Source of the DNA: Actinoallomurus purpureus | Lineage (GTDB): Bacteria; Actinomycetota; Actinomycetes; Streptosporangiales; Streptosporangiaceae | Assembly: GCF_024055795.1 (NCBI RefSeq) | Contig: NZ_JAMXMY010000022.1 | Coordinates: forward strand, 62,001 to 126,000 | Length of the DNA: 64,000 bases | Reading direction: 5' to 3' | Part shown: piece by piece, positions 1 to 64,000 of the stretch | Layout of the letters: every line of letters begins with the position of its first letter | How positions within the stretch are numbered: position 1 is the first letter of the stretch | Position numbers and translations under genes: made by a program | Notes under the pieces: model-generated | What the model was told of the DNA's origin: nothing | Database searches by the model: none | Seen by the model: only the letters and a program-made list of their open reading frames with translations

Positions 1-205
1 GCAGCCGCTCCTCGGTCTCTCCGCGCTTCTTCGCCGACGCGACCCCGGCGAACACGCACGGGCTACAGCCGTTGATCTGGCTGGCCCGCAGGTGGACCAG
101 CTCGAGCACGAGCGGGTCGACGCCACCGGCGTAAATCGCCTTGTTGAGCTGCTGGATCGCTGCGATCACCTCGGGATTCCCCGAGCTCTTCATGCGTGCT
201 TCCAT
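1..205 (-). CDS. Carboxymuconolactone decarboxylase/AhpD-like protein (3' part cut by window edge)
   Basis: Sixty-eight N-terminal residues are visible; the gene runs off the left edge. The segment ASQINGCSPC (residues 41-50) is the active-site helix of the CMD/AhpD family, with the CxxC pair at C47 and C50. The His that normally follows four residues after the second Cys is Gly here, so peroxidase proton relay may be altered. The start at 205 is supported by GAAGGAGC just upstream. It is divergent from the ECF sigma gene at 289, and CMD-type genes are a usual partner and target of ECF41 sigma factors (family knowledge). A redox role is inferred. Confidence 0.8.
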   Translation of the reverse strand, partial: MEARMKSSGNPEVIAAIQQLNKAIYAGGVDPLVLELVHLRASQINGCSPCVFAGVASAKKRGETEERL

Positions 206-244
206 CGGTCCCGCTCCTTCGTCGGTTACCTGTGCCCATCCGGG

Positions 245-265
245 CCCGTCATCACCCATGACGGG
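245..265. promoter_or_regulatory. Inverted repeat in the CMD/sigma divergent promoter
   Basis: CCCGTCAT (245-252) and ATGACGGG (258-265) form a perfect 8-bp inverted repeat with a 5-base spacer, midway between the two divergent start codons. It could be an operator or a transcript hairpin. No clean ECF41-type promoter (TGTCACA with CGTC) was found around it. Confidence 0.45.
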
Positions 266-288
266 ACAGATCAAAGGAAGGTAACGAC

Positions 289-1167
289 ATGTCCGACACC
301 AGCCCGACGGACCCGGTGGCCGAGGCGTTCGAGGCCCAGCGCGACCGGCTGCGCGCGGTCGCCTATCGCATGCTCGGCTCGCACGCCGACGCCGAGGACG
401 TCGTCCAGGAGGCCTGGCTGCGGCTCTCCCGCCAGGACGAGGCGACCATCCACAACCTCGCCGGCTGGCTGACCACGGTGGTCGGCCGGATCAGCCTCGA
501 CGTCCTGCGATCGCGCCAGGCCCACCCTGAGGCGTCCTACGACGACCGGCTGCTCGAACTCGTAGTGACGGTCGACGACGGCCCTGCGCCAGAGGACGAC
601 GTGGCGCTCGCCGACTCGGTCGGGCTCGCGCTCCTCGTCGTCCTCGAGTCGCTCGGGCCGAGCGAGCGGCTGGCGTTCGTGCTGCACGACCTGTTCGCGG
701 TGCCGTTCGACGAGATCGGCCAGATCCTCGGCAAGTCCACCGACGCCACCAAGATGCTCGCCAGCCGCGCCCGCCGAAAGGTGCAGGCGACCGACCGGCC
801 GACGGTCGTCGGACGGGAGCAGCGAGAGGTGGTCCAGGCCTTCCTGGCGGCGGCTCGCCGCGGCGACTTCGAGGGGTTGCTGCGCGTGCTCGACCCCGAG
901 GTGAGGCTGACCGTCGCCACCCCCGATGGTGTGGTCGTCACCCTCGGCGCCACCGCGGTCGCCTCTGGCGCGCAGTTGTCCGCAGGCGCAGCGGCGCGGG
1001 GGCGAGCAGTGCTCGTCAACGGCCTTCCCGGGATCGCGTCCTGGCGCGAGGACGGCGCCCCACTCTCGGTCATCGCGTTCACCGTCGTCGACGGCCGGAT
1101 CGCCCGTATCGCGGCCGTGATCGACCCGGCCAGGCTCGCGTCGATGGACCTACCGGCTCCGGGGTGA
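289..1167 (+). CDS. ECF41-type RNA polymerase sigma factor with SnoaL-like C-terminal domain
   Basis: A 292-residue sigma factor. Region 2 lies around residues 25-50 (YRMLGSHADAEDVVQEAW), region 4 around 120-165 (LGPSERLAFVLHD, then FDEIGQILGKSTDATKMLAS), and a SnoaL-like domain fills residues 175-290. This fused C-terminal domain defines the ECF41 group, where it acts in place of a separate anti-sigma factor (family knowledge). The C-terminal NPDKL-like motif appears as IDPARL; the DGGGK linker motif is not evident. ATG 289 follows the site GGAAGG. The divergent CMD-like gene is a probable target. Confidence 0.88.
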   Translation: MSDTSPTDPVAEAFEAQRDRLRAVAYRMLGSHADAEDVVQEAWLRLSRQDEATIHNLAGWLTTVVGRISLDVLRSRQAHPEASYDDRLLELVVTVDDGPAPEDDVALADSVGLALLVVLESLGPSERLAFVLHDLFAVPFDEIGQILGKSTDATKMLASRARRKVQATDRPTVVGREQREVVQAFLAAARRGDFEGLLRVLDPEVRLTVATPDGVVVTLGATAVASGAQLSAGAAARGRAVLVNGLPGIASWREDGAPLSVIAFTVVDGRIARIAAVIDPARLASMDLPAPG

Positions 1168-1383
1168 GCCGCTGCCGAGGCGGTCGCCGGGCTCCGCCGG
1201 ATCCGGTTGAGCCCGTTGTCGGCGCTGCAGGCTCATCCGTGCGGCGGCTGGATACCTCCGGATGAGGAAGTCGAGCTGAAGGAGATCCCTCGCCTCCGAC
1301 GGCGATCGTGCCGCCAGCGAGTCGACGAGGGCGCGCAGCACCGCAAGCGACCGCAGGAGCTGCTGTTCGGGAGTCATCGTCAC
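1150..1383 (-). CDS. Small hypothetical protein
   Basis: A frame of about 77 codons from GTG 1383 (or 75 residues from ATG 1377). The start overlaps the stop of the upstream gene, which suggests coupling. The first 45 residues (MTPEQQLLRSLAVLRALVDS, then a stretch with RDLLQLDFLIRRYP) look like amphipathic helices. The C-terminal part is Arg/Pro/Gln-rich and overlaps the end of the convergent sigma gene by 18 bp, so it may be non-native. No recognised domain. It could be a non-coding extension. Confidence 0.35.
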   Translation of the reverse strand: MTMTPEQQLLRSLAVLRALVDSLAARSPSEARDLLQLDFLIRRYPAAARMSLQRRQRAQPDPAEPGDRLGSGSPRSR

Positions 1384-1688
1384 ATCCCGGTTCGGCGCAG
1401 CGGAACGCAAACGACCTTGCTGATCGACCGGATCAGGTCCTGGATGTCGTCGACGCCGAGGAGCCGGGACGAGTCGTCGAGGCGGCCGATCGGCACTCCC
1501 CACGACCAGTGCCACCTGAGATGGCCCTGTGCGTCCGGCTTGCAGATGATTCGCTCGCTGAGGTGGTGACTCGCTCCATGAATGAAGATCTCGGCGCCGT
1601 ACTGCTCGGCGTTCAGCCCCGCCGCCTGACATTCCTGGGTCAACCACTTCGCATATGCGTAGACGTCTTCTGATGTGTACCGATTCAT
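1380..1688 (-). CDS. Conserved-looking hypothetical protein, 102 aa
   Basis: The product starts MNRYTSEDVYAYAKWLTQEC and has a balanced globular composition (SHHLSERIICKPDAQGHLRW). No family was recognised. ATG 1688 is preferred because GGGAG lies directly upstream; an upstream ATG at 1733 has no such site. It is divergent from the XRE regulator at 1833 and may share its regulatory region. Small proteins of this kind often accompany XRE/DUF397 cassettes in actinomycetes, but a role here is unknown. Confidence 0.55.
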   Translation of the reverse strand: MNRYTSEDVYAYAKWLTQECQAAGLNAEQYGAEIFIHGASHHLSERIICKPDAQGHLRWHWSWGVPIGRLDDSSRLLGVDDIQDLIRSISKVVCVPLRRTGM

Positions 1689-1778
1689 TCCCGGCTCCCG
1701 TTGATGTGCCATCCGGATTTCCGATGACCACAATCACAGGATCGGTTACGGTGAGCTACGAACCACCATCCCCCCATA

Positions 1779-1815
1779 CAACACCCATGACAGAAATCAT
1801 GATCGGTGGGTGTTG
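1779..1815. promoter_or_regulatory. 9-bp inverted repeat upstream of the XRE gene
   Basis: CAACACCCA (1779-1787) and TGGGTGTTG (1807-1815) are perfect inverted arms with a 19-base spacer containing ATCATGAT. The right arm ends five bases before the ribosome binding site AGGAGA of the gene at 1833. It fits an autoregulatory operator or a hairpin near the ribosome binding site. Confidence 0.45.
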
Positions 1816-1832
1816 AAACTAGGAGACACCCA

Positions 1833-2660
1833 ATGTCACTTCAAGGCGATCGTGACCGCGATCCTCTCCTCGAGACCTTCGCCGATGAGCTGCGCTTTCG
1901 ACGCGAGACCGCAGACCTGTCCCGAAACAAGCTCGCAGAAGCGCTGGGCTGCACTCCGCAGTGGATCGGAAAGGTCGAGGCCTGCGAGAAGCCGCCCTCC
2001 GAGGCCTTCGCTCAGGACCTCGATACCTGCTTCGCCACCGAAGGACTCTTCCACCGCCAGTGGAAGAAGATCAAGAAATACCGTCGCAGCAAGGTACTTC
2101 TGCCCGGGTTTCCCCAGTTCGCCGAGCTGGAAGCGCAGGCAGAAATCATTCGAGCGTTCAGCGCGCAGGTCATTCCCGGCCTGCTGCAGACGGAGGACTA
2201 CATGCGAGCACTCATGAGTACCAGTCAGGGTCCGCGCGCGCTGGACGAGAGGGTGGCAGGCCGCATAGAGAGACAGACAGCAGTCTTTGATCGCGAGACA
2301 CCGGCGCAGGCATGGTTCGTCATCGACGAGGCGGCGCTGCATCGCAACATCGGTGGACGCGACGCCATGCGCACACAGTTGGCAAAACTCACCCATCTAG
2401 CCAGCTCACCGAACGTTCACGTACGGGTACTGCCGTTCGAATCCGTGACCTACGCCGGTCTCGATGGGATGTTCATCTCTCTAACCCTCCCCGACGGTAC
2501 GGAGATCGCCTATCATGAGGGACCGGGTGTCAATCAGCTCACCCAGGAGTTGACGACGATAAACGAGTACCGCGTGCGCTTCGACCTCGTCATGGGTGAG
2601 TCTTATCCGCGGAGCGAATCCCTCAAAATGATCAGCAAAACGTTGGAGAACCTGGGGTGA
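1833..2660 (+). CDS. XRE-family regulator with C-terminal DUF5753
   Basis: A 275-residue protein. The N-terminal helix-turn-helix (about residues 10-65) reads FADELRFRRETADLSRNKLA and then LGCTPQWIGKVEACEKPPS. The rest is a DUF5753 domain with its marker motifs IPGLLQTEDYMRALM, RIERQTAVFDRETPAQAW and VRVLPFESVTYAGLDG. In actinomycetes these regulators are usually followed by a DUF397 protein, as here, and pairs of this type tie to development and antibiotic control in Streptomyces (family knowledge). ATG 1833 follows AGGAGA. Base composition is less GC-rich than in the genes to the right. Confidence 0.9.
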   Translation: MSLQGDRDRDPLLETFADELRFRRETADLSRNKLAEALGCTPQWIGKVEACEKPPSEAFAQDLDTCFATEGLFHRQWKKIKKYRRSKVLLPGFPQFAELEAQAEIIRAFSAQVIPGLLQTEDYMRALMSTSQGPRALDERVAGRIERQTAVFDRETPAQAWFVIDEAALHRNIGGRDAMRTQLAKLTHLASSPNVHVRVLPFESVTYAGLDGMFISLTLPDGTEIAYHEGPGVNQLTQELTTINEYRVRFDLVMGESYPRSESLKMISKTLENLG

Positions 2661-2797
2661 CCATGTTGGACGTGTCGCTTACTGCACTGTGGCGCAAAAG
2701 CACCTACACCGGCCAAGGTGGTGCGGATTGTGTCGAGGTAGCCGCACTGTCCCACACGATCAGCACACGGGACGCCCGCTCGGCAGACGACGCGTAG
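2657..2797 (+). CDS. DUF397 domain protein, C-terminally short
   Basis: The frame begins at GTG 2657, overlapping the XRE stop, or at ATG 2663 (44 residues). It reads ALWRKSTYTGQGGADCVEVA and then STRDARSADDA before the stop. The WRKSxYxGxGGxxCVEVA core is the DUF397 signature. The usual closing motif (RDSKxPxGPxLxF) is replaced by a short, divergent tail, so the protein ends about 15 residues early. It likely works with the upstream XRE protein. Confidence 0.75.
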   Translation: MTMLDVSLTALWRKSTYTGQGGADCVEVAALSHTISTRDARSADDA

Positions 2798-2822
2798 GCG
2801 GCCGACTGCCCGCGTTCTGTGC

Positions 2823-2872
2823 TGTACCGTCACACGAGAGTTTTCCCGCCTGGCGGGACAGCAGAAAACGAG
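2823..2872. repeat. Dispersed 50-bp element, copy 1
   Basis: This stretch aligns without gaps to 37771-37820, with about 37 of 50 positions identical by eye. Shared blocks are TGTACC at the left, the hairpin TTCCCG-N5-CGGGACAGC in the middle, and AACGAG at the right. The TCCCG/CGGGA core is an inverted repeat. Both copies are intergenic. Function unknown; it may be a shared regulator site or a small repetitive element. Confidence 0.6.
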
Positions 2873-3014
2873 ATTCCCGACGGTCCCGGTTGATTCGCGA
2901 GCGATGTCTAGTTTTGCCGACTGTCGCCGTAGAAACACGTATGGCCGCCGACGCGGAGAGGGCCCTCCAGATTTCCGGAGCTACGGCAGGAGTCGACTTT
3001 CCGGAAGGGTGAAT

Positions 3015-3593
3015 GTGCCACCAACATGGGCACTCGAAGGAAGCACGCGGCTTGATCTTGACGGCTTTGGCGTCGCGTTCGCGAGCGCCTGGTCACGCAT
3101 CGAGTCGCGATTTTTGAAGCTCGAATGCTGGCAGGCCTACCGGGAGCGGGAAGCAAGCGAGTCGCAAGCAGCGTACGAGCGGGGCGACATCGAGGCCGCC
3201 CGCAAGCTGCTGCACCATGAGGCGCAGGCCGACCGTCCCTTGTACGAGGACGTCAAGAAGCGGGAGATCGAGTATGCACGAGTACGCCTCATCCAGGAGC
3301 CGCTGACCGCCTACCTGGGGTACGAGCTGCTGAGTTACCGGATCCGCGCCGACATGGGTGAGAACATCGAAGTCGTCGTCTGCGATCCGGCGCTACATCT
3401 GCCAGATGAGCGGCGTTTCGACTTCCTTCTCTTCGACCGGCACACCGCCCTCATCCACGACTACGGCTCCAGCGAGGTCGGCCTGCAGACCGGCGGCTGG
3501 GTCACGCACGACCCGAAGGTCATCGCCGCACTGGAAAAGACCATCGGAACACTCCGCCAGAAGGCCATCCCGCTCCGCGACTATCTGGTGTAG
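3015..3593 (+). CDS. DUF6879 family protein
   Basis: About 192 residues from GTG 3015 (GTG 3009 also possible; CGGAAGG lies just upstream). Features of the DUF6879 family are the N-terminal ECWQAYRERE helix, LYEDVKKREIEYARVRLIQE, PLTAYLGYELLSYRI and the C-terminal FDFLLFDRHTALIHDYG. The family commonly sits beside XRE/DUF397 genes in actinomycetes; its biochemical function is not known. A second, divergent family member lies at 7094-7759. The frame is open further upstream to 2904, but that extension is Arg-rich and unlike the family. Confidence 0.8.
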   Translation: MPPTWALEGSTRLDLDGFGVAFASAWSRIESRFLKLECWQAYREREASESQAAYERGDIEAARKLLHHEAQADRPLYEDVKKREIEYARVRLIQEPLTAYLGYELLSYRIRADMGENIEVVVCDPALHLPDERRFDFLLFDRHTALIHDYGSSEVGLQTGGWVTHDPKVIAALEKTIGTLRQKAIPLRDYLV

Positions 3594-3828
3594 CGCAGCT
3601 CGGTCAGTCCACCTCATCACCTGCCGGCGACAGACGTCCCCGCCATCCGGACTGCTAGCATCATTTCGGCGGTCGATATAGACGGTTATGGCCGCAATCC
3701 CCGAGTCGGCCAGCCGGAAAGGCTCTGAGCACCGTCGGGTAGCGGGAGCGCACCTCCCTCGGCAAAACCGCAGCTACATCGGCATTCTCGACATCACAGA
3801 TTGATCCTGCCGCCACTAAAGCGTGCTC

Positions 3829-3834
3829 TATACT
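3829..3834 (+). promoter_or_regulatory. -10 element TATACT for a leaderless transcript
   Basis: TATACT ends six bases before the ATG at 3841, so transcription would begin at or next to the start codon. There is no ribosome binding site before 3841, which fits a leaderless mRNA. A -35 match at standard spacing is weak; TTGATC lies at 3801-3806, too far upstream. Confidence 0.5.
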
Positions 3835-3840
3835 TCGGGC

Positions 3841-4686
3841 ATGAGCAGAGCCGTGCGGGTGGCGATAGCATCTTCCGGCTCGGACCAGTTCGCCTACCTC
3901 GATCAGACTCTGCGAGCAATGGGACATAATCCCATTGTTTATCTTATGAGTCGTTCGATGCGGCCGAATACGCCTCCCGAGCCTGATCTCCTGGAGGGCC
4001 TGACGGCAACCGTCGCGCGGCTTCCCGGGGAGGTGGGCCTCCTCCTTCCCGGTGGCCCGGCGGATTTGCGCCCGATGCTCGACGGTTACGCTCCCGAGCT
4101 GCTGGTGGTGTTCGGATTCAACTGGAAGATCCCACGCGACATCCTCGACTCCCTGCGATACGGCGCCCTCAATATCCATCCTTCCCTACTGCCGAAGTAC
4201 CGAGGCCCGTCCCCGATACCCTGGGCCATCCGGAACGGCGACAGAGATCTCGGAATGACGATTCACCGCATGACCGAGAAGATCGACGCGGGTCCGATCC
4301 TCGCGCAGGGGACGGTCGGACGAATACCAGAGATGCCCACTCACTCGCACCTGTGGGACCTGATGAAGGGGGATCTTGGAAGGCTGCTCACCCAGGCCGT
4401 CTCCGATGTCCTCGCCGGAGCCGAGGGCTCGCTCCAGCCAGAGGAGGAGGCGACCTACGCGGGCTTCCCGCCAGCCGAGTGGAACAAGATCACCTGGAAG
4501 CAGCGCCGAGAGGACGCACACAACCAGGTCCGGGTCTTCCGCTTCCTGAACAACGGTTCGGGCCCTGTGGTCGACCTGGACGGCCGGCAAGTGAGAATCC
4601 TCCGAACGAGCCCGCGTGAGCACGGCGATCTGACCGTGGAGTGTTCGGACGGCCTCTTGTGGATCACCGAGTACGAATTCGTCTAA
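3841..4686 (+). CDS. Methionyl-tRNA formyltransferase-like formyltransferase
   Basis: A 281-residue protein with the formyltransferase catalytic set: N111 and H113 in NIHPSLLPKYRGPSPIPWAI and D149 in GMTIHRMTEKIDAGPILAQG. A C-terminal Fmt_C-like domain follows (about 205-275). The fold uses 10-formyl-tetrahydrofolate as donor. It is shorter than housekeeping Fmt (about 310) and is not next to def or priA, so it is probably a paralogue acting on a sugar amine or other amine rather than on initiator tRNA; that is inference. The position in an accessory segment between two DUF6879 genes is unusual. The transcript appears leaderless. Confidence 0.85.
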   Translation: MSRAVRVAIASSGSDQFAYLDQTLRAMGHNPIVYLMSRSMRPNTPPEPDLLEGLTATVARLPGEVGLLLPGGPADLRPMLDGYAPELLVVFGFNWKIPRDILDSLRYGALNIHPSLLPKYRGPSPIPWAIRNGDRDLGMTIHRMTEKIDAGPILAQGTVGRIPEMPTHSHLWDLMKGDLGRLLTQAVSDVLAGAEGSLQPEEEATYAGFPPAEWNKITWKQRREDAHNQVRVFRFLNNGSGPVVDLDGRQVRILRTSPREHGDLTVECSDGLLWITEYEFV

Positions 4687-5735
4687 GGTCCATCCGCGAG
4701 AAGAGCGAGGCGCTCGCGAAGCGCCGCCGCCCGCATGTCGCGGAAAGGCTCGATCAGCTCTAGGGTCCTCGCCGAAAGAGCACAAGAACTCGCATGGTCG
4801 CCACGAGACTTCTCGCAGTCGGCCAGGTTCGCCAACGCGAGCGCCGACTGCCAGGCGTCACCGACCGACTCCTGCATTCGCAGAGCCTGACGGTGGAATG
4901 AAAACGCGCCGTCGAGATTTCCCAGAGCCTGCAGCACCTCGCCCGCACAGGCCAAAGCGAGGGCTTCTCTTCCCGTGTCACCGATCTGCCGTTGCAGGGA
5001 CGCGGCCATCGAAGAGCAGCTCATAGCGTCGTCGAGCGCGCCCTCGGCCAGATGGACGCGAGCCGCCTCGATCAGCCAGAACGCCTCCCACATCCGATTG
5101 CTGGCCTCTTCCGCGAGGGTAATAGCAGAATGGATCGCCGCCGAAGCCGCGCTGAGATCGCCCCGAAGCCGCTGCCCCCACGCGATCAGCCAGAGCGCGT
5201 TCCCCTGCATGGCGGGGTCCCCGAGCCGTTGGAACACGGTCGGGAGTTCACCGACCAGCTCAAGGGCCCGCTCCGCGTCCCCTCCCTCCAGGTAGGCTTC
5301 CGCGACGTTCGACAATGCCAAGGACTCCCAGCGGAGATCCCCCAGATCGCGGAATCCGGACGCGGCTCGGCGGAAGAGTCCGGCCGCCTCGTCCAGTTCC
5401 CTCGCCCATAGGTGAACCAGGCCCAACGCGTTGAGGGACTCACAGACCGCGCGCTCGTCGTCGTGGTCTTCTCTGATGCGGAGCGCCTCGCCGAGGACCT
5501 CGCGCGCCTTATCCAGGCGCCGTCGGCGCAAGAGGTACTTGCCTCTGTTGTCCAGAGCCGTCGCAAGACGGGCGGGGTCCCCCAGCGCCCGAGCCGCATC
5601 GACCGCTGCTTCACTCAAAACGTCCCAGTCGTCGAAGACGAAGTGCTGCATGTGGATCGGCTGCGCGGTCATCGCGAGAGACCATGCGCTGTCGAACTGC
5701 TCGTCGTCCAGCGTGGCCCGAACGGTCGCGACCAC
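4683..5735 (-). CDS. TPR-repeat half of a frameshifted NB-ARC/TPR protein
   Basis: A 350-residue frame of tetratricopeptide repeats, for example ARALGDPARLATALDNRGKY, CESLNALGLVHLWARELDEA, ESLALSNVAEAYLEGGDAER and REALALACAGEVLQALGNLD. It is the C-terminal half of the protein begun at 7083. Reading upstream of 5735 in the same frame gives FADSLAALEWFELERPNV, the usual linker that follows the NB-ARC domain in actinomycete regulators. The two frames differ by one base (see the entry at 5761-7083). If translated alone it would need internal initiation, and no ribosome binding site is visible at 5735. Confidence 0.75.
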   Translation of the reverse strand: MVATVRATLDDEQFDSAWSLAMTAQPIHMQHFVFDDWDVLSEAAVDAARALGDPARLATALDNRGKYLLRRRRLDKAREVLGEALRIREDHDDERAVCESLNALGLVHLWARELDEAAGLFRRAASGFRDLGDLRWESLALSNVAEAYLEGGDAERALELVGELPTVFQRLGDPAMQGNALWLIAWGQRLRGDLSAASAAIHSAITLAEEASNRMWEAFWLIEAARVHLAEGALDDAMSCSSMAASLQRQIGDTGREALALACAGEVLQALGNLDGAFSFHRQALRMQESVGDAWQSALALANLADCEKSRGDHASSCALSARTLELIEPFRDMRAAALRERLALLADGP

Positions 5736-5760
5736 GTTGGGGCGTTCGAGCTCGAACCAT

Positions 5761-7083
5761 TCAAGGGCCGCCAGGGAATCGGCGAACGAACAAGGGAGGC
5801 GGTACGTCCGGCTCGTCGATCGGCACCGGTGACACGTCTCCGGGAGTGAGCAGCCGCGCCGCCTCCCTGATCGTCGCGGCGTACCACGCGGTCAGGCGGC
5901 GAAGGGCCTGCCGCAGTTCGTCGGACGAGTCTGTCGCGCGCGCCTCGGCGAGCGCGTACGCCTTGAGCAGGTCGTGCAGCCGGAACCGGCCTGGAGCCGA
6001 CGACTCCATCATGAACGCGCCGACCAGCAGGTCGAGAGAGCGGCGTGTCGTACGAATCGGGGCGCCGGCGAGCGCGGCGGCCCCTGACAGACTGATGTCG
6101 CCGCCGGGATTCGCGCCCAGCAGGCGGAAGAGCCGTGCGGCCTCCGCCGAGAGCGCTCGATATGACCAGGTGAAGACCGTGCGCACCGCGTCCGAAGACG
6201 AGTCGTCGTCGAGACTCAATGCGTCCCACAGGAGCGAGTCGTCCCTGAGATCTTCGATGAGCTCGGTCAGCCGCATCATCGGCCGGGAGGCCGCACGTTC
6301 ACCGGCTATCCTCAGCGCGAGCGGGAGCCGGGCGCACAGGCTCGCGAGTTCCCGCAGGTCCCCGTCGCTGTCACGCCGCGTTCCCTGACTCACGGCTTTC
6401 AACAGGGCCAGCGCGTCACTTTCCCGCAAGATGTCCAATTGGACCCGGCGTGCGCCGTCCCGGGCCACCAGCGCGGGCAGCGTGCTGCGGCTCGTCACGA
6501 TGACCAGCGGCCGGGCCGAACCCGGCAGAAGCGGCCTCACCTGGTTCGTTGAAACGGCGTTATCAAGGAAGAGGAGGATTTCGCGGTCGGCCACGATGCT
6601 TCTGAGCGCAGCGGAACGATCTTCCGCGTCGGGCGGTATCGCCGTCCCGGGGACACCGAGGGCGCGAAGCATCCGGTCGAGGACGACCGCAGGATCCTGC
6701 GGCGGCCCGTCGTCATAGCCGCGGAGGTTGACGTAGAGCTCGCCCGCCGGAAAGCGTGAACGGATGGCGTGGGCCCAGCGAAGGCCCAGGGCGGTCTTGC
6801 CGACTCCGGCGGATCCCGAGATGACGATGAGCTTCGCGGAGTGCGAACCTTGCTCGCCCGCGGACTCCAGGAATTCCGCCAGCGCCGTCAACTCGGGCTC
6901 CCGGTTGACGAAGTTCGAGACGTCGCCGGGGAGCTGACGGGGCACGGCGTGCTCATGCGCGGCAGGAGGCGAGCCGTAGATACTGATTCCGCCAACGTCG
7001 CGAGCCTGGACTATATTGCCCTTGACTCGTTCGGTGTCGGCTCGATTCGAATGGTCCCCGGACTCGTTTTCAGGCGGCTGCAT
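5761..7083 (-). CDS. NB-ARC ATPase half of a signalling protein, ended by a frameshift
   Basis: From ATG 7083 the protein has a short N-terminal region ending IVQARDVGGISIYG, then an NB-ARC domain: P-loop GSAGVGKTAL at about residues 90-99, Walker B EILLFLDN near 168-175, and the winged-helix region with RLHDLLKAYA near 385. This is the AfsR-like STAND architecture without a BTAD domain. The frame stops at 5761 soon after DEPDVPP. The span 4683-7083 is 2401 bases, one more than a multiple of three, so removing one base in 5765-5795 restores a 799-residue NB-ARC/TPR protein. It starts 10 bp after the upstream gene. Sequencing error, a fresh mutation and programmed shifting are all possible. 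Confidence 0.75.
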   Translation of the reverse strand: MQPPENESGDHSNRADTERVKGNIVQARDVGGISIYGSPPAAHEHAVPRQLPGDVSNFVNREPELTALAEFLESAGEQGSHSAKLIVISGSAGVGKTALGLRWAHAIRSRFPAGELYVNLRGYDDGPPQDPAVVLDRMLRALGVPGTAIPPDAEDRSAALRSIVADREILLFLDNAVSTNQVRPLLPGSARPLVIVTSRSTLPALVARDGARRVQLDILRESDALALLKAVSQGTRRDSDGDLRELASLCARLPLALRIAGERAASRPMMRLTELIEDLRDDSLLWDALSLDDDSSSDAVRTVFTWSYRALSAEAARLFRLLGANPGGDISLSGAAALAGAPIRTTRRSLDLLVGAFMMESSAPGRFRLHDLLKAYALAEARATDSSDELRQALRRLTAWYAATIREAARLLTPGDVSPVPIDEPDVPPPLFVRRFPGGP

Positions 7084-7093
7084 GGGGGCGCGA

Positions 7094-7759
7094 TTACGAT
7101 CGAATCGGGCCCGGACGTCCTCTCTCCTGGAGATAATCCGGAGGGATCGCCGGACGCGCGGGGCGGGCGGGATGCAGTTGAGTGACCTCCCGAGAAAAGA
7201 ATTCCCCGATCGGCTCACCCCGCCGATAAAGATCAGCGATGAATTCGCGGCAACGCCGGATTAGAGGCTGATCGTCGAACCGGCGCGCGGCCTCCAGGAC
7301 GCCCCTCTCATCATAAACCGCCTGGTACATGACCTTGTCGTCCATCGTGTAGATCTCGGGTAGCGGGCCTTGGTCTTCGAGGTCGCGCACACCGTCGGCG
7401 GAGAGCACGCGGATGGGGCCGCCGGTCTCGTCCCGTATCTTCAGTAGGTTGAGCTCCCACTGGAGATAGGGCGTGAGAGGAAGGCTCACGATCCGGATCC
7501 GGTAGGTGCGCGTCCCGGCGGCCACTGCCTCCCGGTGGTAGTCGATGAGGTCGGCGCGGCGCTTTTCGAGGAGGCGCATCGACTCGTCCCAGTCGCCGCG
7601 GTCGAACGCCTCCCAGCTGGCGTCCCCGGGCTCGGCGAACTCCTGGCCGCGCTCAAGCTTCCAGAATTCCCTGGTGGTCGCGAAGTTTCGCTCGAAGTCG
7701 GCGTAGTAATCTTCGAGGGACATAGTGCTGCCGACGGCGCCACCCAAGGGCCTACTCAT
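7094..7759 (-). CDS. DUF6879 family protein (second copy)
   Basis: A 221-residue paralogue of the gene at 3015. It shares the tryptophan-containing N-terminal helix (REFWKLERGQEF), the SWEAFDRGDWDESMRLL segment, PLTPYLQWELNLLKIRDETG and the late YQAVYDERG motif. ATG 7759 overlaps the upstream stop (GATGAGTAG), suggesting coupling; ATG 7723 is an alternative start without a clear ribosome binding site. It is followed 10 bp later by the NB-ARC gene, so the three genes from 8021 to 4683 look like one operon. Function unknown. Confidence 0.8.
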   Translation of the reverse strand: MSRPLGGAVGSTMSLEDYYADFERNFATTREFWKLERGQEFAEPGDASWEAFDRGDWDESMRLLEKRRADLIDYHREAVAAGTRTYRIRIVSLPLTPYLQWELNLLKIRDETGGPIRVLSADGVRDLEDQGPLPEIYTMDDKVMYQAVYDERGVLEAARRFDDQPLIRRCREFIADLYRRGEPIGEFFSREVTQLHPARPARPAIPPDYLQERGRPGPIRS

Positions 7760-8021
7760 CCGGGATATCCGCCTTCGCCGCCACGATGGTGCTGCGCGGA
7801 ATCACTACAAGGCTCTCGCCTGGATCCACCGAAACCCCCTCGGGTAGCCGTTCCCGGTATGCCGCCGAGAGTTCCGTGCCGATCACGGCGATGTCGCCAT
7901 TGTCTAACTCCCAGATGTCGGGACAACTGGCGTTCCCGCCGGTCGTACCCAGTTCATGCGCGGATTTTCCAAGTCGACGTTTGAAGTCGACCGTCGGATC
8001 GGCTTTCCATTTATGCGCCAT
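7752..8021 (-). CDS. Conserved small actinomycete protein, 89 aa
   Basis: The product begins MAHKWKADPTVDFKRRLGKS and contains ASCPDIWELDNGDIAVIGTE and LVVIPRSTIVAAKADIPDE. Proteins of this size and sequence type commonly accompany DUF6879 genes in actinomycetes; I know no assigned function. Start ATG 8021 has a strong AGGAG site. Its end overlaps the start of the DUF6879 gene by several bases, consistent with translational coupling. It is the first gene of the 8021-4683 operon. Confidence 0.75.
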   Translation of the reverse strand: MAHKWKADPTVDFKRRLGKSAHELGTTGGNASCPDIWELDNGDIAVIGTELSAAYRERLPEGVSVDPGESLVVIPRSTIVAAKADIPDE

Positions 8022-8686
8022 TAAGGAACTCCTGTCCCGTGCCGCTCAACTCGGAGGACAATACTCGGCACCACAGGATAGATCCGAGTTCCGACTACAG
8101 TCAACGGCGAGCAGCCCAGACGAATCACACCGATCACCTTGCGTCAGCAGGAGATATGGCAACGTATAACCCTTTTTTGATCAGCTAAACGCCGGTCGTT
8201 CCAATCGTCACATCTGCGCCGTGAGCACCGAATCGGGTGCCGATCCACCTACGTCAAGCCGGTTTCTACTGCATTCCTGGACTCAATACGATGTTCCATC
8301 CAGCAACGTCGTGGACCGTCTCATCTGACTTCTCGACGCCGAGCCCGCTAGGTTCTTGGGGCTGATCGCGCTGCTCGTTCAGTCGGCGACAATCCGGCCA
8401 CCGCGGCTTCCGGCACGAAGCCTGCTTCCAGTGTTCCTCGGCCCGGCGTCGATCGTCGTCACGACGCGTTACCGTCGAGGGTTTTCGTCCTTATAACGCC
8501 GAAGATCCTCGATGATCAAGGGCCTGCGGCGATCGCACCGATCAGTGAACCGGCGTGATCGGACAGACGCGATCCCGGCTCGAATGGGTCCGGAGGCGAG
8601 CGCGGCCGGTGCTCGGCCTCGCGGGCCGGCGGTACGGGACACGCTGGGCGTGCTCCGCACCGCCGGGCCGGCGGAGATGATGAAAC
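8022..8686. other. 665-bp gap with no supported gene
   Basis: Neither strand holds a convincing coding frame; frames are short and broken. An A/T-rich patch at 8160-8185 contains TATACG on the minus strand, a possible -10 for the operon starting at 8021. A GC palindrome, CCGCCGG-G-CCGGCGG (8660-8674), lies just beyond the stop of the rhamnosidase operon and may end its transcript. Composition changes here from the A/T-richer accessory segment to high-GC DNA. Confidence 0.5.
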
Positions 8687-11356
8687 TCAGTCCTGCGTGG
8701 TGAAGGTGACGCGGCCGGAGCCGGTCTCGTACACCGTGTGGCCGTCGCGTTGGCCTGCGTACGTCGCGTCGCCCTTCACGTTGGCCTTGCGGGTGGTGGG
8801 CAGGTCGATCTCGGCCTTCACGTTGACCGGGACGTCGACGGACAGCGTCATTCTGCCGCCCGTCCGGTGCCAGGACACGTGGACGTCGCCGCGCTGGGTC
8901 GGCACGGTGCCTGAGGCCAAGGTCAGGCCGGACGCCGGCGGGCGTACGCGGATCTGGGCCGCGCCCGGGGCGGTGACGGTGACGCCGAGCAGGGTCTGCT
9001 GAACGTCGATCACCGGGGACGCGCCCCAGCCGTGCGACATGCTGGCGCCGGTCTCCGACGCCTCCCACGACTCCCAGGTGAACGTGCCGCCGGAAGCCAG
9101 GATCTTGGCGTAGCCGATGCCGTTCGGGTCGGTCAGCCGGGTGACGAAGTCGGCCGGGCGGGTGGCCAGGGCGGTCATCAGCCAGTGGACGGTCATCGGG
9201 CTCATCTGCAGGCCGAGGCTCGCGACGTAGTCGGTCACCTTGGCGTCGGAGGTGAGGCCGTACGCGACGGCGAAGGCGTTGGCGACCTGGGAGGCGTGCG
9301 TGCTCTGTGAGCCGTCGGCCTCCAGGCCGTCGATGTAGACGCCGTCCGCGCGGCGCAGCTTGCTGTTGATCGCCGAGGACAGGGTCGCGGCGTCGCGCTG
9401 GAAGGCGCTGCCGTCCTTGCCGAGGGTCTGGGCGGCGCGGGCGGTGGCGTTCAGGACGTCGACCGCGAGGATGTTGACGGTCGTCCGGGCGACCGTGCCG
9501 GTGTCGTAGCCGTAGCGGTTCGGCCAGTCGATGATGCCGTACTGGTACGCCCCGGAGCCGCCGGCCAGCTTGGTGACCAGGCCGGTGGACGGGTCGATGT
9601 AGCGGCGTACGTAGTCGGCGACGGCCGTCAGCACCGGGTAGGCGTCGCCCAGAGTGGCCGCGTCGCCGGACTGCAGGTAGTACTCCCAGACCCAGCCGGG
9701 GAACATCTCGGTGTAGTCGGGTATGTCGCGCTTGCCGTCGCCGTTCGGGTAGACCGCGTTGAGGCGGCCGTCCGGCCAGTAGCGCGCCTGGGAGTTGATG
9801 AACTCACGGATGGCCTTCCGGGTGAGGCGGCGCTCGCCCCAGCCGGACATGGTGGCCAGGGAGACGTCGACCGAGTCGCCGAGGAACTGCCCCTTCTCCC
9901 GCGTCGGGGTGTCGAGGAACTGCTCCTGCGAGTCGTACAGCGCCGACCGCTGCATCAGGTCGTACGCGGCGTCCACGCCGGAGTTCGACGTGTGCAGCCG
10001 GGCCCGGGACGGGACGTCGGTGTGCTGCACGACCGCGGCGATGTCGTCGGCGGGCGCGCTGATCTGCAGGTACCGGAAGCCCTCGTACGTGAAGGCGCGG
10101 AAGCTCTGGTCGCCGTCCCGTTCGGTGTAGCGGTAGGTGAGGTCGGTCTCCTGGTTGTCGTGCTTGGAGTTGGACACCGTGCCGTCGGCGTTCAGCAGGT
10201 AGCCGGCGGCCATGGTCACCGCCGTGCCCTTCGTGCCGTTCCGGAACCGCACGAGCGGCACCGCCGGGATGATCTTGCCGAAGTCGGCGACGACCGCGCC
10301 GGAGGCCAGCTTGGTCACCTTGACCGGGCGCGCCGTCTCGTAGGCGAGCGCGGACTCCTGGCCCTGCAGGTGGGTGAAGACGCCCGCCGGGTGGACGCCG
10401 ACGACCTGCGGCGCCGTCCAGGACGCGTCGTCGAAGCCGGGCCGGTCCCAGCCCAGCGGTTCGGCGGTGGCGTCGACGTCCTCGATGTAGTCGCGGCCGT
10501 CGCCGTTGCGGTACGACGCGGCCTTCCACGGGCCGCGGGCGACCTTCCAGGAGCCGTCGGTGACGACGACCTGGTGGGTGCCGTCGGCATGGTCGACGAC
10601 GACGCGCATCAGCAGGCCGGGCTCGCCTGCCGGGCGTCCCTGGCCGGGGCCGTACCAGTGGTAGAGCGCACCGACGGCGACCGGGCGGCCCGGCCGGAGC
10701 AGGCGGGTGACGTCGACCGCCTTGTAGTAGCCCTCGCCCGGGTAGGAGTAGGCGGCGCCCCGGTCGGCGACATGGCCGCCGACGTGCAGTTCGTACTGCT
10801 GGTTCCCGGCGACATAGACGCGGGCGCGGACGACCGGGCTGCGGCCGACCGTGAACTCCTTGCGGGCGTAGGTGTAGTCGTCCTTCTCCGCCGTGGTGCG
10901 GCGGATCCAGCTCGCCTGCCAGTCGGCGTCGGCCAGGCCGGTGTCGAACGCGGCGGGCCGGGACCACGGCGACGCCTTGCCCGCGCGGTCCCAGGTGCGG
11001 ACGGTCCAGGTGAAGCCCGCACCGTGCGCGAGGTCACCCGGACCGGGCACGTACGACTGCTGCGACGAGGCGACCTTGCCGCTGTCCCACAAGGTCTTAC
11101 GGCCGTCGGACACCGTGATCTGGTACGCGGTCTGCACCTCGCCCGGGTCGACGTCGCGGGGCAGCCAGCCGAACGCCGGTCTCCCCTCGACGTTCAGGGG
11201 ACGGGTCTGGTCGCCGACGGTCAGGCCCGCCGGCGCGAGCGGGGCGTGGTCCACCCCGGCCCACGCCGGGGCGGCCCCTGGCGTCGACAGCAGCGCGGCC
11301 ACCGCGGTGGTCGCGGCTCCGGCGGCCGTCAGGGCCGCGAGGAGACGGTTTCTCAT
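8687..11356 (-). CDS. Secreted alpha-L-rhamnosidase (GH78-type, six-hairpin)
   Basis: An 889-residue exported enzyme. A signal peptide (about residues 1-34) ends APAWA. Then come an N-terminal beta domain (TAYQITVSDG), a carbohydrate-binding segment, the (alpha/alpha)6 catalytic domain (about 480-790) with DTPTREKGQFLGDS and TFTWESWEASETGASMSHGW, and a C-terminal beta domain. The acidic residues in these two motifs occupy the usual catalytic positions. ATG 11356 has AAGGGA nearby; GTG 11371, which overlaps the preceding stop, is an alternative. It is the last gene of the operon from 19043 and releases terminal rhamnose outside the cell. Confidence 0.88.
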   Translation of the reverse strand: MRNRLLAALTAAGAATTAVAALLSTPGAAPAWAGVDHAPLAPAGLTVGDQTRPLNVEGRPAFGWLPRDVDPGEVQTAYQITVSDGRKTLWDSGKVASSQQSYVPGPGDLAHGAGFTWTVRTWDRAGKASPWSRPAAFDTGLADADWQASWIRRTTAEKDDYTYARKEFTVGRSPVVRARVYVAGNQQYELHVGGHVADRGAAYSYPGEGYYKAVDVTRLLRPGRPVAVGALYHWYGPGQGRPAGEPGLLMRVVVDHADGTHQVVVTDGSWKVARGPWKAASYRNGDGRDYIEDVDATAEPLGWDRPGFDDASWTAPQVVGVHPAGVFTHLQGQESALAYETARPVKVTKLASGAVVADFGKIIPAVPLVRFRNGTKGTAVTMAAGYLLNADGTVSNSKHDNQETDLTYRYTERDGDQSFRAFTYEGFRYLQISAPADDIAAVVQHTDVPSRARLHTSNSGVDAAYDLMQRSALYDSQEQFLDTPTREKGQFLGDSVDVSLATMSGWGERRLTRKAIREFINSQARYWPDGRLNAVYPNGDGKRDIPDYTEMFPGWVWEYYLQSGDAATLGDAYPVLTAVADYVRRYIDPSTGLVTKLAGGSGAYQYGIIDWPNRYGYDTGTVARTTVNILAVDVLNATARAAQTLGKDGSAFQRDAATLSSAINSKLRRADGVYIDGLEADGSQSTHASQVANAFAVAYGLTSDAKVTDYVASLGLQMSPMTVHWLMTALATRPADFVTRLTDPNGIGYAKILASGGTFTWESWEASETGASMSHGWGASPVIDVQQTLLGVTVTAPGAAQIRVRPPASGLTLASGTVPTQRGDVHVSWHRTGGRMTLSVDVPVNVKAEIDLPTTRKANVKGDATYAGQRDGHTVYETGSGRVTFTTQD

Positions 11357-11367
11357 GAGGGATCCCT

Positions 11368-14300
11368 TCACTTCGAACGGAACGTCCAGGTGCCGGAACC
11401 GACCTGGTGCACCCGGCCGGAACCAGGGACATGCACCTCGGCGGTGCTGCCGGGCGGCACGGTGACCTTCAGGCGGATGCCGTCGGACGTCTTCGTCCAG
11501 GACGTACGGGCCTCGCCGTACGGGGTGCGGTAGGTGGTGGAGGCGTGGGTCAGGTCACCGACGACGGCAGGGGCGATGAGCAGCTTGCGGTAGCCGACCG
11601 AGTCGGGGGGCCTGCTGGAGGCCGGCGAGCCGCCCGGTGAACCACGAGTCGATCGAGCCGAGCATGAAGTGGTCCTGCGACTGGCCGCTGCCGCCGTCCC
11701 AGCCCTCGCCGAGCGTGGTGTTGCCGTGCACGACCTGGTAGCCGTAGCTGGGGCTCTCCGTCTGCGTGGCGATCTTGTAGATGACGTCGTCGGGCAGCAC
11801 GCGGAACGCGCTGGGCAGCGAGATCTCGCCGAGCTGCAGGTGATACCCGGCCGCCGTGACGCTGCCGACCAGGTGGTCGAGGAGCCGCTGCCGCTGGTCG
11901 GCCGGGACGGCGCCCATGTCGAGGGCGATCGCCTCGGCGCCCTGGCCGCCGCCCGCGAACGTGCCCGTGTTCGGGTCGTAGTACTTGTCGGACAGGGCCT
12001 TGGCGCCGGCGTCGGCCTTGGCCCGGTAGGCCGCTGCCTCGTCCTTCTCCCCCAGCGCGCCGGCGATCTTGGACATGGTGTCCAGGACTCGCCAGTAGCC
12101 GTACGTCCCGGAGACGAATCTCGGGAACGTCCGGTCCGGTGTGATCCAGTCGCCGAGGCTGTAGTCGGTCAGGCCGTTCACCGCCCGGGCTTCCAAATAG
12201 GAGGCGTACTTCTGCATCGCCGGGTAGTAGGCGCGCATGGTGTCGGCGTCGCCGTAGGTCAGGTACAGGTCCCAGGGCACGACGACGAACGCGCCGCCCC
12301 AGTTCGGGTCGTCGCGGTACGCCCCGGCCAGCACCGTGTAGTCCGGCACCGTGGACGGGATCAGACCGGTGTCGGTCTGCGCCTCGGCCATGTCCCGTAC
12401 GACCTTGCGGAGCTGGGCCGCCATGTCGTAGTTCGCGGCGAGGCCGCCGAAGACGAGGTGGTCCTGTTCGAGCCAGCCGAGCTTCTCCCGGCTCGGGCAG
12501 TCGGTGAGGATGCTCTGCATGTTGTTCTCGATCGCCCGGCGGATCAGGGTGTGGATCCCGTCGATGAGGTCGTTGGACGAGGAGAACGAACCGGCCGAGG
12601 GGTTGTCGGCGCGCAGCGCCAGGCCGCGGACGGAGACGGTCGCGCCGGCGGGCAGGCCGCGGACCTCGACGTAGCGGACCGCGTGGTAGGAGAAGTGCGG
12701 ATGCCAGGTCTCGGCGGCGTCGGTGCGCGTCGTGTACTGGTCCCAGATCGGCGCGCCGACGTTGCTGGTCAGCTGGTACGCCCGGCCGTTCTGCAGGCTC
12801 TCGGACGGGTACATCCGCACGGTCGTCCCGGCGGGGGCCGTGATGGTCAGCTCGGGCCAGCCGGCGATGTTCCGGCCGAGGTCGAAGACCTGGTAGCCGT
12901 CGCCGGAGCCGATCTGGGCGCCCTGGAGGGTCTCCTGGACGCGGACCGGTTCCTCGATGCGGCCGGCCAACGCGCCGCCGGGGGCGGTCACGGCGGTCGC
13001 CTGCTGCCAGTCCTGACGCTTCGCGCCGGGGCTGTCCCAGGCCTGCGGCTCACGGCGTGCGTCGAAGTCCTCCCCGCCGTACCAGTTGGAGAAGGTCGTG
13101 CCGCCGAGCGTGGTCCGCCAGTCGGTGCCGCTGACGACGCGGCGCACGCTGCCGTCGGCGAGGGTGACCTCGAGCTGGGCGATCAGCTCCGGGTCGCTCT
13201 GGGTGCCGCTGAACTTGCGGTACCGGTCGGCGGTGGAGATGACGTTGGCGGTGCCGTTGCCGAGCCGGACGCTGATGCTGTTGTCACCCCTGCGCAGCAG
13301 CCGCGTGACGTCGTACGTCGCGTACGGCACCTGGTCGGTGACGTCGGTGTTGCCCGGTTCGAGCACGGCGTCGCCGACCTTGCGGCCGTTCAGCCCGGCC
13401 TCGTAGACGTCGGCGCCGCCGACGTACAGGCGGGCGGAGCGGATGCCGGAGGGCAGCGCGAAGTCCTTCGCGAAGATCGGCATCGCCTCCGGGACCGGTG
13501 ACCCCGGAGGCTCCTGGCCGGTCACGGTCTGCCGCGTCGTAAACGGCCCGCCGACGTCGTCGGCCGTCGAGACCGAGTAGTCGACGGGCGCGTACGGAAC
13601 CTTGTCCCCGGCCGCCGGCACGTCGGTGCGCGGGAACAGCAGGACCTGGTCGAACGCCTTGGCGGACTTCAGGTCGATGGTCAGAGTGATCGGCTTCGCG
13701 GAGACGTCGTCGGAGGTGTACGCCGAGCTGGACCAGCCGGCGAGCTCCTGGTTCGTCGTCTCGGTGCCGTCCGTCAGGTAGCGCGGGAGCCACTTGTGGT
13801 TGACCTGGTTGCCGGTGTCGGAACTGGTCACGGTCGTGTTCGCGGCCAGGTTCGTCCCGGCCTCGTCGCGGACCTCCAGCTCGGCCAGTTGCAGCCGCCA
13901 CGTCTGGTCCGGCAGGTTCTCCACGAGCGGCAGGCCGAGCCTGGTCACGTTGAGCCGGACGTACCGGGCGGTCGTCTCGGGCAGCTTCACCACGATCGGC
14001 GTGGGCTGCTTCTCCTTGAACCGCCAGTCCGGATGGGTGATCCACTGGCCGGACCAGTCCTTGGCCGACGTCAGGCCGGTCTCGAACCACGCCGGGTCGC
14101 TCCAGCCGGACGCGCCGCCGGGCGTGGTCCACACGCGCACCCGCCAGTAGACGCGGGTACGGCTGCCGAGCGCCTTCCCCGCGTAGTCGACGCGCTGGCC
14201 GGCGGAGGCGACCCGGCCGGTGTCCCACAGGTCGGGCCGTTTGAATTCGTCCGGGCCGGTCGCAGCCTGGATCTGGTAGGCGGCCTGGGCGACGTTCTGC

Positions 14301-14500
14301 CCGCCGTCACGCAGCCGCCAGGTCAGCGGCGGGGTGGTGTCCTCGATGCCGAGCGGCTCGGTGAGGTCGGCGGCGCGCAGGCCGGTGACGGCGGGGCGTT
14401 CGCCGGCGTGCGCGGGTACGGCGGTGCCGAACGCCACGACGAGCGCGGCGACCGGTGCGGCCATCCGTCGCAGCGGACTCATGCGGCCTCCGTCGCTCAT
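11368..14500 (-). CDS. Secreted GH78 alpha-L-rhamnosidase with inserted discoidin-like domain; single-base frameshift near the 3' end
   Basis: Signal peptide to about residue 30 (AVPAHA), a beta domain, an F5/8-type C (discoidin-like) insert around 180-310 (LAANTTVTSSDTGNQVNHKW), then GH78 beta and catalytic domains with DCPSREKLGWLEQDH and GYQVVHGNTTLGEGWDG. The frame breaks after SWFTGRLAGLQQAP at a run of six G (11605-11610 on the plus strand) and would stop at 11555. Omitting one base restores the standard C-terminus (DSVGYRKLLIAPAVVGDLTH to GSGTWTFRSK) ending at 11368; 3133 bases is 1044 codons plus one. ATG 14500 overlaps the upstream stop and follows GGAAGG. Confidence 0.85.
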
Positions 14501-17001
14501 GCGGTCCTTCCCTGGGTGTGCAGGGCCGCGACGTCGGCGGCGGTGAGGGCGTGGTTGTAGACGCGGAAGTCGTCGACCTGGCCGTGCAGGTACGGGTGGG
14601 TGGGGTTCTGGGAGCGGCCGAGGTAGTTCTGCGTGGTCGCGCCGAGCAGCAGCGGGCTCATCACGAACGCGTCGTTGCGGCCGGACTCGGCGCCGTCAAG
14701 GTAGAGGACGCCCTTTCCGCCGACGATGGTCACCGCCACGTGGCTCCAGGTCCCCGCCGGGATGGGGCCGGCGGCGTCGATGAAGTCCTCCCCGTCCATT
14801 CCGGCGATCTTCATGGCGAAGCGTGCCTTGCCCGTGCCGGTCCGTACGGCCAGGAACAGGTACGTCATCTTGTGGAAGCCCAGGTCGAAGACGCGGGCGG
14901 AGTTGGCGAGCTCCTCCGGCCGCACCCAGGCGGTGAGGGTGAGGGCGTCCAATCCGCTGATCAGCCCGGCGGGCAGGGCGACGTGGCCGTCCTTGCCGTC
15001 GAGCGCGACCGCGCCGTCGCCGGTCCAGGTCGCGCCGCCGGTGAGCGTCGCGGCGGGCCAGGTCCTGGTCACGTCGGCCGCCGTCGTGCCGCTCCCCTCG
15101 TCGAAGGAGTAGCGGGCGGTCAGACGCGGCCGGGAGTGGTCCGGCGGCGTCGCCCAGTAGACCGAGTAGTGCTGGTGCTGGATCTCCGAGAACGGCATGA
15201 GGGTGACGTCGGCGCCGTCCGCCGTCGCGGTGAACCGCAGCGGCGCGCTCGGATCGGCGCGCACGGAGTGGGGCTCGATCGCCGGGATCGTCGTCGGCTT
15301 CCGGTCGCCGTACCCGCCGGCCAGCACGACCGGGCCGTAGCCGACCGCCTGCACCTTGGGGTTGTCCGGGGCCTTCCGCCAGGTCAGCGCCATCGGCATC
15401 GTGACCTCGACGGTGTCGCCGTCACGCCAGCGCCGCTCGATCGTCGCGTACGTGCCGGGCCGGGCCCGGCCCGCCTCGTGGCCGTTGATCCTGATCCGGG
15501 GGTGCCGGGTCCAGCCGGGGATGCGGACCTTCATGGTGAAGCGCCCGTCACCGCGCACGGTCAGCCGGGTGGTGTCCTCCTGCGGGTAGCGCGTCTCCTG
15601 GCGGATGTGGACGCCGCGCTCGGCCCAGGTGACCTCCGACGGGATGAACAGGTTGACGTACAGCGTGCCGCCGGTGCGGAAGTAGATGGAGTCGGCGAAC
15701 TTCGTGTGTGTCTCCATGCCCGTGCCGTGGTCGCAGGAGAAGTTCGTGTAGTCGCTGCTGTAGCTGCCCGGGTCGGCGCCGAGGCCGCCCTTCACCTGCC
15801 GCTGCGTGCCGGGCCACAGGCCGGTGTAGTAGGTGCAGAACCCGTGGGCGGAGTCGGGGTCCTGCTCGCCGAGCATCTGGTTGTACAGGGTCCACTCGTA
15901 GTAATCCATGTACGCCGGGCTCGGGCGGTGGAAGAACAGCAGCCGCGACAGCTTGAGCATGTTGTAGCTGTTGCAGTTCTCGCAGGTGTTCTCGCCGAGC
16001 TGGGAGACGATCTGGTCCGGCGGGCAGAACATCTCCGCGTTGCTGTTGCCGCCGATGGCGTACGTGTGGTGGCGGACGACCGTCTCCCAGAAGAACGCCG
16101 CGATGTCGAGGTAGCGCGGGTCACCGGTGGCCTCGTACTCGCGGACCGTGCCAACGATCTTGGGGATCTGGGTGTTGGCGTGCAGGCCGGCCAGCTGGTC
16201 CTGCCGGTCGGCGAGCGGCCCGAAGACCGCCTCGTGGTCGAAGCGCTGGGCGGTACGCAGGTGCGCGGGATCGCGGGTCTCGAGGTAGAGGGCGGCGAGC
16301 ACGTCGTTCATGCCGCCGAACTCCACGTTGAGCAGCGACTGCATCTGCTCGTGGGTCAGCTTGGACGTGCGCGCGTCGGCCCAGGCGGCCATGGCGCGCA
16401 GCACGTCGAGGGCCTGGCGGTTGCCGCTCAGCTGGTACTGGTCGAGCAGCCCCGCCATGATCTTGTGGAGGGTGTAGTACGGCGCCCAGGGCCTGCCGCC
16501 CGCCTCCAGCTGCTCGAAAACCTTTTCCTCGAACGCCGACAGATATCCGGCCGTGTAGCCCGCTCCCGGCGCCGCCGCCTGGCACTTGGCCAGCTCGCCG
16601 ACGAGGTGGCGCGCCTTGGCGGCGTAGGCGTCGTCGCCGGTGTTCGCGTGCGCCTGGGCGAGGGCGGACAGCAGGTGCCCGGTGGAGTGGCCGCGCAACT
16701 GGACATTCGGGGCCTCCCAGCCACCGCAGGCCTCCGCCGCGGAGGGCAGCCCGACGTTGAGCCGGAAGGTGTGCAGCAGCCGGTCCGTGTCGACGAACTT
16801 CAAATAGGAGCAGGTCCGCGCCATGTTGTCGCGGAACCGGCTCTCCAGGAGGGTGACGCCGCGCAACGGGAACGACGCGACGGCCGGGCCTTCGCCGGTC
16901 GTGGCGGCGGCCGCCCGGTCCGGCAGGTCCAGCAGGCCGATGGCCGCGGCCGCGCCGCCCGCCACGCCGAGGAACCCGCGCCGGCTGAATGGTGTGCTCA
17001 T
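14497..17001 (-). CDS. Secreted GH127/DUF1680 glycosidase with C-terminal LamG domain
   Basis: An 834-residue protein with a Tat signal (SRRGFLGVAGGAAAA). The DUF1680 (GH127) domain covers about residues 45-600: GHSTGHLLSALAQAHANTGD, LLNVEFGGMNDVLAALY, GENTCENCNSYNMLKLSRLL and SCDHGTGMETHTKFADSIYF. The family includes beta-L-arabinofuranosidases that use Cys/Glu-ligated zinc. The CC pair often seen before GTG is CD here. A concanavalin-like LamG domain occupies about 630-825 (LTLTAWVRPEE, HVAVTIVGGKGVLYLDG). Both ends share 4-bp overlaps with neighbours, placing it firmly in the rhamnosidase operon. The substrate is probably a plant side-chain sugar; that is inference. Confidence 0.85.
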   Translation of the reverse strand: MSTPFSRRGFLGVAGGAAAAIGLLDLPDRAAAATTGEGPAVASFPLRGVTLLESRFRDNMARTCSYLKFVDTDRLLHTFRLNVGLPSAAEACGGWEAPNVQLRGHSTGHLLSALAQAHANTGDDAYAAKARHLVGELAKCQAAAPGAGYTAGYLSAFEEKVFEQLEAGGRPWAPYYTLHKIMAGLLDQYQLSGNRQALDVLRAMAAWADARTSKLTHEQMQSLLNVEFGGMNDVLAALYLETRDPAHLRTAQRFDHEAVFGPLADRQDQLAGLHANTQIPKIVGTVREYEATGDPRYLDIAAFFWETVVRHHTYAIGGNSNAEMFCPPDQIVSQLGENTCENCNSYNMLKLSRLLFFHRPSPAYMDYYEWTLYNQMLGEQDPDSAHGFCTYYTGLWPGTQRQVKGGLGADPGSYSSDYTNFSCDHGTGMETHTKFADSIYFRTGGTLYVNLFIPSEVTWAERGVHIRQETRYPQEDTTRLTVRGDGRFTMKVRIPGWTRHPRIRINGHEAGRARPGTYATIERRWRDGDTVEVTMPMALTWRKAPDNPKVQAVGYGPVVLAGGYGDRKPTTIPAIEPHSVRADPSAPLRFTATADGADVTLMPFSEIQHQHYSVYWATPPDHSRPRLTARYSFDEGSGTTAADVTRTWPAATLTGGATWTGDGAVALDGKDGHVALPAGLISGLDALTLTAWVRPEELANSARVFDLGFHKMTYLFLAVRTGTGKARFAMKIAGMDGEDFIDAAGPIPAGTWSHVAVTIVGGKGVLYLDGAESGRNDAFVMSPLLLGATTQNYLGRSQNPTHPYLHGQVDDFRVYNHALTAADVAALHTQGRTA

Positions 17002-19043
17002 CGCTCCCCCACTCGCTCACTCGTGATCGTGTAGTGGCCCCCGCGCAGGCCCTCGAGGTAGACGTAGTCGCCGTCGGCGTGCGCGCCGTACGCCGTGGCA
17101 CGGGTGCCGGTCCAGGCGAGCCGTCGGTTGACGAGGACCCGGACCTTGCCGCCGAACGTGGGCACGCCGGCCCGGCCGGTCGTGCCGCGCGGCGCGGTAA
17201 GCCGCGCCCGGAACTTCCCGTGGTCGACGCGCCAGGACGCGTCGACGGGTCCGTACTCGGTGGTGATCCGGCCCTCGGTGAACGTCAGGTCCGCCGGGTG
17301 CGGGACGAAGTGGAAGGTGCGCCCGCCCGGCGAGTCCGGGGCGACGCCGAGGACGTAGAAGGTCAGCGCGGGGGTCGGGCCGGTCGCCCAGCCGTGCGCG
17401 AGGCTGACGTACGTGCTGCAGAACACGCACGACTCACCGGCCCGGTAGGACTCCCAGAAGGTGCTCTGGGTGCCGTGCGGGCTGGTCAGCATGTAGCCCC
17501 ACTGGCGGCGGATGAGGTCCACGCCGGCCTGGTCGGCCGCCGAGCCGCCCGCGGCGAAGTGCGCGTTGACCTCCATGGAGCCGGAGAAGACGCCCGGGTT
17601 GCCCTTGTTCTCCGGAGCGGTGGAGCCGACGTCGTTCCAGTTGCCGGTCAGCGTCTTGCTGATCCGCAGTGCCTTGTCCTGACCCGCCAGGCCGTACCAG
17701 ACCGCGAGGGCGTTGCCGTCCTGCGGGTGGATCGTCGAGGTCGGGTAGAACTTGTACGCCCCGGCCGCGTCGTCCCAGAAATTCGCGTCGATGGCGGTGC
17801 GCAGGGCGGCCGCCCGGCTCGCGTACGACGCGGCGAGCGCCGTGTCGCCGCGCGTCGTGGCCAGTTCCGAACCGGTGCTGAGCACCCGCCACAGCAGGAC
17901 GTTGGCGATGAGGTTCTCGCCCTTGGCGAGGATGCGCACCGAGTCGGCGGTGCCGGTGATGGACAGCAGCCCGTTGGCGTCGACCTTCGCGCTGCTGTAG
18001 TCGACTCCGTGCTTGTAGGCGTCCCACACGCTCGCCAGCCAGGCCGTGTCGCCGGTGTAGCGGTAGTAGTCGTAGGTGGCCGACAGACTCCACAGGTGGT
18101 AGGTGTCGGAGCCGTACTTGCTCAGCATCGGCCCCGCGTAGGGCAGCTCACCGGTGTCCCTCTGATGCTGGTAGACCGTGGTGAGGGCGTTGCGCGCCGA
18201 CACGGTGTCGCCGAAGGCCGCGTACGCCGCGGGGATCTCGATGCCGAGGTCGCCCGGCCACACGGTGCGGTCGCGCTTGGCACCGTCCACCAGGATCGTG
18301 TCGCCCACGCCGACGTCGCCGGTGTTGTCCCACAGGTCGGCGGGCGGCTCCCAGACCCGGCCCGTCTTCGGGTCGATCGTGTTGAGCTGCATCGTGTACG
18401 CGCCCGCGTACCAGATGCGGTTGAGCAGCGGGTCGCTGGAGTAGAAGTGGTTCGCGTAGTCGGCCGGGTGCTTCATCGCCGGGGCGGCGGTGAAGTGCAG
18501 GGACGCGCCGTCCAGGTCGACGCTCCCGGCGGAGTCCAGGAAGACCGTCAGGTAGCGGAACCCGCCGCGCAGGTACTTGGCGGGCATCGTGTAGGTCGTC
18601 GGGCCGTCGACGTCGACGTACAGGACACCGTCGCGGCTGCGCGGGCCGCCGGTCGAGGTGTCGGAGTTGGTCCCCACGTAGTCCGGGGACTCGTTGAACG
18701 CCAGACCGACCCGCTGCGGACCGTCGGAGCCGGCGAAGTGCAGCGTGACCAGGCCGCTGACGTCCTTGCCGAAGTCCAGCGTGACGTATGACCCGGCGCC
18801 GCTGAGCCGGGTGCGCCCGTCGGTGAGCACGGCGGACGGGTCGGTCACGGTGCCGTTCGTGTTGTAGATCGCCACGGGCCGTACGGTCCGGGTCCGGGGC
18901 GAGAGGTTGTAGGCGTCCCACGGCCGGGCGGTGCGCCGGGACGGCACGGGGCCCGCGGTGGCGGGTGGGACGGACAGGACCGGCGCCACCAGGGCGGCCA
19001 GTCCGACCGCGGTGAGAGGGAGACGTCGCTTCCAGGGGCTCAT
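16998..19043 (-). CDS. Secreted alpha-L-rhamnosidase-like six-hairpin glycosidase
   Basis: A 681-residue protein with a signal peptide (SPWKRRLPLTAVGLAALVAP, cleavage near ATAG). A beta-sandwich region with YVTLDFGKDVSGLVTLHF is followed by an (alpha/alpha)6 domain: WYAGAYTMQLNTIDPKTGR, DLWDNTGDVGVGD (a likely acid position), GTQSTFWESYRAGESC and YVSLAHGWATGPTPAL, then a C-terminal beta domain. This is the compact GH78-related group. ATG 19043 follows GAGGT; the 3' end overlaps the next gene by 4 bp (ATGA). It is the first gene of the four-glycosidase operon. The exact linkage cleaved cannot be told from sequence. Confidence 0.85.
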   Translation of the reverse strand: MSPWKRRLPLTAVGLAALVAPVLSVPPATAGPVPSRRTARPWDAYNLSPRTRTVRPVAIYNTNGTVTDPSAVLTDGRTRLSGAGSYVTLDFGKDVSGLVTLHFAGSDGPQRVGLAFNESPDYVGTNSDTSTGGPRSRDGVLYVDVDGPTTYTMPAKYLRGGFRYLTVFLDSAGSVDLDGASLHFTAAPAMKHPADYANHFYSSDPLLNRIWYAGAYTMQLNTIDPKTGRVWEPPADLWDNTGDVGVGDTILVDGAKRDRTVWPGDLGIEIPAAYAAFGDTVSARNALTTVYQHQRDTGELPYAGPMLSKYGSDTYHLWSLSATYDYYRYTGDTAWLASVWDAYKHGVDYSSAKVDANGLLSITGTADSVRILAKGENLIANVLLWRVLSTGSELATTRGDTALAASYASRAAALRTAIDANFWDDAAGAYKFYPTSTIHPQDGNALAVWYGLAGQDKALRISKTLTGNWNDVGSTAPENKGNPGVFSGSMEVNAHFAAGGSAADQAGVDLIRRQWGYMLTSPHGTQSTFWESYRAGESCVFCSTYVSLAHGWATGPTPALTFYVLGVAPDSPGGRTFHFVPHPADLTFTEGRITTEYGPVDASWRVDHGKFRARLTAPRGTTGRAGVPTFGGKVRVLVNRRLAWTGTRATAYGAHADGDYVYLEGLRGGHYTITSERVGER

Positions 19044-19151
19044 GCGACCTCGAATCGGGGCTGGGGAGTGCACGTGGATCTCGGGAGTAAGGGCAGGCGG
19101 GGCGGGGGAAGGAGGGGCCGGGCCGTGCGCGGGGAGACGGAGGGTCCCCGC

Positions 19152-19168
19152 GACCGGCCCGGCCGGTC
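19152..19168. repeat. GC palindrome upstream of the glycosidase operon
   Basis: GACCGGCC-C-GGCCGGTC is a perfect 8-bp inverted repeat with one central base. It lies between the FucI-like gene end and the first glycosidase start. It could be an operator or part of a transcript end; the one-base centre makes a hairpin unfavourable. No TTAAAACGTTTTAA-like site is seen here. Confidence 0.3.
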
Positions 19169-19231
19169 AGGAGGCGGGCGGGTCGGTGGACTCGGTTCGG
19201 TGGGATGGCACGCCGGATCCCGGGCAGGGCA

Positions 19232-19333
19232 TCATCCGGCGATCACGGCCTGGGCGTACGGGACGAGGCGGACGGGGCCGATCAGCCCGTACGCCTGGCG
19301 GGCGGCACCGCCGTAGACGGTCGGGTCGGACAC
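19232..19333 (-). CDS. Possible 33-aa open frame or gene remnant
   Basis: GTG 19333 opens six bases after the stop of the FucI-like gene, behind an AGGGG site, and gives SDPTVYGGAARQAYGLIGPV then RLVPYAQAVIAG. The composition looks protein-like rather than random GC shadow, and it may be the tail of a lost gene or a continuation of the operon. No family was recognised. Confidence 0.2.
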   Translation of the reverse strand: MSDPTVYGGAARQAYGLIGPVRLVPYAQAVIAG

Positions 19334-19338
19334 GGCCC

Positions 19339-20748
19339 CTACGGGCGTACGTCGATCAGTTCGACCTCCAGGAGGTCCGCGAGGGCGCGTAGGTCGGCGA
19401 TCCGGTGGCCGGTGCCGAGGGCCCAGTGGTGGGAGATTCCCGTGGCGCTCCAGGCGTCGGTCCACTCCCCCGGGTCGCAGCCGAAGTCGACGCGCGAGGT
19501 CGTGTTGCCGATCTGCAGGAGCGGCCCGCCGACGACCTCGCCCTCGGAGGCGACGAACGCGAACCGGCCGTCCCGTCCCTGGCGGATGCCGAACGCCGTC
19601 ACCGGTCCGTGCTTGACGTCGAACTCGACGGAGACGCCCCAGCCGCGCTTGCCGTGGTAGACGCCGAGGCCGCGCAGGAGCGGCTTGGAATCGCTGATGG
19701 CCAGGTGGGCCGGGCCGTCGTGGCCCATCTCCACGTGGCCCCGGTGGAAGTCGAGCGCCTGCAGTTCGGTGAACGAGCCTCCCGCGCCGAGCCGGTCCAT
19801 GATCAGCATGGCCAGCGAGGTGCGCAGCTCGTACTCGCCGGCGGCCGGGACACCGCGTGCGGTCAGCAGCGACGCGCCGAGGATCATGCCCGCGCCGAGG
19901 CGTTCGTGGATCTCACCGTCCAGGCCCCGGTGGTAGTAGGCGAGGCTGTCCAGCGCGAAGTCCTCGACGAGCCGGTCGAGGCCGGCCGCGACCCGCGCGG
20001 CCCAGGAGAAGTCCTCGCCGTTGACCGAGTCGGCCAGCTCGAAGATCTCCCCGGCCTCCTTCTTCTTGGCCTCGGCCTCGGCGTCGGTGACCTTCTCGAC
20101 ACGGACCCGCAGGTCGTCGAACTCCAGCACCTCCATGTGGCCGCCGAAGTTGGCGGGCACCAGGGTCAGGTCGGTGGAGACGTCGAGCATGCCCGGGTAC
20201 AGGTGGCCCATGAGGCCGTGCCGCCCCCGGCGCAGCGCCGCCCGTACGCCCGCCGCCCGCACCCAGCGGCCGATCTTCGCCCACGCCCGCTCGTCCTCGA
20301 CGTACCCGGACACCGAGCGGAACGGGATGCCGCAGCGCTGGAACGCGTTCGCCATCTCCGGCAGCGGGCAGGCGCCGCAGTAGGCCAGCCACTGGCCGGT
20401 GTCGAAGGTCGCGTGGTCCATCGACTCGGTCGGCTGCAGGTTGATCAGGAGCACGGGGGCGCCGCTGCGCTGGGCGATCGGCACCAGCATCGTCGCGGTC
20501 ATGTACGTCGTGAGGAAGCCGACGATGAGGTCGCAGCCCGCGACCCGCAGCTTCTCCGCGGCCGCGGCGCCCTCCTGGGCGTCGGAGATGAAGCCGACGT
20601 CCACGACCTCCGCCCCGAGCCCGCGCATCCGTTCGGACACGCGTTCGGCGGACCGCTTGAGCTGCGGCAGCAGGTCGGGGAACTGCGGCCAGTAGGCGCC
20701 AAGCCCACCCGCGACGAGGCCCACCCGGACCTTCGTGTCGACGGTCAT
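19339..20748 (-). CDS. L-fucose/L-arabinose isomerase-like protein
   Basis: A 469-residue protein of the FucI/AraA fold: N-terminal Rossmann-like part (VRVGLVAGGLGAYWPQFPDL, CDLIVGFLTTYMTATMLVPI) and a C-terminal part with MLDVSTDLTLVPANFGGHME and ALDFHRGHVEMGHDGPAHL, which hold the acidic and His residues expected for metal binding. These enzymes interconvert aldoses and ketoses. RhaI is separately encoded at 26150, so this one may handle a second released sugar such as L-fucose or L-arabinose, or have a different role. The start has a near-perfect AAAGGAGG site. Confidence 0.8.
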   Translation of the reverse strand: MTVDTKVRVGLVAGGLGAYWPQFPDLLPQLKRSAERVSERMRGLGAEVVDVGFISDAQEGAAAAEKLRVAGCDLIVGFLTTYMTATMLVPIAQRSGAPVLLINLQPTESMDHATFDTGQWLAYCGACPLPEMANAFQRCGIPFRSVSGYVEDERAWAKIGRWVRAAGVRAALRRGRHGLMGHLYPGMLDVSTDLTLVPANFGGHMEVLEFDDLRVRVEKVTDAEAEAKKKEAGEIFELADSVNGEDFSWAARVAAGLDRLVEDFALDSLAYYHRGLDGEIHERLGAGMILGASLLTARGVPAAGEYELRTSLAMLIMDRLGAGGSFTELQALDFHRGHVEMGHDGPAHLAISDSKPLLRGLGVYHGKRGWGVSVEFDVKHGPVTAFGIRQGRDGRFAFVASEGEVVGGPLLQIGNTTSRVDFGCDPGEWTDAWSATGISHHWALGTGHRIADLRALADLLEVELIDVRP

Positions 20749-20814
20749 CTTCCAACCTCCTTTGGAGACGGCGGGCCCGCGGCGGCCGGTGCCGCGAGCC
20801 CACCGTCGGCTTTT

Positions 20815-23800
20815 TCAGGCTCGGGTGCCGAAGTGCCAGCGGCCCGAGCCGACGTTGAACACGGCGTAGCCGTCCTGCGCGCGCACGAGCTTCGCGCCGT
20901 CCTGCGCGACACGGCTCGGGTCCTTCGCGGGCACCCACACCTCGGCGGTCGTGTTCACCGGCACGGTGACGTCCAGGGTGAAGCGCCCCCCGGCCTGCTT
21001 CCACCGGGTGACGATGTCGCCGTAGCCGGACCGGTAGCGCGCCGACGCGGACGTCAGCGGCCCGCCCGGACGCGGGCGGATGACCGTCCGCTGGTAGCCG
21101 GGTGCGGCCGGGGCGATGCCGCCGACGGTCTGGTACAGCCAGTCGCCGACCGCGCCGAGCCCGTAGTGGTTGAAGGAGTTCATGCCGGGGTCGTTGAAGG
21201 TGCCGTCCGGCTTGATGCCGTCCCAGCGTTCCCAGATGGTCGTCGCGCCCCGGTCGATCTCGTAGCCCCAGGACGGGAAGGTCTTCTGGCCCAGGATGCG
21301 GTAGGCCACGTCGGTGTGCCCGGTCGCGGTGAGCGTGGGCAGGAGTTCGGCGGTGCCCACGAATCCGGTGGTCAGGTGCCCGTCGTGGGCCTCGACGCCT
21401 GCCACGAGCTTGTCGGCTGCGGGCTTGACCTGGTCGTCGGGCAGCAGCTTGAAGGCGAGCGCCAGCACGTACGCCGTCTGGCTGCCCGTACCGACGGTGC
21501 CGTCGGCCTTGACGAACCTCTGCTCGAAGGCGTCCCGGATCCGGCCGGCCAGCGTCCGGTAGGACGCCGCCTGGTCGTGGTCGCCGAGGGCGTCCGCCAT
21601 CTGCGCGACCATGTCGGTCGAGTGCGCGAAGTAGGCCGTGCCGATCAGGTCGAGCGGGGTCCCGTCGTCGACGTTGAGCCAGTCGCCGTAGCCCTGGTTC
21701 GGCCGGATCAGGCCGGTGCTGTGGCTCTGGAGGTAGGCGATCCAGGACTTCATCGCCGGGTAGGCGTTCCGGGCCGGCTGCAGGTCGCCGTACCGCTGCC
21801 ACAGCGTGAAGGGGACGATGACGCCCGCGTCGCCCCAGGCCGCCGTGCCCGAGCCGAGGCTCGCCACGTCCGGCGCGACGTCGGTGAACGATCCGTCGGG
21901 CCGCTGCGCGTCGGTGAGGTCGGTGGTGAACTTCGCCAGGAACGTGTCGGCGTCCATGTTGAACGTCGACGTCGGCGCGAAGGCCGCGATGTCCCCGGTC
22001 CAGCCGAGCCGTTCGTCCCGCTGCGGGCAGTCGGTGGGGACGCTGAAGAAGTTCCCCTTCTGCGACCACACGATGTTGTGCTGGATCTGGTTCACGAGGG
22101 GGTCGGAGGTGGTCAGCTCGCCGCTCGCGGGGGCGCCGGCGTGCGCGACCACGCCCGCGACGGCGCTCTTGTCCGGCGTGCCGGGGTATCCGGTCAGCTC
22201 GACGTACCGGTAGCCGCGGTAGGTGAATCGCGACTCATGCGTCTCGGTGCCGCCGCCCCCCAGCGTGTAGTGGTCCGTGTCGGGGGCCCCGCGCATGTTG
22301 GTGGTGTAGAGCGTGCCGTCGGGGTTCAGCACCTCGCCGTTTCGGATGGTCACGGTCGTGCCGGCGGGGCCGGAGACCTTCAACCGGTTCCAGCCGACCA
22401 TGTTCTGGCCGAGGTCGAAGAGGTACACGCCCGGCTTCGGCTCGGTCATCTTCACCGGGTGCAGCACGGAGTCGACCCGGACCGGCGGACCGGACTGGGC
22501 GACGAGGTTCGGCTTCAGCCCGGTGCCGACCTTGACCGGCGACCAGGTGCGGTCGTCGAACCCGGCCCGGTCCCAGCCGGTCTGCTCGCCCCGCGCGTCG
22601 TAGGTCTCCCCGGCGTAGATGCCGGAGGCGAGGATCGGGCTCGCGGCCGTCTTCCAGGAGTCATCGGTGCCGACGGTCTGGGAGGTGCCGTCGGAATAGT
22701 CGACGCGCAGCTGGGCGAGGAGCCAGGGCTGATCGCCGTACACGTGGGACCCGGCGAACGGGATCTGCCCCGCGTACCAGCCATCGTTCAGCAGCGCCCC
22801 GATCGCGTTGCCGCCCCGGTGCAGCAGGGAGGTCACGTCATAGGTCTGGTACTGCACGCGCTTGCGGTAGTCGGTCCAGCCGGGCGCGAAGTAGTCCTTG
22901 CCGACCCGGCGGCCGTTGATCCGCGCCTCGTACAGGCCGAGGGCGGTGACGTACAGGCGGGCCGCGGCGATCCGCTTGGTCACCGTGAACTCGTGCCGCA
23001 GGTACGGCACCGGCGGCGACGGCAGGCCGACCTGGGTCCCCCAGGGGCCGGAGCCGTAGGCGGCCGCGTCCTTGGCGGCGGGCCAGGACGCGTCGTCGAA
23101 GCCGGGCTTCTCCCACCCGTCCGGCGCCGTCTGTGCGGCCTTGAACGACCCGTCGGTGATGACGTCGAGCGGGTCCGCGCCGGACCGCTCGACGTGCAGC
23201 CGCCCGACGATCCCCGCGGGGCTCTGCGTCGTGTTCACCGCCTTGATCGCGATCGTGTTCGCGCCGGAGTGCAGCGCGGCGGTGACGTCCGCGAGCTGAC
23301 CCTGTTTCCAGGAGTCCGTGACCTCGGGCGACGAGGCGATCCGCTGCCCGTTGACGTACAGGGTGAAGCCGTCGTCGGCGGTGAGCGTGAACAGCGCACG
23401 GGTGATCGCGCCGCCGCCCAGGTCGACGGTGCGGCGGAAGTACCGCGTCGACACCGGCTCGGTGGAGGTCGGGTCGCCCTCGGGGTACCAGATCCAGTGG
23501 GCTCCGCTCAGGCTCGGCGTGGTGGCGGGGCTGCCGACCCACGACGCCTTCCAGTCTCCGGCCGCCAGGCCCGTCTCGAAGGACGACACCTTGCTCCAGG
23601 CCGTGGCCCGGCCCTGCCCGTCCCAGACGCGGACGCGCCAGTAGTACCGCCGGCCGGGCGCGAGCGCCGACCCGCCGTAGGGCACGTCCAGGGACTGAGG
23701 GCTCACGACGCGGCCGCTGTCCCAGAGGCCGGCCGCGCGCGGGGTCGAGCCCACCGTGACCTCGTACGCCTGCTGGAACTGCCCGCGCGCGGTGGAGTCG

Positions 23801-24009
23801 AGCCGCCAGCCGAGGCGGGGCTTCGCCGCGTCGATGCCGATCGGGTTCGTCTCACGTTCGGTGGTCGTGGCCGTCACCCGCACGGGCGAGGACGCCTGTG
23901 CCGCGGACGCCGGCACGACGCCCGTCGTCGTGGTGGCCAGGAGGGTTCCGGTGACGGTCAGGACGGAGATGGGCAGCGGTCGTCGCCGAAAGGCGGGTAT
24001 CAGTCGCAT
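20815..24009 (-). CDS. Secreted multidomain GH78 alpha-L-rhamnosidase
   Basis: A 1064-residue enzyme. Signal peptide to about residue 36 (ASAA). Domain order: beta domain (RPRLGWRL-like AKPRLGWRLDSTARGQFQQA), PA14-like or CBM67-like sandwich, rhamnosidase N domain (RLYVTALGLYEARINGRRVG), and the (alpha/alpha)6 catalytic domain with DCPQRDERLGWTGD (general acid region) and GATTIWERWDG, whose Glu matches the proposed base in characterised GH78 enzymes. A C-terminal beta domain ends GSGRWHFGTR. ATG 24009 follows AAGGGAG. It lies alone between rhaEW and the FucI-like gene, with a hairpin upstream at 24074-24101. Confidence 0.9.
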   Translation of the reverse strand: MRLIPAFRRRPLPISVLTVTGTLLATTTTGVVPASAAQASSPVRVTATTTERETNPIGIDAAKPRLGWRLDSTARGQFQQAYEVTVGSTPRAAGLWDSGRVVSPQSLDVPYGGSALAPGRRYYWRVRVWDGQGRATAWSKVSSFETGLAAGDWKASWVGSPATTPSLSGAHWIWYPEGDPTSTEPVSTRYFRRTVDLGGGAITRALFTLTADDGFTLYVNGQRIASSPEVTDSWKQGQLADVTAALHSGANTIAIKAVNTTQSPAGIVGRLHVERSGADPLDVITDGSFKAAQTAPDGWEKPGFDDASWPAAKDAAAYGSGPWGTQVGLPSPPVPYLRHEFTVTKRIAAARLYVTALGLYEARINGRRVGKDYFAPGWTDYRKRVQYQTYDVTSLLHRGGNAIGALLNDGWYAGQIPFAGSHVYGDQPWLLAQLRVDYSDGTSQTVGTDDSWKTAASPILASGIYAGETYDARGEQTGWDRAGFDDRTWSPVKVGTGLKPNLVAQSGPPVRVDSVLHPVKMTEPKPGVYLFDLGQNMVGWNRLKVSGPAGTTVTIRNGEVLNPDGTLYTTNMRGAPDTDHYTLGGGGTETHESRFTYRGYRYVELTGYPGTPDKSAVAGVVAHAGAPASGELTTSDPLVNQIQHNIVWSQKGNFFSVPTDCPQRDERLGWTGDIAAFAPTSTFNMDADTFLAKFTTDLTDAQRPDGSFTDVAPDVASLGSGTAAWGDAGVIVPFTLWQRYGDLQPARNAYPAMKSWIAYLQSHSTGLIRPNQGYGDWLNVDDGTPLDLIGTAYFAHSTDMVAQMADALGDHDQAASYRTLAGRIRDAFEQRFVKADGTVGTGSQTAYVLALAFKLLPDDQVKPAADKLVAGVEAHDGHLTTGFVGTAELLPTLTATGHTDVAYRILGQKTFPSWGYEIDRGATTIWERWDGIKPDGTFNDPGMNSFNHYGLGAVGDWLYQTVGGIAPAAPGYQRTVIRPRPGGPLTSASARYRSGYGDIVTRWKQAGGRFTLDVTVPVNTTAEVWVPAKDPSRVAQDGAKLVRAQDGYAVFNVGSGRWHFGTRA

Positions 24010-24073
24010 CCCTGGGCTCTCCCTTTCTGGGATCCGGCGGAATGAGCAACCCCGATGTGGCACGCGTGCGGGC

Positions 24074-24101
24074 GGGGCGGCGCGTGGCGGCGCGCCGCCC
24101 C
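24074..24101 (-). terminator. Hairpin after rhaEW
   Basis: GGGGCGGCGCG (24074-24084) and CGCGCCGCCCC (24091-24101) form an 11-bp perfect stem with a 6-base loop, eight bases past the rhaEW stop. No T-run follows, as is usual in high-GC actinomycetes. Confidence 0.55.
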
Positions 24102-24108
24102 CCGAGGA

Positions 24109-26148
24109 TCAGCGGAGGAAGGCGGCGGCCACCCCCGCGTCGACCGGGACGTGCAGCCCGGTGGTGTGGGTCAGGTCGCCGCCGGTGAGGGCGAAGACGG
24201 CGTTCGCGACGTGCTCGGGCAGCACCTCGCGCTTGAGCAGGGTGCGCTGGGCGTAGTACTCGCCGAGCTTCTCCTCCGGCACGCCGTACACGGCGGCGCG
24301 CTTGGCGCCCCAGCCACCGGCGAAGATCCCGGAGCCGCGCACGACGCCGTCGGGGTTGATGCCGTTGACGCGGACACCGTGCTCGCCGAGCTCGGCGGCC
24401 AGCAGGCGCACCTGGTGCGCCTGGTCGGCCTTTGCCGCGCTGTAGGCGATGTTGTTCGGCCCGGCGAAGATGGCGTTCTTCGAGGCGATGTAGACGATGT
24501 CGCCGCCCATGGCCTGCTCGATCATGACGCGGGCGGCCTCGCGTGAGACGAGGAACGACCCGCGGGCCATGACGTCGTGCTGCAGGTCCCAGTCCGCGAC
24601 GGTTGTCTCCAGCAGCGGCTTGGACAGCGACAGGCCGGCGTTGTTCACCACGAGGTCGACGCCGCCGAAGGCGAGCACCGCCTCCCGCAGCGCGGCGGTG
24701 ATCCCCGCCTCGTCGGTGACGTCCACGGCCACCGCGACCGCAACGTCGGAGGCCCGCAGCGCCGACGCGCCGAGTTCGGCCGCGACCTTCTCGGCCGCGG
24801 CGGCGTCCCGGTCGGCGACCACGACGCAGGCGCCCTCGGCGGCCAGCCGGCGCGCGGTGGCCGCGCCGATGCCGGAGCCGCCGCCGGTCACGAACGCGAC
24901 GCGGGTGGCGAGGGGCTTGGGCTTCGGCATGCGCCGCAGCTTGGCCTCCTCCAGCTCCCAGTATTCGATCCGGAACTTCTCCGACTCGGGGATCGGGGCG
25001 TAGGAGGACAGTGCCTCGGCGCCGCGCATCACGTTGATGGCGTTGACGTAGAACTCGCCGGCGACGCGGGCGGTCTGCTTGTCCTTGCCGAAGCTGAACA
25101 TGCCGACGCCGGGCACGAGGACGATCGCCGGGTCCGCGCCGCGCATCGCCGGGGAGTCCTCGGTGGCGTACCGCTCGTAGTAGCCGCGGTACTCCTCCCG
25201 GTACGCCTCGTGCAGCTCGCGGAGCCGGGCCTGGACGTCCTCCAGCGGGGCGGTCGGCGGCAGGTCCAGCACGAGCGGGCGGACCTTGGTGCGCAGGAAG
25301 TGGTCCGGGCAGGAGGTGCCGAGGGCCGCGAGCCGCGGGTGCTCGGCCCGCGCCAGGAAGTCCAGGACCTCCGGCGCGTCGGTGTAGTGGCCGACCTGCG
25401 GCCGGTCGGTCGAGGCGAGCCCGCGGACCAGCGGGAACAGCGCGGCCGCGCGCTCGCGCCGCGCGGCCTCCGGCAGCGCCTCGTGGATCACCGCGCCGAA
25501 CGGGTCGGGCCGGCCGTGCTCGGCGATGTACGCCTCGGCAGCGGCGATGATCTCCAGCGAGTTGGCCTGGCACTCCTCGCTCGTGTCGCCCCACGCGGTG
25601 ACGCCGTGGCCGCCGAGAATGGTGCCGATGGCCTGCGGGTTGTCCTTCTTGATCGCCGCGATGTCGAGGCCGAGCTGGAAGCCGGGACGCCGCCACGGCA
25701 CCCACACGACCCGGTCGCCGAAGACACGGCGGGTGAGCTCCTCGCCGTCGGCGGCGGTCGCGATCGCGATGCCGGAGTCCGGGTGCAGGTGGTCGACGTG
25801 CACCGCGTCGACCAGGCCGTGCATGGCCGTGTCGATCGACGGCGCCGCGCCGGCCCTGCCGAACGCGCAGTGGTCGAACGCCGCGACCATCTCGTCCTCG
25901 CGCTCCACGCCCGGGTACACGTTCACCAGCGCGCGCAGCCGGTCGAGGCGCAGCACCGCCAGGCCGGACTCCTTCAGCGTGCCGAGGTCGCCGCCCGAGC
26001 CCTTCACCCACATGAGCTCGACGTCGCCGCCGGTCACCGGGTCCTCCGTGACGCCCTTGGCGGAGGCGTTGCCGCCCGCATAGTTCGTGTTACGCGGGTC
26101 CGAGCCCAGCTCGTGGCAGCGTTTCAGCAGGTCGTCGACGATTCCCAA
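24109..26148 (-). CDS. rhaEW: Bifunctional L-rhamnulose-1-phosphate aldolase / L-lactaldehyde dehydrogenase
   Basis: A 679-residue fusion. The class II aldolase/adducin domain (about 1-400) carries NYAGGNASAK, VKGSGGDLGTL, and the metal His cluster in VHVDHLHPDSGIAIA. The short-chain dehydrogenase domain (about 425-679) has TGGGSGIGAATARRLAAEG for NAD and YSAAKAD as the Tyr/Lys catalytic pair. The family cleaves rhamnulose-1-phosphate to dihydroxyacetone phosphate and lactaldehyde and oxidises the latter. No ATG or GTG fits; TTG 26148, right after the rhaI stop with a G-rich site, gives the standard family start GIVDDLLKRC. It ends the rhamnose import and catabolism operon. Confidence 0.9.
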   Translation of the reverse strand: MGIVDDLLKRCHELGSDPRNTNYAGGNASAKGVTEDPVTGGDVELMWVKGSGGDLGTLKESGLAVLRLDRLRALVNVYPGVEREDEMVAAFDHCAFGRAGAAPSIDTAMHGLVDAVHVDHLHPDSGIAIATAADGEELTRRVFGDRVVWVPWRRPGFQLGLDIAAIKKDNPQAIGTILGGHGVTAWGDTSEECQANSLEIIAAAEAYIAEHGRPDPFGAVIHEALPEAARRERAAALFPLVRGLASTDRPQVGHYTDAPEVLDFLARAEHPRLAALGTSCPDHFLRTKVRPLVLDLPPTAPLEDVQARLRELHEAYREEYRGYYERYATEDSPAMRGADPAIVLVPGVGMFSFGKDKQTARVAGEFYVNAINVMRGAEALSSYAPIPESEKFRIEYWELEEAKLRRMPKPKPLATRVAFVTGGGSGIGAATARRLAAEGACVVVADRDAAAAEKVAAELGASALRASDVAVAVAVDVTDEAGITAALREAVLAFGGVDLVVNNAGLSLSKPLLETTVADWDLQHDVMARGSFLVSREAARVMIEQAMGGDIVYIASKNAIFAGPNNIAYSAAKADQAHQVRLLAAELGEHGVRVNGINPDGVVRGSGIFAGGWGAKRAAVYGVPEEKLGEYYAQRTLLKREVLPEHVANAVFALTGGDLTHTTGLHVPVDAGVAAAFLR

Positions 26149-26149
26149 C

Positions 26150-27313
26150 TCAAGCCCCCCAACCGGCCGCCTGGCCGTCCTTGCGTTCGTCGCGGATCTT
26201 CTCGAAGTAACCGGACCGGGCGTAGGCCGCCATCGGGTCCGGGTCCAGGCCCATCTCCTCGCGCAGCTCGGCGAGCAGCGGCCGGACGTCGGTGTTGTAG
26301 GCGTCCATGAAGACGGCGTTCGCGCCGAGCACGTCACACGCCCGCTGGGCCGCGCGCAGTGCCTCGACGTCGATCAGGAGCGCCTTGGCCGTGGCCTCCT
26401 GCACGTTCATCACCGAGCGGATCTGGCCGGGGATCTTCGGCTCGATGTTGTGGCACTGGTCGAGCATGAACGCGACCTCGTCGGTGTACCCACCGCCCTG
26501 GACGACCTCGTGCATGATCCGGAACAGCTGGAACGGGTCGGCGGCGCCGACCATCAGGTCGTCGTCGGCGTAGAAGCGGGAGTTGAAGTCGAAGCCGCCG
26601 AGCTTCCCCTCGCGCAGCAGGAACGCCACGATGAACTCGATGTTGGTGCCCGGCGCGTGGTGTCCGGTGTCGACGACCACCTGGGCCTTCGGACCGAGCT
26701 TCAGGCAGTGCGCGTACGACGTGCCCCAGTCCGGCAGGTCGGTGGTGTAGAACGCCGGCTCGAACAGCTTGTACTCCAGCAGGAACCGCTGGTCGTCGCC
26801 GAGCCGCTCGTACACCGCGGCCAGGGCCTCGGCGAGGCGGTCCTGCCGGGCGCGGATGTCGTCCTGGCCGGGGTAGTTCGTGCCGTCGGAGAACCACAGC
26901 TTCAGGTCGCGCGAGCCCGTCTCGTCCATGATGTCGACGCACCCGAGCAGGTGGTTCAGCGCCTTCTTGCGCACCGCCGGGTCGGGGTGGGTGACGCTGC
27001 CCAGCATGTAGTCGTCGTCCTGGAAGACGTTCGAGTTGATCGTGCCGACCCGGACCCCCCGCTCGCGGGCGTACTCGGCCAGCGCGGCGTAGTCGTCCAC
27101 CTTGTCCCAGGGGATGTGCAGCGCGACGGTCGGCGCGATGCCGGTGTGGTGGTGCACCTGCGCCGCGTCGTCGATCTTCTCCTGCGGCGTGCGCGGCACG
27201 CCCTGCTGGGCGAAGACCTTGAAGCGGGTGCCGGAGTTGCCGTACGCCCACGACGGCGTCTCGATGCGCTGGGTCCGCAGCGCCGCCTTGACCTGGTCTC
27301 TGTCCGTTGTCAT
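26150..27313 (-). CDS. rhaI: L-rhamnose isomerase
   Basis: A 387-residue TIM-barrel isomerase converting L-rhamnose to L-rhamnulose. Metal and catalytic residues are visible as E180 and K182 in LLEYKLFEP, D215 and H218 in VVVDTGHHAPGTNIE, and the Asp cluster near residues 244-253 in GGFDFNSRFYADDDL. The length and motifs match the RhaI type of Bacillus/Pseudomonas and actinomycetes rather than E. coli RhaA. It lies between rhaM and rhaEW with a 1-bp gap to the TTG start of the next gene. Confidence 0.93.
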   Translation of the reverse strand: MTTDRDQVKAALRTQRIETPSWAYGNSGTRFKVFAQQGVPRTPQEKIDDAAQVHHHTGIAPTVALHIPWDKVDDYAALAEYARERGVRVGTINSNVFQDDDYMLGSVTHPDPAVRKKALNHLLGCVDIMDETGSRDLKLWFSDGTNYPGQDDIRARQDRLAEALAAVYERLGDDQRFLLEYKLFEPAFYTTDLPDWGTSYAHCLKLGPKAQVVVDTGHHAPGTNIEFIVAFLLREGKLGGFDFNSRFYADDDLMVGAADPFQLFRIMHEVVQGGGYTDEVAFMLDQCHNIEPKIPGQIRSVMNVQEATAKALLIDVEALRAAQRACDVLGANAVFMDAYNTDVRPLLAELREEMGLDPDPMAAYARSGYFEKIRDERKDGQAAGWGA

Positions 27314-27333
27314 CGTTCGGTATCCCCGATCCG

Positions 27334-27654
27334 TCAGTCGAGATGGAAGACTTCGTCGAGCGTCAGCAGGCCCTCGTCGGGGCGCCGTCCCTCGAGGTCC
27401 TCGAAGAAGGGCGCCATCTCCGCCTGCCAGCGGGCGTTCACCTCGGTGCCCTCCATGGCCGCGCGCGCCGCGTCGAAGTCGTCGGTCTCCAGGTAGCCGA
27501 CGAGTAGCCCGTCGTCGCGCAGGAAGAGGCTGTAGTCACGCCAGCCCGCGGCGCGCAGGGCGGTCAGCATGTCGGGCCACACCGCCCGGTGCCGTTCGCG
27601 GTACTCCTCCAACCGGTCCTGCCTGACCCTCAGCAGGAAACAGACGCGCTGCAC
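27334..27654 (-). CDS. rhaM: L-rhamnose mutarotase
   Basis: A 106-residue protein of the RhaM (DUF718) family, which interconverts the alpha and beta anomers of rhamnose. The N-terminus QRVCFLLRVRQDRLEEYRER and the motif RHRAVWPDMLTAL carry the catalytic His; DYSLFLRDDGLLVGYLE is the second signature. GTG 27654 is preceded by GGAG. A longer upstream frame is not family-like. It sits 20 bp before rhaI, as in other actinomycete rha operons. Confidence 0.92.
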   Translation of the reverse strand: MQRVCFLLRVRQDRLEEYRERHRAVWPDMLTALRAAGWRDYSLFLRDDGLLVGYLETDDFDAARAAMEGTEVNARWQAEMAPFFEDLEGRRPDEGLLTLDEVFHLD

Positions 27655-27715
27655 GGGGGCTCCTCCCGCGACGGCGCGGGGCCGCTCCCGGCTGCCCCGC
27701 GCCACCGGTCGACTA

Positions 27716-28783
27716 GAAGTTGTAGTTGTCGATGTTGCTCTTGTCGAAGACCGTCGGCGGGCCGAGGATGACCTCGCCGTCCTTGCCGATGGTGCGCTCG
27801 CCGAGCTTGCCGGCCTTGAACTTCTCACCCTCGGCGCCGGTGATCTGCCCGGAGGCGAGGGCCGCGGCGGCGTACGACGCGAGGTAGCCGAGGTTCTTCG
27901 GGTCCCACAGCTCGAACTTGCCGACCGTGCCGTCCTTGACGAACTTGCGCATCTGGTTCGGCGTGCCGAGGCCGGAGACGGCGACCTTGCCCTTGTACTT
28001 GGAGCCGGAGATGTAGCGGGCCGCGGCGGCGATGCCGACCGTGGTCGGGGCGATGATGCCCTTCAGGTCCGGGTACGCCTGCAGCAGACCCTGCGTCTGC
28101 TGGAAGGACTTCTGGTCGTCGTCGTCACCGTAGGCGACCTTGACGAGCTGGAGGCCGGAGTACTCCGGCTTCTTCAGCTCGTCCTTCATGAAGCCGATCC
28201 AGGTGTTCTGGTTCGTGGCGTTGGCGGTCGCCGACAGGATGGCGATCTTGCCCTTGCCGCCGATCAGGTCGGAGATGACCTTGATCTCGCTGCGGCCGAT
28301 CTCCTCGGAGCTGGCCTGGTTGATGAAGACGTTCCGGCAGTCCTTGGACGCGTCGGAGTCGTACGACACCACCTTGATCTTGTGGGACATCGCCTGCTTG
28401 AGCGGTCCGCAGACGGCGTTCGGGTCGTTGGCTGCGATGAGGATCGCGTCCATCCGCTGCTGGATCAGCGTGTTGATGTACGAGATCTGTGAGGAGGCCG
28501 AGGCGTCGGACGGGCCGACCTCCTTCGCCTCGCCGCCGTACTCCTTGGCCCCGGCGATGCCCGCGTTGTCGACGATCGTCTCGTACGGGTTGTTCACCTG
28601 CTTGGGCAGGAAGGCGACCTTCAGGCCCTTCTTGAGGGGCGCGTTCGGGTCTGCCTTCGCGCTGCTCGCCGCGCCGGCCTTGCTGTCGTTGCTCGAGGAG
28701 TTCTTCGTCGTACCGCCGCAGGCGGCGGCGCCGATGGAGAGCGCGGCGGCGATGGCCACGGCCGCCAGGGGACGCATGGTCAT
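27716..28783 (-). CDS. rhaS: Rhamnose ABC transporter substrate-binding lipoprotein
   Basis: About 355 residues (the stop lies at 27713-27715). A lipoprotein signal peptide with Cys near residue 22 (LSIGAAACGG) anchors it outside the membrane. The mature part is a periplasmic-binding-protein type I fold: VAFLPKQVNNPYETIVDNAG, QRMDAILIAANDPNAVCGPL, VVSYDSDASKDCRNVFINQA. It captures rhamnose for the permeases RhaP and RhaQ. ATG 28783 follows AAAGGAA. Assignment to rhamnose rests on the operon and on similarity of order to rhizobial rhaSTPQ. Confidence 0.9.
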
Positions 28784-28808
28784 GAGGGTGTTCCTTTTCG
28801 TCGGTCGG

Positions 28809-29852
28809 TCAGGAGGAAGCGGACGGGTTGGCGCGGTGATGTCGTCGCGTCTCGCGCACCTTGGCCGCGATCCGCGGCGTGAGCACGGAGACGATGAGGA
28901 GGAGGCCGGTGACGATCGACTGGATCTCGGTCGCGACGTCACGGAGCATGAGCAGGTTGCGGAGCAGGCCGATCAGCAGCACCCCGGCGACGACGCCGCC
29001 GAGCGTGCCCTTACCGCCGTCGAAGTCGACGCCGCCGAGCAGCACCGAGGCGATGACGGCCAGCTCCAGGCCAAGGCCGTTGTCGGCGCGGGCGCTGCCG
29101 TACCGCAACGTGTAGACCGCGCCGGCGAACGACGCGACGATCCCGGAGACCACGAACAGCAGCAGCTTGATGCGCTTGACCCGGATCCCGGCGAAGAACG
29201 CGGCCTCCTCCTGGGCACCGATGGCGAACAGTGCGCGGCCCAGACCGGTCGCGTGCAGCACGATCGCGGTGACGATGGCCAGCAGGATGAACAGCGCGAA
29301 GGGGTACGGGATCGGCGTGCCGGGCACGGTCTTGGTGGCCATGTCGGCGTAGTTCTGCGGGAACTGCGCCACCGCCTTCGTGCCCAGCACGACGTACGCG
29401 AGCCCGCGGTAGAGGGTCAGCGTGCCGATCGTGACGGCCAGCGACGGCAGCCCCAGCCGGGTGACCAGCAGGCCGTTGACCAGGCCGGCCACCGCGCCGA
29501 CCACCAGGAGCAGCGGGACGATCGTCTCGATCGCCCACCCGGCGTCCCACAGCGCGCCGAACAGCGCGCTGCACAGGCCCAGCACCGAGGCCACGGACAG
29601 GTCGACCTCGGCGGCCACGACCAGCAGCGTCATCGGCAGGGCGATCAGCGCGATCTCGCTCAGGTCGTCCAGGGCGAAGGCCAGGTTGTCGCTCGTGGCG
29701 AAGTCCGAGGTGCCCAGGGCGCCGCCGGCGAAGACGACGATCAGCAGGGCGGTGACGATGACGTCCCAGCGGATGAACCGGGTCAGCGGCCGGGGGGCCT
29801 CGGCGCGCGCCTGCACGGGGCGGGCCTCGGCGGCGGGGGCTTCAGGCGCCAT
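28809..29852 (-). CDS. rhaQ: Rhamnose ABC transporter permease
   Basis: A 347-residue inner-membrane protein of the ribose/xylose-type permease family with about eight to ten hydrophobic helices. Family signatures are LVVAAEVDLSVASVLGLCSA, GLVNGLLVTRLGLPSLAVTI-like GTLTLYRG, and AVIASVLLGGVDFDGGKGTL. The first 25 residues are Ala/Pro/Arg-rich and cytoplasmic. Its start overlaps the end of rhaP by 11 bp, indicating coupled translation. It pairs with RhaP to form the channel. Confidence 0.9.
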   Translation of the reverse strand: MAPEAPAAEARPVQARAEAPRPLTRFIRWDVIVTALLIVVFAGGALGTSDFATSDNLAFALDDLSEIALIALPMTLLVVAAEVDLSVASVLGLCSALFGALWDAGWAIETIVPLLLVVGAVAGLVNGLLVTRLGLPSLAVTIGTLTLYRGLAYVVLGTKAVAQFPQNYADMATKTVPGTPIPYPFALFILLAIVTAIVLHATGLGRALFAIGAQEEAAFFAGIRVKRIKLLLFVVSGIVASFAGAVYTLRYGSARADNGLGLELAVIASVLLGGVDFDGGKGTLGGVVAGVLLIGLLRNLLMLRDVATEIQSIVTGLLLIVSVLTPRIAAKVRETRRHHRANPSASS

Positions 29853-30861
29853 GACGGGCGTTCCTCTTTCGCAGGGCGCGGGTGACGCGCAGGCCGAGCA
29901 GGCGGTCGACGCTGATCGCGAGGAGCAGCAGCAGACCGGCGATGGCGTCCTGCCAGAAGGAGTTCACCTTCAGCACCACGAGGACGCTGCCGATCGTGGT
30001 GAGCAGGAGGGCGCCGAGCGCGGCGCCGTACACGCTGCCGAGGCCGCCGACGATGGCCACACCGCCGACGACGACGGCGGCGACCACCCGCAGCTCCCAG
30101 CCGTGCGCGGCGTCCGCGACGACCGTGCCGAAGCGGGCGAGCCACAGCACCCCGGCCAGCCCGGCGAGGACGCCGCTGACGAGGTAGGCCGTGAGGATCC
30201 GCTTGCGGATCGCGATGCCGGCGAGCCGCGCGGCGTCGGGGTTGGAGCCGATGGCGTAGAACTCCCGGCCCGACGGGTAGGACCGCAGGTAGTGGCCGAC
30301 GGCCAGCATCACGACCACCGTGATCAGCGGCAGGTACGGGATCCCGGCGACGCTTCCGTTGCCCAGGTCGAGCAGGGACGCGGGCACGTCCGCGGCGTTG
30401 ATCTGCTGGCCGTGCGCCCAGTAGTAGTCCAGGCCCTGGATGACGTACAGCGTGCCGAGTGTCACCACCAGCGCCGGGACCTTGAAGAAGCTGACGAGCA
30501 CGCCGTTGACCAGGCCGCAGACCGCGCCGATGGCCATCCCGACGAGGAGGACCAGCAGGACGTTACGGTCGTGCCCGGCGACGAACTTGCCGGAGGCGAA
30601 CGCCACCAGGCCGACCACCGACCCGACCGACAGGTCGATGTTGCGGGTGACGACCACCATCGTCTGGCCGACGGCCAGCAGCGCCAGGATCGACGCGTTG
30701 AGGAAGATGTCCTTGATGCCCTGCGACGACAGGAACGAGGAGTTCACCGCCGTCGTGACGACGACGAGGACGATCAGTGCGGCGAGGATGCTCAGCTCGC
30801 GCGCCCGCAGGACGGTGTCGACGAGTCTGCGCCCGCCGGCGTCGGCCGTTACGGCTGCCAT
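29842..30861 (-). CDS. rhaP: Rhamnose ABC transporter permease
   Basis: A 339-residue membrane protein of the same family as RhaQ: ALLAVGQTMVVVTRNIDLSV, GLVNGVLVSFFKVPALVVTL, and VVAAVVVGGVAIVGGLGSVY. Ribose-type permeases carry the conserved RNIDLSVGS segment here at about 68-78. The ATG at 30861 begins on the base after the rhaT stop codon, so the two are tightly coupled, and the 3' end overlaps rhaQ. A basic C-terminal tail (RALRKRNARHGA) is cytoplasmic. Confidence 0.9.
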   Translation of the reverse strand: MAAVTADAGGRRLVDTVLRARELSILAALIVLVVVTTAVNSSFLSSQGIKDIFLNASILALLAVGQTMVVVTRNIDLSVGSVVGLVAFASGKFVAGHDRNVLLVLLVGMAIGAVCGLVNGVLVSFFKVPALVVTLGTLYVIQGLDYYWAHGQQINAADVPASLLDLGNGSVAGIPYLPLITVVVMLAVGHYLRSYPSGREFYAIGSNPDAARLAGIAIRKRILTAYLVSGVLAGLAGVLWLARFGTVVADAAHGWELRVVAAVVVGGVAIVGGLGSVYGAALGALLLTTIGSVLVVLKVNSFWQDAIAGLLLLLAISVDRLLGLRVTRALRKRNARHGA

Positions 30862-32373
30862 TTACGCGGCCTCCTGTCGGGTACGGCCGGTCGCGGCGGC
30901 CATGACGGTCTCCTCGGTGGCCTCGGCCCTGGGGATCTCGGCGGCGAGCCGGCCCTCGTGCATGACCAGCACCCGGTCGGCCATGCCGAGCACCTCCGGC
31001 AGGTCGGAGGAGATCATCAGGACCGCGAGGCCCTGGCCGGCCAGTTCGGAAAGCAGGCGGTGCACCTCGGCCTTGGTGCCGACGTCGATGCCGCGCGTGG
31101 GCTCGTCGACGATCAGCACCGAGGGGTCAGTCGACAGCCACTTGGCGAGGACGACCTTCTGCTGGTTGCCGCCGGAGAGCACGCCCACGGTGTCGCTGAG
31201 GCGCGCGTACTTCAGCTGCAGCCGGATCGCCCAGTCGGCGGCCCGGTCGCGTTCGACCTTCCGGGAGATGATCGGCCCGCGGCGCAGCGACCGCAGCTGC
31301 GTCAGGCCGATGTTCCGCTCGATCGAGCCGTCCATGACGAGCCCCTGCTGGCGCCGGTCCTCCGGGACCAGCGCGATCCCGGCGGACATCGCTGCGGTGG
31401 GGCTCCCGGCCGGCAGCTTCGCGGCGGCGACCTCGACCCCGCCCGCGTCGTACCGGTCGACCCCGAAGATCGCGCGGGCGACCTCGCTGCGCCCGGCGCC
31501 GACGAGGCCGGCCAGTGCGACGATCTCCCCGGCGCGCACCTCGAAGGACACGTCGGTGAAGACGCCCTCGCGAGTCAGCCGGGAGACCTTGAGCACCGTC
31601 TCGCCCGGCGTCGTCTCCTGCTTGGGATACAGCGTGTCGAGCTCGCGGCCGACCATGCGCTGCACGAGGTCGTCGGGGGTGAGCCCGTCCAGCTCCTCGG
31701 TGGAGATGTAGCGGCCGTCGCGCAGGGTCGTCACCCGCTGGCAGAGGTCGAAGATCTCCTCGAGCCGGTGGGAGATGAACAGCAGCGCGCAGCCCTGCTC
31801 CTGGAGGGTGCGGGCGACGGCGAACAGCCGCGCGACCTCGTTTCCGGACAGTGCCGCCGTCGGCTCGTCCATGATGAGGACGCGGGCGTCCCGCGAGATC
31901 GCCTTGGCGATCTCCACGAGCTGCTGGTCGGCGATGGACAGACCCCGCGCGGGGCGGTCCGGGTCGAGCGCGACGCCCAGCCGCTCGAACAGTTTCGCGG
32001 TCTCCGCCCGGAGGGCGCGGCGGTCGATGCGGCCGAAGCGTGCGCGTGGCTGGCGGCCCATGAAGATGTTCTCCGCGACCGACAGGTCGGGGAAGAGCGT
32101 GGGCTCCTGGTAGATCACGGCGACGCCCGCGTGCTGCGCGTCGCCGGGTCCGTGGAACTCGTGGGGGCGGCCGTCCAGCAGCACCCCGCCCTCGTCGGGC
32201 CGGTGGACCCCCGCCAGAATCTTGACCAGCGTGGACTTGCCCGCCCCGTTCTCGCCGGCGAGCGCGTGGATCTCTCCGCCCCGCAGCTCCAGGGAGACGT
32301 CCTGCAGAGCCCGCACCGCGCCGAACGCCTTGCTGACGCTCGCCAAGGCGAGGATCGGAGGCGACTCGCTCAT
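30862..32373 (-). CDS. rhaT: Rhamnose ABC transporter ATP-binding protein
   Basis: A 503-residue protein with two ABC domains in tandem. The first has Walker [10 protein letters not shown] near residue 40 and Walker [12 protein letters not shown]; its signature [14 protein letters not shown] is typical of sugar ATPases of this type. The second has [20 protein letters not shown] and [14 protein letters not shown], while its P-loop region is degenerate ([18 protein letters not shown]), as usual in the RbsA/MglA class. ATG 32373 follows GGAGGA. It is the first gene of the operon, behind the palindrome at 32397-32410. Confidence 0.93.
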
Positions 32374-32396
32374 GCTTCCTCCGGAAGTGAACGGAA

Positions 32397-32410
32397 TAAA
32401 AACGTTTTAA
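32397..32410. promoter_or_regulatory. Rhamnose-regulon operator 1 (importer operon)
   Basis: TAAAAACGTTTTAA, 13 of 14 bases of the palindrome TTAAAACGTTTTAA. It lies 24 bp upstream of the rhaT start. It is most likely the binding site of the LacI-family protein encoded from 32640, because the same motif recurs at that gene and at rhaB. Confidence 0.75.
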
Positions 32411-32576
32411 CGCGATTGACCCGGGACGCTAGGTCTGTGAGCGCGGTCACGTCAATAGTGAGTTTCGGCCGACTCCCCGCTGACGACGATCAATATGCAC
32501 GATGACCTGCGAAGATATAGCTGAGATAACGACCCGGTCACCGCGATGTCTCGCTGGCGGCCCTCCGCAGGGCTTG

Positions 32577-32590
32577 TTGACACGTTTTAA
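32577..32590. promoter_or_regulatory. Rhamnose-regulon operator 2 (regulator gene)
   Basis: TTGACACGTTTTAA; the right half matches the consensus exactly. Its left half is TTGACA, an ideal -35 hexamer, so repressor binding would block RNA polymerase on the regulator's own promoter. A -10 at standard spacing is weak. Confidence 0.6.
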
Positions 32591-32639
32591 TTCAGTCGTC
32601 ACAGTGAACGGCATCACACTCTGGGAAGAGGTACCGGCG

Positions 32640-33638
32640 TTGGGGACCGTGGGGATCAAGGAGGTCGCGCGGCGCGCGGGCGTGTCGCCGGGCACGGTCT
32701 CGAACGTGCTGAACCGGCCCGAACGCGTCGCCGCGGCGACGCGCGCCCGGGTCGAGGAGGCCATCCGTGAGATGGGCTTCGTCCGCAACGGCTCGGCCGC
32801 GACCCTGCGCGCCGGGCAGAGCCGGGCCATCGGCCTGGTCGTGCTCGACGTCGGCAACCCCTTCTTCGTCGCGGTGGCGCGCGGGGTCGAGGACGTCGTC
32901 AGCGATCGGGACCACGCGGTCATCCTGTGCAACTCCGGCGAGTCGCCCGAGCGTGAGGCCCGTAACCTCCGGGTTCTGGCCGAGCAGCGGGTCCGCGGGC
33001 TCCTGATCACACCGACCGACGAGGACCTGTCCCGCCTGGATCTGCTGCGGGAGCGCGGGGTCGCGGTCGTCCTGGTCGACCACTTCGCGACAGGGGACGT
33101 GTGCTCGGTGGCCGTCGACGACGTCGCCGGCGGAAACCTGGCGGTCGCCCACCTCCTGGACCGGGGCGCGCGGCGGCTCGCGTACGTCACCGGCCCCCTG
33201 GCCATCCGGCAGTGCGCGGACCGGCGCAAGGGCGCCCGGCGGGCGCTGCGCGCGGCGGGGCTGCCGGCCCGCGCCCTCGAGGACATCGTCGTGCCGGAGA
33301 TGAACGCGAACGGTGGCGGGCTCGCCGCCGAGAAGCTGCTGGCCGGCGACCTGCCCGACGCGATCTTCTGCGCGAACGACCTGCTCGCGCTCGGCGTGCT
33401 GCGCGCGCTGTCCCAGGCGGGAGTGCGCGTGCCGGACGACGTGGCGCTCATCGGCTACGACGACATCGAGTTCTCCTCTGCGGCCGCGGTCCCGCTGAGC
33501 TCGATCCGCCAGCCGACCTACCAGCTCGGCAAGATCGCCACCGAGCTCCTGCTGGACGAGTGCGACGACCCCGGAGGGCACGCGCACCAGCAGATCATGT
33601 TCCAGCCCGAACTCGTCGTCCGCGAATCGAGCCGCTGA
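32640..33638 (+). CDS. LacI-family regulator of the rhamnose regulon
   Basis: About 332 residues. The N-terminal LacI helix-turn-helix reads GIKEVARRAGVSPGTVSNVL with hinge RNGSAATLRAG; the effector domain (about 60-332) has VVLDVGNPFFVAVARGVEDV and FCANDLLALGVLRAL. TTG 32640 is preferred as start because GAAGAGG lies eight bases upstream; GTG 32649 is the next choice and GTG 32604 would add a tail not seen in the family. It is divergent from the importer operon and followed by rhaB. Three matching palindromes nearby make control of both units likely, with rhamnose or a derivative as inducer (inference). Confidence 0.88.
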   Translation: MGTVGIKEVARRAGVSPGTVSNVLNRPERVAAATRARVEEAIREMGFVRNGSAATLRAGQSRAIGLVVLDVGNPFFVAVARGVEDVVSDRDHAVILCNSGESPEREARNLRVLAEQRVRGLLITPTDEDLSRLDLLRERGVAVVLVDHFATGDVCSVAVDDVAGGNLAVAHLLDRGARRLAYVTGPLAIRQCADRRKGARRALRAAGLPARALEDIVVPEMNANGGGLAAEKLLAGDLPDAIFCANDLLALGVLRALSQAGVRVPDDVALIGYDDIEFSSAAAVPLSSIRQPTYQLGKIATELLLDECDDPGGHAHQQIMFQPELVVRESSR

Positions 33639-33673
33639 CATGCGGGAGTGCGGGCCGCTCGTCAGAGATTTCG

Positions 33674-33687
33674 TTAAAACGTTCCAA
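33674..33687. promoter_or_regulatory. Rhamnose-regulon operator 3 (rhaB)
   Basis: TTAAAACGTTCCAA; the left half matches TTAAAACGTTTTAA exactly. It lies between the regulator stop and rhaB, indicating that the kinase has its own controlled promoter. Confidence 0.65.
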
Positions 33688-33804
33688 TCGTTCGACGCGG
33701 TGGTCGTCCCGTCCGCGTCCTGCGCGGGCATGATCCGGGAGAACCACGCGCGCGTGGGCCGCGCCGGCCGACCATTGTGATCACGGACTGAGGAGCAAGC
33801 AGCC

Positions 33805-35232
33805 ATGACCCCGCGTTCATTCGCCGCCGTGGACCTGGGCGCCTCGAGCGGGCGCGTGATGGTCGCCCGGGTGGGCGACGACGAGCTGACGCTCCGCGAG
33901 GCGCACCGCTTCCCGAACCGGCCCGTGCGCGCGGCCGGCACCCTCCACTGGGACGTCCTTGGCCTGTACGGGCAGGTGCTGGACGGGTTGCGGGCCACCG
34001 AGGGGATCACCTCGATCGGCGTGGACTCCTGGGCGGTCGACTACGGGCTACTCGACTCCGCCGGAGCCCTCATCGGCAATCCCGTCCACTACCGGGACGG
34101 CCGCACCGACGGCGTGATGGACAAGGTCGTCGCCGATCTCGGCGCGGAGGCGCTGTACGACGTCGGCGGCCTGCAGTTCCTGCCGTTCAACACGATCTAC
34201 CAGCTGCTCTCCGGTCCCGTACCGGACCGGGCCCGCACGCTGCTGATGATCCCCGACCTGCTGGCGTACTGGCTGACGGGCGAGGCCGGCGCGGAGATGA
34301 CCAACGCGTCGACGACCGGGCTGTACGACGTGCGCACCGGCGACTGGGCGCGGTCCTTCATCGAACGTCTCGGCCTGCCGCAGGCGATCTTCCCGCCGCT
34401 GCGCCGGCCCGGTGACGTCATCGGCACGCTGCGGCCGGACGTCGCGGCCGAGACCGGGCTGCCGGAGTCGACCCCGGTCACCGCGGTCGGATCGCACGAC
34501 ACCGCCTCCGCCGTCCTGGCCGTACCGGCCGAGCACGACCGCTTCGGCTACGTCTCCTGCGGCACCTGGTCGCTGGCCGGCATCGAGCTGGACGCGCCCG
34601 TGCTGACCGAGGAGAGCCGGGTCGCCGGGTTCACCAACGAGGTCGGTGTCGGCGGCACGATCCGCTACCTGCGCAACGTCATGGGGCTGTGGCTCCTCCA
34701 GGAGTCGCTGCGCGCCTGGCGGGCCGAGGCGTCGCTGCCCGCCCTGCTGGCCGCCGCCGCGGACGCCCCGCCGTTCGCCGCGCTCGTCGACCCGGGCGAC
34801 CAGGCGTTCCTCCCGCCCGGCGACATGCCCGCGCGGATCACGGCGTACTGCGAGCGCACCGGCCAGCGGCCGCCGACGGGCCGGGCGGAGGTCGTCCGGT
34901 GCGTCCTGGAGAGCCTCGCGCTCGGGCACCGCGCCGCGATCCGGGACGCCGCCCGGCTGTCCGGGCGGTCCGTCGAGGTCGTGCACGTCGTCGGCGGCGG
35001 GGCGCGGGGCGCCCTGCTGTGCCAGCTGACCGCCGACGCCTGCGGTCTGCCCGTCGTCGCCGGGCCGGTGGAGGCGACCGCCATCGGCAACGCGCTCGCG
35101 CAGGCGCAGGCGCACGGCCTGGCCGCCCACCCGCGCGAGCTCGTGCGCCGGACCCAGGACCTCACCGTGTACCGGCCGCGCGGCGACGAGGCCGCCTGGG
35201 ACCGCGCCGCCACGCGCATCGGCCTTTCGTGA
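33805..35232 (+). CDS. rhaB: L-rhamnulokinase
   Basis: A 475-residue FGGY-type sugar kinase that phosphorylates L-rhamnulose with ATP. The N-terminal phosphate loop is AVDLGASSGRVMVARV; IGVDSWAVDYGLLDSAG and FLPFNTIYQL are RhaB-specific; the catalytic Asp is in VGSHDTASAVLAVP near residue 232; the C-terminal adenosine motif is VVHVVGGGARGALLCQLTAD. ATG 33805 follows AGGAG. Its product feeds RhaEW. The gene is transcribed opposite to the importer operon. Confidence 0.95.
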   Translation: MTPRSFAAVDLGASSGRVMVARVGDDELTLREAHRFPNRPVRAAGTLHWDVLGLYGQVLDGLRATEGITSIGVDSWAVDYGLLDSAGALIGNPVHYRDGRTDGVMDKVVADLGAEALYDVGGLQFLPFNTIYQLLSGPVPDRARTLLMIPDLLAYWLTGEAGAEMTNASTTGLYDVRTGDWARSFIERLGLPQAIFPPLRRPGDVIGTLRPDVAAETGLPESTPVTAVGSHDTASAVLAVPAEHDRFGYVSCGTWSLAGIELDAPVLTEESRVAGFTNEVGVGGTIRYLRNVMGLWLLQESLRAWRAEASLPALLAAAADAPPFAALVDPGDQAFLPPGDMPARITAYCERTGQRPPTGRAEVVRCVLESLALGHRAAIRDAARLSGRSVEVVHVVGGGARGALLCQLTADACGLPVVAGPVEATAIGNALAQAQAHGLAAHPRELVRRTQDLTVYRPRGDEAAWDRAATRIGLS

Positions 35233-35431
35233 TCCACGATCATTCGCACCACGTACCAACGCGACGGATTCTCCGTCCCAGGACGTGAATCGCCCCCACC
35301 GGCGACCCCGCGAGACCGCCGTAACCCGGGCCACGAACCCACCTCTCCGCAGGTCAAGTGGATAGTGCCATTAGTAGATCTTTTCCTGATCCTTTTGGAG
35401 AATGGGGGTTTGTGAGCTTAAAGTCTGCTCC

Positions 35432-36196
35432 ATGCGTTTTGCTACCCCCCTCGCCTTTTGCGCGCTATTGACGGTCGCTTGGGCTTCTCCCGCATACGCG
35501 ATCACTAATGGCACCGACGACGGCAACGATCACCCGTCGGTCGGCGCGCTCCTCTCCGACAAGCCGTACGACGACGGCACCTTCGCTTACTGCACCGGCA
35601 CGCTGATCTCGCCGACGGTCTTCCTCACCGCCGCCCACTGCGGGCACCACCGGCAGAAGACGGCGCAGGTCACCTTCTCCAGCCACTACCGGCACGGCGA
35701 CGCCGTCTACACGGGCCGCTACATCCCGGACGAGCGGTACTCCTCCAAGGAGGACGCGTACGACATGGCCGTCGTCGTGTTCAACGCGCCGGTCGCCGGC
35801 ATCAAGCCCGCGCGCCTGCCCGCGGCCGGCTTCCTCTCGCACCTCCGCGCCGAGGGAACCCTGCCGAACACCAAGTTCACCCCGGTCGGGTACGGATCGC
35901 TCAACCCGAGCAAGGGCGCGCACAAGACGAAGTTCGTCTACACCGACACCCGCAGCCGGACGACGATCTCCTACGACGGCCTCAGCCACATGTGGCTGAA
36001 GCTCTCCCTCAACCGGGGCGACGGCGGCACCTGCTACGGCGACTCGGGCGGTCCCAACTTCCTCGGCAACTCCGACCTGCTCGTCGCCACCACGATCAGC
36101 GGGGACGACGACGACTGCAAGGCCACGAACTACGACTACCGGCTGGACAGCGCGCCGGCCCGTAAGTTCCTCGCCCGGTTCGTCACGCTTCCCTAG
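35432..36196 (+). CDS. Secreted trypsin-like serine protease (S1)
   Basis: A 254-residue exported protease. A signal peptide to about residue 24 (AWASPAYA) precedes ITNGTDDGNDHPSVGALL. The catalytic triad is visible as His in FLTAAHCGHH, Asp in EDAYDMAVVVF, and Ser in CYGDSGGPNF. The first mature residues differ from the usual IVGG start, as often in secreted actinomycete trypsin-like proteins without a zymogen propeptide. ATG 35432 has only a weak ribosome site. The 3' end overlaps the convergent P450 gene by 14 bp. Not part of the rhamnose unit by sequence evidence. Confidence 0.88.
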   Translation: MRFATPLAFCALLTVAWASPAYAITNGTDDGNDHPSVGALLSDKPYDDGTFAYCTGTLISPTVFLTAAHCGHHRQKTAQVTFSSHYRHGDAVYTGRYIPDERYSSKEDAYDMAVVVFNAPVAGIKPARLPAAGFLSHLRAEGTLPNTKFTPVGYGSLNPSKGAHKTKFVYTDTRSRTTISYDGLSHMWLKLSLNRGDGGTCYGDSGGPNFLGNSDLLVATTISGDDDDCKATNYDYRLDSAPARKFLARFVTLP

Positions 36197-37487
36197 AGGC
36201 TGTGGCGGTGAAGGTGCAGGGCAGGCGTTTGTAGCCGTTGATGAAGCCGGACAGCAGGCGGTCCGGCTCGCCGGCGGCGCGGATGTCCGGGACCCGCGTG
36301 AACAGCTCCCGGAGCATCACGGTGAGCTCCCGGCGGGCGAGGTTCGCGCCGAGGCAGAAGTGGGGACCCGGGCCGCCGAAGCCGAGGTGGGGGTTGGGAT
36401 CCCGCGTGATGTCGAAGACGTCCGGGCGCTCGAACACCGTCTCGTCGCGGTTGGCCGCGTTGTAGAACAGCAGGACCTTGTCGCCGGCCTTGTAGGTGTG
36501 GCCGTTCATCTCGTGGTCGCGGGTGAGGTTGCGCCGCATGAAGATCACGGGCGTGGAGTAGCGCACGATCTCCTCGACGGCTCCGCCGATCCGGCCCTCG
36601 AAGTCCTCCAGGAGCAGGGCCCGCTGGTCGGGGAAGTCGGTGAACAGCTTCAGCGCGTGGCTGAGGGCGGTTCGCGTGGTCTCGTTGCCCGCCACGACGA
36701 GCAGCAGGAAGAACGATCCGAGCTCGCGGGTGGTCAGGTGCTCGCCGTCGACGTTGGCGTTGACCAGGGCCGAGGTCAGGTCGCCGGTCGGGTTCTTGAC
36801 CCGCTCCCGGCCCAGGCCGGTGGCGAGCCGGTGCAGGTCGCGCGCCGCCCAGATGATTTTGAAGAGCGCGCGGCCCGTGGAGAGGCGGCTCACCTGCCCC
36901 GGCGTGATGCCGGTGTACTCCGGGTCCGAGTTGCCGAGGATGACGTTCGTGCGCTGGATGACCCGGGGGTAGTACCGCTCGGGGATGCCGAGCATGTCGC
37001 AGATGACCTCGACGGGCAGGCGTACGGCGACCTTCGCGACGAAGTCTCCTGGGCCCGTCTCGATCAGTTCGTCGACGATGCGCGCGGCACGCCGCCGGAT
37101 GTCGTCCTCGGTCTTGGCGAGCATCTTGGGCGTGAAGGCGCGGGACACGATCCGGCGGATCTTGGCATGCCGCGGGTCGTCCATGTTGATCAGTGAGCCG
37201 AAGAACCGCTCCATGTACCCGGGGAAGTCCGGGATGCTGGTCGCGCTCGGCTCACTGCTGAAGACGTCCGGGTGACGGCTCGCCTCGGAGACGTCCGCGT
37301 GCCGGACGAGCGCATGGAAGCCCTTTCCCGACCGTACGAACGGGACGGGGACCTCGGGGAAGAACGCCGGATGCTCCCGCGCCCGAAGTTCCGCGAAGGC
37401 GGCCTCCCGCTCCGCGACGGGCAGCGCCCAGAACTCCAGCGCGGCAGGACCGAACGTCGATGGAGCCGGGCCGGACCGGATCGTCAT
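36183..37487 (-). CDS. Cytochrome P450
   Basis: A 434-residue soluble P450. The I-helix oxygen motif is VVAGNETTRTALSHAL near 245-260, the EXXR motif is EEIVRYSTP, and the heme loop is FGGPGPHFCLGANLARREL with the Cys ligand near residue 372. Motif spacing resembles actinobacterial CYP families acting on sterol or fatty side chains (SLINMDDPRHAKIRRIVSRA), but the substrate cannot be named. ATG 37487 is chosen with AAGGCGG upstream; an ATG at 37517 would add ten residues. No ferredoxin gene is adjacent. Confidence 0.9.
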   Translation of the reverse strand: MTIRSGPAPSTFGPAALEFWALPVAEREAAFAELRAREHPAFFPEVPVPFVRSGKGFHALVRHADVSEASRHPDVFSSEPSATSIPDFPGYMERFFGSLINMDDPRHAKIRRIVSRAFTPKMLAKTEDDIRRRAARIVDELIETGPGDFVAKVAVRLPVEVICDMLGIPERYYPRVIQRTNVILGNSDPEYTGITPGQVSRLSTGRALFKIIWAARDLHRLATGLGRERVKNPTGDLTSALVNANVDGEHLTTRELGSFFLLLVVAGNETTRTALSHALKLFTDFPDQRALLLEDFEGRIGGAVEEIVRYSTPVIFMRRNLTRDHEMNGHTYKAGDKVLLFYNAANRDETVFERPDVFDITRDPNPHLGFGGPGPHFCLGANLARRELTVMLRELFTRVPDIRAAGEPDRLLSGFINGYKRLPCTFTATASREA

Positions 37488-38005
37488 CACGCCACCGCCT
37501 TCCGGATCGACCTCCATGCTCAGGTAAGTGAGCGGTTACGGTCAAGTGGCGGGTCGGACGAGATCGATTCGGGCGCGCCATCGCCGAATAGACCGACCGG
37601 CGACCTGCGGTGCTGATGGACTCGTGACGATATGCGCCGGCAGCGGATCGGCCGGTCGTAGGGCGATCGGCGGCGAGGCTTTTCAACGACGGAGTCCGCC
37701 GCGACGGCCGGAGCGAGACCCGGCGTACCGCCTGAATGTCGCCGACGGGCGAAGGCCTCTCGTTCCGCGGTGTACCCTCAGGCGGCAAAATTCCCGTGTG
37801 GCGGGACAGCGCAGAACGAGGGCAGCCACCCCGGACGAAAAAACGCCCGAATTCCGCCTCGGTGAGGCCTTTCACCGACCACCTTCCGAGGGCACGCTCG
37901 GAAGTGGCCACGCCCTCCTCGACGCCTGGGGTGCGTGACGCGTGAAACCGCGCAGACGTCGGCCGTGGCATACGGGACCGGAGCGCCGGGGGGTCGGAGG
38001 GCTCA
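37488..38005. other. 518-bp gap with a dispersed repeat and a hairpin
   Basis: No supported gene. It holds copy 2 of the dispersed 50-bp element (37771-37820) and a hairpin, CTTCCGAG (37883-37890) with CTCGGAAG (37897-37904), about 100 bp past the cupin stop. The rest is moderately GC-rich DNA with frames that look random. Confidence 0.5.
37771..37820. repeat. Dispersed 50-bp element, copy 2
   Basis: Ungapped match to 2823-2872. It has TGTACC at the left, TTCCCG-N5-CGGGACAGC in the middle and GAACGAG at the right. The middle decamer GCGGGACAGC is identical in both copies, while the ten bases after the left block are not conserved, which suggests two separately constrained boxes. Confidence 0.6.
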
Positions 38006-38356
38006 TCAGGTCCCCTCGCGCAGCTTGACGACAGTGAGGAGGAACACCGAGTCCTCGAGCGCCTCGACGCTGTGCCGGGCGTCCGGCACGGCGATCAGGT
38101 CACCGGTCCGGCCCTCCCAGGAGTCGCCCCCGGCGACGAGCCGTACGCGGCCGCGCAGGACGTGCACGGTCGCCTCCCCCGGGCTGACGTGCTCGTCCAT
38201 CGTCGTGTCGGCCGCCAGCGCGATGAGGGTCTGCCGCAGCGCGTGCTCGTGGCCTCCGTAGACGGTGGTGGCGCTGCGGCCGGCCGTGTCGCTCAGGGCC
38301 TTGTCGAGCTGCTCACGGGCCGATGCTTCCAGTGACAGTTTCCGCATGTCCTCCAT
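38006..38356 (-). CDS. Small cupin protein
   Basis: A 116-residue single-domain cupin. The two cupin boxes are visible: MDEHVSPGEATVHVLRGRVR (box 1) and DLIAVPDARHSVEALEDSVF (box 2). Metal ligands would be the His/Glu in the first and His in the second, though box 1 has only one His. RSATTVYGGHEHALRQTLIA at the N-terminus matches small cupins of the LuxR/anti-sigma-like or quercetinase-like type. Start ATG 38356 or 38347; the second has GGAGG very close. It lies 27 bp beyond the TetR gene and may be co-transcribed. Confidence 0.8.
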   Translation of the reverse strand: MEDMRKLSLEASAREQLDKALSDTAGRSATTVYGGHEHALRQTLIALAADTTMDEHVSPGEATVHVLRGRVRLVAGGDSWEGRTGDLIAVPDARHSVEALEDSVFLLTVVKLREGT

Positions 38357-38382
38357 CTACCGCAGCGGCGGCGAAAGATTCA

Positions 38383-38991
38383 TCATCCCTGCGACCCGTC
38401 GGGATCCGTCCGCAGTCCGTCGAGGAAGAGGCCGACGTAGTAGTCGCCCACGCTTCCGGCGTCGAGCGGTCCGTCGGGGTGCCACCAGGTGCTGATCTGG
38501 TGCACCGCGCCGAAGAAGAAGTTGACCGCCAGGTCCGCGGGAACCCCGGCGCGGAACGTCCCCTCCCGCTGGCCCTCCTCCACCAGCGTGCGGAAGGTCT
38601 CGTGGTAGCGGCGTCGCTCCGCGCGTACCGCCTTCTGCTTCTCGACCGGCAGCAGGTGCATGGAGCGGAAGAAGACCGTCACCTCGTCCAGGTGGGCGAG
38701 GCTCGTCTCGATCACGTCGATGGCGGCGGCGCGCAGGCGCTCCTCCGCCGGGCCCGCTCCGGCCGCGAAGAGCCGCAGGCGCTCGGTCTGCAGCGCCAGC
38801 AGGCGGTGGTAGATCTCGTACAGCAGATCGTCCTTGGCGGCGAAGTAGTGGTACATCGCGCCCTTGGTCACGCCGGCGGACTCGACGATCTCCTGGACGG
38901 AGGTGCCCTCGTAGCCGTTCTCGGCGAACAGCCGGGTGGCCACCGCCAGCAGTCGCTCCGGCAGTGGGCGCTCGCCGCCGGGAGCCATCAT
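38383..38991 (-). CDS. TetR-family regulator
   Basis: A 202-residue protein. The TetR helix-turn-helix covers about residues 10-55 ([20 protein letters not shown], then [20 protein letters not shown]). The C-terminal domain has [20 protein letters not shown], as in KstR2-like lipid regulators. Its ATG overlaps the stop of the acyl-CoA dehydrogenase (ATGA), so the two are co-translated. The perfect palindrome at 40259-40276, before the dehydrogenase, is the likely operator, giving autoregulation. The ligand is probably an acyl-CoA; that is inference. Confidence 0.88.
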
Positions 38992-40205
38992 CTCGCCCGG
39001 TAGGCGGCGAGCTCACGGCGGGCGATCGACCGCCTGTGCACCTCGTCGGGACCGTCGGCCAGGTGCAGGGTCCGCACACCGGCCCACAGCTCCGCGAGCG
39101 GGTAGTCCTGCGAGACGCCGGCGCCGCCGTGGGCCTGGATCGCCCGGTCGATCACCCAGCCCGCCATCTCCGGCACCGCCGCCTTGATCGCCGAGATCTC
39201 CACGCGGGCGCCCTTGTTGCCGGCGGTGTCCATGAGCCAGGCGGTCTTGAGGACCAGCAGACGGGCCTGCTCGATCCGGATGCGCGCCTCGGCGATCCAG
39301 TCCTGCACGACGCCCTGGTCGGCGATGGGGCCGCCGAAGGCGACCCGGGACACGGCCCGCTCGCACATGAGCTCCAGGGCGCGCTCGGCCATGCCGATGG
39401 CGCGCATGCAGTGGTGGATCCGCCCGGGGCCCAGGCGCTCCTGCGCGATGCGGAAGCCCTCGCCCTCACCGAGCAGGATGCCCGCCGCGGGGACGCGGAC
39501 GTCCTCGAAGTCGATCTCGGCGTGACCGCCGTGCGTGCCGTCGTCGTACCCGAACACGTTCAGGCCGCGCTTGAGGGTGACGCCGGGGGTGTCCTTCGGC
39601 ACGAGCACCATGCTCTGCCGCCGGTACGGCGGGGCGTCCGGGTCGGTCACGCCCATCACGATCAGGATCTCGCACTCCGGGCTGAGGGCTCCGGACGACC
39701 ACCACTTGCGGCCGTTGAGGACGTAGGTGTCGCCCTCCCGCTCGATGCGCAGGGAGATGTTGGTGGCGTCGGAGGACGCGACGGCCGGCTCGGTCATGCA
39801 GAAGGCCGAGCGGATCGCGCCGTCCAGCAGCGGCACCAGCCACCGCTCCTTCTGCTCCGGGGTGCCGAACAGGGCGAGGATCTCCATGTTCCCGGTGTCG
39901 GGGGCCGCGCAGTTGAGAGCGACCGGCGCGATCTTCGGGGACCGGCCGGTGATCTCGGCGAGTGGCGCGTACTGCAGGTTGGTCAGCCCGGCGCCGTGCT
40001 CCTTGTCGGGCAGGAAGAGGTTCCACAGGCCGTGCCTGCGCGCCTCGGTCTTGAGCCCCTCGATGACCGGGGGCGTGGCCCACGTGCCGGCGAGCTCGGC
40101 GGCCTGTGCCGCGTAGACGGGCTCGGCGGGCTGGACGTGGGCGTCCATGAAATCGAGCAGCCGGTCGCGGTACTCGGTGGTGGTCTGGTCGAATGCGAAG
40201 TCCAT
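38988..40205 (-). CDS. Acyl-CoA dehydrogenase
   Basis: A 405-residue flavoprotein. FAD and substrate motifs include [20 protein letters not shown] near 140-160, [20 protein letters not shown], and the C-terminal [20 protein letters not shown], which joins the FAD and active site. Length and [20 protein letters not shown] resemble the ACAD10/11-like group of actinobacteria. It starts at ATG 40205 after GAGGGGA and heads a two- or three-gene operon with the TetR regulator and the cupin. The substrate is unknown. Confidence 0.9.
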
Positions 40206-40258
40206 CGCGGTCCCCTCGCGAACGCGGCCCGCAGGCCGCCCGTTGCCCGGATCCCAGC

Positions 40259-40276
40259 ATACCGACTGGTCGGTAT
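40259..40276. promoter_or_regulatory. TetR operator palindrome
   Basis: ATACCGAC-TG-GTCGGTAT, a perfect inverted repeat 54 bp upstream of the acyl-CoA dehydrogenase start. The ACCGACNNGTCGGT-like core is typical of TetR regulators of lipid genes. Best assigned to the TetR protein encoded in the same operon. Confidence 0.75.
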
Positions 40277-40332
40277 GACGACCGTAGGCAGACTCCGCCC
40301 GGCACGTCAACGTCCGCCGCGAAACGACGCAA

Positions 40333-40363
40333 CCGGGCCCCCGCCGTCGCGGCGCGGGCCCGG
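40333..40363 (-). terminator. Terminator hairpin of the finger-protein gene
   Basis: CCGGGCCC, one unpaired base, CGCCG, loop TCG, CGGCG, one unpaired base, GGGCCCGG: a 13-bp stem seven bases past the stop at 40370, followed on the minus strand by the T-rich TTGCGTCGTTTC. Confidence 0.65.
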
Positions 40364-40369
40364 CGTCGC

Positions 40370-40876
40370 TCACTGGTGGAGACCGTGCCCGGTCTCCTCG
40401 TCTCCGTGGTCCACGTCGAGCCCCACGACGGAGGTGCACCGGCGGCAGAGCCACTCGGCGACGACGGACTCGGTGTCCATGTCACGGGTACGGTAGGGCT
40501 TCGAGATCTTTCTACGGCGCATTCCGTGACCACACGTCGAATGCACCAAAAGACCACAATTCGGGCACGGCCAGACATCGTCACCCGGGCGTTCACACCC
40601 GGGACACACAGGCCCATCATGATCGGAATGTACGGCGATCGACGCCAGTTCGGCGCGCCAGTCGCGTTCTAGATCAAGGTATTCGTCACTGGGCCAATGA
40701 TGATCGGCCAGCCAGGCGAGATATTCCTCGTCTCCCGGAGGCAGGACGGCGGTCATCGACTCGGGGTACCCGTTCGGATCAGGGTCGGGCTCGGACGTCA
40801 CGGACCGGCGACGGCCCCTCACGGCGAGGGTCAGGGACAGGAGGACCAGCAGGGGGATCCAGAGGAAGACGTTCAC
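40370..40876 (-). CDS. Membrane-anchored protein with a PHD/RING-like Cys4-His-Cys3 zinc finger
   Basis: A 168-residue protein from GTG 40876 (GGGA upstream). Residues 1-20 are a membrane helix ([16 protein letters not shown]) followed by an Arg cluster (RGRRRS), placing the rest in the cytoplasm. After an acidic linker come C91 and C94 (CPGC), C104 and C107 (CPNC), H112, C115, then C144 and C147 (CRRC), with W142 two residues before C144. Spacing C-2-C-9-C-2-C-4-H-2-C-28-C-2-C and the Trp match the PHD consensus; prokaryotic RING-like treble clefs are the alternative. No enzymatic domain. Function unknown. Confidence 0.75.
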
Positions 40877-41107
40877 ATTCCCACATCCGCGGAGGCACTC
40901 ATGGCGGCGGTCACATGGCGGGGCGGCAGCGTGCGGGGGAACACCGCTGTACCCACGGTGGCGTCCTTTCATGAGTCGCTGTCGGGGGGCGCAAGCGATC
41001 ATGCATGCGGGCCATAAAACGGTAGAACAGTACCGAATCCTGCTCGGCCATGGAAATCGATCAAACAATTTTGATCGTCACGACGGCGATGTTCAAATAG
41101 TGAATCT

Positions 41108-42427
41108 TCAGAAGAAGGTGCGGACCAGATCCACCACCACCGGCCGGTCCGCCTCGGCGTCGTCGACGACCGGGATGAGCGCCCACTTGTCGAACGCCGT
41201 GCAGGGATGGGAGAGGCCCAGACGGACGACGTCGCCCACGGACACGCCGGCGTCCCGGAGGAACGCGTGCTGGTCGTTCATGGCGCTGACGTGGGCCCCG
41301 CCGGGAAGCGGCCCGCGGCACCGCACGAGCTGCGGCTCCGGCAGACCCTCGTCGTAGGGGAAGTCGCGCTTACCCCCGTCCAGCAGGGCCAGCGCCGGCT
41401 CCGGACGCGAGACGACCCGCGCCCACCCGTGCATCGCACTGCGCAGCGGCACCGCTGCCCCGTCGCGGGCGAAGGGCGAGATGCCGCGGTAGAACCCGTC
41501 GTCGTGGATCAGGTACGCCCCGGACCGCACCACGACGCGGGTGCCGGCGTCCGACGCGGGGGCGAGAACGCGGGCCACCGCGTCGAAGTAGGCACTCCCA
41601 CCGGCCGTGATCACGGCGTCGCCGGTCTCATCCGCCGCGTCGAGCAGCCCGCGGTCCCGGATCCGGTCGTGCAGCGCCAGCAGGTCGCGCAGGTAGGCCT
41701 CGACCGCGGCCACGGACTCCGGGGCGGCGTCGTGGGCGAGCGCGCCCTCGTAGCCGCTGACGCCGACGAGCCGGAGGCGGCCCGCCGACACGACGGCGTC
41801 CGCGACGGTCAGCGCCTCGTCGAGAGTACGGGCGCCGGTACGGCCGCCCACGCGGCCGAGCTCGACGCACACGTCGATGGGACGCGCCCCCGGCAGGCCC
41901 GGGCCGCCGCCGAGCGCCTCCTCGATCAGCTCGACGGCACGGACGGAGTCGACCCAGCAGGTGAGGGAGAAGTCCGGGTCACGGTCGAGCTCGGCGGCGA
42001 TCCAGCGCAGCCCCGCCGGATCCAGAACGGTGTTGGCGAGGTGGACGCGCCGGACGCCGAAGGCGCGGGCGACCCTGACCTGCGGGAGGTTCGCGAGGGT
42101 GATGGCACGGGCCCCGGCCGCCAGCTGCCGCTCCCACAGGGCCGGGGCCATCGTGGTCTTCCCGTGCGGCGCCAGGTCCACGCCCACCGCCGCGCACCAC
42201 CCGGCCATCGTCCGCAGGTTGTGCGCCAGCGCGCTCTCGTCCAGCGTGAGCAACGGCGTGCCGAAGTCCTCCAGCGAGGGCCCGCCCGCCACGAAGCCGG
42301 CGACCGTGGTCCCCCACGCCGAGGCGGGGACGGCCTTGAATCGCCAGTCCAGACGCTCGGCCGCGAGCTCGGCGACCCGTTCGGAGTCGATCCCGCCGGA
42401 GGACACGCGGGTCTCGGTCTGATCCAT
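41108..42427 (-). CDS. D-serine dehydratase / D-threonine aldolase-like PLP enzyme
   Basis: A 439-residue fold-type III PLP enzyme. The PLP Lys lies in DLAPHGKTTMAPALWERQLA near residue 89; VELGRVGGRTG and GVSGYEGALAH line the barrel; the C-terminal motif SHPCTAFDKW holds the H-x-C zinc pair of eukaryote-type D-serine dehydratases. Expected reaction is deamination of D-serine or cleavage of D-threonine. ATG 42427 has AGGAG at the right distance, unlike ATG 42433. A RidA gene lies 77 bp upstream, consistent with removal of the enamine product. Confidence 0.85.
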   Translation of the reverse strand: MDQTETRVSSGGIDSERVAELAAERLDWRFKAVPASAWGTTVAGFVAGGPSLEDFGTPLLTLDESALAHNLRTMAGWCAAVGVDLAPHGKTTMAPALWERQLAAGARAITLANLPQVRVARAFGVRRVHLANTVLDPAGLRWIAAELDRDPDFSLTCWVDSVRAVELIEEALGGGPGLPGARPIDVCVELGRVGGRTGARTLDEALTVADAVVSAGRLRLVGVSGYEGALAHDAAPESVAAVEAYLRDLLALHDRIRDRGLLDAADETGDAVITAGGSAYFDAVARVLAPASDAGTRVVVRSGAYLIHDDGFYRGISPFARDGAAVPLRSAMHGWARVVSRPEPALALLDGGKRDFPYDEGLPEPQLVRCRGPLPGGAHVSAMNDQHAFLRDAGVSVGDVVRLGLSHPCTAFDKWALIPVVDDAEADRPVVVDLVRTFF

Positions 42428-42504
42428 CGTCATCTCCTGCCTTCCGGGCGCACCGCGCCCAACGGCGCCCGGCCGCCGGGCGGGCGTCCCGGCGGCCCGC
42501 GCAG

Positions 42505-42912
42505 TCAGCCCACGACCGCCTGTGCGTCGATCTCGACGAGCATCGCCTCGTTCGGCAGCTCGACGAAGACCGTGGTCCGGCACGGCTTCACGCCGTCCTT
42601 CACGTGCTCCTCGATGAACGCGGCGTACTCCTCGTTCATCGGCGCGAAGTGGGCGCGTTCGGTGAGGTAGACGCGGAACATCACGACGTCCTCGACGGAG
42701 GCTCCGCCCGCCTCCAGGACGGCGCGGACGTTCTCCAGCGTACGGCGGGTCTGCGCCTTGACGTCCCCGGGATGGAGGTACTCCCCCGTCACCGGGTCCT
42801 GCGGGCCCTGGCCGGACACCTGAAGGATCGGGCCCTTGCGCACGCCCTGGGAGAACACCCAGGCCGGCGCGGGCGCCCCGTCGGTGCGGATCTCGGTCTT
42901 CCGGTCGCTCAT
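42505..42912 (-). CDS. RidA/YjgF family enamine deaminase
   Basis: A 135-residue RidA protein: WVFSQGVRKGPILQVSGQGP, LENVRAVLEAGGASVEDVVM, FRVYLTERAHFAPMNEEYAA and a C-terminal PCRTTVFVELPNEAMLVEID, where the Arg binds the carboxylate of the enamine or imine. RidA hydrolyses 2-aminoacrylate released by PLP dehydratases (family knowledge), so the pairing with the D-serine dehydratase-like gene downstream is functionally sensible. ATG 42912 follows GAGGAG. The two genes probably form one operon. Confidence 0.9.
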   Translation of the reverse strand: MSDRKTEIRTDGAPAPAWVFSQGVRKGPILQVSGQGPQDPVTGEYLHPGDVKAQTRRTLENVRAVLEAGGASVEDVVMFRVYLTERAHFAPMNEEYAAFIEEHVKDGVKPCRTTVFVELPNEAMLVEIDAQAVVG

Positions 42913-43010
42913 GCGCTGACTCCTCGCTCTGTTCGATGACGCTCGTGTGGAGCGTTCCATCATGGCCGGTCACCGCAGCGCGGGTCTCCCCTCCCCGGCT
43001 GAGCGCGTGC

Positions 43011-43613
43011 CTAACCGGCGTGCGAATGCCGGCCGACGAGTCGCAACGCGTGCTCGACGATGGACACGAGGACCAGTTTCGCCGACTCGCGGCGCCGCAC
43101 GTCGCACAGGACGATCGGCACGTCCGGGCCGACGTCGAGGGCCGCGCGGACCCGGTGCACGTCGTACCGCGGCGCGCTGTCGAAGCAGTTGACCGCCACG
43201 ACGAACGGCGTGCCGCGCTGCTCGAAGTAGTCGATCGCCGCGAAGCTGTCGGACAGCCGCCGGGTGTCGGCGACGACCACCGCGCCGACCGCGCCTTGGG
43301 CGAGTTCGTCCCACATGAACCAGAAGCGCCGCTGGCCCGGGGTCCCGAACAGGTACAGCGCCACGCCGTTCCGGAAGGTGATGCGCCCGAAGTCCATGGC
43401 CACCGTCGTGGTGTCCTTGGTCTCCACTCCGAAGGTGTCGTCGACTTCCGTCCCCACGCTCGTGAGGGTCTCTTCGGTGCGCAGTGGCCGGATCTCGCTG
43501 ACCGTGCCGACCAGCGTGGTCTTGCCCGCCCCGAACCCTCCGGCGATGAGGATCTTGATCGCCAGCGGCGAGTCCTCGACGGCGACGGCCGGCTCAAAGT
43601 GTGTATAGCTCAT
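43011..43613 (-). CDS. cvnD: Conservon GTPase
   Basis: A 200-residue small GTP-binding protein. P-loop GGFGAGKTTL near residues 25-34, switch region DFGRITFRNGVALYLFGTPG with the GTPG form of the G3 motif, and VAVNCFDSA (NCFD) as G4. In conservons the GTPase associates with the other Cvn proteins at the membrane, in a G-protein-like complex (shown for Streptomyces). The start overlaps cvnC by 20 bp. Last gene of the operon. Confidence 0.93.
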   Translation of the reverse strand: MSYTHFEPAVAVEDSPLAIKILIAGGFGAGKTTLVGTVSEIRPLRTEETLTSVGTEVDDTFGVETKDTTTVAMDFGRITFRNGVALYLFGTPGQRRFWFMWDELAQGAVGAVVVADTRRLSDSFAAIDYFEQRGTPFVVAVNCFDSAPRYDVHRVRAALDVGPDVPIVLCDVRRRESAKLVLVSIVEHALRLVGRHSHAG

Positions 43614-43968
43614 TCAGCACTATCCTGAGTATCCGTTCGTCGTGCACGTACGCACGCGTCTGCGGAGGCCGCACGCTGATCAGGCCCCAGTATTGAAGAT
43701 CTCCTAGCAGGACACGGACGACGCCGAGGGGAAGCTCCAGCTCGGACGCGAGATCGGCGACCGTCATCGGCCGCCGGCAGAGGCTGAGGAGCCGCAGGTG
43801 CTCCGGGTCCAGCCACCGCCGGTCCGAGCGCGCCGGCACCTTGCCGACGATGACCGCCAGTAGGTCCAGCGTCTCCCCGTACGACCGGGTCCGGCCACGG
43901 CTCACCGCGTACGGGCGGACGATCGGGCCCGCCGAGTCGTCGAACCACCGGCGCTTGGGCGCGGTCAC
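43594..43968 (-). CDS. cvnC: Conservon DUF742 protein
   Basis: A 124-residue DUF742 protein starting at GTG 43968. RRWFDDSAGPIVRPYAVSRG is the family N-terminal signature, followed by a winged-helix-like part with LCRRPMTVADLASELELPLG, VVRVLLGDLQYWGLISVRPP and RILRIVLNELYTL. It overlaps cvnD and lies seven bases after cvnB. The role is as an adaptor in the Cvn complex. Confidence 0.92.
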   Translation of the reverse strand: MTAPKRRWFDDSAGPIVRPYAVSRGRTRSYGETLDLLAVIVGKVPARSDRRWLDPEHLRLLSLCRRPMTVADLASELELPLGVVRVLLGDLQYWGLISVRPPQTRAYVHDERILRIVLNELYTL

Positions 43969-43974
43969 GGAGGA

Positions 43975-44397
43975 TCACGCTCCCCCCGGTGTTCCATCCG
44001 GCCGGCCGGCCGACCGCGTGGACGTGGCCAGATGGCGACGGACGCGTTTGACCAGCCGTGCCATCTCGTACGCGATCAGTCCGATGTTGGCGTCGCCCTC
44101 GCTGACGACCGCGAGGCACGTGCCGTCGCCCGCCGCCACCACGAACAGGAACGCCTTCTCCAGCTCGATCACCGTCTGGCGGATGTCCCCTCCCTCGACG
44201 CGCTCGCTGACCGTACGCGCCAGTCCGTGGCACCCGGCCGCCAGCGCCGCGAACCGCTCGGCCTCCGACGTTTCCATCCCTCGCGACGTGCCCATCGGCA
44301 GGCCGTCGCCGGTAAGGATCATCGCCTGACGTACGCGAGCAATGCGCCCGACGAGATCGTCGAGCAACCAGTTCAGCTCACCGGTCGTGTCCAGCAT
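43975..44397 (-). CDS. cvnB: Conservon roadblock/LC7 protein
   Basis: A 140-residue roadblock/LC7 domain protein: LNWLLDDLVGRIARVRQAMI, LTGDGLPMGTSRGM, ALAAGCHGLARTVSERVEGG and a terminal YEMARLVKRVRRHLA. Such proteins regulate Ras-like GTPases, here presumably CvnD. ATG 44397 lies 20 bp after cvnA. Gene order cvnA-B-C-D is the standard conservon order. Confidence 0.93.
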   Translation of the reverse strand: MLDTTGELNWLLDDLVGRIARVRQAMILTGDGLPMGTSRGMETSEAERFAALAAGCHGLARTVSERVEGGDIRQTVIELEKAFLFVVAAGDGTCLAVVSEGDANIGLIAYEMARLVKRVRRHLATSTRSAGRPDGTPGGA

Positions 44398-44416
44398 CCG
44401 CCCCTCACCTTCGCGG

Positions 44417-46837
44417 CTATTCGTCGAGGTCCGGGGCTTGGCGGCCGCGCTGCCAGCCCCGTTGAAGCGATGCCATCAGCGACCGGGTCTCCTCCGGCGG
44501 ACGAGTGGTGGCCGAGTCGTCGCCGGCCGCCGGTTCCGGCCGGGCCGACTCGTCGCGAAGCTGCGGGGCCATGTTCGCCTGGCGGACGCGCCTCGGCAGT
44601 TCGGGGGCGTCGTCGTCGGTCCAGCCCTCGTACGGCGTCTGGATGTCCTCACCCGCCCAGCCTGAGGCGGCCCAGTCCGGGGCGGTCCAGGCGGTCTGGA
44701 TGGTCTGGGCGGTCTGGTCGGCGTGCCAGGTCCGGTCGTCCTGCCACGTCTGGTCGTCCTGCCACTGCGGGGCGTCCGCCCACTCGCCGCCGCCCACCGG
44801 AGCGGCGATCTCACGCGGCGCGGACAGGGACGGCGGAAGCGGATCGGAGGCCTCCACCTGCACGGCGGAATGCCAGGCCTGATCGGCGATGGGCTCGTCG
44901 GACCAGGTGTTCTCGTACTCGAACCCGGCGTCACCGGCGACGAGCTCCGGCGGGACCAGTACGACCGCCCGGACACCGCCGTAGGGCGACCTGCCGAGCG
45001 TGACGCGTATCCCCTGCCGGGCGGCGAGCCTGCCGACGATGAACAGGCCGAGCCGATCGCTGTCGAGCAGGTCGAACTCCGGAGGGTTCGACACCCGCTC
45101 GTTGGCCTCGGCGAGTTCCTCGTCGTCCAGCCCGATGCCGCGGTCCTCGATCTCGATGGCGTAGCCGTGGGCCACGAGCTCACCGCGAACCTGTACCTGC
45201 GTCGTGGGCGGCGAGAACGCCGTGGCGTTCTCCATCAGCTCGGCCAGCAGGTGCGTCGTGTCGGCGACGATGGCGCCGTCGAGCGCCGCCGGCGTGGCGG
45301 CCTCCACCGTCACGCGGGTGTAGTCCTCGACCTCGGCGATCGCCGCCCGCAGGATGTCGCGGATGCCCACCGGGTTGTGCCAGCCGCGGGCGGGCGCCGC
45401 GCCCGACAGGATCGCCAGGCCCTCGGCGTGGCGGCGCATGCGCGTGGTGAGGTGGTCGAGGGCGAACAGGTCGTCGAGGACGTCCGGGTCGCGGGCCTGC
45501 TTCTCCATCGTGTCGAGCATCGCGAGCTGGCGGTGCAGCAGTGACTGGTTGCGCCACGCCAGGTTGAGGAAGACCTGGTTGATCCCTTTCCTCAGCCGCG
45601 CCTCGCCCACCGCGGCCTCGACGGCGGTCCGTTGCAGGGTGCCCAGGGCGTCCGCGACGCGGGAGACCTCCTTGCTGCTGCCGACCTTCACCGGAGGACT
45701 CTCGGCCTCGACGTCGACCTCCTCGCCACCGCGCAGCCGCTTGATGACCTGCGGCAGGCGGACCTCGGCGAGGTCGAGGGCGGCCCGCTGCAGGCCGGAC
45801 ATCTCCCGCGCCAGCGTACGGCCGAACAGGACCGACACCGTGATCGACAGCGCCAGGGCGACCAGCCCGATCCCCGCGGTCAGGTAGAGGAACAGGACGA
45901 TCCGGTCGCCGATCGGCTTGGCCTCGGTGGTCAGCGCCGTACCGGTGCCGATGGTGGCCTGTGCCCACGAGCCCATCAGAGGCTCGACGGTGGCCGGCCA
46001 GGAGGCGGTCTCCGCCGGCAGCCGGCCGCCGGGGCGCGTCCCGATGATCGCATCCTCGAGCGCGCGGAAGGCGGTGAAGCTCGCCGAGCCGGCCACGTTG
46101 TCCCACGGGGCGCGCAGGGAGGGCTTCAGCTGCGCGCGCGCCGAGTCGAAGAGGTAGCGCTCGTTGTACGCGCTCTGCGCGAACATGGCGTACGCCGGGG
46201 CCGAGATCCGGTGGCCCCTGCTCACGAGCGCCGAGGTGACCACGGCGTCCTCGCGCATCACCAGCTCGCGCGCCATGGCCGAGGAGACCAGCGCCGAGCC
46301 CTGCTGGTAGATCTCGGAGTCGTTGATCACGATCATGGTGCTGAACACCCGGATCACGGACTCGATCAGGGTGTTGTAGTCACCGATCGCGCGCAGGGGG
46401 TCCACCGAGCCGGCGTCGATCCGCCCGCGCAGGGTGGCGAGCCCGTCGAGCTGCTCCCACAGCTCATTGAGCCGCTGGTGCGTCGTCGGGCTGATGGAGC
46501 TGCGGGCGTCGCCCGACAGCGCCGACCCGCGGAACGCCGCCTGCGCGGCGTCGGCGGCGGCCCGGCCCGCGGCGACGTCCTGCCCGCCCTCCCTGCCCTT
46601 CGTGCTCAGCAGGACGGCCGACGCCCCGCGTTCGCGTTGCAGCATGGCCGCGAGGTTCGCACCCGGCAGGGCGACCTTCTCGTACGCGGTCGACGCCTCG
46701 TACTTGCCGATGGCGTCGCGCGAGGCGAGGAACGCGGCGAACCCCCACACCCCGGCAAGGCAGATGAGGGGTACGAGGACCAGCACCAACAGCCTCGTCC
46801 GCAGGGACCACCTGCCGGAACGCTTGGGGGAACGCAT
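44417..46837 (-). CDS. cvnA: Conservon sensor histidine kinase-like protein
   Basis: An 806-residue membrane protein. First membrane helix about 15-37 (LLVLVLVPLICLAGVWGFAA), an extracytoplasmic NIT-type sensor domain about 40-310, second helix about 320-342, a HAMP-like linker, then an ATPase domain with N-box ELMENATAFSPPT and G-boxes EDRGIGLDDEEL and DRLGLFIVGRLAARQGI. The C-terminal 150 residues are Trp/Gln/Asp-rich repeats (QWQDDQTWQDDRTWHADQT), likely disordered. A conventional phospho-acceptor His box is not obvious, as in other CvnA proteins. Head of the conservon operon. Confidence 0.92.
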   Translation of the reverse strand: MRSPKRSGRWSLRTRLLVLVLVPLICLAGVWGFAAFLASRDAIGKYEASTAYEKVALPGANLAAMLQRERGASAVLLSTKGREGGQDVAAGRAAADAAQAAFRGSALSGDARSSISPTTHQRLNELWEQLDGLATLRGRIDAGSVDPLRAIGDYNTLIESVIRVFSTMIVINDSEIYQQGSALVSSAMARELVMREDAVVTSALVSRGHRISAPAYAMFAQSAYNERYLFDSARAQLKPSLRAPWDNVAGSASFTAFRALEDAIIGTRPGGRLPAETASWPATVEPLMGSWAQATIGTGTALTTEAKPIGDRIVLFLYLTAGIGLVALALSITVSVLFGRTLAREMSGLQRAALDLAEVRLPQVIKRLRGGEEVDVEAESPPVKVGSSKEVSRVADALGTLQRTAVEAAVGEARLRKGINQVFLNLAWRNQSLLHRQLAMLDTMEKQARDPDVLDDLFALDHLTTRMRRHAEGLAILSGAAPARGWHNPVGIRDILRAAIAEVEDYTRVTVEAATPAALDGAIVADTTHLLAELMENATAFSPPTTQVQVRGELVAHGYAIEIEDRGIGLDDEELAEANERVSNPPEFDLLDSDRLGLFIVGRLAARQGIRVTLGRSPYGGVRAVVLVPPELVAGDAGFEYENTWSDEPIADQAWHSAVQVEASDPLPPSLSAPREIAAPVGGGEWADAPQWQDDQTWQDDRTWHADQTAQTIQTAWTAPDWAASGWAGEDIQTPYEGWTDDDAPELPRRVRQANMAPQLRDESARPEPAAGDDSATTRPPEETRSLMASLQRGWQRGRQAPDLDE

Positions 46838-47225
46838 GAGGCCACCGTCTCCGTGGGCATTTCTGAAACATATTCAAGATCCCTAAGGGCTCAAATGGCA
46901 CCACAGATCCCGCACGGGTGGCAATAGCCCCCCTGGGCCATCCCGGTACCCCTCTCTTCGGCCCCCGTGACCTCGCCGGAACCGTCTGTGACGGGTGTGA
47001 CGGCGACGGCAACCTTTCTCCGCCCCCGGGCGACTGGAAGGGCGCACCGGTCCGCCGAGGTCGCCGCCCGGCCGCGGCGGAGTCGCGTTCCGCCGCCCGC
47101 CCCCTGCCCCCGCGGGGGCGGGCGGTCCTTGCGGCGATTTCCCGGACCGCGGCCGACGCGGCCGACGCGGCCGCTAAGGTCCTCGAAGATCAAGATCGTC
47201 GGGGGCACCGATGAGGAGGAAACGT
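46838..47225. other. 388-bp divergent intergenic region between cvnA and the GH6 gene
   Basis: No gene supported. It contains a strong nested hairpin, CCGCCCGCCCC (47093-47103) with GGGGCGGGCGG (47115-47125), whose centre is the palindrome GCCCCCGCGGGGGC (47106-47119). It lies about 100 bp upstream of the GH6 start and could act on that transcript's leader. Three tandem GGCCGACGC-like units at 47150-47172 are probably composition only. Confidence 0.45.
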
Positions 47226-48257
47226 ATGACACGCGTGTTCCGGCGTGACGGCATCGTCGCGCTCGCGGCCTTGGCCGCTCTCGCGACGTCCTGTTCGTCC
47301 GGTCACCCGGCCGGCGCCACCGCCGAACACGACCGTGGCACCGGCACCTCCGCCGGGGTCTCGGCCGCCGGTAACCCGCTCACGTCGACCAAGGGCTTCT
47401 ACGTCGACCCGGGTTCCAATCCGGCGGCATGGGTCAACGGCCACCGCGGGGACGCGCGCGCGGCGCGCATCAAGGCCTCCATCGCCTCCCGGCCGATGGC
47501 GCGGTGGTTCGGCAACTGGAGCGGCGACATCACCAAGGCCGTGTCCGGTTACACCGCGGCGGCCAAGTCCAAGGGCAAGCTGCCGATCCTGGTCGCCTAC
47601 AACGTTCCGGGACGTGACTGCGGCGGGCAGTCCTCGGGCGGCGCCGGGAGCGCGGCGGCGTACCGGACGTGGATCTCGAAGTTCGCCGCGGGCATCGGCA
47701 AGCGGCCCGCCGTCGTGGTCATCGAGCCGGACGCCGTGGCGCAGGTCGACTGCCTGCCGAACGACGGCGAGCGCAAGACGCGCCTGGCGCTGCTGAGCTA
47801 CGCGGCCGGCCAGTTCAAGGCGAAGGCGCCGAACACCTGGGCCTACCTCGACGCCGGCAACGCCAAGTGGATCCCGGCGGCGACGATGGCGCAGCGGCTG
47901 CGGTCCGCGGGAGTCGGCAGCGCACGCGGGTTCGCGGTCAACGTCTCCAACTACTACACGACCGCCCAGTCGGTCGCGTACGCCAAGGCCGTGAACACGG
48001 CGCTCAAGGCGAAGTACGGCTACACGCGCCACTTCGTCGTCGACACCAGCCGCAACGGCAAGGGCGCGAAGAACGGCGAGTGGTGCAACCCGGCGGGCCG
48101 CAAGCTCGGCACGCCGTCCCGCTCGGGCGGCGGCGCGGACCTGCTGCTGTGGGTCAAGGTCCCCGGTGACTCCGACGGGTCCTGCGGGATCGGCAACGGC
48201 ATCCCGGCGGGCCAGTTCAGCCCGAACCTCGCCATGCGGCTCATCAACGGCACCTGA
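47226..48257 (+). CDS. Glycoside hydrolase family 6 lipoprotein (endoglucanase-like)
   Basis: A 343-residue secreted enzyme. The signal peptide ends in a lipobox-like LATSC near residue 23, so it is probably lipid-anchored. The GH6 domain (about 60-343) has YNVPGRDCGGQSSGGAGS (the acid Asp region), the signature VVVIEPDAVAQVDCL, FAVNVSNYY, HFVVDTSRNGKGAKNGEWCN and ADLLLWVKVPGDSDGSC. The family cleaves beta-1,4-glucan with inversion. ATG 47226 follows GGAGGA; an ATG at 47211 overlaps that site and is less likely. No cellulose-binding domain is present. Confidence 0.92.
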   Translation: MTRVFRRDGIVALAALAALATSCSSGHPAGATAEHDRGTGTSAGVSAAGNPLTSTKGFYVDPGSNPAAWVNGHRGDARAARIKASIASRPMARWFGNWSGDITKAVSGYTAAAKSKGKLPILVAYNVPGRDCGGQSSGGAGSAAAYRTWISKFAAGIGKRPAVVVIEPDAVAQVDCLPNDGERKTRLALLSYAAGQFKAKAPNTWAYLDAGNAKWIPAATMAQRLRSAGVGSARGFAVNVSNYYTTAQSVAYAKAVNTALKAKYGYTRHFVVDTSRNGKGAKNGEWCNPAGRKLGTPSRSGGGADLLLWVKVPGDSDGSCGIGNGIPAGQFSPNLAMRLINGT

Positions 48258-48273
48258 GCAGCCCGAAGGCCGT

Positions 48274-48335
48274 GTTGACTTTGGGGTTATCGCCGTTTGC
48301 CGGGGGCCCGGAAGGGCGATTTTCCCAAAGTCAAC
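48274..48335. repeat. Long intergenic hairpin, copy A
   Basis: GTTGACTTTGGG (48274-48285) and CCCAAAGTCAAC (48324-48335) pair perfectly over 12 bp; inside them ATCGCC pairs with GGCGAT. It begins 16 bases after the GH6 stop. The left half closely resembles the hairpin at 63404-63464 (GTTGA-TTGGG-ATCGCCGTT in both). It probably ends transcription and belongs to a repeat family. Confidence 0.65.
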
Positions 48336-48548
48336 GGCTCGGGCGAACCCGGCCGTGGCACACGCCCGCGGCCGGGAGCGGCCAGCGTGGGACGGGGGGC
48401 ATCGGCCCGGATTACGGGACATGACGGCGCTGCGTGAGAAAGACTTCACACAGCGGCAGATCGGCCGGGTCGCTCCGGTCGGCGCCGTTCCGCGTCGATG
48501 CCATCGCCCGCGCCGGTCGCGGGCGCGAGCCCTGTCAGGAGACCGTCC

Positions 48549-49847
48549 ATGACCACCCGCCCCCCGTGGTCCACCTGCCGGAGCCGCAGCGTGCGCGGCT
48601 CCGTCCTCGCCGCCGTCGTCGTCTTAGGAGTCGTCCTCCCGGGCGGGTCCTCCGCCCTCGCCGCGCCGGGCGACGGCTATCTCCGGCTCGCGCACCTGTC
48701 ACCGGACACGCCCGCCGTCGACGTCTACCTGTACGCCGCGGGGCGGAGCACTCCGCGCCTGGTGCTGAAACACGTGGGCTACGGCACGCTCTCGCCGTAC
48801 CAGCGGCTCAGGAGCGGCGCCTACACGGTCGCGATGCGCCCCGCCGACGCGGCCGCGTCCAGCCCGCCGGTGTTGTCGGCCAGCGTCCGCGTCCACGCGC
48901 GGGAGGCCTACACGGTCGCCGGCCTCGGCCCGTACAAGGGGATCCGGCTCAGGGTCCTGGAGGACGCCCTCACCGTGCCGGCCGGCCGCGCGGCGCTGCG
49001 CGTCGTCCAGGCGTCGCTCAAGCGGCCGGCGGTGCGCGTCACCGCCGATGGCCGCACGCTCGCCGGCGACCTCCGGTTTCCCACCGTCACCGCGTACCGC
49101 TCGATACGGGCGGGCGCGACCACGGTACGCGTCACGGGCGGGACCGGGGCCCCCGTGACGGCGCGGCTGACGTTTCCGCCCGGGTCCGTCCACACGCTCG
49201 TGGTGCTCGACGGGGCGTCGGGGCCCCGGCTGCTCGACCTGCGCGACGCCGCGACGCCTCGCCGGACACCGCGCGGCGGCGTCGACACCGGGCTCGGCGG
49301 GCTGGCCGGTCCGGTTCCCCCGCCGCGGTGGGCGGCCTCCGCCCGGCTGATCCCGCTGCCCGTGACGCCGCCAGCCGGCCGACCCGCCCACCGGACGGAG
49401 GCGTACGCCGACCCGGTGGCGCTGCGCATTCCCGCCATCGGCGTGCGGACCGCCCTGGAGCGGCTCTCGACGGACGCACACGGGCGGCTCCGTCCGCCTC
49501 GCGACCCCGCCCGCGCCGGGTGGTTCGGCGACGGCATCCGGCCCGGGGCCGCCGGGCCGGCCGTGATCGCCGGACACGTCGACTCCCGTACGGGCCCGGC
49601 CGTCTTCACCGGCCTGGGGGCTCTGCGACCGGGCGCCCGGATCCTGGTGACCGACGCACGGGGCCGGGTGGCGGTCTTCACCGTCGACCGCGTGCGGTCC
49701 TACCCGAAGACGCGGTTCCCGAGCGAGGACGTCTACGGGGCGACCCCCGATCCGCAGCTGCGCCTCATCACCTGCGGCGGCGCGTTCGACCCGGCGTCCG
49801 GGCACTACCGGCGCGACCTGGTCGTGTACGCGAGCCTCACCCCGTGA
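48549..49847 (+). CDS. DUF4397-sortase (class E/F-like) fusion protein
   Basis: A 432-residue secreted protein. Signal peptide to about residue 39 (SSALAAP); DUF4397 domain about 42-235 (YLRLAHLSPDTPAVDVYLYA, ALRVVQASLKRPAVRVTADG); a Pro-rich linker; sortase domain about 285-432 with H343 in VIAGHVDS, C409 in LRLITCGGAF and Arg 421/422 in HYRRDLVVYA, the full catalytic set. Sortases cleave sorting signals and attach or assemble surface proteins. DUF4397 and class F sortases are usually separate neighbours, so the single-chain form is notable. ATG 48549 follows AGGAG. Confidence 0.87.
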   Translation: MTTRPPWSTCRSRSVRGSVLAAVVVLGVVLPGGSSALAAPGDGYLRLAHLSPDTPAVDVYLYAAGRSTPRLVLKHVGYGTLSPYQRLRSGAYTVAMRPADAAASSPPVLSASVRVHAREAYTVAGLGPYKGIRLRVLEDALTVPAGRAALRVVQASLKRPAVRVTADGRTLAGDLRFPTVTAYRSIRAGATTVRVTGGTGAPVTARLTFPPGSVHTLVVLDGASGPRLLDLRDAATPRRTPRGGVDTGLGGLAGPVPPPRWAASARLIPLPVTPPAGRPAHRTEAYADPVALRIPAIGVRTALERLSTDAHGRLRPPRDPARAGWFGDGIRPGAAGPAVIAGHVDSRTGPAVFTGLGALRPGARILVTDARGRVAVFTVDRVRSYPKTRFPSEDVYGATPDPQLRLITCGGAFDPASGHYRRDLVVYASLTP

Positions 49848-49951
49848 GGCCGGGTGACCGCCGATCGCCGCCGGGGCGGTCGGCGGCCATCCGGGGACGA
49901 GAGACCGAAGGGCCCTACCTGACAGGGCCGGCCGGCGGTTATCGTCCTGCC

Positions 49952-51928
49952 ATGCCGGAAGGCCGAGGGCGGCTGATCGCCGGGCAGTACCGCCTCATCG
50001 AGGAGATCGGCCGGGGCGGTTTCGCGGTGGTGTGGCGGGCCCGTGACGAACGCCTGCACCGTGACGTCGCCGCCAAACGACTGTTCCTCCCCGCGCACTT
50101 CACCGAGGAGCAACGCACCGAACAGCGCCGGCGGACCCTCCAGGAGGCGCGCTCGGCGGCCCGGCTCGACCATCACGGCGTCGTCACCGTTCACGACGTG
50201 GTGGAGGACGGCGACGATCCGTGGATCATCATGGAGTACGTCGATGGGCGGTCGCTGGGCGAGCTGGTACGCACGCACGGCCCGCTCCCTCCGGAGCGCG
50301 TGGCCGACATCGGCCTGCAGTTACTCGACGCCCTCCGCGCCGCGCACCGGGCGGGGGTGCTGCACCGCGACGTCAAGCCCGGCAACGTCCTCATCGCCGG
50401 TCGGCGCGTGGTGCTCGGGGACTTCGGGCTCGCGACCGTCGAGGGCGATCCGGGCCTCACTCGGTCCGACGTGGTCATGGGCGCCCCCGCCTACCTGGCC
50501 CCCGAGCGTGCCCGTGGCGAGCCCGCCGTCGCGGCCTCCGACCTGTGGTCGCTCGGCGCCACGATGTTCTACGCCGTCGAGGGCCGGCGGCCCTTCCCCG
50601 GGGCGAACCCGAACGCGATGCTGCACGCGATCCTGACCGGCGAGCCGGCGCCCGCAGCGCACGCCGGACCGCTCCGGCCCGTCCTGGACGGCCTGCTCCG
50701 CAAGAACCTCACCGAGCGCATCGGCGCCGCCACGGCCGCCGAGCTCCTCTCCGCCGTCGCCGACCCGGCACGACCCTCCGGGGGGCGCCTCGAGGGCTCG
50801 GACCCGCGCCGTGCCGTTCCCCGTCCGGCCGCAGCGGACGGGAAAGAGCGCGGCGGGACGCGGCCGTGGAACGCGTTCGCCGAGACGACCCGGCCGGGCC
50901 GCGCCACACCCGGCGCACGGCCCTGGCACGGGCGCCACCTCACCGTGCTGCTCGCCACTCCGGTGGTGGCCCTCGCGCTGGCCCTGGTGACCATCCCGGA
51001 CCACACGGACGACGTCGCGCGGCGGCCGCAGCGGCCGTCCCGTCCGGCGAGCACCGCTCCGCGCCTCGTCGCCGCCCTGTCCGCCGGCCCGGGCGAGATC
51101 TACACCGTGGCCTTCAGCCCGGACGGGCGCACCCTCGCCACCGGAGGTGCGGACCACACCGTGCGCCTCTGGAACCTCACCGACCGGCGGCTGACGGCGA
51201 CCCTCAACGGCCACGCGTACGACGTGTTCTCGGCGGCGTTCAGCCCGGACGGCCGGACCCTCGCCACCGCGGGATACGACGGCAAGGTGCTGCTGTGGAG
51301 CGGCGACGGGCGGACACGGCTCGCGACCCTGGACACGCGCGGCAACAGCGTCGGCGCCCTGAGCTTCAGCCCCGACGGCGGCATCCTCGCGAGCGCCGGC
51401 GACGCCGTACGCCTGTGGAGCGTCTCCGGCCGCCGCCTCGCCGACACGCTCCCCGTCCGTGGCGAGAGTATGTTCACCGCCGCGTTCGCGCCACGCGGCA
51501 GCACCCTGGCCACCGCCGGCACCTGGGCGATCCGGCTGTGGGACACCGCCCGTCCCGGCCGGCCGGTCACCGTGACCCGGCTCACCTCGCTGATCGTCGG
51601 CATGGCGTTCAGCCCGGACGGCCGGACCCTCGCGGCGGGCGGTTACGACGGACACGTCCGCCTGTGGGACGTCGCCACCCACCGGCTCGTGGCGTCCCTG
51701 CCCGGCCTGCCCGGCCGTGTCAACGGCGTGACGTTCAGCCCGGACGGCCGGACCCTCGCCTGTGCCGGGGGTGACACCGTGCTGCTGTGGAACACCGTGA
51801 CGCGAAGACCCGCCGCCACCCTCACGACGCGGACGGGCGTCGTCGACACCGTCGCGTTCGCCCCCGACGGGAAGATGCTCGCGACGGGCGGTGACGACGC
51901 GACCGTACGCCTCTGGCGCGTCGCCTGA
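49952..51928 (+). CDS. Membrane Ser/Thr protein kinase with seven WD40 repeats (PkwA-like)
   Basis: A 658-residue protein. Kinase domain 10-265: glycine loop IGRGGFAVVW, K42, catalytic HRDVKPGN (D140) and DFGLA (157-161). A linker and one membrane helix (about 332-352) lead to seven WD40 units (about 365-658) such as VAFSPDGRTLATGGADHTVR and AFAPDGKMLATGGDDATVRL, enough for one closed propeller, presumably outside. PkwA of Thermomonospora curvata has this architecture. TATCGT at 49940-49945 ends six bases before the ATG and there is no ribosome site, suggesting a leaderless mRNA. Upstream in-frame extension is not family-like. Confidence 0.9.
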   Translation: MPEGRGRLIAGQYRLIEEIGRGGFAVVWRARDERLHRDVAAKRLFLPAHFTEEQRTEQRRRTLQEARSAARLDHHGVVTVHDVVEDGDDPWIIMEYVDGRSLGELVRTHGPLPPERVADIGLQLLDALRAAHRAGVLHRDVKPGNVLIAGRRVVLGDFGLATVEGDPGLTRSDVVMGAPAYLAPERARGEPAVAASDLWSLGATMFYAVEGRRPFPGANPNAMLHAILTGEPAPAAHAGPLRPVLDGLLRKNLTERIGAATAAELLSAVADPARPSGGRLEGSDPRRAVPRPAAADGKERGGTRPWNAFAETTRPGRATPGARPWHGRHLTVLLATPVVALALALVTIPDHTDDVARRPQRPSRPASTAPRLVAALSAGPGEIYTVAFSPDGRTLATGGADHTVRLWNLTDRRLTATLNGHAYDVFSAAFSPDGRTLATAGYDGKVLLWSGDGRTRLATLDTRGNSVGALSFSPDGGILASAGDAVRLWSVSGRRLADTLPVRGESMFTAAFAPRGSTLATAGTWAIRLWDTARPGRPVTVTRLTSLIVGMAFSPDGRTLAAGGYDGHVRLWDVATHRLVASLPGLPGRVNGVTFSPDGRTLACAGGDTVLLWNTVTRRPAATLTTRTGVVDTVAFAPDGKMLATGGDDATVRLWRVA

Positions 51929-51967
51929 ACGTGCCGCCGCCCAGAGCCCCCCCGCTCCGACAGGTCG

Positions 51968-51996
51968 TTGACATCAGGTGACGCCGGTTTTTAAGC
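51968..51996 (+). promoter_or_regulatory. Candidate promoter of the IclR gene
   Basis: TTGACA (51968-51973), a 17-base spacer and TTAAGC (51991-51996) resemble a housekeeping promoter about 38 bp upstream of the start at 52035. Confidence 0.45.
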
Positions 51997-52034
51997 TGTC
52001 CGGCATTTCGTACGGCGTTCGGAAGGTGGCTGTG

Positions 52035-52829
52035 ATGGGGCGTGCGGTGCCCGCGGTGACTCGCGCCCTCGACATCCTCGAGCTCTTCCTCGACCGCCCC
52101 TCCCTCTCGGCGCCGGAGATCACCGAGCGCCTCGGGCTCCCGCGTACGACGGTCCACGAGCTGGTCACCACGCTCACCGAACGGGCCTACCTCATCCCGA
52201 TGTCCGGCCAGCCGACGCGCTACCGCCTGGGCATGCGGCTGTTCCAGCTCGGCAGCGTCTTCGCCGATCAGCTCGACCTCGCCCACGAGGCACGGGAGGC
52301 CGCCCAGCGGGTCGCCGCCGATTGCGACGAGACGGTCCACGTGGCGATCCTCGACGGCACCCACGTCGTCTACATCGCCAAGGTGGACAGCACCCACCCC
52401 GTCCGGATGGTCTCCGCCGTGGGACGCCGCCTGCCGGCGCACTGCACCGGTGTCGGCAAGATGCTGCTATCCGGCCTGACGCCCCGGGCCCTCGACGCCG
52501 CGTACCCGCTCGACGGCGAGCCGACCGGGATGACGGACCGTAGCATCACCTCGCCCGTCCGGCTCCGGGACCACCTGGAGGAGGTCCGGCGCGCGGGCCT
52601 GTCGTACGACGAGTGCGAGTCGAACGACGCGGTGTTCTGCGTCGCCGCCCCCGTCTACGACCACACGGGCGAGATGGTCGCCGGGATGAGCATCTCGGCG
52701 CCGAGCATCCGCTGGGACGCGCGGCGCCGTGAGGAGTGGAGCGCCCTGATCCGCCGGGGCGCGGCAGCGCTCTCCCAGCGGCTCGGCCACCGTCCTCCCC
52801 CGAGCCCGGAGTCCACCCCGGCGCCCTGA
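52035..52829 (+). CDS. IclR-family regulator
   Basis: A 264-residue regulator. N-terminal winged helix (about 5-65): AVTRALDILELFLDRPSLSA and LGLPRTTVHELVTTLTERAY. Effector domain (about 80-250) with HVAILDGTHVVYIAKVDSTH, GRRLPAHCTGVGKMLLSGL and the late CVAAPVYDHTGEMVAGMSIS, all family signatures. ATG 52035 lies eight bases after GGAAGG. Its target is not evident: the next gene carries a LacI operator, so this protein may act elsewhere. Confidence 0.9.
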   Translation: MGRAVPAVTRALDILELFLDRPSLSAPEITERLGLPRTTVHELVTTLTERAYLIPMSGQPTRYRLGMRLFQLGSVFADQLDLAHEAREAAQRVAADCDETVHVAILDGTHVVYIAKVDSTHPVRMVSAVGRRLPAHCTGVGKMLLSGLTPRALDAAYPLDGEPTGMTDRSITSPVRLRDHLEEVRRAGLSYDECESNDAVFCVAAPVYDHTGEMVAGMSISAPSIRWDARRREEWSALIRRGAAALSQRLGHRPPPSPESTPAP

Positions 52830-52945
52830 CGGACCGGGGCCGGGCGGCCGACCCGCCGACGGCAGGACCGTCGGCGCCCCGCCCCATCGCGAGTCCTCCG
52901 GCTCGCCGTATCTTGACGGTATTCGGATGAGCTGCCAACATGCCG

Positions 52946-52961
52946 ATGTTTACGTAAACAT
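52946..52961. promoter_or_regulatory. LacI operator upstream of the GH42 gene
   Basis: ATGTTTACGTAAACAT, a perfect 16-bp palindrome 52 bp upstream of the GTG start at 53013. The same motif occurs twice in the 58.4-58.5 kb region between the importer operon and its LacI regulator. Confidence 0.8.
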
Positions 52962-53012
52962 TCCCTTCTCCGCCGGTCGTGAGGCGACCGGCCCCGGTGC
53001 GAGGAGTGACAC

Positions 53013-55049
53013 GTGGTCAACGACCCATCGCCCCGGTGGTTGCGGTCGCCCGTCGACGGCGCCCGTCCCGGGCTGGCGTTCGGCGCCGACTACAACCCCG
53101 AGCAGTGGCCTCGGGAGGTCTGGCGGGAGGACGTGCGGGCGATGAACGCCGCCGGCGTCACCGTCGTCGCGTTGGCGATCTTCTCGTGGGCCCGCATCCA
53201 GCCCGCCGAGGACGAGTGGAACTTCGCCTGGCTCGACGAGGTCATGGACCTGCTGCACGAGCACGGCATCGCCGTGAACCTGGCCACCGCCACGGCCTCA
53301 CCCCCGCCGTGGCTGACCACCGCGCGCCCCGACATCCTCCCGGTCGACCAGGAGGGGCGCACCCGGTGGCCGGGGGCGCGGCAGCACTGGCGGCCGACGT
53401 CCCCGGTCTTCCGCGAGCACGCGCTCGTTCTCGTACGGGCGATGGCGGAACGGTACAAGGATCACCCGGCCCTGGCCGCCTGGCACGTGTCGAACGAACT
53501 GGGCTGCCACAACATCTACGACTACTCCGACGACGCGGCGCGAGCCTTCCGCGCGTGGCTGCGGCGGCGGTACGGCACGCTCGACGCGCTGAACGCCGCC
53601 TGGGCGACGACGTTCTGGTCGCAGCACTACAGCGCCTGGGAGCAGATCCTCCCGCCCCGCCTGGCGGCCGCCTCCTCCTATCCGAACCCGGCCCAGCAGC
53701 TGGATTTCAAGCGGTTCTCCTCCGACGCGTTGAAGGATCACCTGCGCGCGGAACGTGACATCCTGCGCGAGCTGACGCCCGATGTCCCGGTGACGACGAA
53801 CTTCATGGTCATGGACGGCATCAGCGGCATGGACTACGCCGACTGGGCCGCCGAGGTGGACTTCGTCTCCAACGACCACTACGTGGTGCCCGGGCCGCAG
53901 GCGCAGGACGACCTGTCGTTCTCGGCCAACCTCACCGGCAACCTGGCACCGGACCGGCCCTGGTACCTGATGGAGCACTCCACCAGCGCGGTGAACTGGC
54001 AGCCGGTCAACCTCGCCAAGCCGGACGGGGCCATGGCGCGCGACTCACTGACGCACGTCGCCCACGGCGCCGACGCGGTCTGCTTCTTTCAGTGGCGGCA
54101 GTCCGCGGGCGGTGCGGAGAAGTACCACTCGGCGATGCTGCCGCACGCCGGGGAGGACAGCGCGGTGTTCCGCGCGGTCTGCGACCTGGGCGCCGCGCTG
54201 CGAGACCTGGCCCCGGTGGCGGGTGCGCCGCGCAAGCCGGCGCGCGCGGCGATCCTGTTCGACTGGCAGTCCTGGTGGACCGCCGAGCTGGACTCCCATC
54301 CGTCGTCGCTGCTGCGCTACCGCCAGGAGGCGCTGGACTGGTACTCGGCGTTCCTGGCCGAAGGCGTACGGGCCGACGTCGTTCCGGCCGGACACGCGCT
54401 CGACGGCTACGACCTGGTGGTGGCCCCGATCCTCCATGTGGTGCCCGAGGCCCTGGCGCGGCGGCTGCGCGCGTACGTGAACGGCGGCGGGCATCTCGTC
54501 ACCACGTACTTCTCCGGGATCGTGGACGAGAACGACCGGGTGTGGCTGGGCGGCTACCCGGGTGCGCTGCGCGACCTGCTGGGCATCCGGATCGAGGAGT
54601 TCGGGCCGTTGCCGGCCGACCAGACCGTGGAGCTCGAGGGCGGCTCCGTCGGCACACTGTGGACCGACCGGATCGACCTCACCGACCCCGCCGTCCAGGT
54701 GCTGGCCACGTACAAGTCCGGCGAGCAGGCGGGCCGGCCGGCGATCACACTCCGGCGTACGGCCGCGGGCTCGGCGGCGTACGTGTCGACCAGGCTCGGG
54801 CCCGAGGGGCTGCGGCCGGTGCTCGCCGGCCTGTTGGAGATCGGCGGCCTGCGCAGCGAACTTCCCGCGCGGTTCCGAGGGCGTGTCGAACTGGCGGTGC
54901 GCGCCACCGACGACGCGGAGTTCTGGTTCCTGATCAACCGGACCGCAGACGCCGTCGACCTCGGAGGCGTCGACGGACAGGTGCTGTACGGCGGTGACGA
55001 CCAAGTGCTCGGACCCCGCGGGGTCCGCATCCTGCGCCGTCCCCGATGA
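53013..55049 (+). CDS. GH42 beta-galactosidase
   Basis: A 678-residue intracellular enzyme with no signal peptide. N-terminal GADYNPEQWPREVWREDV and IFSWARIQPAEDEWNFAWLD are GH42 signatures. The acid/base Glu is in WHVSNELGCHN near residue 160 and the nucleophile Glu in YLMEHSTSAVNWQ near 322. Trimerisation and C-terminal beta domains follow. Expected substrates are imported beta-galactosides or arabinosides. GTG 53013 follows GAGGAG. It forms a regulon with the importer at 55.1-58.4 kb by shared operators. Confidence 0.93.
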   Translation: MVNDPSPRWLRSPVDGARPGLAFGADYNPEQWPREVWREDVRAMNAAGVTVVALAIFSWARIQPAEDEWNFAWLDEVMDLLHEHGIAVNLATATASPPPWLTTARPDILPVDQEGRTRWPGARQHWRPTSPVFREHALVLVRAMAERYKDHPALAAWHVSNELGCHNIYDYSDDAARAFRAWLRRRYGTLDALNAAWATTFWSQHYSAWEQILPPRLAAASSYPNPAQQLDFKRFSSDALKDHLRAERDILRELTPDVPVTTNFMVMDGISGMDYADWAAEVDFVSNDHYVVPGPQAQDDLSFSANLTGNLAPDRPWYLMEHSTSAVNWQPVNLAKPDGAMARDSLTHVAHGADAVCFFQWRQSAGGAEKYHSAMLPHAGEDSAVFRAVCDLGAALRDLAPVAGAPRKPARAAILFDWQSWWTAELDSHPSSLLRYRQEALDWYSAFLAEGVRADVVPAGHALDGYDLVVAPILHVVPEALARRLRAYVNGGGHLVTTYFSGIVDENDRVWLGGYPGALRDLLGIRIEEFGPLPADQTVELEGGSVGTLWTDRIDLTDPAVQVLATYKSGEQAGRPAITLRRTAAGSAAYVSTRLGPEGLRPVLAGLLEIGGLRSELPARFRGRVELAVRATDDAEFWFLINRTADAVDLGGVDGQVLYGGDDQVLGPRGVRILRRPR

Positions 55050-55054
55050 CCGAT

Positions 55055-55091
55055 GGCCCCGTATCCGCCGGCGCTCGGCGGATACGGGGCC
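55055..55091. terminator. Bidirectional terminator between GH42 and the importer operon
   Basis: GGCCCCGTATCCGCC (55055-55069) and GGCGGATACGGGGCC (55077-55091) form a perfect 15-bp stem with a 7-base loop, placed between two convergent stop codons. Confidence 0.85.
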
Positions 55092-55120
55092 ACCGGGTCA
55101 CGTCCGGCCGACCGGCCGGG

Positions 55121-56476
55121 TCACTTGATCGTGAAGCCCTGCTGCTGCCCGTACTTGATCGACCCCTCCTGCCACGCCTTCAGGCCGTCCTGGAGCGTCG
55201 TGCCGCTGATGTAGGCCTTGCCGACGGTGTCGTTGAAGGTGCTGTTGGCGTAGACCTGGAAGGGCAGGTACGACCAACCCGGGGCGACGTTCTTCGCGGA
55301 CTGCGCCAGGACCTCGTTGATCTTCTGTCCGCCGAAGTAGGCCGGTGCGGCGCCCAGGAAGTCCGGCGACTGCAGGGTGGCGGTGGTGGCGGGGAAGGCT
55401 CCGCCGTCCACCCGCAGCTTCACCCCGTCGTCGATGTCGGCGAACTTCAGGAAGCCGTAGGCCAGCTTCTTCTGCTGGCTGGCGGCGGTGACGGCCAGCG
55501 AGCTGCCGCCGTTCTCGGCGGTGGCCGTTCCGCCGGCCTGCCACTGGGGCATGGGGGCGACCCGCCACTTGCCCTTGCCGGCCTTCACCCCGGTCTCGAG
55601 GTTGGCCGGCATCCAGGCCCCGATGGTCAGGCTGGCGATGGTGCCGTCGCCGAGGCCCTTGAACCAGGCGTCGCTCCACGACTCGAACGGCGCGACCAGT
55701 TTCTTGCTGATGAGCTGCTGCCAGGCCGTGGTGAACTTCTGCGTTCCCGCGTCGCCGAAGTTGATGGCGACCTTGGTGCCGTCGACCTGGTAGGGCTTGC
55801 CGCCGGCCTGCCAGATCATGCTGGTCGTGAACCCGGCGTCCCCGACGTCGTTGGTGATGTACTTCTTGGGATCGGCCGCGTGCAGCTTCTCCGCCGCCTG
55901 GATGTACTCGTCCCAGGTGGTGGGCACGTTGATCTTGTACTTGTCGAAGACCTCTTTGTTGTAGAACAGCGCCATCGGGCCGGAGTCCATCGGCAGGCCG
56001 TAGATTCCCTTGCCCTCGTGCACCGAGTTCCACGGGCCTGGAGAGAACGTCCCGGTCAGTTTGTCGGCGCCGTAGCCGGTCAGGTCCGCCAGGGACTTGC
56101 CGAGCGCGAACTGCGGCAGCGCGAAGTACTCGATCTGCGCGACGTCCGGGATGCCGGACCCGGCGCTGATGGCGTTCTGCAGGGCGGTGTACTGGTCCTT
56201 GCTCGAACCGGCGTTGACCAGCTTGACCTTCACCTTCGGGTACTTGCTCTCGAACGCGGGGACGACCTGCTTGAGCGTCGGCTCCCACGCCCACACCGTG
56301 ATGGAGCCGCCGGCGTTCAGCGCGGCCTGCACGTCGGCGTCGGAGACGGATGCGGACTTGCCGGACGTATCGGACTTGGAACCGCCTCCGGAGGAGCCGC
56401 AGCCTGACGCGCCGAGCGCAAGACTGGCGGCCATCGCGATTCCGGACAGGAGCAGACGGCGGCGACCGAATGTCAT
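55121..56476 (-). CDS. Sugar ABC transporter substrate-binding lipoprotein
   Basis: A 451-residue extracellular solute-binding protein (family 1). The lipobox is GASGC near residue 26. The mature part has ITVWAWEPTLKQVVPAFESK, IPDVAQIEYFALPQFA, GIYGLPMDSGPMALFYNKEV and GTTLQDGLKAWQEGSIKYGQ. It would bind an oligosaccharide. ATG 56476 follows AAAGGA. It is the last gene of the importer operon (58379 to 55121). Its substrate is suggested by co-regulation with the GH42 enzyme. Confidence 0.92.
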   Translation of the reverse strand: MTFGRRRLLLSGIAMAASLALGASGCGSSGGGSKSDTSGKSASVSDADVQAALNAGGSITVWAWEPTLKQVVPAFESKYPKVKVKLVNAGSSKDQYTALQNAISAGSGIPDVAQIEYFALPQFALGKSLADLTGYGADKLTGTFSPGPWNSVHEGKGIYGLPMDSGPMALFYNKEVFDKYKINVPTTWDEYIQAAEKLHAADPKKYITNDVGDAGFTTSMIWQAGGKPYQVDGTKVAINFGDAGTQKFTTAWQQLISKKLVAPFESWSDAWFKGLGDGTIASLTIGAWMPANLETGVKAGKGKWRVAPMPQWQAGGTATAENGGSSLAVTAASQQKKLAYGFLKFADIDDGVKLRVDGGAFPATTATLQSPDFLGAAPAYFGGQKINEVLAQSAKNVAPGWSYLPFQVYANSTFNDTVGKAYISGTTLQDGLKAWQEGSIKYGQQQGFTIK

Positions 56477-56519
56477 GAAGGACGTCCTTTCAACGAGGGC
56501 GATGAGGAGAGGCGGTCGG

Positions 56520-57464
56520 TCAGCCCTTGACGCTTCCCGCCGCAAGACCGGACTGCCAATACCGCTGGAGAAGCAGGAACGCGGCGATCAGCGGCAAGAT
56601 CATGAGCAGCGAACCCGTGATGACCAGGTTGAAGACGGCCGCCGCGCCCGCGGTGTGGGCCTGCGCGTTCCACCTGTCCAGGCCGAGGGTGAGCGGATAC
56701 CAGTCGGGGTTCTTGAGCATGATCAGCGGCAGGAAGTAGTTGTTCCAGGTCGCGACCACGGTGAAGAGCAGGACGGTGACGATCCCCGGGCCCAGCAGCG
56801 GCAGGGCCACGGAGAAGAACGTACGGAACTCGCCGGCGCCGTCCACCCGCGCCGACTCCAGCAGTTCGCGCGGGATCGCCTCGGTGGCGAACGTCCACAT
56901 CAGGTAGAGGCCGAACGGCGAGACCAGCGACGGGATGATGATCGCCCACGGCGTGTCGGTCAGGCCCAGCCTGGCGAACATCAGGAAGGTCGGTACCGCC
57001 AGCGCGGTGGTGGGCACGGCGACTGCGCCGAGCACGACGACGAACACCAGGCGCTTGCCCGGGAAGGCGAACTTGGCCAGACCGTACCCGCCCAGCGTGG
57101 CCAGGACGGTCGCGCCTCCGGCGCCGACCACCACGTACAGCAGGGTGTTGAGCAGCCACCGGCCGAAGATCCCTCCGTCGTAGGTGAAGGTCTGCCGGAT
57201 GTTGCTCCACAGCGCGAAGTCGCCGGAGAACCACAGGCCGAACGAGTGGAACAGGCCCTCCTGGCTCTTCGTCGCGTTGATCACCAGCCACAGGAGCGGG
57301 ACCAGGCTGTAGAGCAGCACGATCGAGGTCATCGCGGTGAGCAGGGGACTGCGTCTGCGGCGGGGCGACGCCTGCCGCCGGACGATCAGCGGCCGTCGTC
57401 CGGGCCGGTCGGGCCGGGACCGGGTTCGCGGGGCCGTCGGTGTCGTGGTTCCGGTGGTGGCCAT
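56520..57464 (-). CDS. Sugar ABC transporter permease (MalG type)
   Basis: A 314-residue permease with a basic N-terminal tail of about 40 residues and six membrane helices. The EAA loop, which contacts the ATPase, is ELLESARVDGAGEFRTFFSV, followed by ALPLLGPGIVTVLLFTVV. It starts three bases after the MalF-type gene ends, so the two are coupled, and it precedes the binding-protein gene. Confidence 0.92.
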   Translation of the reverse strand: MATTGTTTPTAPRTRSRPDRPGRRPLIVRRQASPRRRRSPLLTAMTSIVLLYSLVPLLWLVINATKSQEGLFHSFGLWFSGDFALWSNIRQTFTYDGGIFGRWLLNTLLYVVVGAGGATVLATLGGYGLAKFAFPGKRLVFVVVLGAVAVPTTALAVPTFLMFARLGLTDTPWAIIIPSLVSPFGLYLMWTFATEAIPRELLESARVDGAGEFRTFFSVALPLLGPGIVTVLLFTVVATWNNYFLPLIMLKNPDWYPLTLGLDRWNAQAHTAGAAAVFNLVITGSLLMILPLIAAFLLLQRYWQSGLAAGSVKG

Positions 57465-57467
57465 CGG

Positions 57468-58379
57468 TCAGACCGCCTTCCGTGCGCCGCGCACCTGCAC
57501 GAGGTAGGCGATGACCATGGTGATCACGCCCATCACGATGGCCACGGTCGCCGAGTAGTTCTGCTGCTGCCCCGAGAACGACAGCTGATAGGCGTAGTAG
57601 TTGGGGGTGTAATACGTCGTGATCACGTTCAGCGCCAGGTGCTTGAGGATCGCCGGCTCGGTGAACAGCTGGAAGCTGCCGATGATCGAGAAGATCGTGG
57701 CGATGAGCAGCGCGCCCCGCAGTGCCGGGATCTTGATGGCCCACACGATCCGCAGCTGTCCCGCCCCGTCGATCTCGGCCGCCTCATAGAGCGAGGTCGG
57801 TATGACCTTGAGTGCCGAGTAGAAGATCAGCATGTTGTAGCCCGCGAACTCCCAGGTGACGATGTTGCCGATCGACGCCAGGAGCAGCCGGGCGGACAGC
57901 GGATCCGGCAGGGAGAGGCCGAAGGCGTCGTTGATGTCGCCGATCAGCCCGAACTGGGAGCCGTACATGAAGCCCCACATCAGCGTGGCGACCACGGCGG
58001 GCACGGCGTAGGGCAGGAACACCGACACCCGGAAGAACGCCTTGCCGTACAGGCGTCCGCTGTCGATGGCCAGGGCGACCAGCAGGGCGATGCACAACAT
58101 GATCGGCACCTGCACGGCCAGGAACAGCGCCACCCGGCCGAAGCTGGACCAGAACTGCGGATCCGACAGCGCGGTCCGGTAGTTGTCGACCCCGACGAAC
58201 GAGGTTCCCCCGATCAGCTTCGTCTGGAAGAGGCTCAGGTAGATCGAGTAGCCGATCGGGGCGAGAAAGACCAGGGTGAACACGGCCATGAAAGGCCCGA
58301 CGAACTGCCATCCGCGCCAGGAGCGACGGCCGGCGGATCGTCGGACCTGGGGCGTCGCCACCGCTTGCGCTTCCGCCAT
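57468..58379 (-). CDS. Sugar ABC transporter permease (MalF type)
   Basis: A 303-residue permease with six membrane helices, beginning with a short basic tail then FVGPFMAVFTLVFLAPIGYS. The EAA loop is SLYEAAEIDGAGQLRIVWAI with KIPALRGALLIATI. First gene of the operon, 37 bp downstream of a LacI operator. No ATPase gene is in the unit; actinomycetes often share one MsiK-like ATPase among such importers (family knowledge). Confidence 0.92.
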   Translation of the reverse strand: MAEAQAVATPQVRRSAGRRSWRGWQFVGPFMAVFTLVFLAPIGYSIYLSLFQTKLIGGTSFVGVDNYRTALSDPQFWSSFGRVALFLAVQVPIMLCIALLVALAIDSGRLYGKAFFRVSVFLPYAVPAVVATLMWGFMYGSQFGLIGDINDAFGLSLPDPLSARLLLASIGNIVTWEFAGYNMLIFYSALKVIPTSLYEAAEIDGAGQLRIVWAIKIPALRGALLIATIFSIIGSFQLFTEPAILKHLALNVITTYYTPNYYAYQLSFSGQQQNYSATVAIVMGVITMVIAYLVQVRGARKAV

Positions 58380-58416
58380 GGTGAACCTCCTGCGCCAGGT
58401 AACCCGCGACCGTGAA

Positions 58417-58432
58417 ATGTTTGCGTTAACAT
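58417..58432. promoter_or_regulatory. LacI operator before the importer operon
   Basis: ATGTTTGCGTTAACAT, 14 of 16 positions matching the palindrome ATGTTTACGTAAACAT, located 37 bp upstream of the permease start at 58379. Confidence 0.7.
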
Positions 58433-58493
58433 TCGTGGCCGCCCGCAGCGCCGGCGGCGGACGGTGAAAGTGAGGGATGACGACGTAATAGCG

Positions 58494-58509
58494 ATGTTTA
58501 CGTAAACTT
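58494..58509. promoter_or_regulatory. LacI operator before the regulator gene
   Basis: ATGTTTACGTAAACTT, 15 of 16 positions of the palindrome. It lies 62 bp from the previous operator, centre to centre 77 bp, which would allow looping between the divergent promoters. Confidence 0.75.
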
Positions 58510-58625
58510 CATCGCGGTATCGTGGCACCCGTCCCAGCGGTCGTCAAGGGTCCGAGAGGCCACCCCCGGGCTCCCGCACCCTGGCTTCGGCGGTGCCTGA
58601 AGCGGTCCGGAAGGAGCGGCCGACG

Positions 58626-59714
58626 ATGACTTCGTCGAATCCCGGCGACGGCGAGACCCGGCAGGACGATCCTCCGGTGTCCGTCGGCGGACGGCGCAAG
58701 CAGCGCGTGTCCATGGCCGACGTGGCGCGGCTCGCGGGCGTCTCCTCCCAGACGGTCTCCCGGGTCGCCAACGGCCATCCGAGCGTGGTCGGGGCGACAC
58801 GGGACCAGGTCCTGGCGGCCATGCGCACGCTGGGCTACCGGCCCAACAGCGCGGCGCGGGCGCTGCGGTACGGCGAGTTCCGCACGATCGGCGTGATCCT
58901 GTTCAGCCTCAGCTCGACCGGCAACTCGAGGACCCTGGAGGCCATCGCCGCGCACGCGGCCGCGGAAGGGTACGCGATCACGTTGATCCCGGTCGCGGCC
59001 CGGACCCAGGACCACGTCATGGGAGCCTTCACCCGGATGGGCGAGCTCGCCGTCGACGCGGTGATCGTCATCATGGAGGCGCACCTGCTCGACAGCGTGT
59101 CGTTCACCCTCCCACCGGGCGTCCACGTCGTCATGGTCGACTCCGACGCCGGCGACAGGTACCGCGTGGTCGACACCGACCAGGCCGACGGCGCCCGCCA
59201 GGCGGTCGAGCACCTGCTGGATCTCGGGCACCGGACGGTATGGCACGTCGCCGGCCCGGCGGAGTCGTTCGCCGGCGAGCGCCGTGCGGCGGCCTGGCGG
59301 AAGGCCCTGGAGGACGCCGGACGGGCAGTGCCTCCCGTACGGCGCGGCGACTGGTCAGCAGAGTCGGGGTACCGGATCGGGCTGGAGCTCGCCGAGGAAC
59401 CGGCGTGCACCGCGGTGTTCGCCGCCAACGACCAGATGGCCCTCGGTCTGCTGCACGCCTTCGGCGAGAAGGGCAGACGCGTGCCCGCCGACGTCAGCGT
59501 GGTGGGCTTCGACGACGTCCCCGGCACCGCCGCCTGGTTCGTCCCGCCGCTGACCACGGTGCACCAGGACTTCGCCGAGGTCGGCCGCCGCTGCGTCCAG
59601 GGCGTCCTCGACCAGATCCGCGGCGCCCACCACTCGACCCCCGGCACCACTCTGGTCCCCACCCGCCTGGTCGTCCGCCAGAGCACAGCGCCGCCTCCCG
59701 CAGACCGCGCATGA
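58626..59714 (+). CDS. LacI-family regulator of the GH42/importer regulon
   Basis: A 362-residue regulator. After a Gly/Asp-rich tail of about 28 residues comes the LacI helix-turn-helix VSMADVARLAGVSSQTVSRV and hinge RPNSAARALR. The effector domain carries VILFSLSSTGNSRTLEAIAA and VFAANDQMALGLLHAF, with DFAEVGRRCVQGVLDQI near the end. ATG 58626 lies about 11 bases after GGAAGGAG. Three matching palindromes nearby make autoregulation and control of the importer and beta-galactosidase likely. Confidence 0.9.
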   Translation: MTSSNPGDGETRQDDPPVSVGGRRKQRVSMADVARLAGVSSQTVSRVANGHPSVVGATRDQVLAAMRTLGYRPNSAARALRYGEFRTIGVILFSLSSTGNSRTLEAIAAHAAAEGYAITLIPVAARTQDHVMGAFTRMGELAVDAVIVIMEAHLLDSVSFTLPPGVHVVMVDSDAGDRYRVVDTDQADGARQAVEHLLDLGHRTVWHVAGPAESFAGERRAAAWRKALEDAGRAVPPVRRGDWSAESGYRIGLELAEEPACTAVFAANDQMALGLLHAFGEKGRRVPADVSVVGFDDVPGTAAWFVPPLTTVHQDFAEVGRRCVQGVLDQIRGAHHSTPGTTLVPTRLVVRQSTAPPPADRA

Positions 59715-59752
59715 CGCACCGGACCTACCGGGCAGGGGGCGTTCTGCCGGCG

Positions 59753-60919
59753 TCACGCGTGGCGAAGGACGTGATCCGGGGAGTCGAGCCATACCGCCTG
59801 ATCGCCGTCCGCACCGACCGTCAACCCGAACCGGGTGAGCGCCGGACGACCCGCGCCATCCCACCAGCGGCAGGCCGCTTCCACCTCATCCCACAGGCGC
59901 CGCGGACCGTGTTGCGACACCTCGAAGACGTCCGTGCCGGGCACGTAGTCCGCTGCCGCCCACGACCCAGAGGCGCTGTCGAGCAGCCAAAGCGTGAACT
60001 CCTCCGAAGCCGGATCAGACCGGCCGATGTACTGCCGGGCATTCACCAGCAGCCCGATCGCGAATTCCGCGTCCTCCTCGAACGCCGCGACACGGGGACT
60101 GAGTTTGGTGGCCGAGTCTTCCGCCTGGTCCTCGTCGTGCACGTCCCGGTGAACATCCACGGGAGCGAGGCGCTGCGCCCGCAATGTCATGAATGCCGCC
60201 GGTCCCACCAGCGGGCCGCTCGCCGTCCCATCGGGAGAGACGGTGAGGCGCGCCAGCGCGCCGCCCTCCGCGTAGGTCGTGTGCCACGGGACGACGATGA
60301 CCCCACCGGGCCGGGTCTGCGCCACCCAGCTGTACGGCACGTCCCTCACGGAACAGGTTGCGATCACCCTGTCGAACGGCGCCGCGCCCGGGTAGCCGTC
60401 TGCACCATCCCCGGTGATCACCTGTGGGAAGAACCCGGCAGCCGCCAGATTCGCCAGCCCGTCCGCCGCCAACCCGGCATCTATCTCGACGGTCGTGACA
60501 TTCCCGTCACCGACACGGCAGCACAGCAGCGCCGCGTTGTAGCCGGTCGCCGTACCGACCTCCAACACCCGCATCCCGTCACCCACGTCCAGATGGTGGA
60601 GCATCCCGAACACCATCGACGGCATGCTCGCCGAACTCGTCAGCACATCCCCCGTACCGTCCGGGCCTGCCGGGGCCCCGTCATCGACCTGGGTGACGAG
60701 GAAATGGTCGGAGTAGCAGGCGTCCAGCCACAAGTCCGGGTCGTCGCTGCGGGACACCGGGACGTAGTAGCCGTCGCCGCGGTCGGTCCAGATCGTCTCC
60801 GGGATGAACAGGTGCCGCGGAACGGCGTCATGGCAGCGGGCCCACGCCGGATCCTGTAGGGCGCCGACGGCGGCAAGGTGGTCCCGTAGCCGCCGCTGCG
60901 CCTGCCGATAGTCGGTCAC
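59753..60919 (-). CDS. Protein L-isoaspartyl O-methyltransferase homologue, probable RiPP modifying enzyme
   Basis: A 388-residue SAM-dependent methyltransferase. The PIMT-like domain (about 1-215) has RCHDAVPRHLFIPETIW, the substrate loop DVLTSSASMPSMVFGMLHHL, motif I RVLEVGTATGYNAALL (117-132) and VTTVEIDAGLA. About 170 extra C-terminal residues (VAAFEEDAEFAIGLLVNARQ, FTLWLLDSASGSWAAADYVP) are absent from housekeeping PIMT (about 210) but typical of RiPP-associated homologues. GTG 60919 overlaps the stop of the 45-residue peptide gene (GTGA), so the peptide is the likely substrate: Asp methylation and aspartimide formation, as in imiditides. That role is inference. Confidence 0.85.
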   Translation of the reverse strand: MTDYRQAQRRLRDHLAAVGALQDPAWARCHDAVPRHLFIPETIWTDRGDGYYVPVSRSDDPDLWLDACYSDHFLVTQVDDGAPAGPDGTGDVLTSSASMPSMVFGMLHHLDVGDGMRVLEVGTATGYNAALLCCRVGDGNVTTVEIDAGLAADGLANLAAAGFFPQVITGDGADGYPGAAPFDRVIATCSVRDVPYSWVAQTRPGGVIVVPWHTTYAEGGALARLTVSPDGTASGPLVGPAAFMTLRAQRLAPVDVHRDVHDEDQAEDSATKLSPRVAAFEEDAEFAIGLLVNARQYIGRSDPASEEFTLWLLDSASGSWAAADYVPGTDVFEVSQHGPRRLWDEVEAACRWWDGAGRPALTRFGLTVGADGDQAVWLDSPDHVLRHA

Positions 60920-61053
60920 TTCTTCGGCTTCGGGTTGTTCCACTTCGGCGCCTTGATGCCTTGGTCGCCGCCGTGCTTGGTGGGTTTGTCGCCGTCGCCG
61001 CTCGACGGGGTTTTCTTGCCGTCGCTGTTGCCCTTGTCGCGTTTGGTACTCAC
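60916..61053 (-). CDS. 45-residue Lys/Asp-rich peptide, candidate RiPP precursor
   Basis: GTG 61053 (GGAGG four bases upstream) opens a 45-codon gene: STKRDKGNSDGKKTPSSGDG, then DKPTKHGGDQGI and KAPKWNNPKPKK. It has eleven Lys and five Asp (D6, D11, D20, D22, D30), no Cys and little hydrophobic content. It overlaps the methyltransferase start by four bases. Imiditide clusters known from Nonomuraea consist of a small precursor plus a PIMT homologue, the same layout. No cleavage site or protease gene is visible. It could instead be an unrelated small basic protein. Confidence 0.65.
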   Translation of the reverse strand: MSTKRDKGNSDGKKTPSSGDGDKPTKHGGDQGIKAPKWNNPKPKK

Positions 61054-61070
61054 ATCGCCTCCGCCCCTGA

Positions 61071-61967
61071 CGAGACGTCACCGGAACGGTACGCCTGAGC
61101 GGAGATCGCCAGTCGGATCTGCGGAAACACGCCCGGTTCCGGACGGCCGGAAGCAAGATCAACGCCAAGTGGGGCACGGACACGATCGCCCCCGGCCTGC
61201 AGCGCAACCAGATGTGCGTCATCGACATCAGCGACCAGCACTACCAGCCCATCCCGAGCGAGGGCCACCACTGGACGACGGGCAAGATGCTGTCGCTCGG
61301 ACGGGGCGGCCTCCTGGGCGGCAACGCCAGCGATGTCGCCAAAGAGGCTCTCATCAAAGGCGCCCAGCACAGCTTGAAGATCTGCCAGCAGGACCTCGCG
61401 TTCACCGGTTTCACCGCCGAGAAAGACCACAAGGTCTGTCACTGGATCGCCGAGGCCCTCCTCCAGAATCAGCTCCTCAAGGTCGACATCGTCGTCTCCC
61501 CGATCGGCGGCGCGACCCACGGCGCCCAGTACTCCTGGGGCTTCGGTGCCTCCGGCACCTACGCCCTCATCAAAAGCATCATCGAGGACAAGCTCCCCAA
61601 GCTTCGCGACGAGGCCGCTTTCCAGCGTGTCCTCGCCCGCCTCCAGGTAGCCCCGTTCTGCTTCACCCAGGTGCAGTTCACCAAGGAGGGCGAGGACTAC
61701 CTCTGGCCCACCCCGCCGGACACGGCCGTCATCGGCCGCTTCGAGAAGGGCTCCAAGATCCCGTCAGGGAAGTACAACCCGGCCCCCGGCAACCACGCCA
61801 AGGTCTACATCGTCGACGACGCCTGCTTCTACATCGGCAGCGACAACCTGTACCCCCACGACCTCGCCGAGTTCGGCTACCTCATCGAGGGCCCCGCCGT
61901 GGCCGACATCCTGGCTCGCTACTGGACCTCGGTCTGGCAGTACAGCTCCCCGCACAAAATCACCTAG
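61071..61967 (+). pseudogene. 5'-truncated phospholipase D-like protein
   Basis: The frame is open from 61071 and encodes RKHARFRTAGSKINAKWGTD, then CVIDISDQHYQPIPSEGHHW, up to one HKD motif, HAKVYIVDDACFYIGSDNLY, near the C-terminus. PLD enzymes need two HKD motifs; the first half is missing. No ATG, GTG or TTG precedes ATG 61212 in frame, yet the sequence before it looks coding, and 61212 lacks a ribosome site. This is best read as the 3' part of a larger gene cut by a rearrangement next to the peptide/methyltransferase pair. A 251-residue product from 61212 cannot be excluded. Confidence 0.65.
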
Positions 61968-62012
61968 ACAGGGCAACCAGCCCGGTCCCCCCACCCGAGC
62001 CAAAACGCAACA

Positions 62013-62041
62013 GACCCCGAACCCTCATCGGGTTCGGGGTC
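62013..62041. terminator. Terminator between tRNA-Pro and the PLD-like gene
   Basis: GACCCCGAACCC (62013-62024), loop of five, GGGTTCGGGGTC (62030-62041): a perfect 12-bp stem. On the minus strand it is followed by TGTTGCGTTTTGG, a T-rich tail, so it mainly ends the tRNA transcript. Confidence 0.8.
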
Positions 62042-62068
62042 ATTCCGATGTCCTGAGACATCACAGAG

Positions 62069-62142
62069 TCGGGACGGCGGGATTTGAACCCACGATCTTC
62101 TGACCCCCAGTCAGACGCCCTACCAAGCTAGGCCACGTCCCG
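62069..62142 (-). tRNA. tRNA-Pro (anticodon GGG)
   Basis: A complete cloverleaf can be drawn. The acceptor stem is CGGGACG with CGTCCCG and discriminator A; the anticodon arm is TCTGA-CTGGGGG-TCAGA, giving GGG for codon CCC; the T arm is GTGGG-TTCAAAT-CCCGC. CCA is not encoded. A C1-G72 pair is typical of bacterial tRNA-Pro. Confidence 0.95.
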
Positions 62143-62217
62143 ATGCCCGCCGCAGCGAGCGAGTCAACTCTAGCGTAGACCGCGACCGCTTCGCGCATCG
62201 TGGATCCGCCTCGGCGA

Positions 62218-63378
62218 TCACAGTTCGACCCAGGCGGCGGTGGTCGCGGAGCGCTCCATGGCCTCCAGGGCCTCGGCGCTGCGGACGGCGTCCTCGATCG
62301 TGGCGCCGTGGGGCGTGGCCTCGACTACGCTCCGCAGGAACGCGGCGGCCTCGATCACCTTGGTGTCGTCGTAGCTCATCGCGATGCCGGCGCCGGGCTG
62401 GAACCGCGCGTACTCCCCATCGCCGGGGCCGGCGAGCACCGTGGTCGCCGACTGGTTCTGGTAGTCCCCGCCCGCGGAGACCACCAGCTCCCCCGGGCGC
62501 CGGAAGTCCCAGCCGACCAGGCCCCCGGTGCCGTGGACGGCGAAGCCGTAGGTGTTCTGCTCCCCCACCTCCGTACGTCCCGCCTCGAAGGTCACCCGGA
62601 CCCCGCTGCGCGTACGCAGCAGGGCGCAGACGTAGTCCTCGTTCTCGACGGCGCCGGTGGGCCCGCCCGGCGCGTCGACGACCGCGTAGTGGCTGCCGCC
62701 GGGGGCCGAGAGCGGGCGCTCGGGCACGAAGACGGCGGTGTCGGAGACGAGTCGTTCGAGGTCGCCGAGGAGGAAGCGGACGAGGTCGACGCCGTGGGAG
62801 GCCAGGTCGCCGAGCACGCCCGAGCCCCCCTGCGCGCGGAGGAACCGCCAGGTGAGCGCGCCGGCGGGGTGTGCGGCGTAGTCGGTGAGCAGGTGGACAC
62901 GGGCGTGGGTGGGCGTGCCGATGGCACCCTCGGCGATCAGGCGGCGGGCGCGGGCGACGGCGGGGACGTTGCGGTAGTTGAACCCGACGCTCGCCTGGAC
63001 CTCCGCCCGGGCCACGGCCTCGGCGACCGCGCGGGCGTCCCCGGCCGTGAGGCCGACGGGCTTCTCGATCCACAGGTGCCGGCCCGACTCCGCGACCGCC
63101 ACGCCGATCTCGCGGTGGAGGGCGTTCGGGGCGGTCACGCTCACCGCCTCGACCTCCGGGTCGGCGAGGAGGTCCCGCCAGTCGGCGTAGCGGCGGTCGG
63201 GGGCGTACCGGGACGCGAAGTCCGCCAGCTGTGCGGGCACGGTCTCGGCCACGGCGACCAGGCGCGGCCGTACGGGCAGCTCCGGATAGTGGTGGGGCAG
63301 CCTGGCGTACGCGCGGGCGTGCGTGTGTCCCATCCAGCCGGCGCCGATCACCCCGACGCCGAGTACGCGCTCCTCCAA
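62218..63378 (-). CDS. Gfo/Idh/MocA family oxidoreductase
   Basis: A 386-residue NAD(P)-dependent sugar oxidoreductase. The Rossmann motif GVGVIGAGWMGHTHARAYAR is at the N-terminus, the catalytic-loop motif is LWIEKPVGLTAGDARAVAEA near residue 105, and SVGFNYRNVPAVARARRLIA begins the substrate domain. TTG 63378 follows the strong site GGAGGAGGA. The sugar ABC ATPase gene lies just upstream on the same strand, so it probably acts on an imported sugar or cyclitol such as an inositol; that is inference. A hairpin repeat separates the two genes. Confidence 0.9.
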   Translation of the reverse strand: MEERVLGVGVIGAGWMGHTHARAYARLPHHYPELPVRPRLVAVAETVPAQLADFASRYAPDRRYADWRDLLADPEVEAVSVTAPNALHREIGVAVAESGRHLWIEKPVGLTAGDARAVAEAVARAEVQASVGFNYRNVPAVARARRLIAEGAIGTPTHARVHLLTDYAAHPAGALTWRFLRAQGGSGVLGDLASHGVDLVRFLLGDLERLVSDTAVFVPERPLSAPGGSHYAVVDAPGGPTGAVENEDYVCALLRTRSGVRVTFEAGRTEVGEQNTYGFAVHGTGGLVGWDFRRPGELVVSAGGDYQNQSATTVLAGPGDGEYARFQPGAGIAMSYDDTKVIEAAAFLRSVVEATPHGATIEDAVRSAEALEAMERSATTAAWVEL

Positions 63379-63403
63379 CGCTCCTCCTCCGGCGACGGGC
63401 GCC

Positions 63404-63464
63404 GTTGATCTTGGGAGAATCGCCGTTCCGGCACGCGACGAAACGGCGATTCTCCCGAACTCGA
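63404..63464. repeat. Long intergenic hairpin, copy B
   Basis: GGGAGAATCGCCGTT (63413-63427) and AACGGCGATTCTCCC (63442-63456) form a 15-bp perfect stem with a 14-base loop; weaker pairing extends outward (GTTGATCTT at the left edge). It lies about 12 bases beyond the stop of the ABC ATPase gene, the same relative position as copy A after the GH6 gene. Confidence 0.65.
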
Positions 63465-63475
63465 CGATGGATTTG

Positions 63476-64000
63476 TCAGGCGGGCGGCTCGGGGGGCGTC
63501 TTCCGGATCGACAGTTCGGCGACCTCGTGCTCGAACTCCTCCGCGACCCGGCCGAGCGCGGTGTCGGTGGCCGCGGCCCCCTCCAGCTCGTGGCTGAGCT
63601 GCTCGAGCTCCTCGCCGCCGGCCATCAGCGCGGTGAGCCGCTCCCGGGTGATCTCGTCCCTGGCGAAGTCGCCGAGCGGGCGGCCGCGGTTGAGGATCAG
63701 GAAGCGGTCTCCGACCGGATACGCGTGGTGCGGGTTGTGGGTGATGAACACGACGCCGAGCCCGCGTTCCTTGGCCCGCATGATGTAGCGGAGCACGACC
63801 CCGGCCTGCTTGACTCCCAGCGCGGCGGTGGGCTCGTCCAGGATGAGCACCTTCGCGCCGAAGTAGACGGCACGGGCGATGGCGACGCACTGGCGCTCGC
63901 CGCCGGACAGCGTGCCGATCGGCTGGTCGACGTCGCGCAGGTCGATGCCCATGTTGTGCAGTTCCGTACGGGTCGTCTCCCGCATGAACCGGATGTCGAG
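63476..64000 (-). CDS. Sugar ABC transporter ATP-binding protein (5' part beyond the window)
   Basis: The last 174 residues are visible. They include the ABC signature [20 protein letters not shown], Walker [13 protein letters not shown], the H-loop [20 protein letters not shown] and an extended C-terminal tail ([20 protein letters not shown]). Single-domain ATPases of this type serve ribose-, inositol- or rhizopine-class importers. Walker A lies outside. It is upstream of the oxidoreductase gene and probably in one transcription unit with it. Confidence 0.9.

What the first reader, a model, noticed from the sequence alone, without database searches (positions are those of the whole stretch)
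59753..61053. Minimal peptide plus PIMT-homologue pair: candidate imiditide-like RiPP cluster
Seen: a 45-residue Lys/Asp-rich peptide gene with its own GGAGG site ends in a 4-bp GTGA overlap with a 388-residue PIMT homologue that has a 170-residue C-terminal extension. Known: imiditides (described from Nonomuraea maritima) need only a precursor and such a methyltransferase, which turns an Asp into an aspartimide; related PIMTs act on lanthipeptides, lasso peptides and graspetides. Inference: this is a stand-alone member, with D11-G, D20-G or D30 as possible sites. No other RiPP enzyme is nearby.
Basis: partly seen in the sequence, partly recalled or inferred. Interest (0 to 1): 0.8.

Follow-up and report, generated by a model that had tools for sequence, protein, structure and literature searches.

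The report
Divergent imiditide (type I pamtide) pair
A short lysine-rich peptide gene and the methyltransferase gene that overlaps it form a two-gene pathway of an already described kind, in which the enzyme probably turns one aspartate of the peptide into a ring that can reopen as iso-aspartate; this one is a divergent, unusually charged member.

Summary
A 45-aa, GTG-started peptide (60916-61053, minus strand) ends in a GTGA overlap with a 388-aa PIMT homologue (59753-60919) that has a ~174-aa C-terminal domain. The interpretation also holds: it is a two-gene imiditide (type I pamtide) cluster, a class published in 2023. A small charged ORF with a ribosome-site-like sequence ends at the start of homologous enzymes in 58 of 73 and 51 of 80 loci, against 0 of 73 and 3 of 80 at the enzyme stop. 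The enzyme has the WxxxGxP motif and an acidic loop, and its predicted fold best matches full-length T. maritima PIMT. Own-genome searches with one lanthipeptide, one graspetide and one asparagine-synthase (lasso) family found nothing on this contig. I predict Asp20 as the modified residue, because related precursors often carry Asp seven residues before His-Gly; Asp11 is the main alternative and Asp30 has little support. The pair is a lone branch (best relative 55% identity), and its peptide has the highest net charge (+7) of 119. The chemistry is untested here and the biological role is unknown. New member of a known kind.

The parts
60916..61053 (-). Precursor peptide gene, 45 aa, net charge +7, no cysteine
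   Evidence: Translation; composition; class-wide pairing with the methyltransferase
61058..61062 (-). GGAGG ribosome-binding-site-like sequence, four bases before the GTG start
   Evidence: Sequence
60994..60996 (-). Codon of Asp20, predicted site of modification (D20-G-D-K-P-T-K-H27-G)
   Evidence: Asp seven residues before His-Gly in 9 of 16 non-redundant stretches of relatives; DGxxPxxHG in 6 of 65 precursors, window included
61021..61023 (-). Codon of Asp11, alternative site (NSDGKKTP)
   Evidence: Resembles the N-terminal DG[HKRQ] found within residues 8-18 of 35 of 119 precursors
59753..60919 (-). PIMT-like O-methyltransferase (PAMT), 388 aa; GTGA overlap with the peptide gene
   Evidence: PF01135 E 8e-23; TIGR04188 360 bits, below its cut-off of 380; model pLDDT 94.2
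60542..60562 (-). SAM-binding motif E120-VGTAT-G126
   Evidence: E120, G122, T123 and G126 are invariant in 28 rows; naming it the SAM motif is recalled knowledge of PIMTs
59756..60277 (-). C-terminal domain, residues 215-388
   Evidence: Outside PF01135; best full-length structural match 1DL5 also has a C-terminal extension
60116..60157 (-). Acidic stretch DVHRDVHDEDQAED, residues 255-268, roughly where NmaM is reported to carry its DEDGD loop
   Evidence: Third in a sorted list of 146 relatives for acidic excess, ties not resolved; NmaM loop from review passages; not aligned to NmaM
59843..59863 (-). WxxxGxP motif, W353-DGAGRP
   Evidence: motif in 130 of 146 distinct relatives

Best explanation
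A stand-alone imiditide (type I pamtide) pair. The two genes are translated together across the GTGA overlap. The strongly cationic linear precursor docks on the acidic methyltransferase, which uses SAM to methylate one aspartate side chain, most likely Asp20. The methyl ester then closes without the enzyme to an aspartimide, helped by the small neighbour Gly21, and the aspartimide opens to iso-aspartate or aspartate. Shown here: the gene pair, domains, motifs, predicted fold, pairing across the class, and absence of three RiPP maturase families from the contig. Inferred from the characterised NmaA/NmaM and SpaA/SpaM pairs: docking by charge, methylation and ring formation. The choice of Asp20 (about 0.6; Asp11 about 0.25) is a prediction. 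Later processing, export and activity are unknown.
For: Pairing with a small charged ORF in 58 of 73 and 51 of 80 homologous loci against near zero at controls. Full-length best PDB match 1DL5, the enzyme the pamtide paper names as structural relative. WxxxGxP, reported for imiditide enzymes. Acidic stretch in the C-terminal domain. No TIGR04187, PF04738 or PF00733 match on contig C14. In 51 related loci no flanking gene family was shared by more than 6. Precursor fits the published type I description of ~45 aa, rich in Gly, Pro and Asp and of Lys.
Against: No chemistry was observed. No close orthologue exists to fix the Asp by conservation: at most 55% identity for the enzyme, and a lone, weakly placed branch. 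The precursor lacks the usual M-G-K/R-H start. Across 119 pairs precursor charge does not track acidity of the loop (rho -0.04). The enzyme was not compared with NmaM or SpaM, whose sequences I did not have.
Confidence: 0.9

Rival explanations
1. Same pathway, but the modified residue is Asp11 (NSDGKKTP) rather than Asp20.
For: DG[HKRQ] within residues 8-18 occurs in 35 of 119 precursors; in a few of these (for example L067 and L072) it holds the only Asp-Gly.
Against: Asp seven residues before His-Gly is over-represented (9 of 16, shuffle mean 2.25), and the window has exactly this at D20-H27. The shuffle ignores relatedness.
Confidence: 0.25
2. The methyltransferase tailors a cyclic RiPP (graspetide, lanthipeptide or lasso peptide) and the 45-aa peptide is incidental.
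For: The best NCBIfam name is 'ATP-grasp peptide maturase system methyltransferase'.
Against: Below that model's cut-off (360 of 380 bits), and all 28 aligned relatives match the same model. The genome's own enzyme beside an ATP-grasp gene, L006, is a different protein that passes the cut-off at 428.6 bits. None of the three maturase families tested is on C14.
Confidence: 0.03
3. A housekeeping protein-repair PIMT beside a chance ORF.
For: PF01135 and distant matches to repair PIMTs.
Against: Extra C-terminal domain, scores far below the repair-PIMT cut-offs, and class-wide pairing with controls.
Confidence: 0.02
4. A decayed, no longer working pair.
For: Lone branch and unusual peptide start; broken pairs exist elsewhere (L007 in the own genome; L016 and L068 in relatives).
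Against: Both frames are open, overlap and ribosome-site-like sequence are intact, conserved residues are kept, and the predicted fold is confident.
Confidence: 0.05

Closest known systems
Imiditides / type I pamtides (NmaA/NmaM, Nonomuraea maritima; SpaA/SpaM, Streptomyces sparsogenes)
   Same: Two genes, ~45-aa linear charged precursor without cysteines, PIMT homologue with C-terminal domain, WxxxGxP and an acidic stretch
   Different: Lone branch; highest net charge of 119 precursors; no M-G-K/R-H start. Sequence comparison with NmaA/SpaA themselves was not possible
Cysimiditides / type II pamtides
   Same: Two-gene layout, same enzyme family
   Different: Those precursors carry two CxxCxGxG motifs; this one has no cysteine. 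The own genome has such a pair at L005
Graspetide, FxLD-lanthipeptide and lasso methyltransferases
   Same: Same enzyme family and C-terminal domain
   Different: They act on cyclised peptides beside another maturase; TIGR04188 and TIGR04364 score below their cut-offs here, and no such maturase family was found on the contig
Thermotoga maritima PIMT (1DL5)
   Same: Best full-length structural match, with a C-terminal extension
   Different: 21% identity in the structural alignment, TM-score 0.53-0.54 by query length

Membership tests
Imiditide / type I pamtide | Two-gene cluster: precursor plus PIMT homologue, no other RiPP maturase | tested here: met
   Overlapping pair; TIGR04187, PF04738, PF00733 absent from C14. 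Other maturase families were not searched
Imiditide / type I pamtide | Precursor of about 45 aa, rich in Gly, Pro, Asp and Lys, without the tetracysteine motif | tested here: met
   45 aa; G 15.6, P 11.1, D 11.1, K 24.4%; no Cys; published values
Imiditide / type I pamtide | PIMT homologue with extra C-terminal domain and WxxxGxP | tested here: met
Imiditide / type I pamtide | Conserved Asp near conserved Pro or Gly | tested here: inconclusive
   No orthologous precursor; D20 fits a spacing rule shared across clades, D11 fits another motif
Imiditide / type I pamtide | Precursor-enzyme recognition by charge | tested here: inconclusive
   Peptide +7, loop -6, but no correlation with the loop over 119 pairs (rho -0.04); a weak trend with whole-enzyme charge (rho -0.27) is not corrected for relatedness
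Imiditide / type I pamtide | Aspartimide (or isoAsp) formed on the precursor | not testable with these tools
   Needs co-expression and mass spectrometry
Type II pamtide (cysimiditide) | Two CxxCxGxG motifs | tested here: not met
   No cysteine
Graspetide methyltransferase system | ATP-grasp maturase in the cluster; TIGR04188 above cut-off | tested here: not met
   TIGR04187 only on C10; 360.1 bits against 380
FxLD lanthipeptide methyltransferase | LanB in the cluster; TIGR04364 above cut-off | tested here: not met
   PF04738 only on C22 and C52; 125.5 bits against 320

The most novel reading that the evidence does not exclude
The pair founds a distinct, highly cationic imiditide subtype: a lysine-rich C-terminal tail (IKAPKWNNPKPKK) and a strongly acidic enzyme replace the usual M-G-K/R-H start and tail, so recognition may be more electrostatic than in described members and the product may be a membrane-active peptide carrying an electrophilic ring.
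Probability: 0.2. Interest if true: 0.4.

Novelty: new member of a known kind. Interest (0 to 1): 0.3.

Why it matters
Imiditides need only one precursor and one enzyme, and the 2026 review (passages seen) says linking aspartimide peptides to a biological function is the open challenge. This locus is a divergent member with a testable site prediction, and the spacing seen here (Asp seven residues before His-Gly, or often eight before His-Glu) could help to predict sites in uncharacterised precursors. It does not change what is known about the class.

Tried and rejected
Repair PIMT with a chance upstream ORF: rejected by class-wide pairing and controls. Graspetide, lanthipeptide or lasso tailoring: the three families tested are not on the contig; other maturase families were not searched. 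Type II pamtide: no cysteine. Close orthologue to fix the Asp: none above 55% identity for the enzyme among 198 relatives (matches at E <= 1e-80) or 341 family genomes (E <= 1e-105); peptide search of 198 genomes gave only itself and weak matches in 18 others. Charge co-variation between precursor and loop: none (rho -0.04, 119 pairs); whole-enzyme charge shows a weak trend (rho -0.27, p 0.003) not corrected for relatedness, and the strongest of many sliding windows (rho -0.47 at residues 88-101) is not corrected for multiple testing. Conserved third gene: none shared by more than 6 of 51 loci, with ORFs picked by length and GC3 only. One search read minus-strand loci the wrong way round and was redone; its peptides for those loci were discarded. 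The peptide picker found no candidate in 11 of 77 loci and 16 of 80; some picks (L008, L109) look wrong to me. Rows dropped: L001, L005, L007, L008 before the control; methyltransferases under 330 aa and duplicates before the set of 146 with 119 peptides. The imiditide discovery paper is not held; what I say of NmaA/NmaM comes from passages of the review. Supplementary files could not be opened, so I cannot say whether this pair is among the published type I clusters.

Full report
What is there. On the minus strand a 45-codon GTG-started ORF (60916-61053), with GGAGG four bases upstream, ends in a GTGA overlap with a 388-codon GTG-started ORF (59753-60919). The peptide is MSTKRDKGNSDGKKTPSSGDGDKPTKHGGDQGIKAPKWNNPKPKK: 11 Lys, 7 Gly, 5 Asp, 5 Pro, no Cys, GC3 0.89. 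The larger protein matches PF01135 at residues 96-214 (E 8e-23) and TIGR04188 at residues 11-374 (360.1 bits, below its cut-off of 380). TIGR04188 matches all 28 aligned relatives, so its name does not make this a graspetide enzyme.

The pairing is real. A 26-75-aa ORF, at least half K/D/G/P/N/E/H/Q, with a ribosome-site-like sequence and ending at the enzyme start (from 12 bases before to 16 after) is present in 58 of 73 and 51 of 80 loci. The same test gives 0 of 73 and 3 of 80 at the enzyme stop and 0 at four fixed offsets and on the opposite strand. The two sets share organisms. The picker found nothing in 11 of 77 loci. Of these, L006 lies beside an ATP-grasp gene; L092, L094 and L096 follow frames that look ATP-grasp-like, and L093 a frame that looks like another methyltransferase, by eye; L016 and L068 show a peptide-like reading that is broken; L007 is shortened; L004, L034 and L083 are unexplained. 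Another 16 of 80 named loci gave nothing, and I did not follow these up.

The enzyme fits the class. Forty columns are invariant in 28 relatives. W353-DGAGRP matches WxxxGxP, found in 67 of 77 loci and 130 of 146 distinct relatives. [quoted passage not shown] The window enzyme has DVHRDVHDEDQAED at 255-268, third of 146 in acidic excess; I could not align it to NmaM. The AF2 model has mean pLDDT 94.2. Its best PDB match is 1DL5, T. maritima PIMT with a C-terminal extension, over about 380 columns (TM-score 0.53-0.54 by query length), the structural relative named in PMC10787088 (outline, parts 1 and 2 of 3 of section 5, and section 10 read).

Other RiPP machinery. In the own genome TIGR04187 matches only C10, PF04738 only C22 and C52, and PF00733 only C6, C22, C3, C33 and C12. 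The window lies on C14. Near neighbours are two ABC permeases, a LacI-type regulator, a phospholipase-D-like ORF (weak, below the Pfam cut-off), a tRNA-Pro and a GFO/IDH/MocA oxidoreductase. In 51 related loci no flanking gene family was shared by more than 6.

Which aspartate. Precursors of different clades carry different motifs. Before thinning, 74 internal His-Gly or His-Glu sites have Asp seven residues before in 33 and eight before in 40. Among 16 non-redundant His-Gly stretches, the window left out, Asp is seven before in 9; shuffling residues gives a mean of 2.25 (P 0.0001 at this offset, 0.0007 at any offset). The offset was noticed before it was tested, and the shuffle ignores relatedness. 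In the window peptide that position is D20, in D20-G-D-K-P-T-K-H27-G; DGxxPxxHG occurs in five other precursors of 65. D11 resembles the N-terminal DG[HKRQ] of 35 of 119 precursors and stays possible. D30 follows the His-Gly and has no such support.

How it differs from its kin. No relative of the enzyme exceeds 55% identity in 198 relatives or 341 family genomes, and it is a lone, weakly placed branch in a FastTree tree of 146. The precursor ranks first of 119 in net charge (+7) and second in Lys content. The tempting idea that precursor charge tracks loop acidity is not borne out (rho -0.04 over 119 pairs).

Verdict. A new, divergent member of a published class. PMC10787088 reports over 1,500 two-gene pamtide clusters; the review passages give 1,414, by my reading the type I number, and 125 type II. 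Whether this pair is on that list I could not check. The reaction is inferred from NmaM and SpaM and not shown here. In the library searched, papers holding 'imiditide' numbered 5 and papers holding 'pamtide' 2.

Noticed in passing
Own genome G000: L001, L002, L003, L005, L006 (C10), L008 (C22): One genome seems to hold four kinds of aspartate-methylating RiPP systems: three type I pairs (L001-L003), one type II-like pair with a cysteine-motif peptide (L005), one enzyme beside an ATP-grasp gene (L006, TIGR04188 428.6 bits) and one FxLD lanthipeptide enzyme (L008, TIGR04364 471.3 bits) about 3.4 kb from a LanB match.
   Followed up: partly
L007 (G000:C1:246659-247345): A shortened methyltransferase with an in-frame stop, preceded by the first residues of an M-G-R-H type peptide: looks like a decayed pair.
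   Followed up: no
window 62068-62142 and 59753-61967; L197, L198: The pair lies on the variable side of a tRNA-Pro(GGG). In two congeners that keep this tRNA and the oxidoreductase, no similarity to window 50000-62000 was found in the ~7 and ~8 kb fetched beyond the tRNA, apart from one short match elsewhere, so the pair may be a local insertion.
   Followed up: partly
window 61212-61967 (+): A 251-aa phospholipase-D-like ORF (PF00614 19.7 bits, below cut-off) with relatives of 58-59% identity in two congeners; its coding frame seems to continue upstream of the first ATG, so it may lack its 5' end (by eye only).
   Followed up: no
Precursors in L001-L037 and L061-L180: Asp tends to lie seven residues before His-Gly and eight before His-Glu (5 of 10 non-redundant His-Glu stretches) in type I precursors; I did not see this spacing in the passages of the two papers that I read.
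   Followed up: partly
plasmid collection: Relatives of the enzyme occur on 134 actinomycete-dominated plasmid records of 72,556, 114 of them Streptomyces, all below 60% identity.
   Followed up: no
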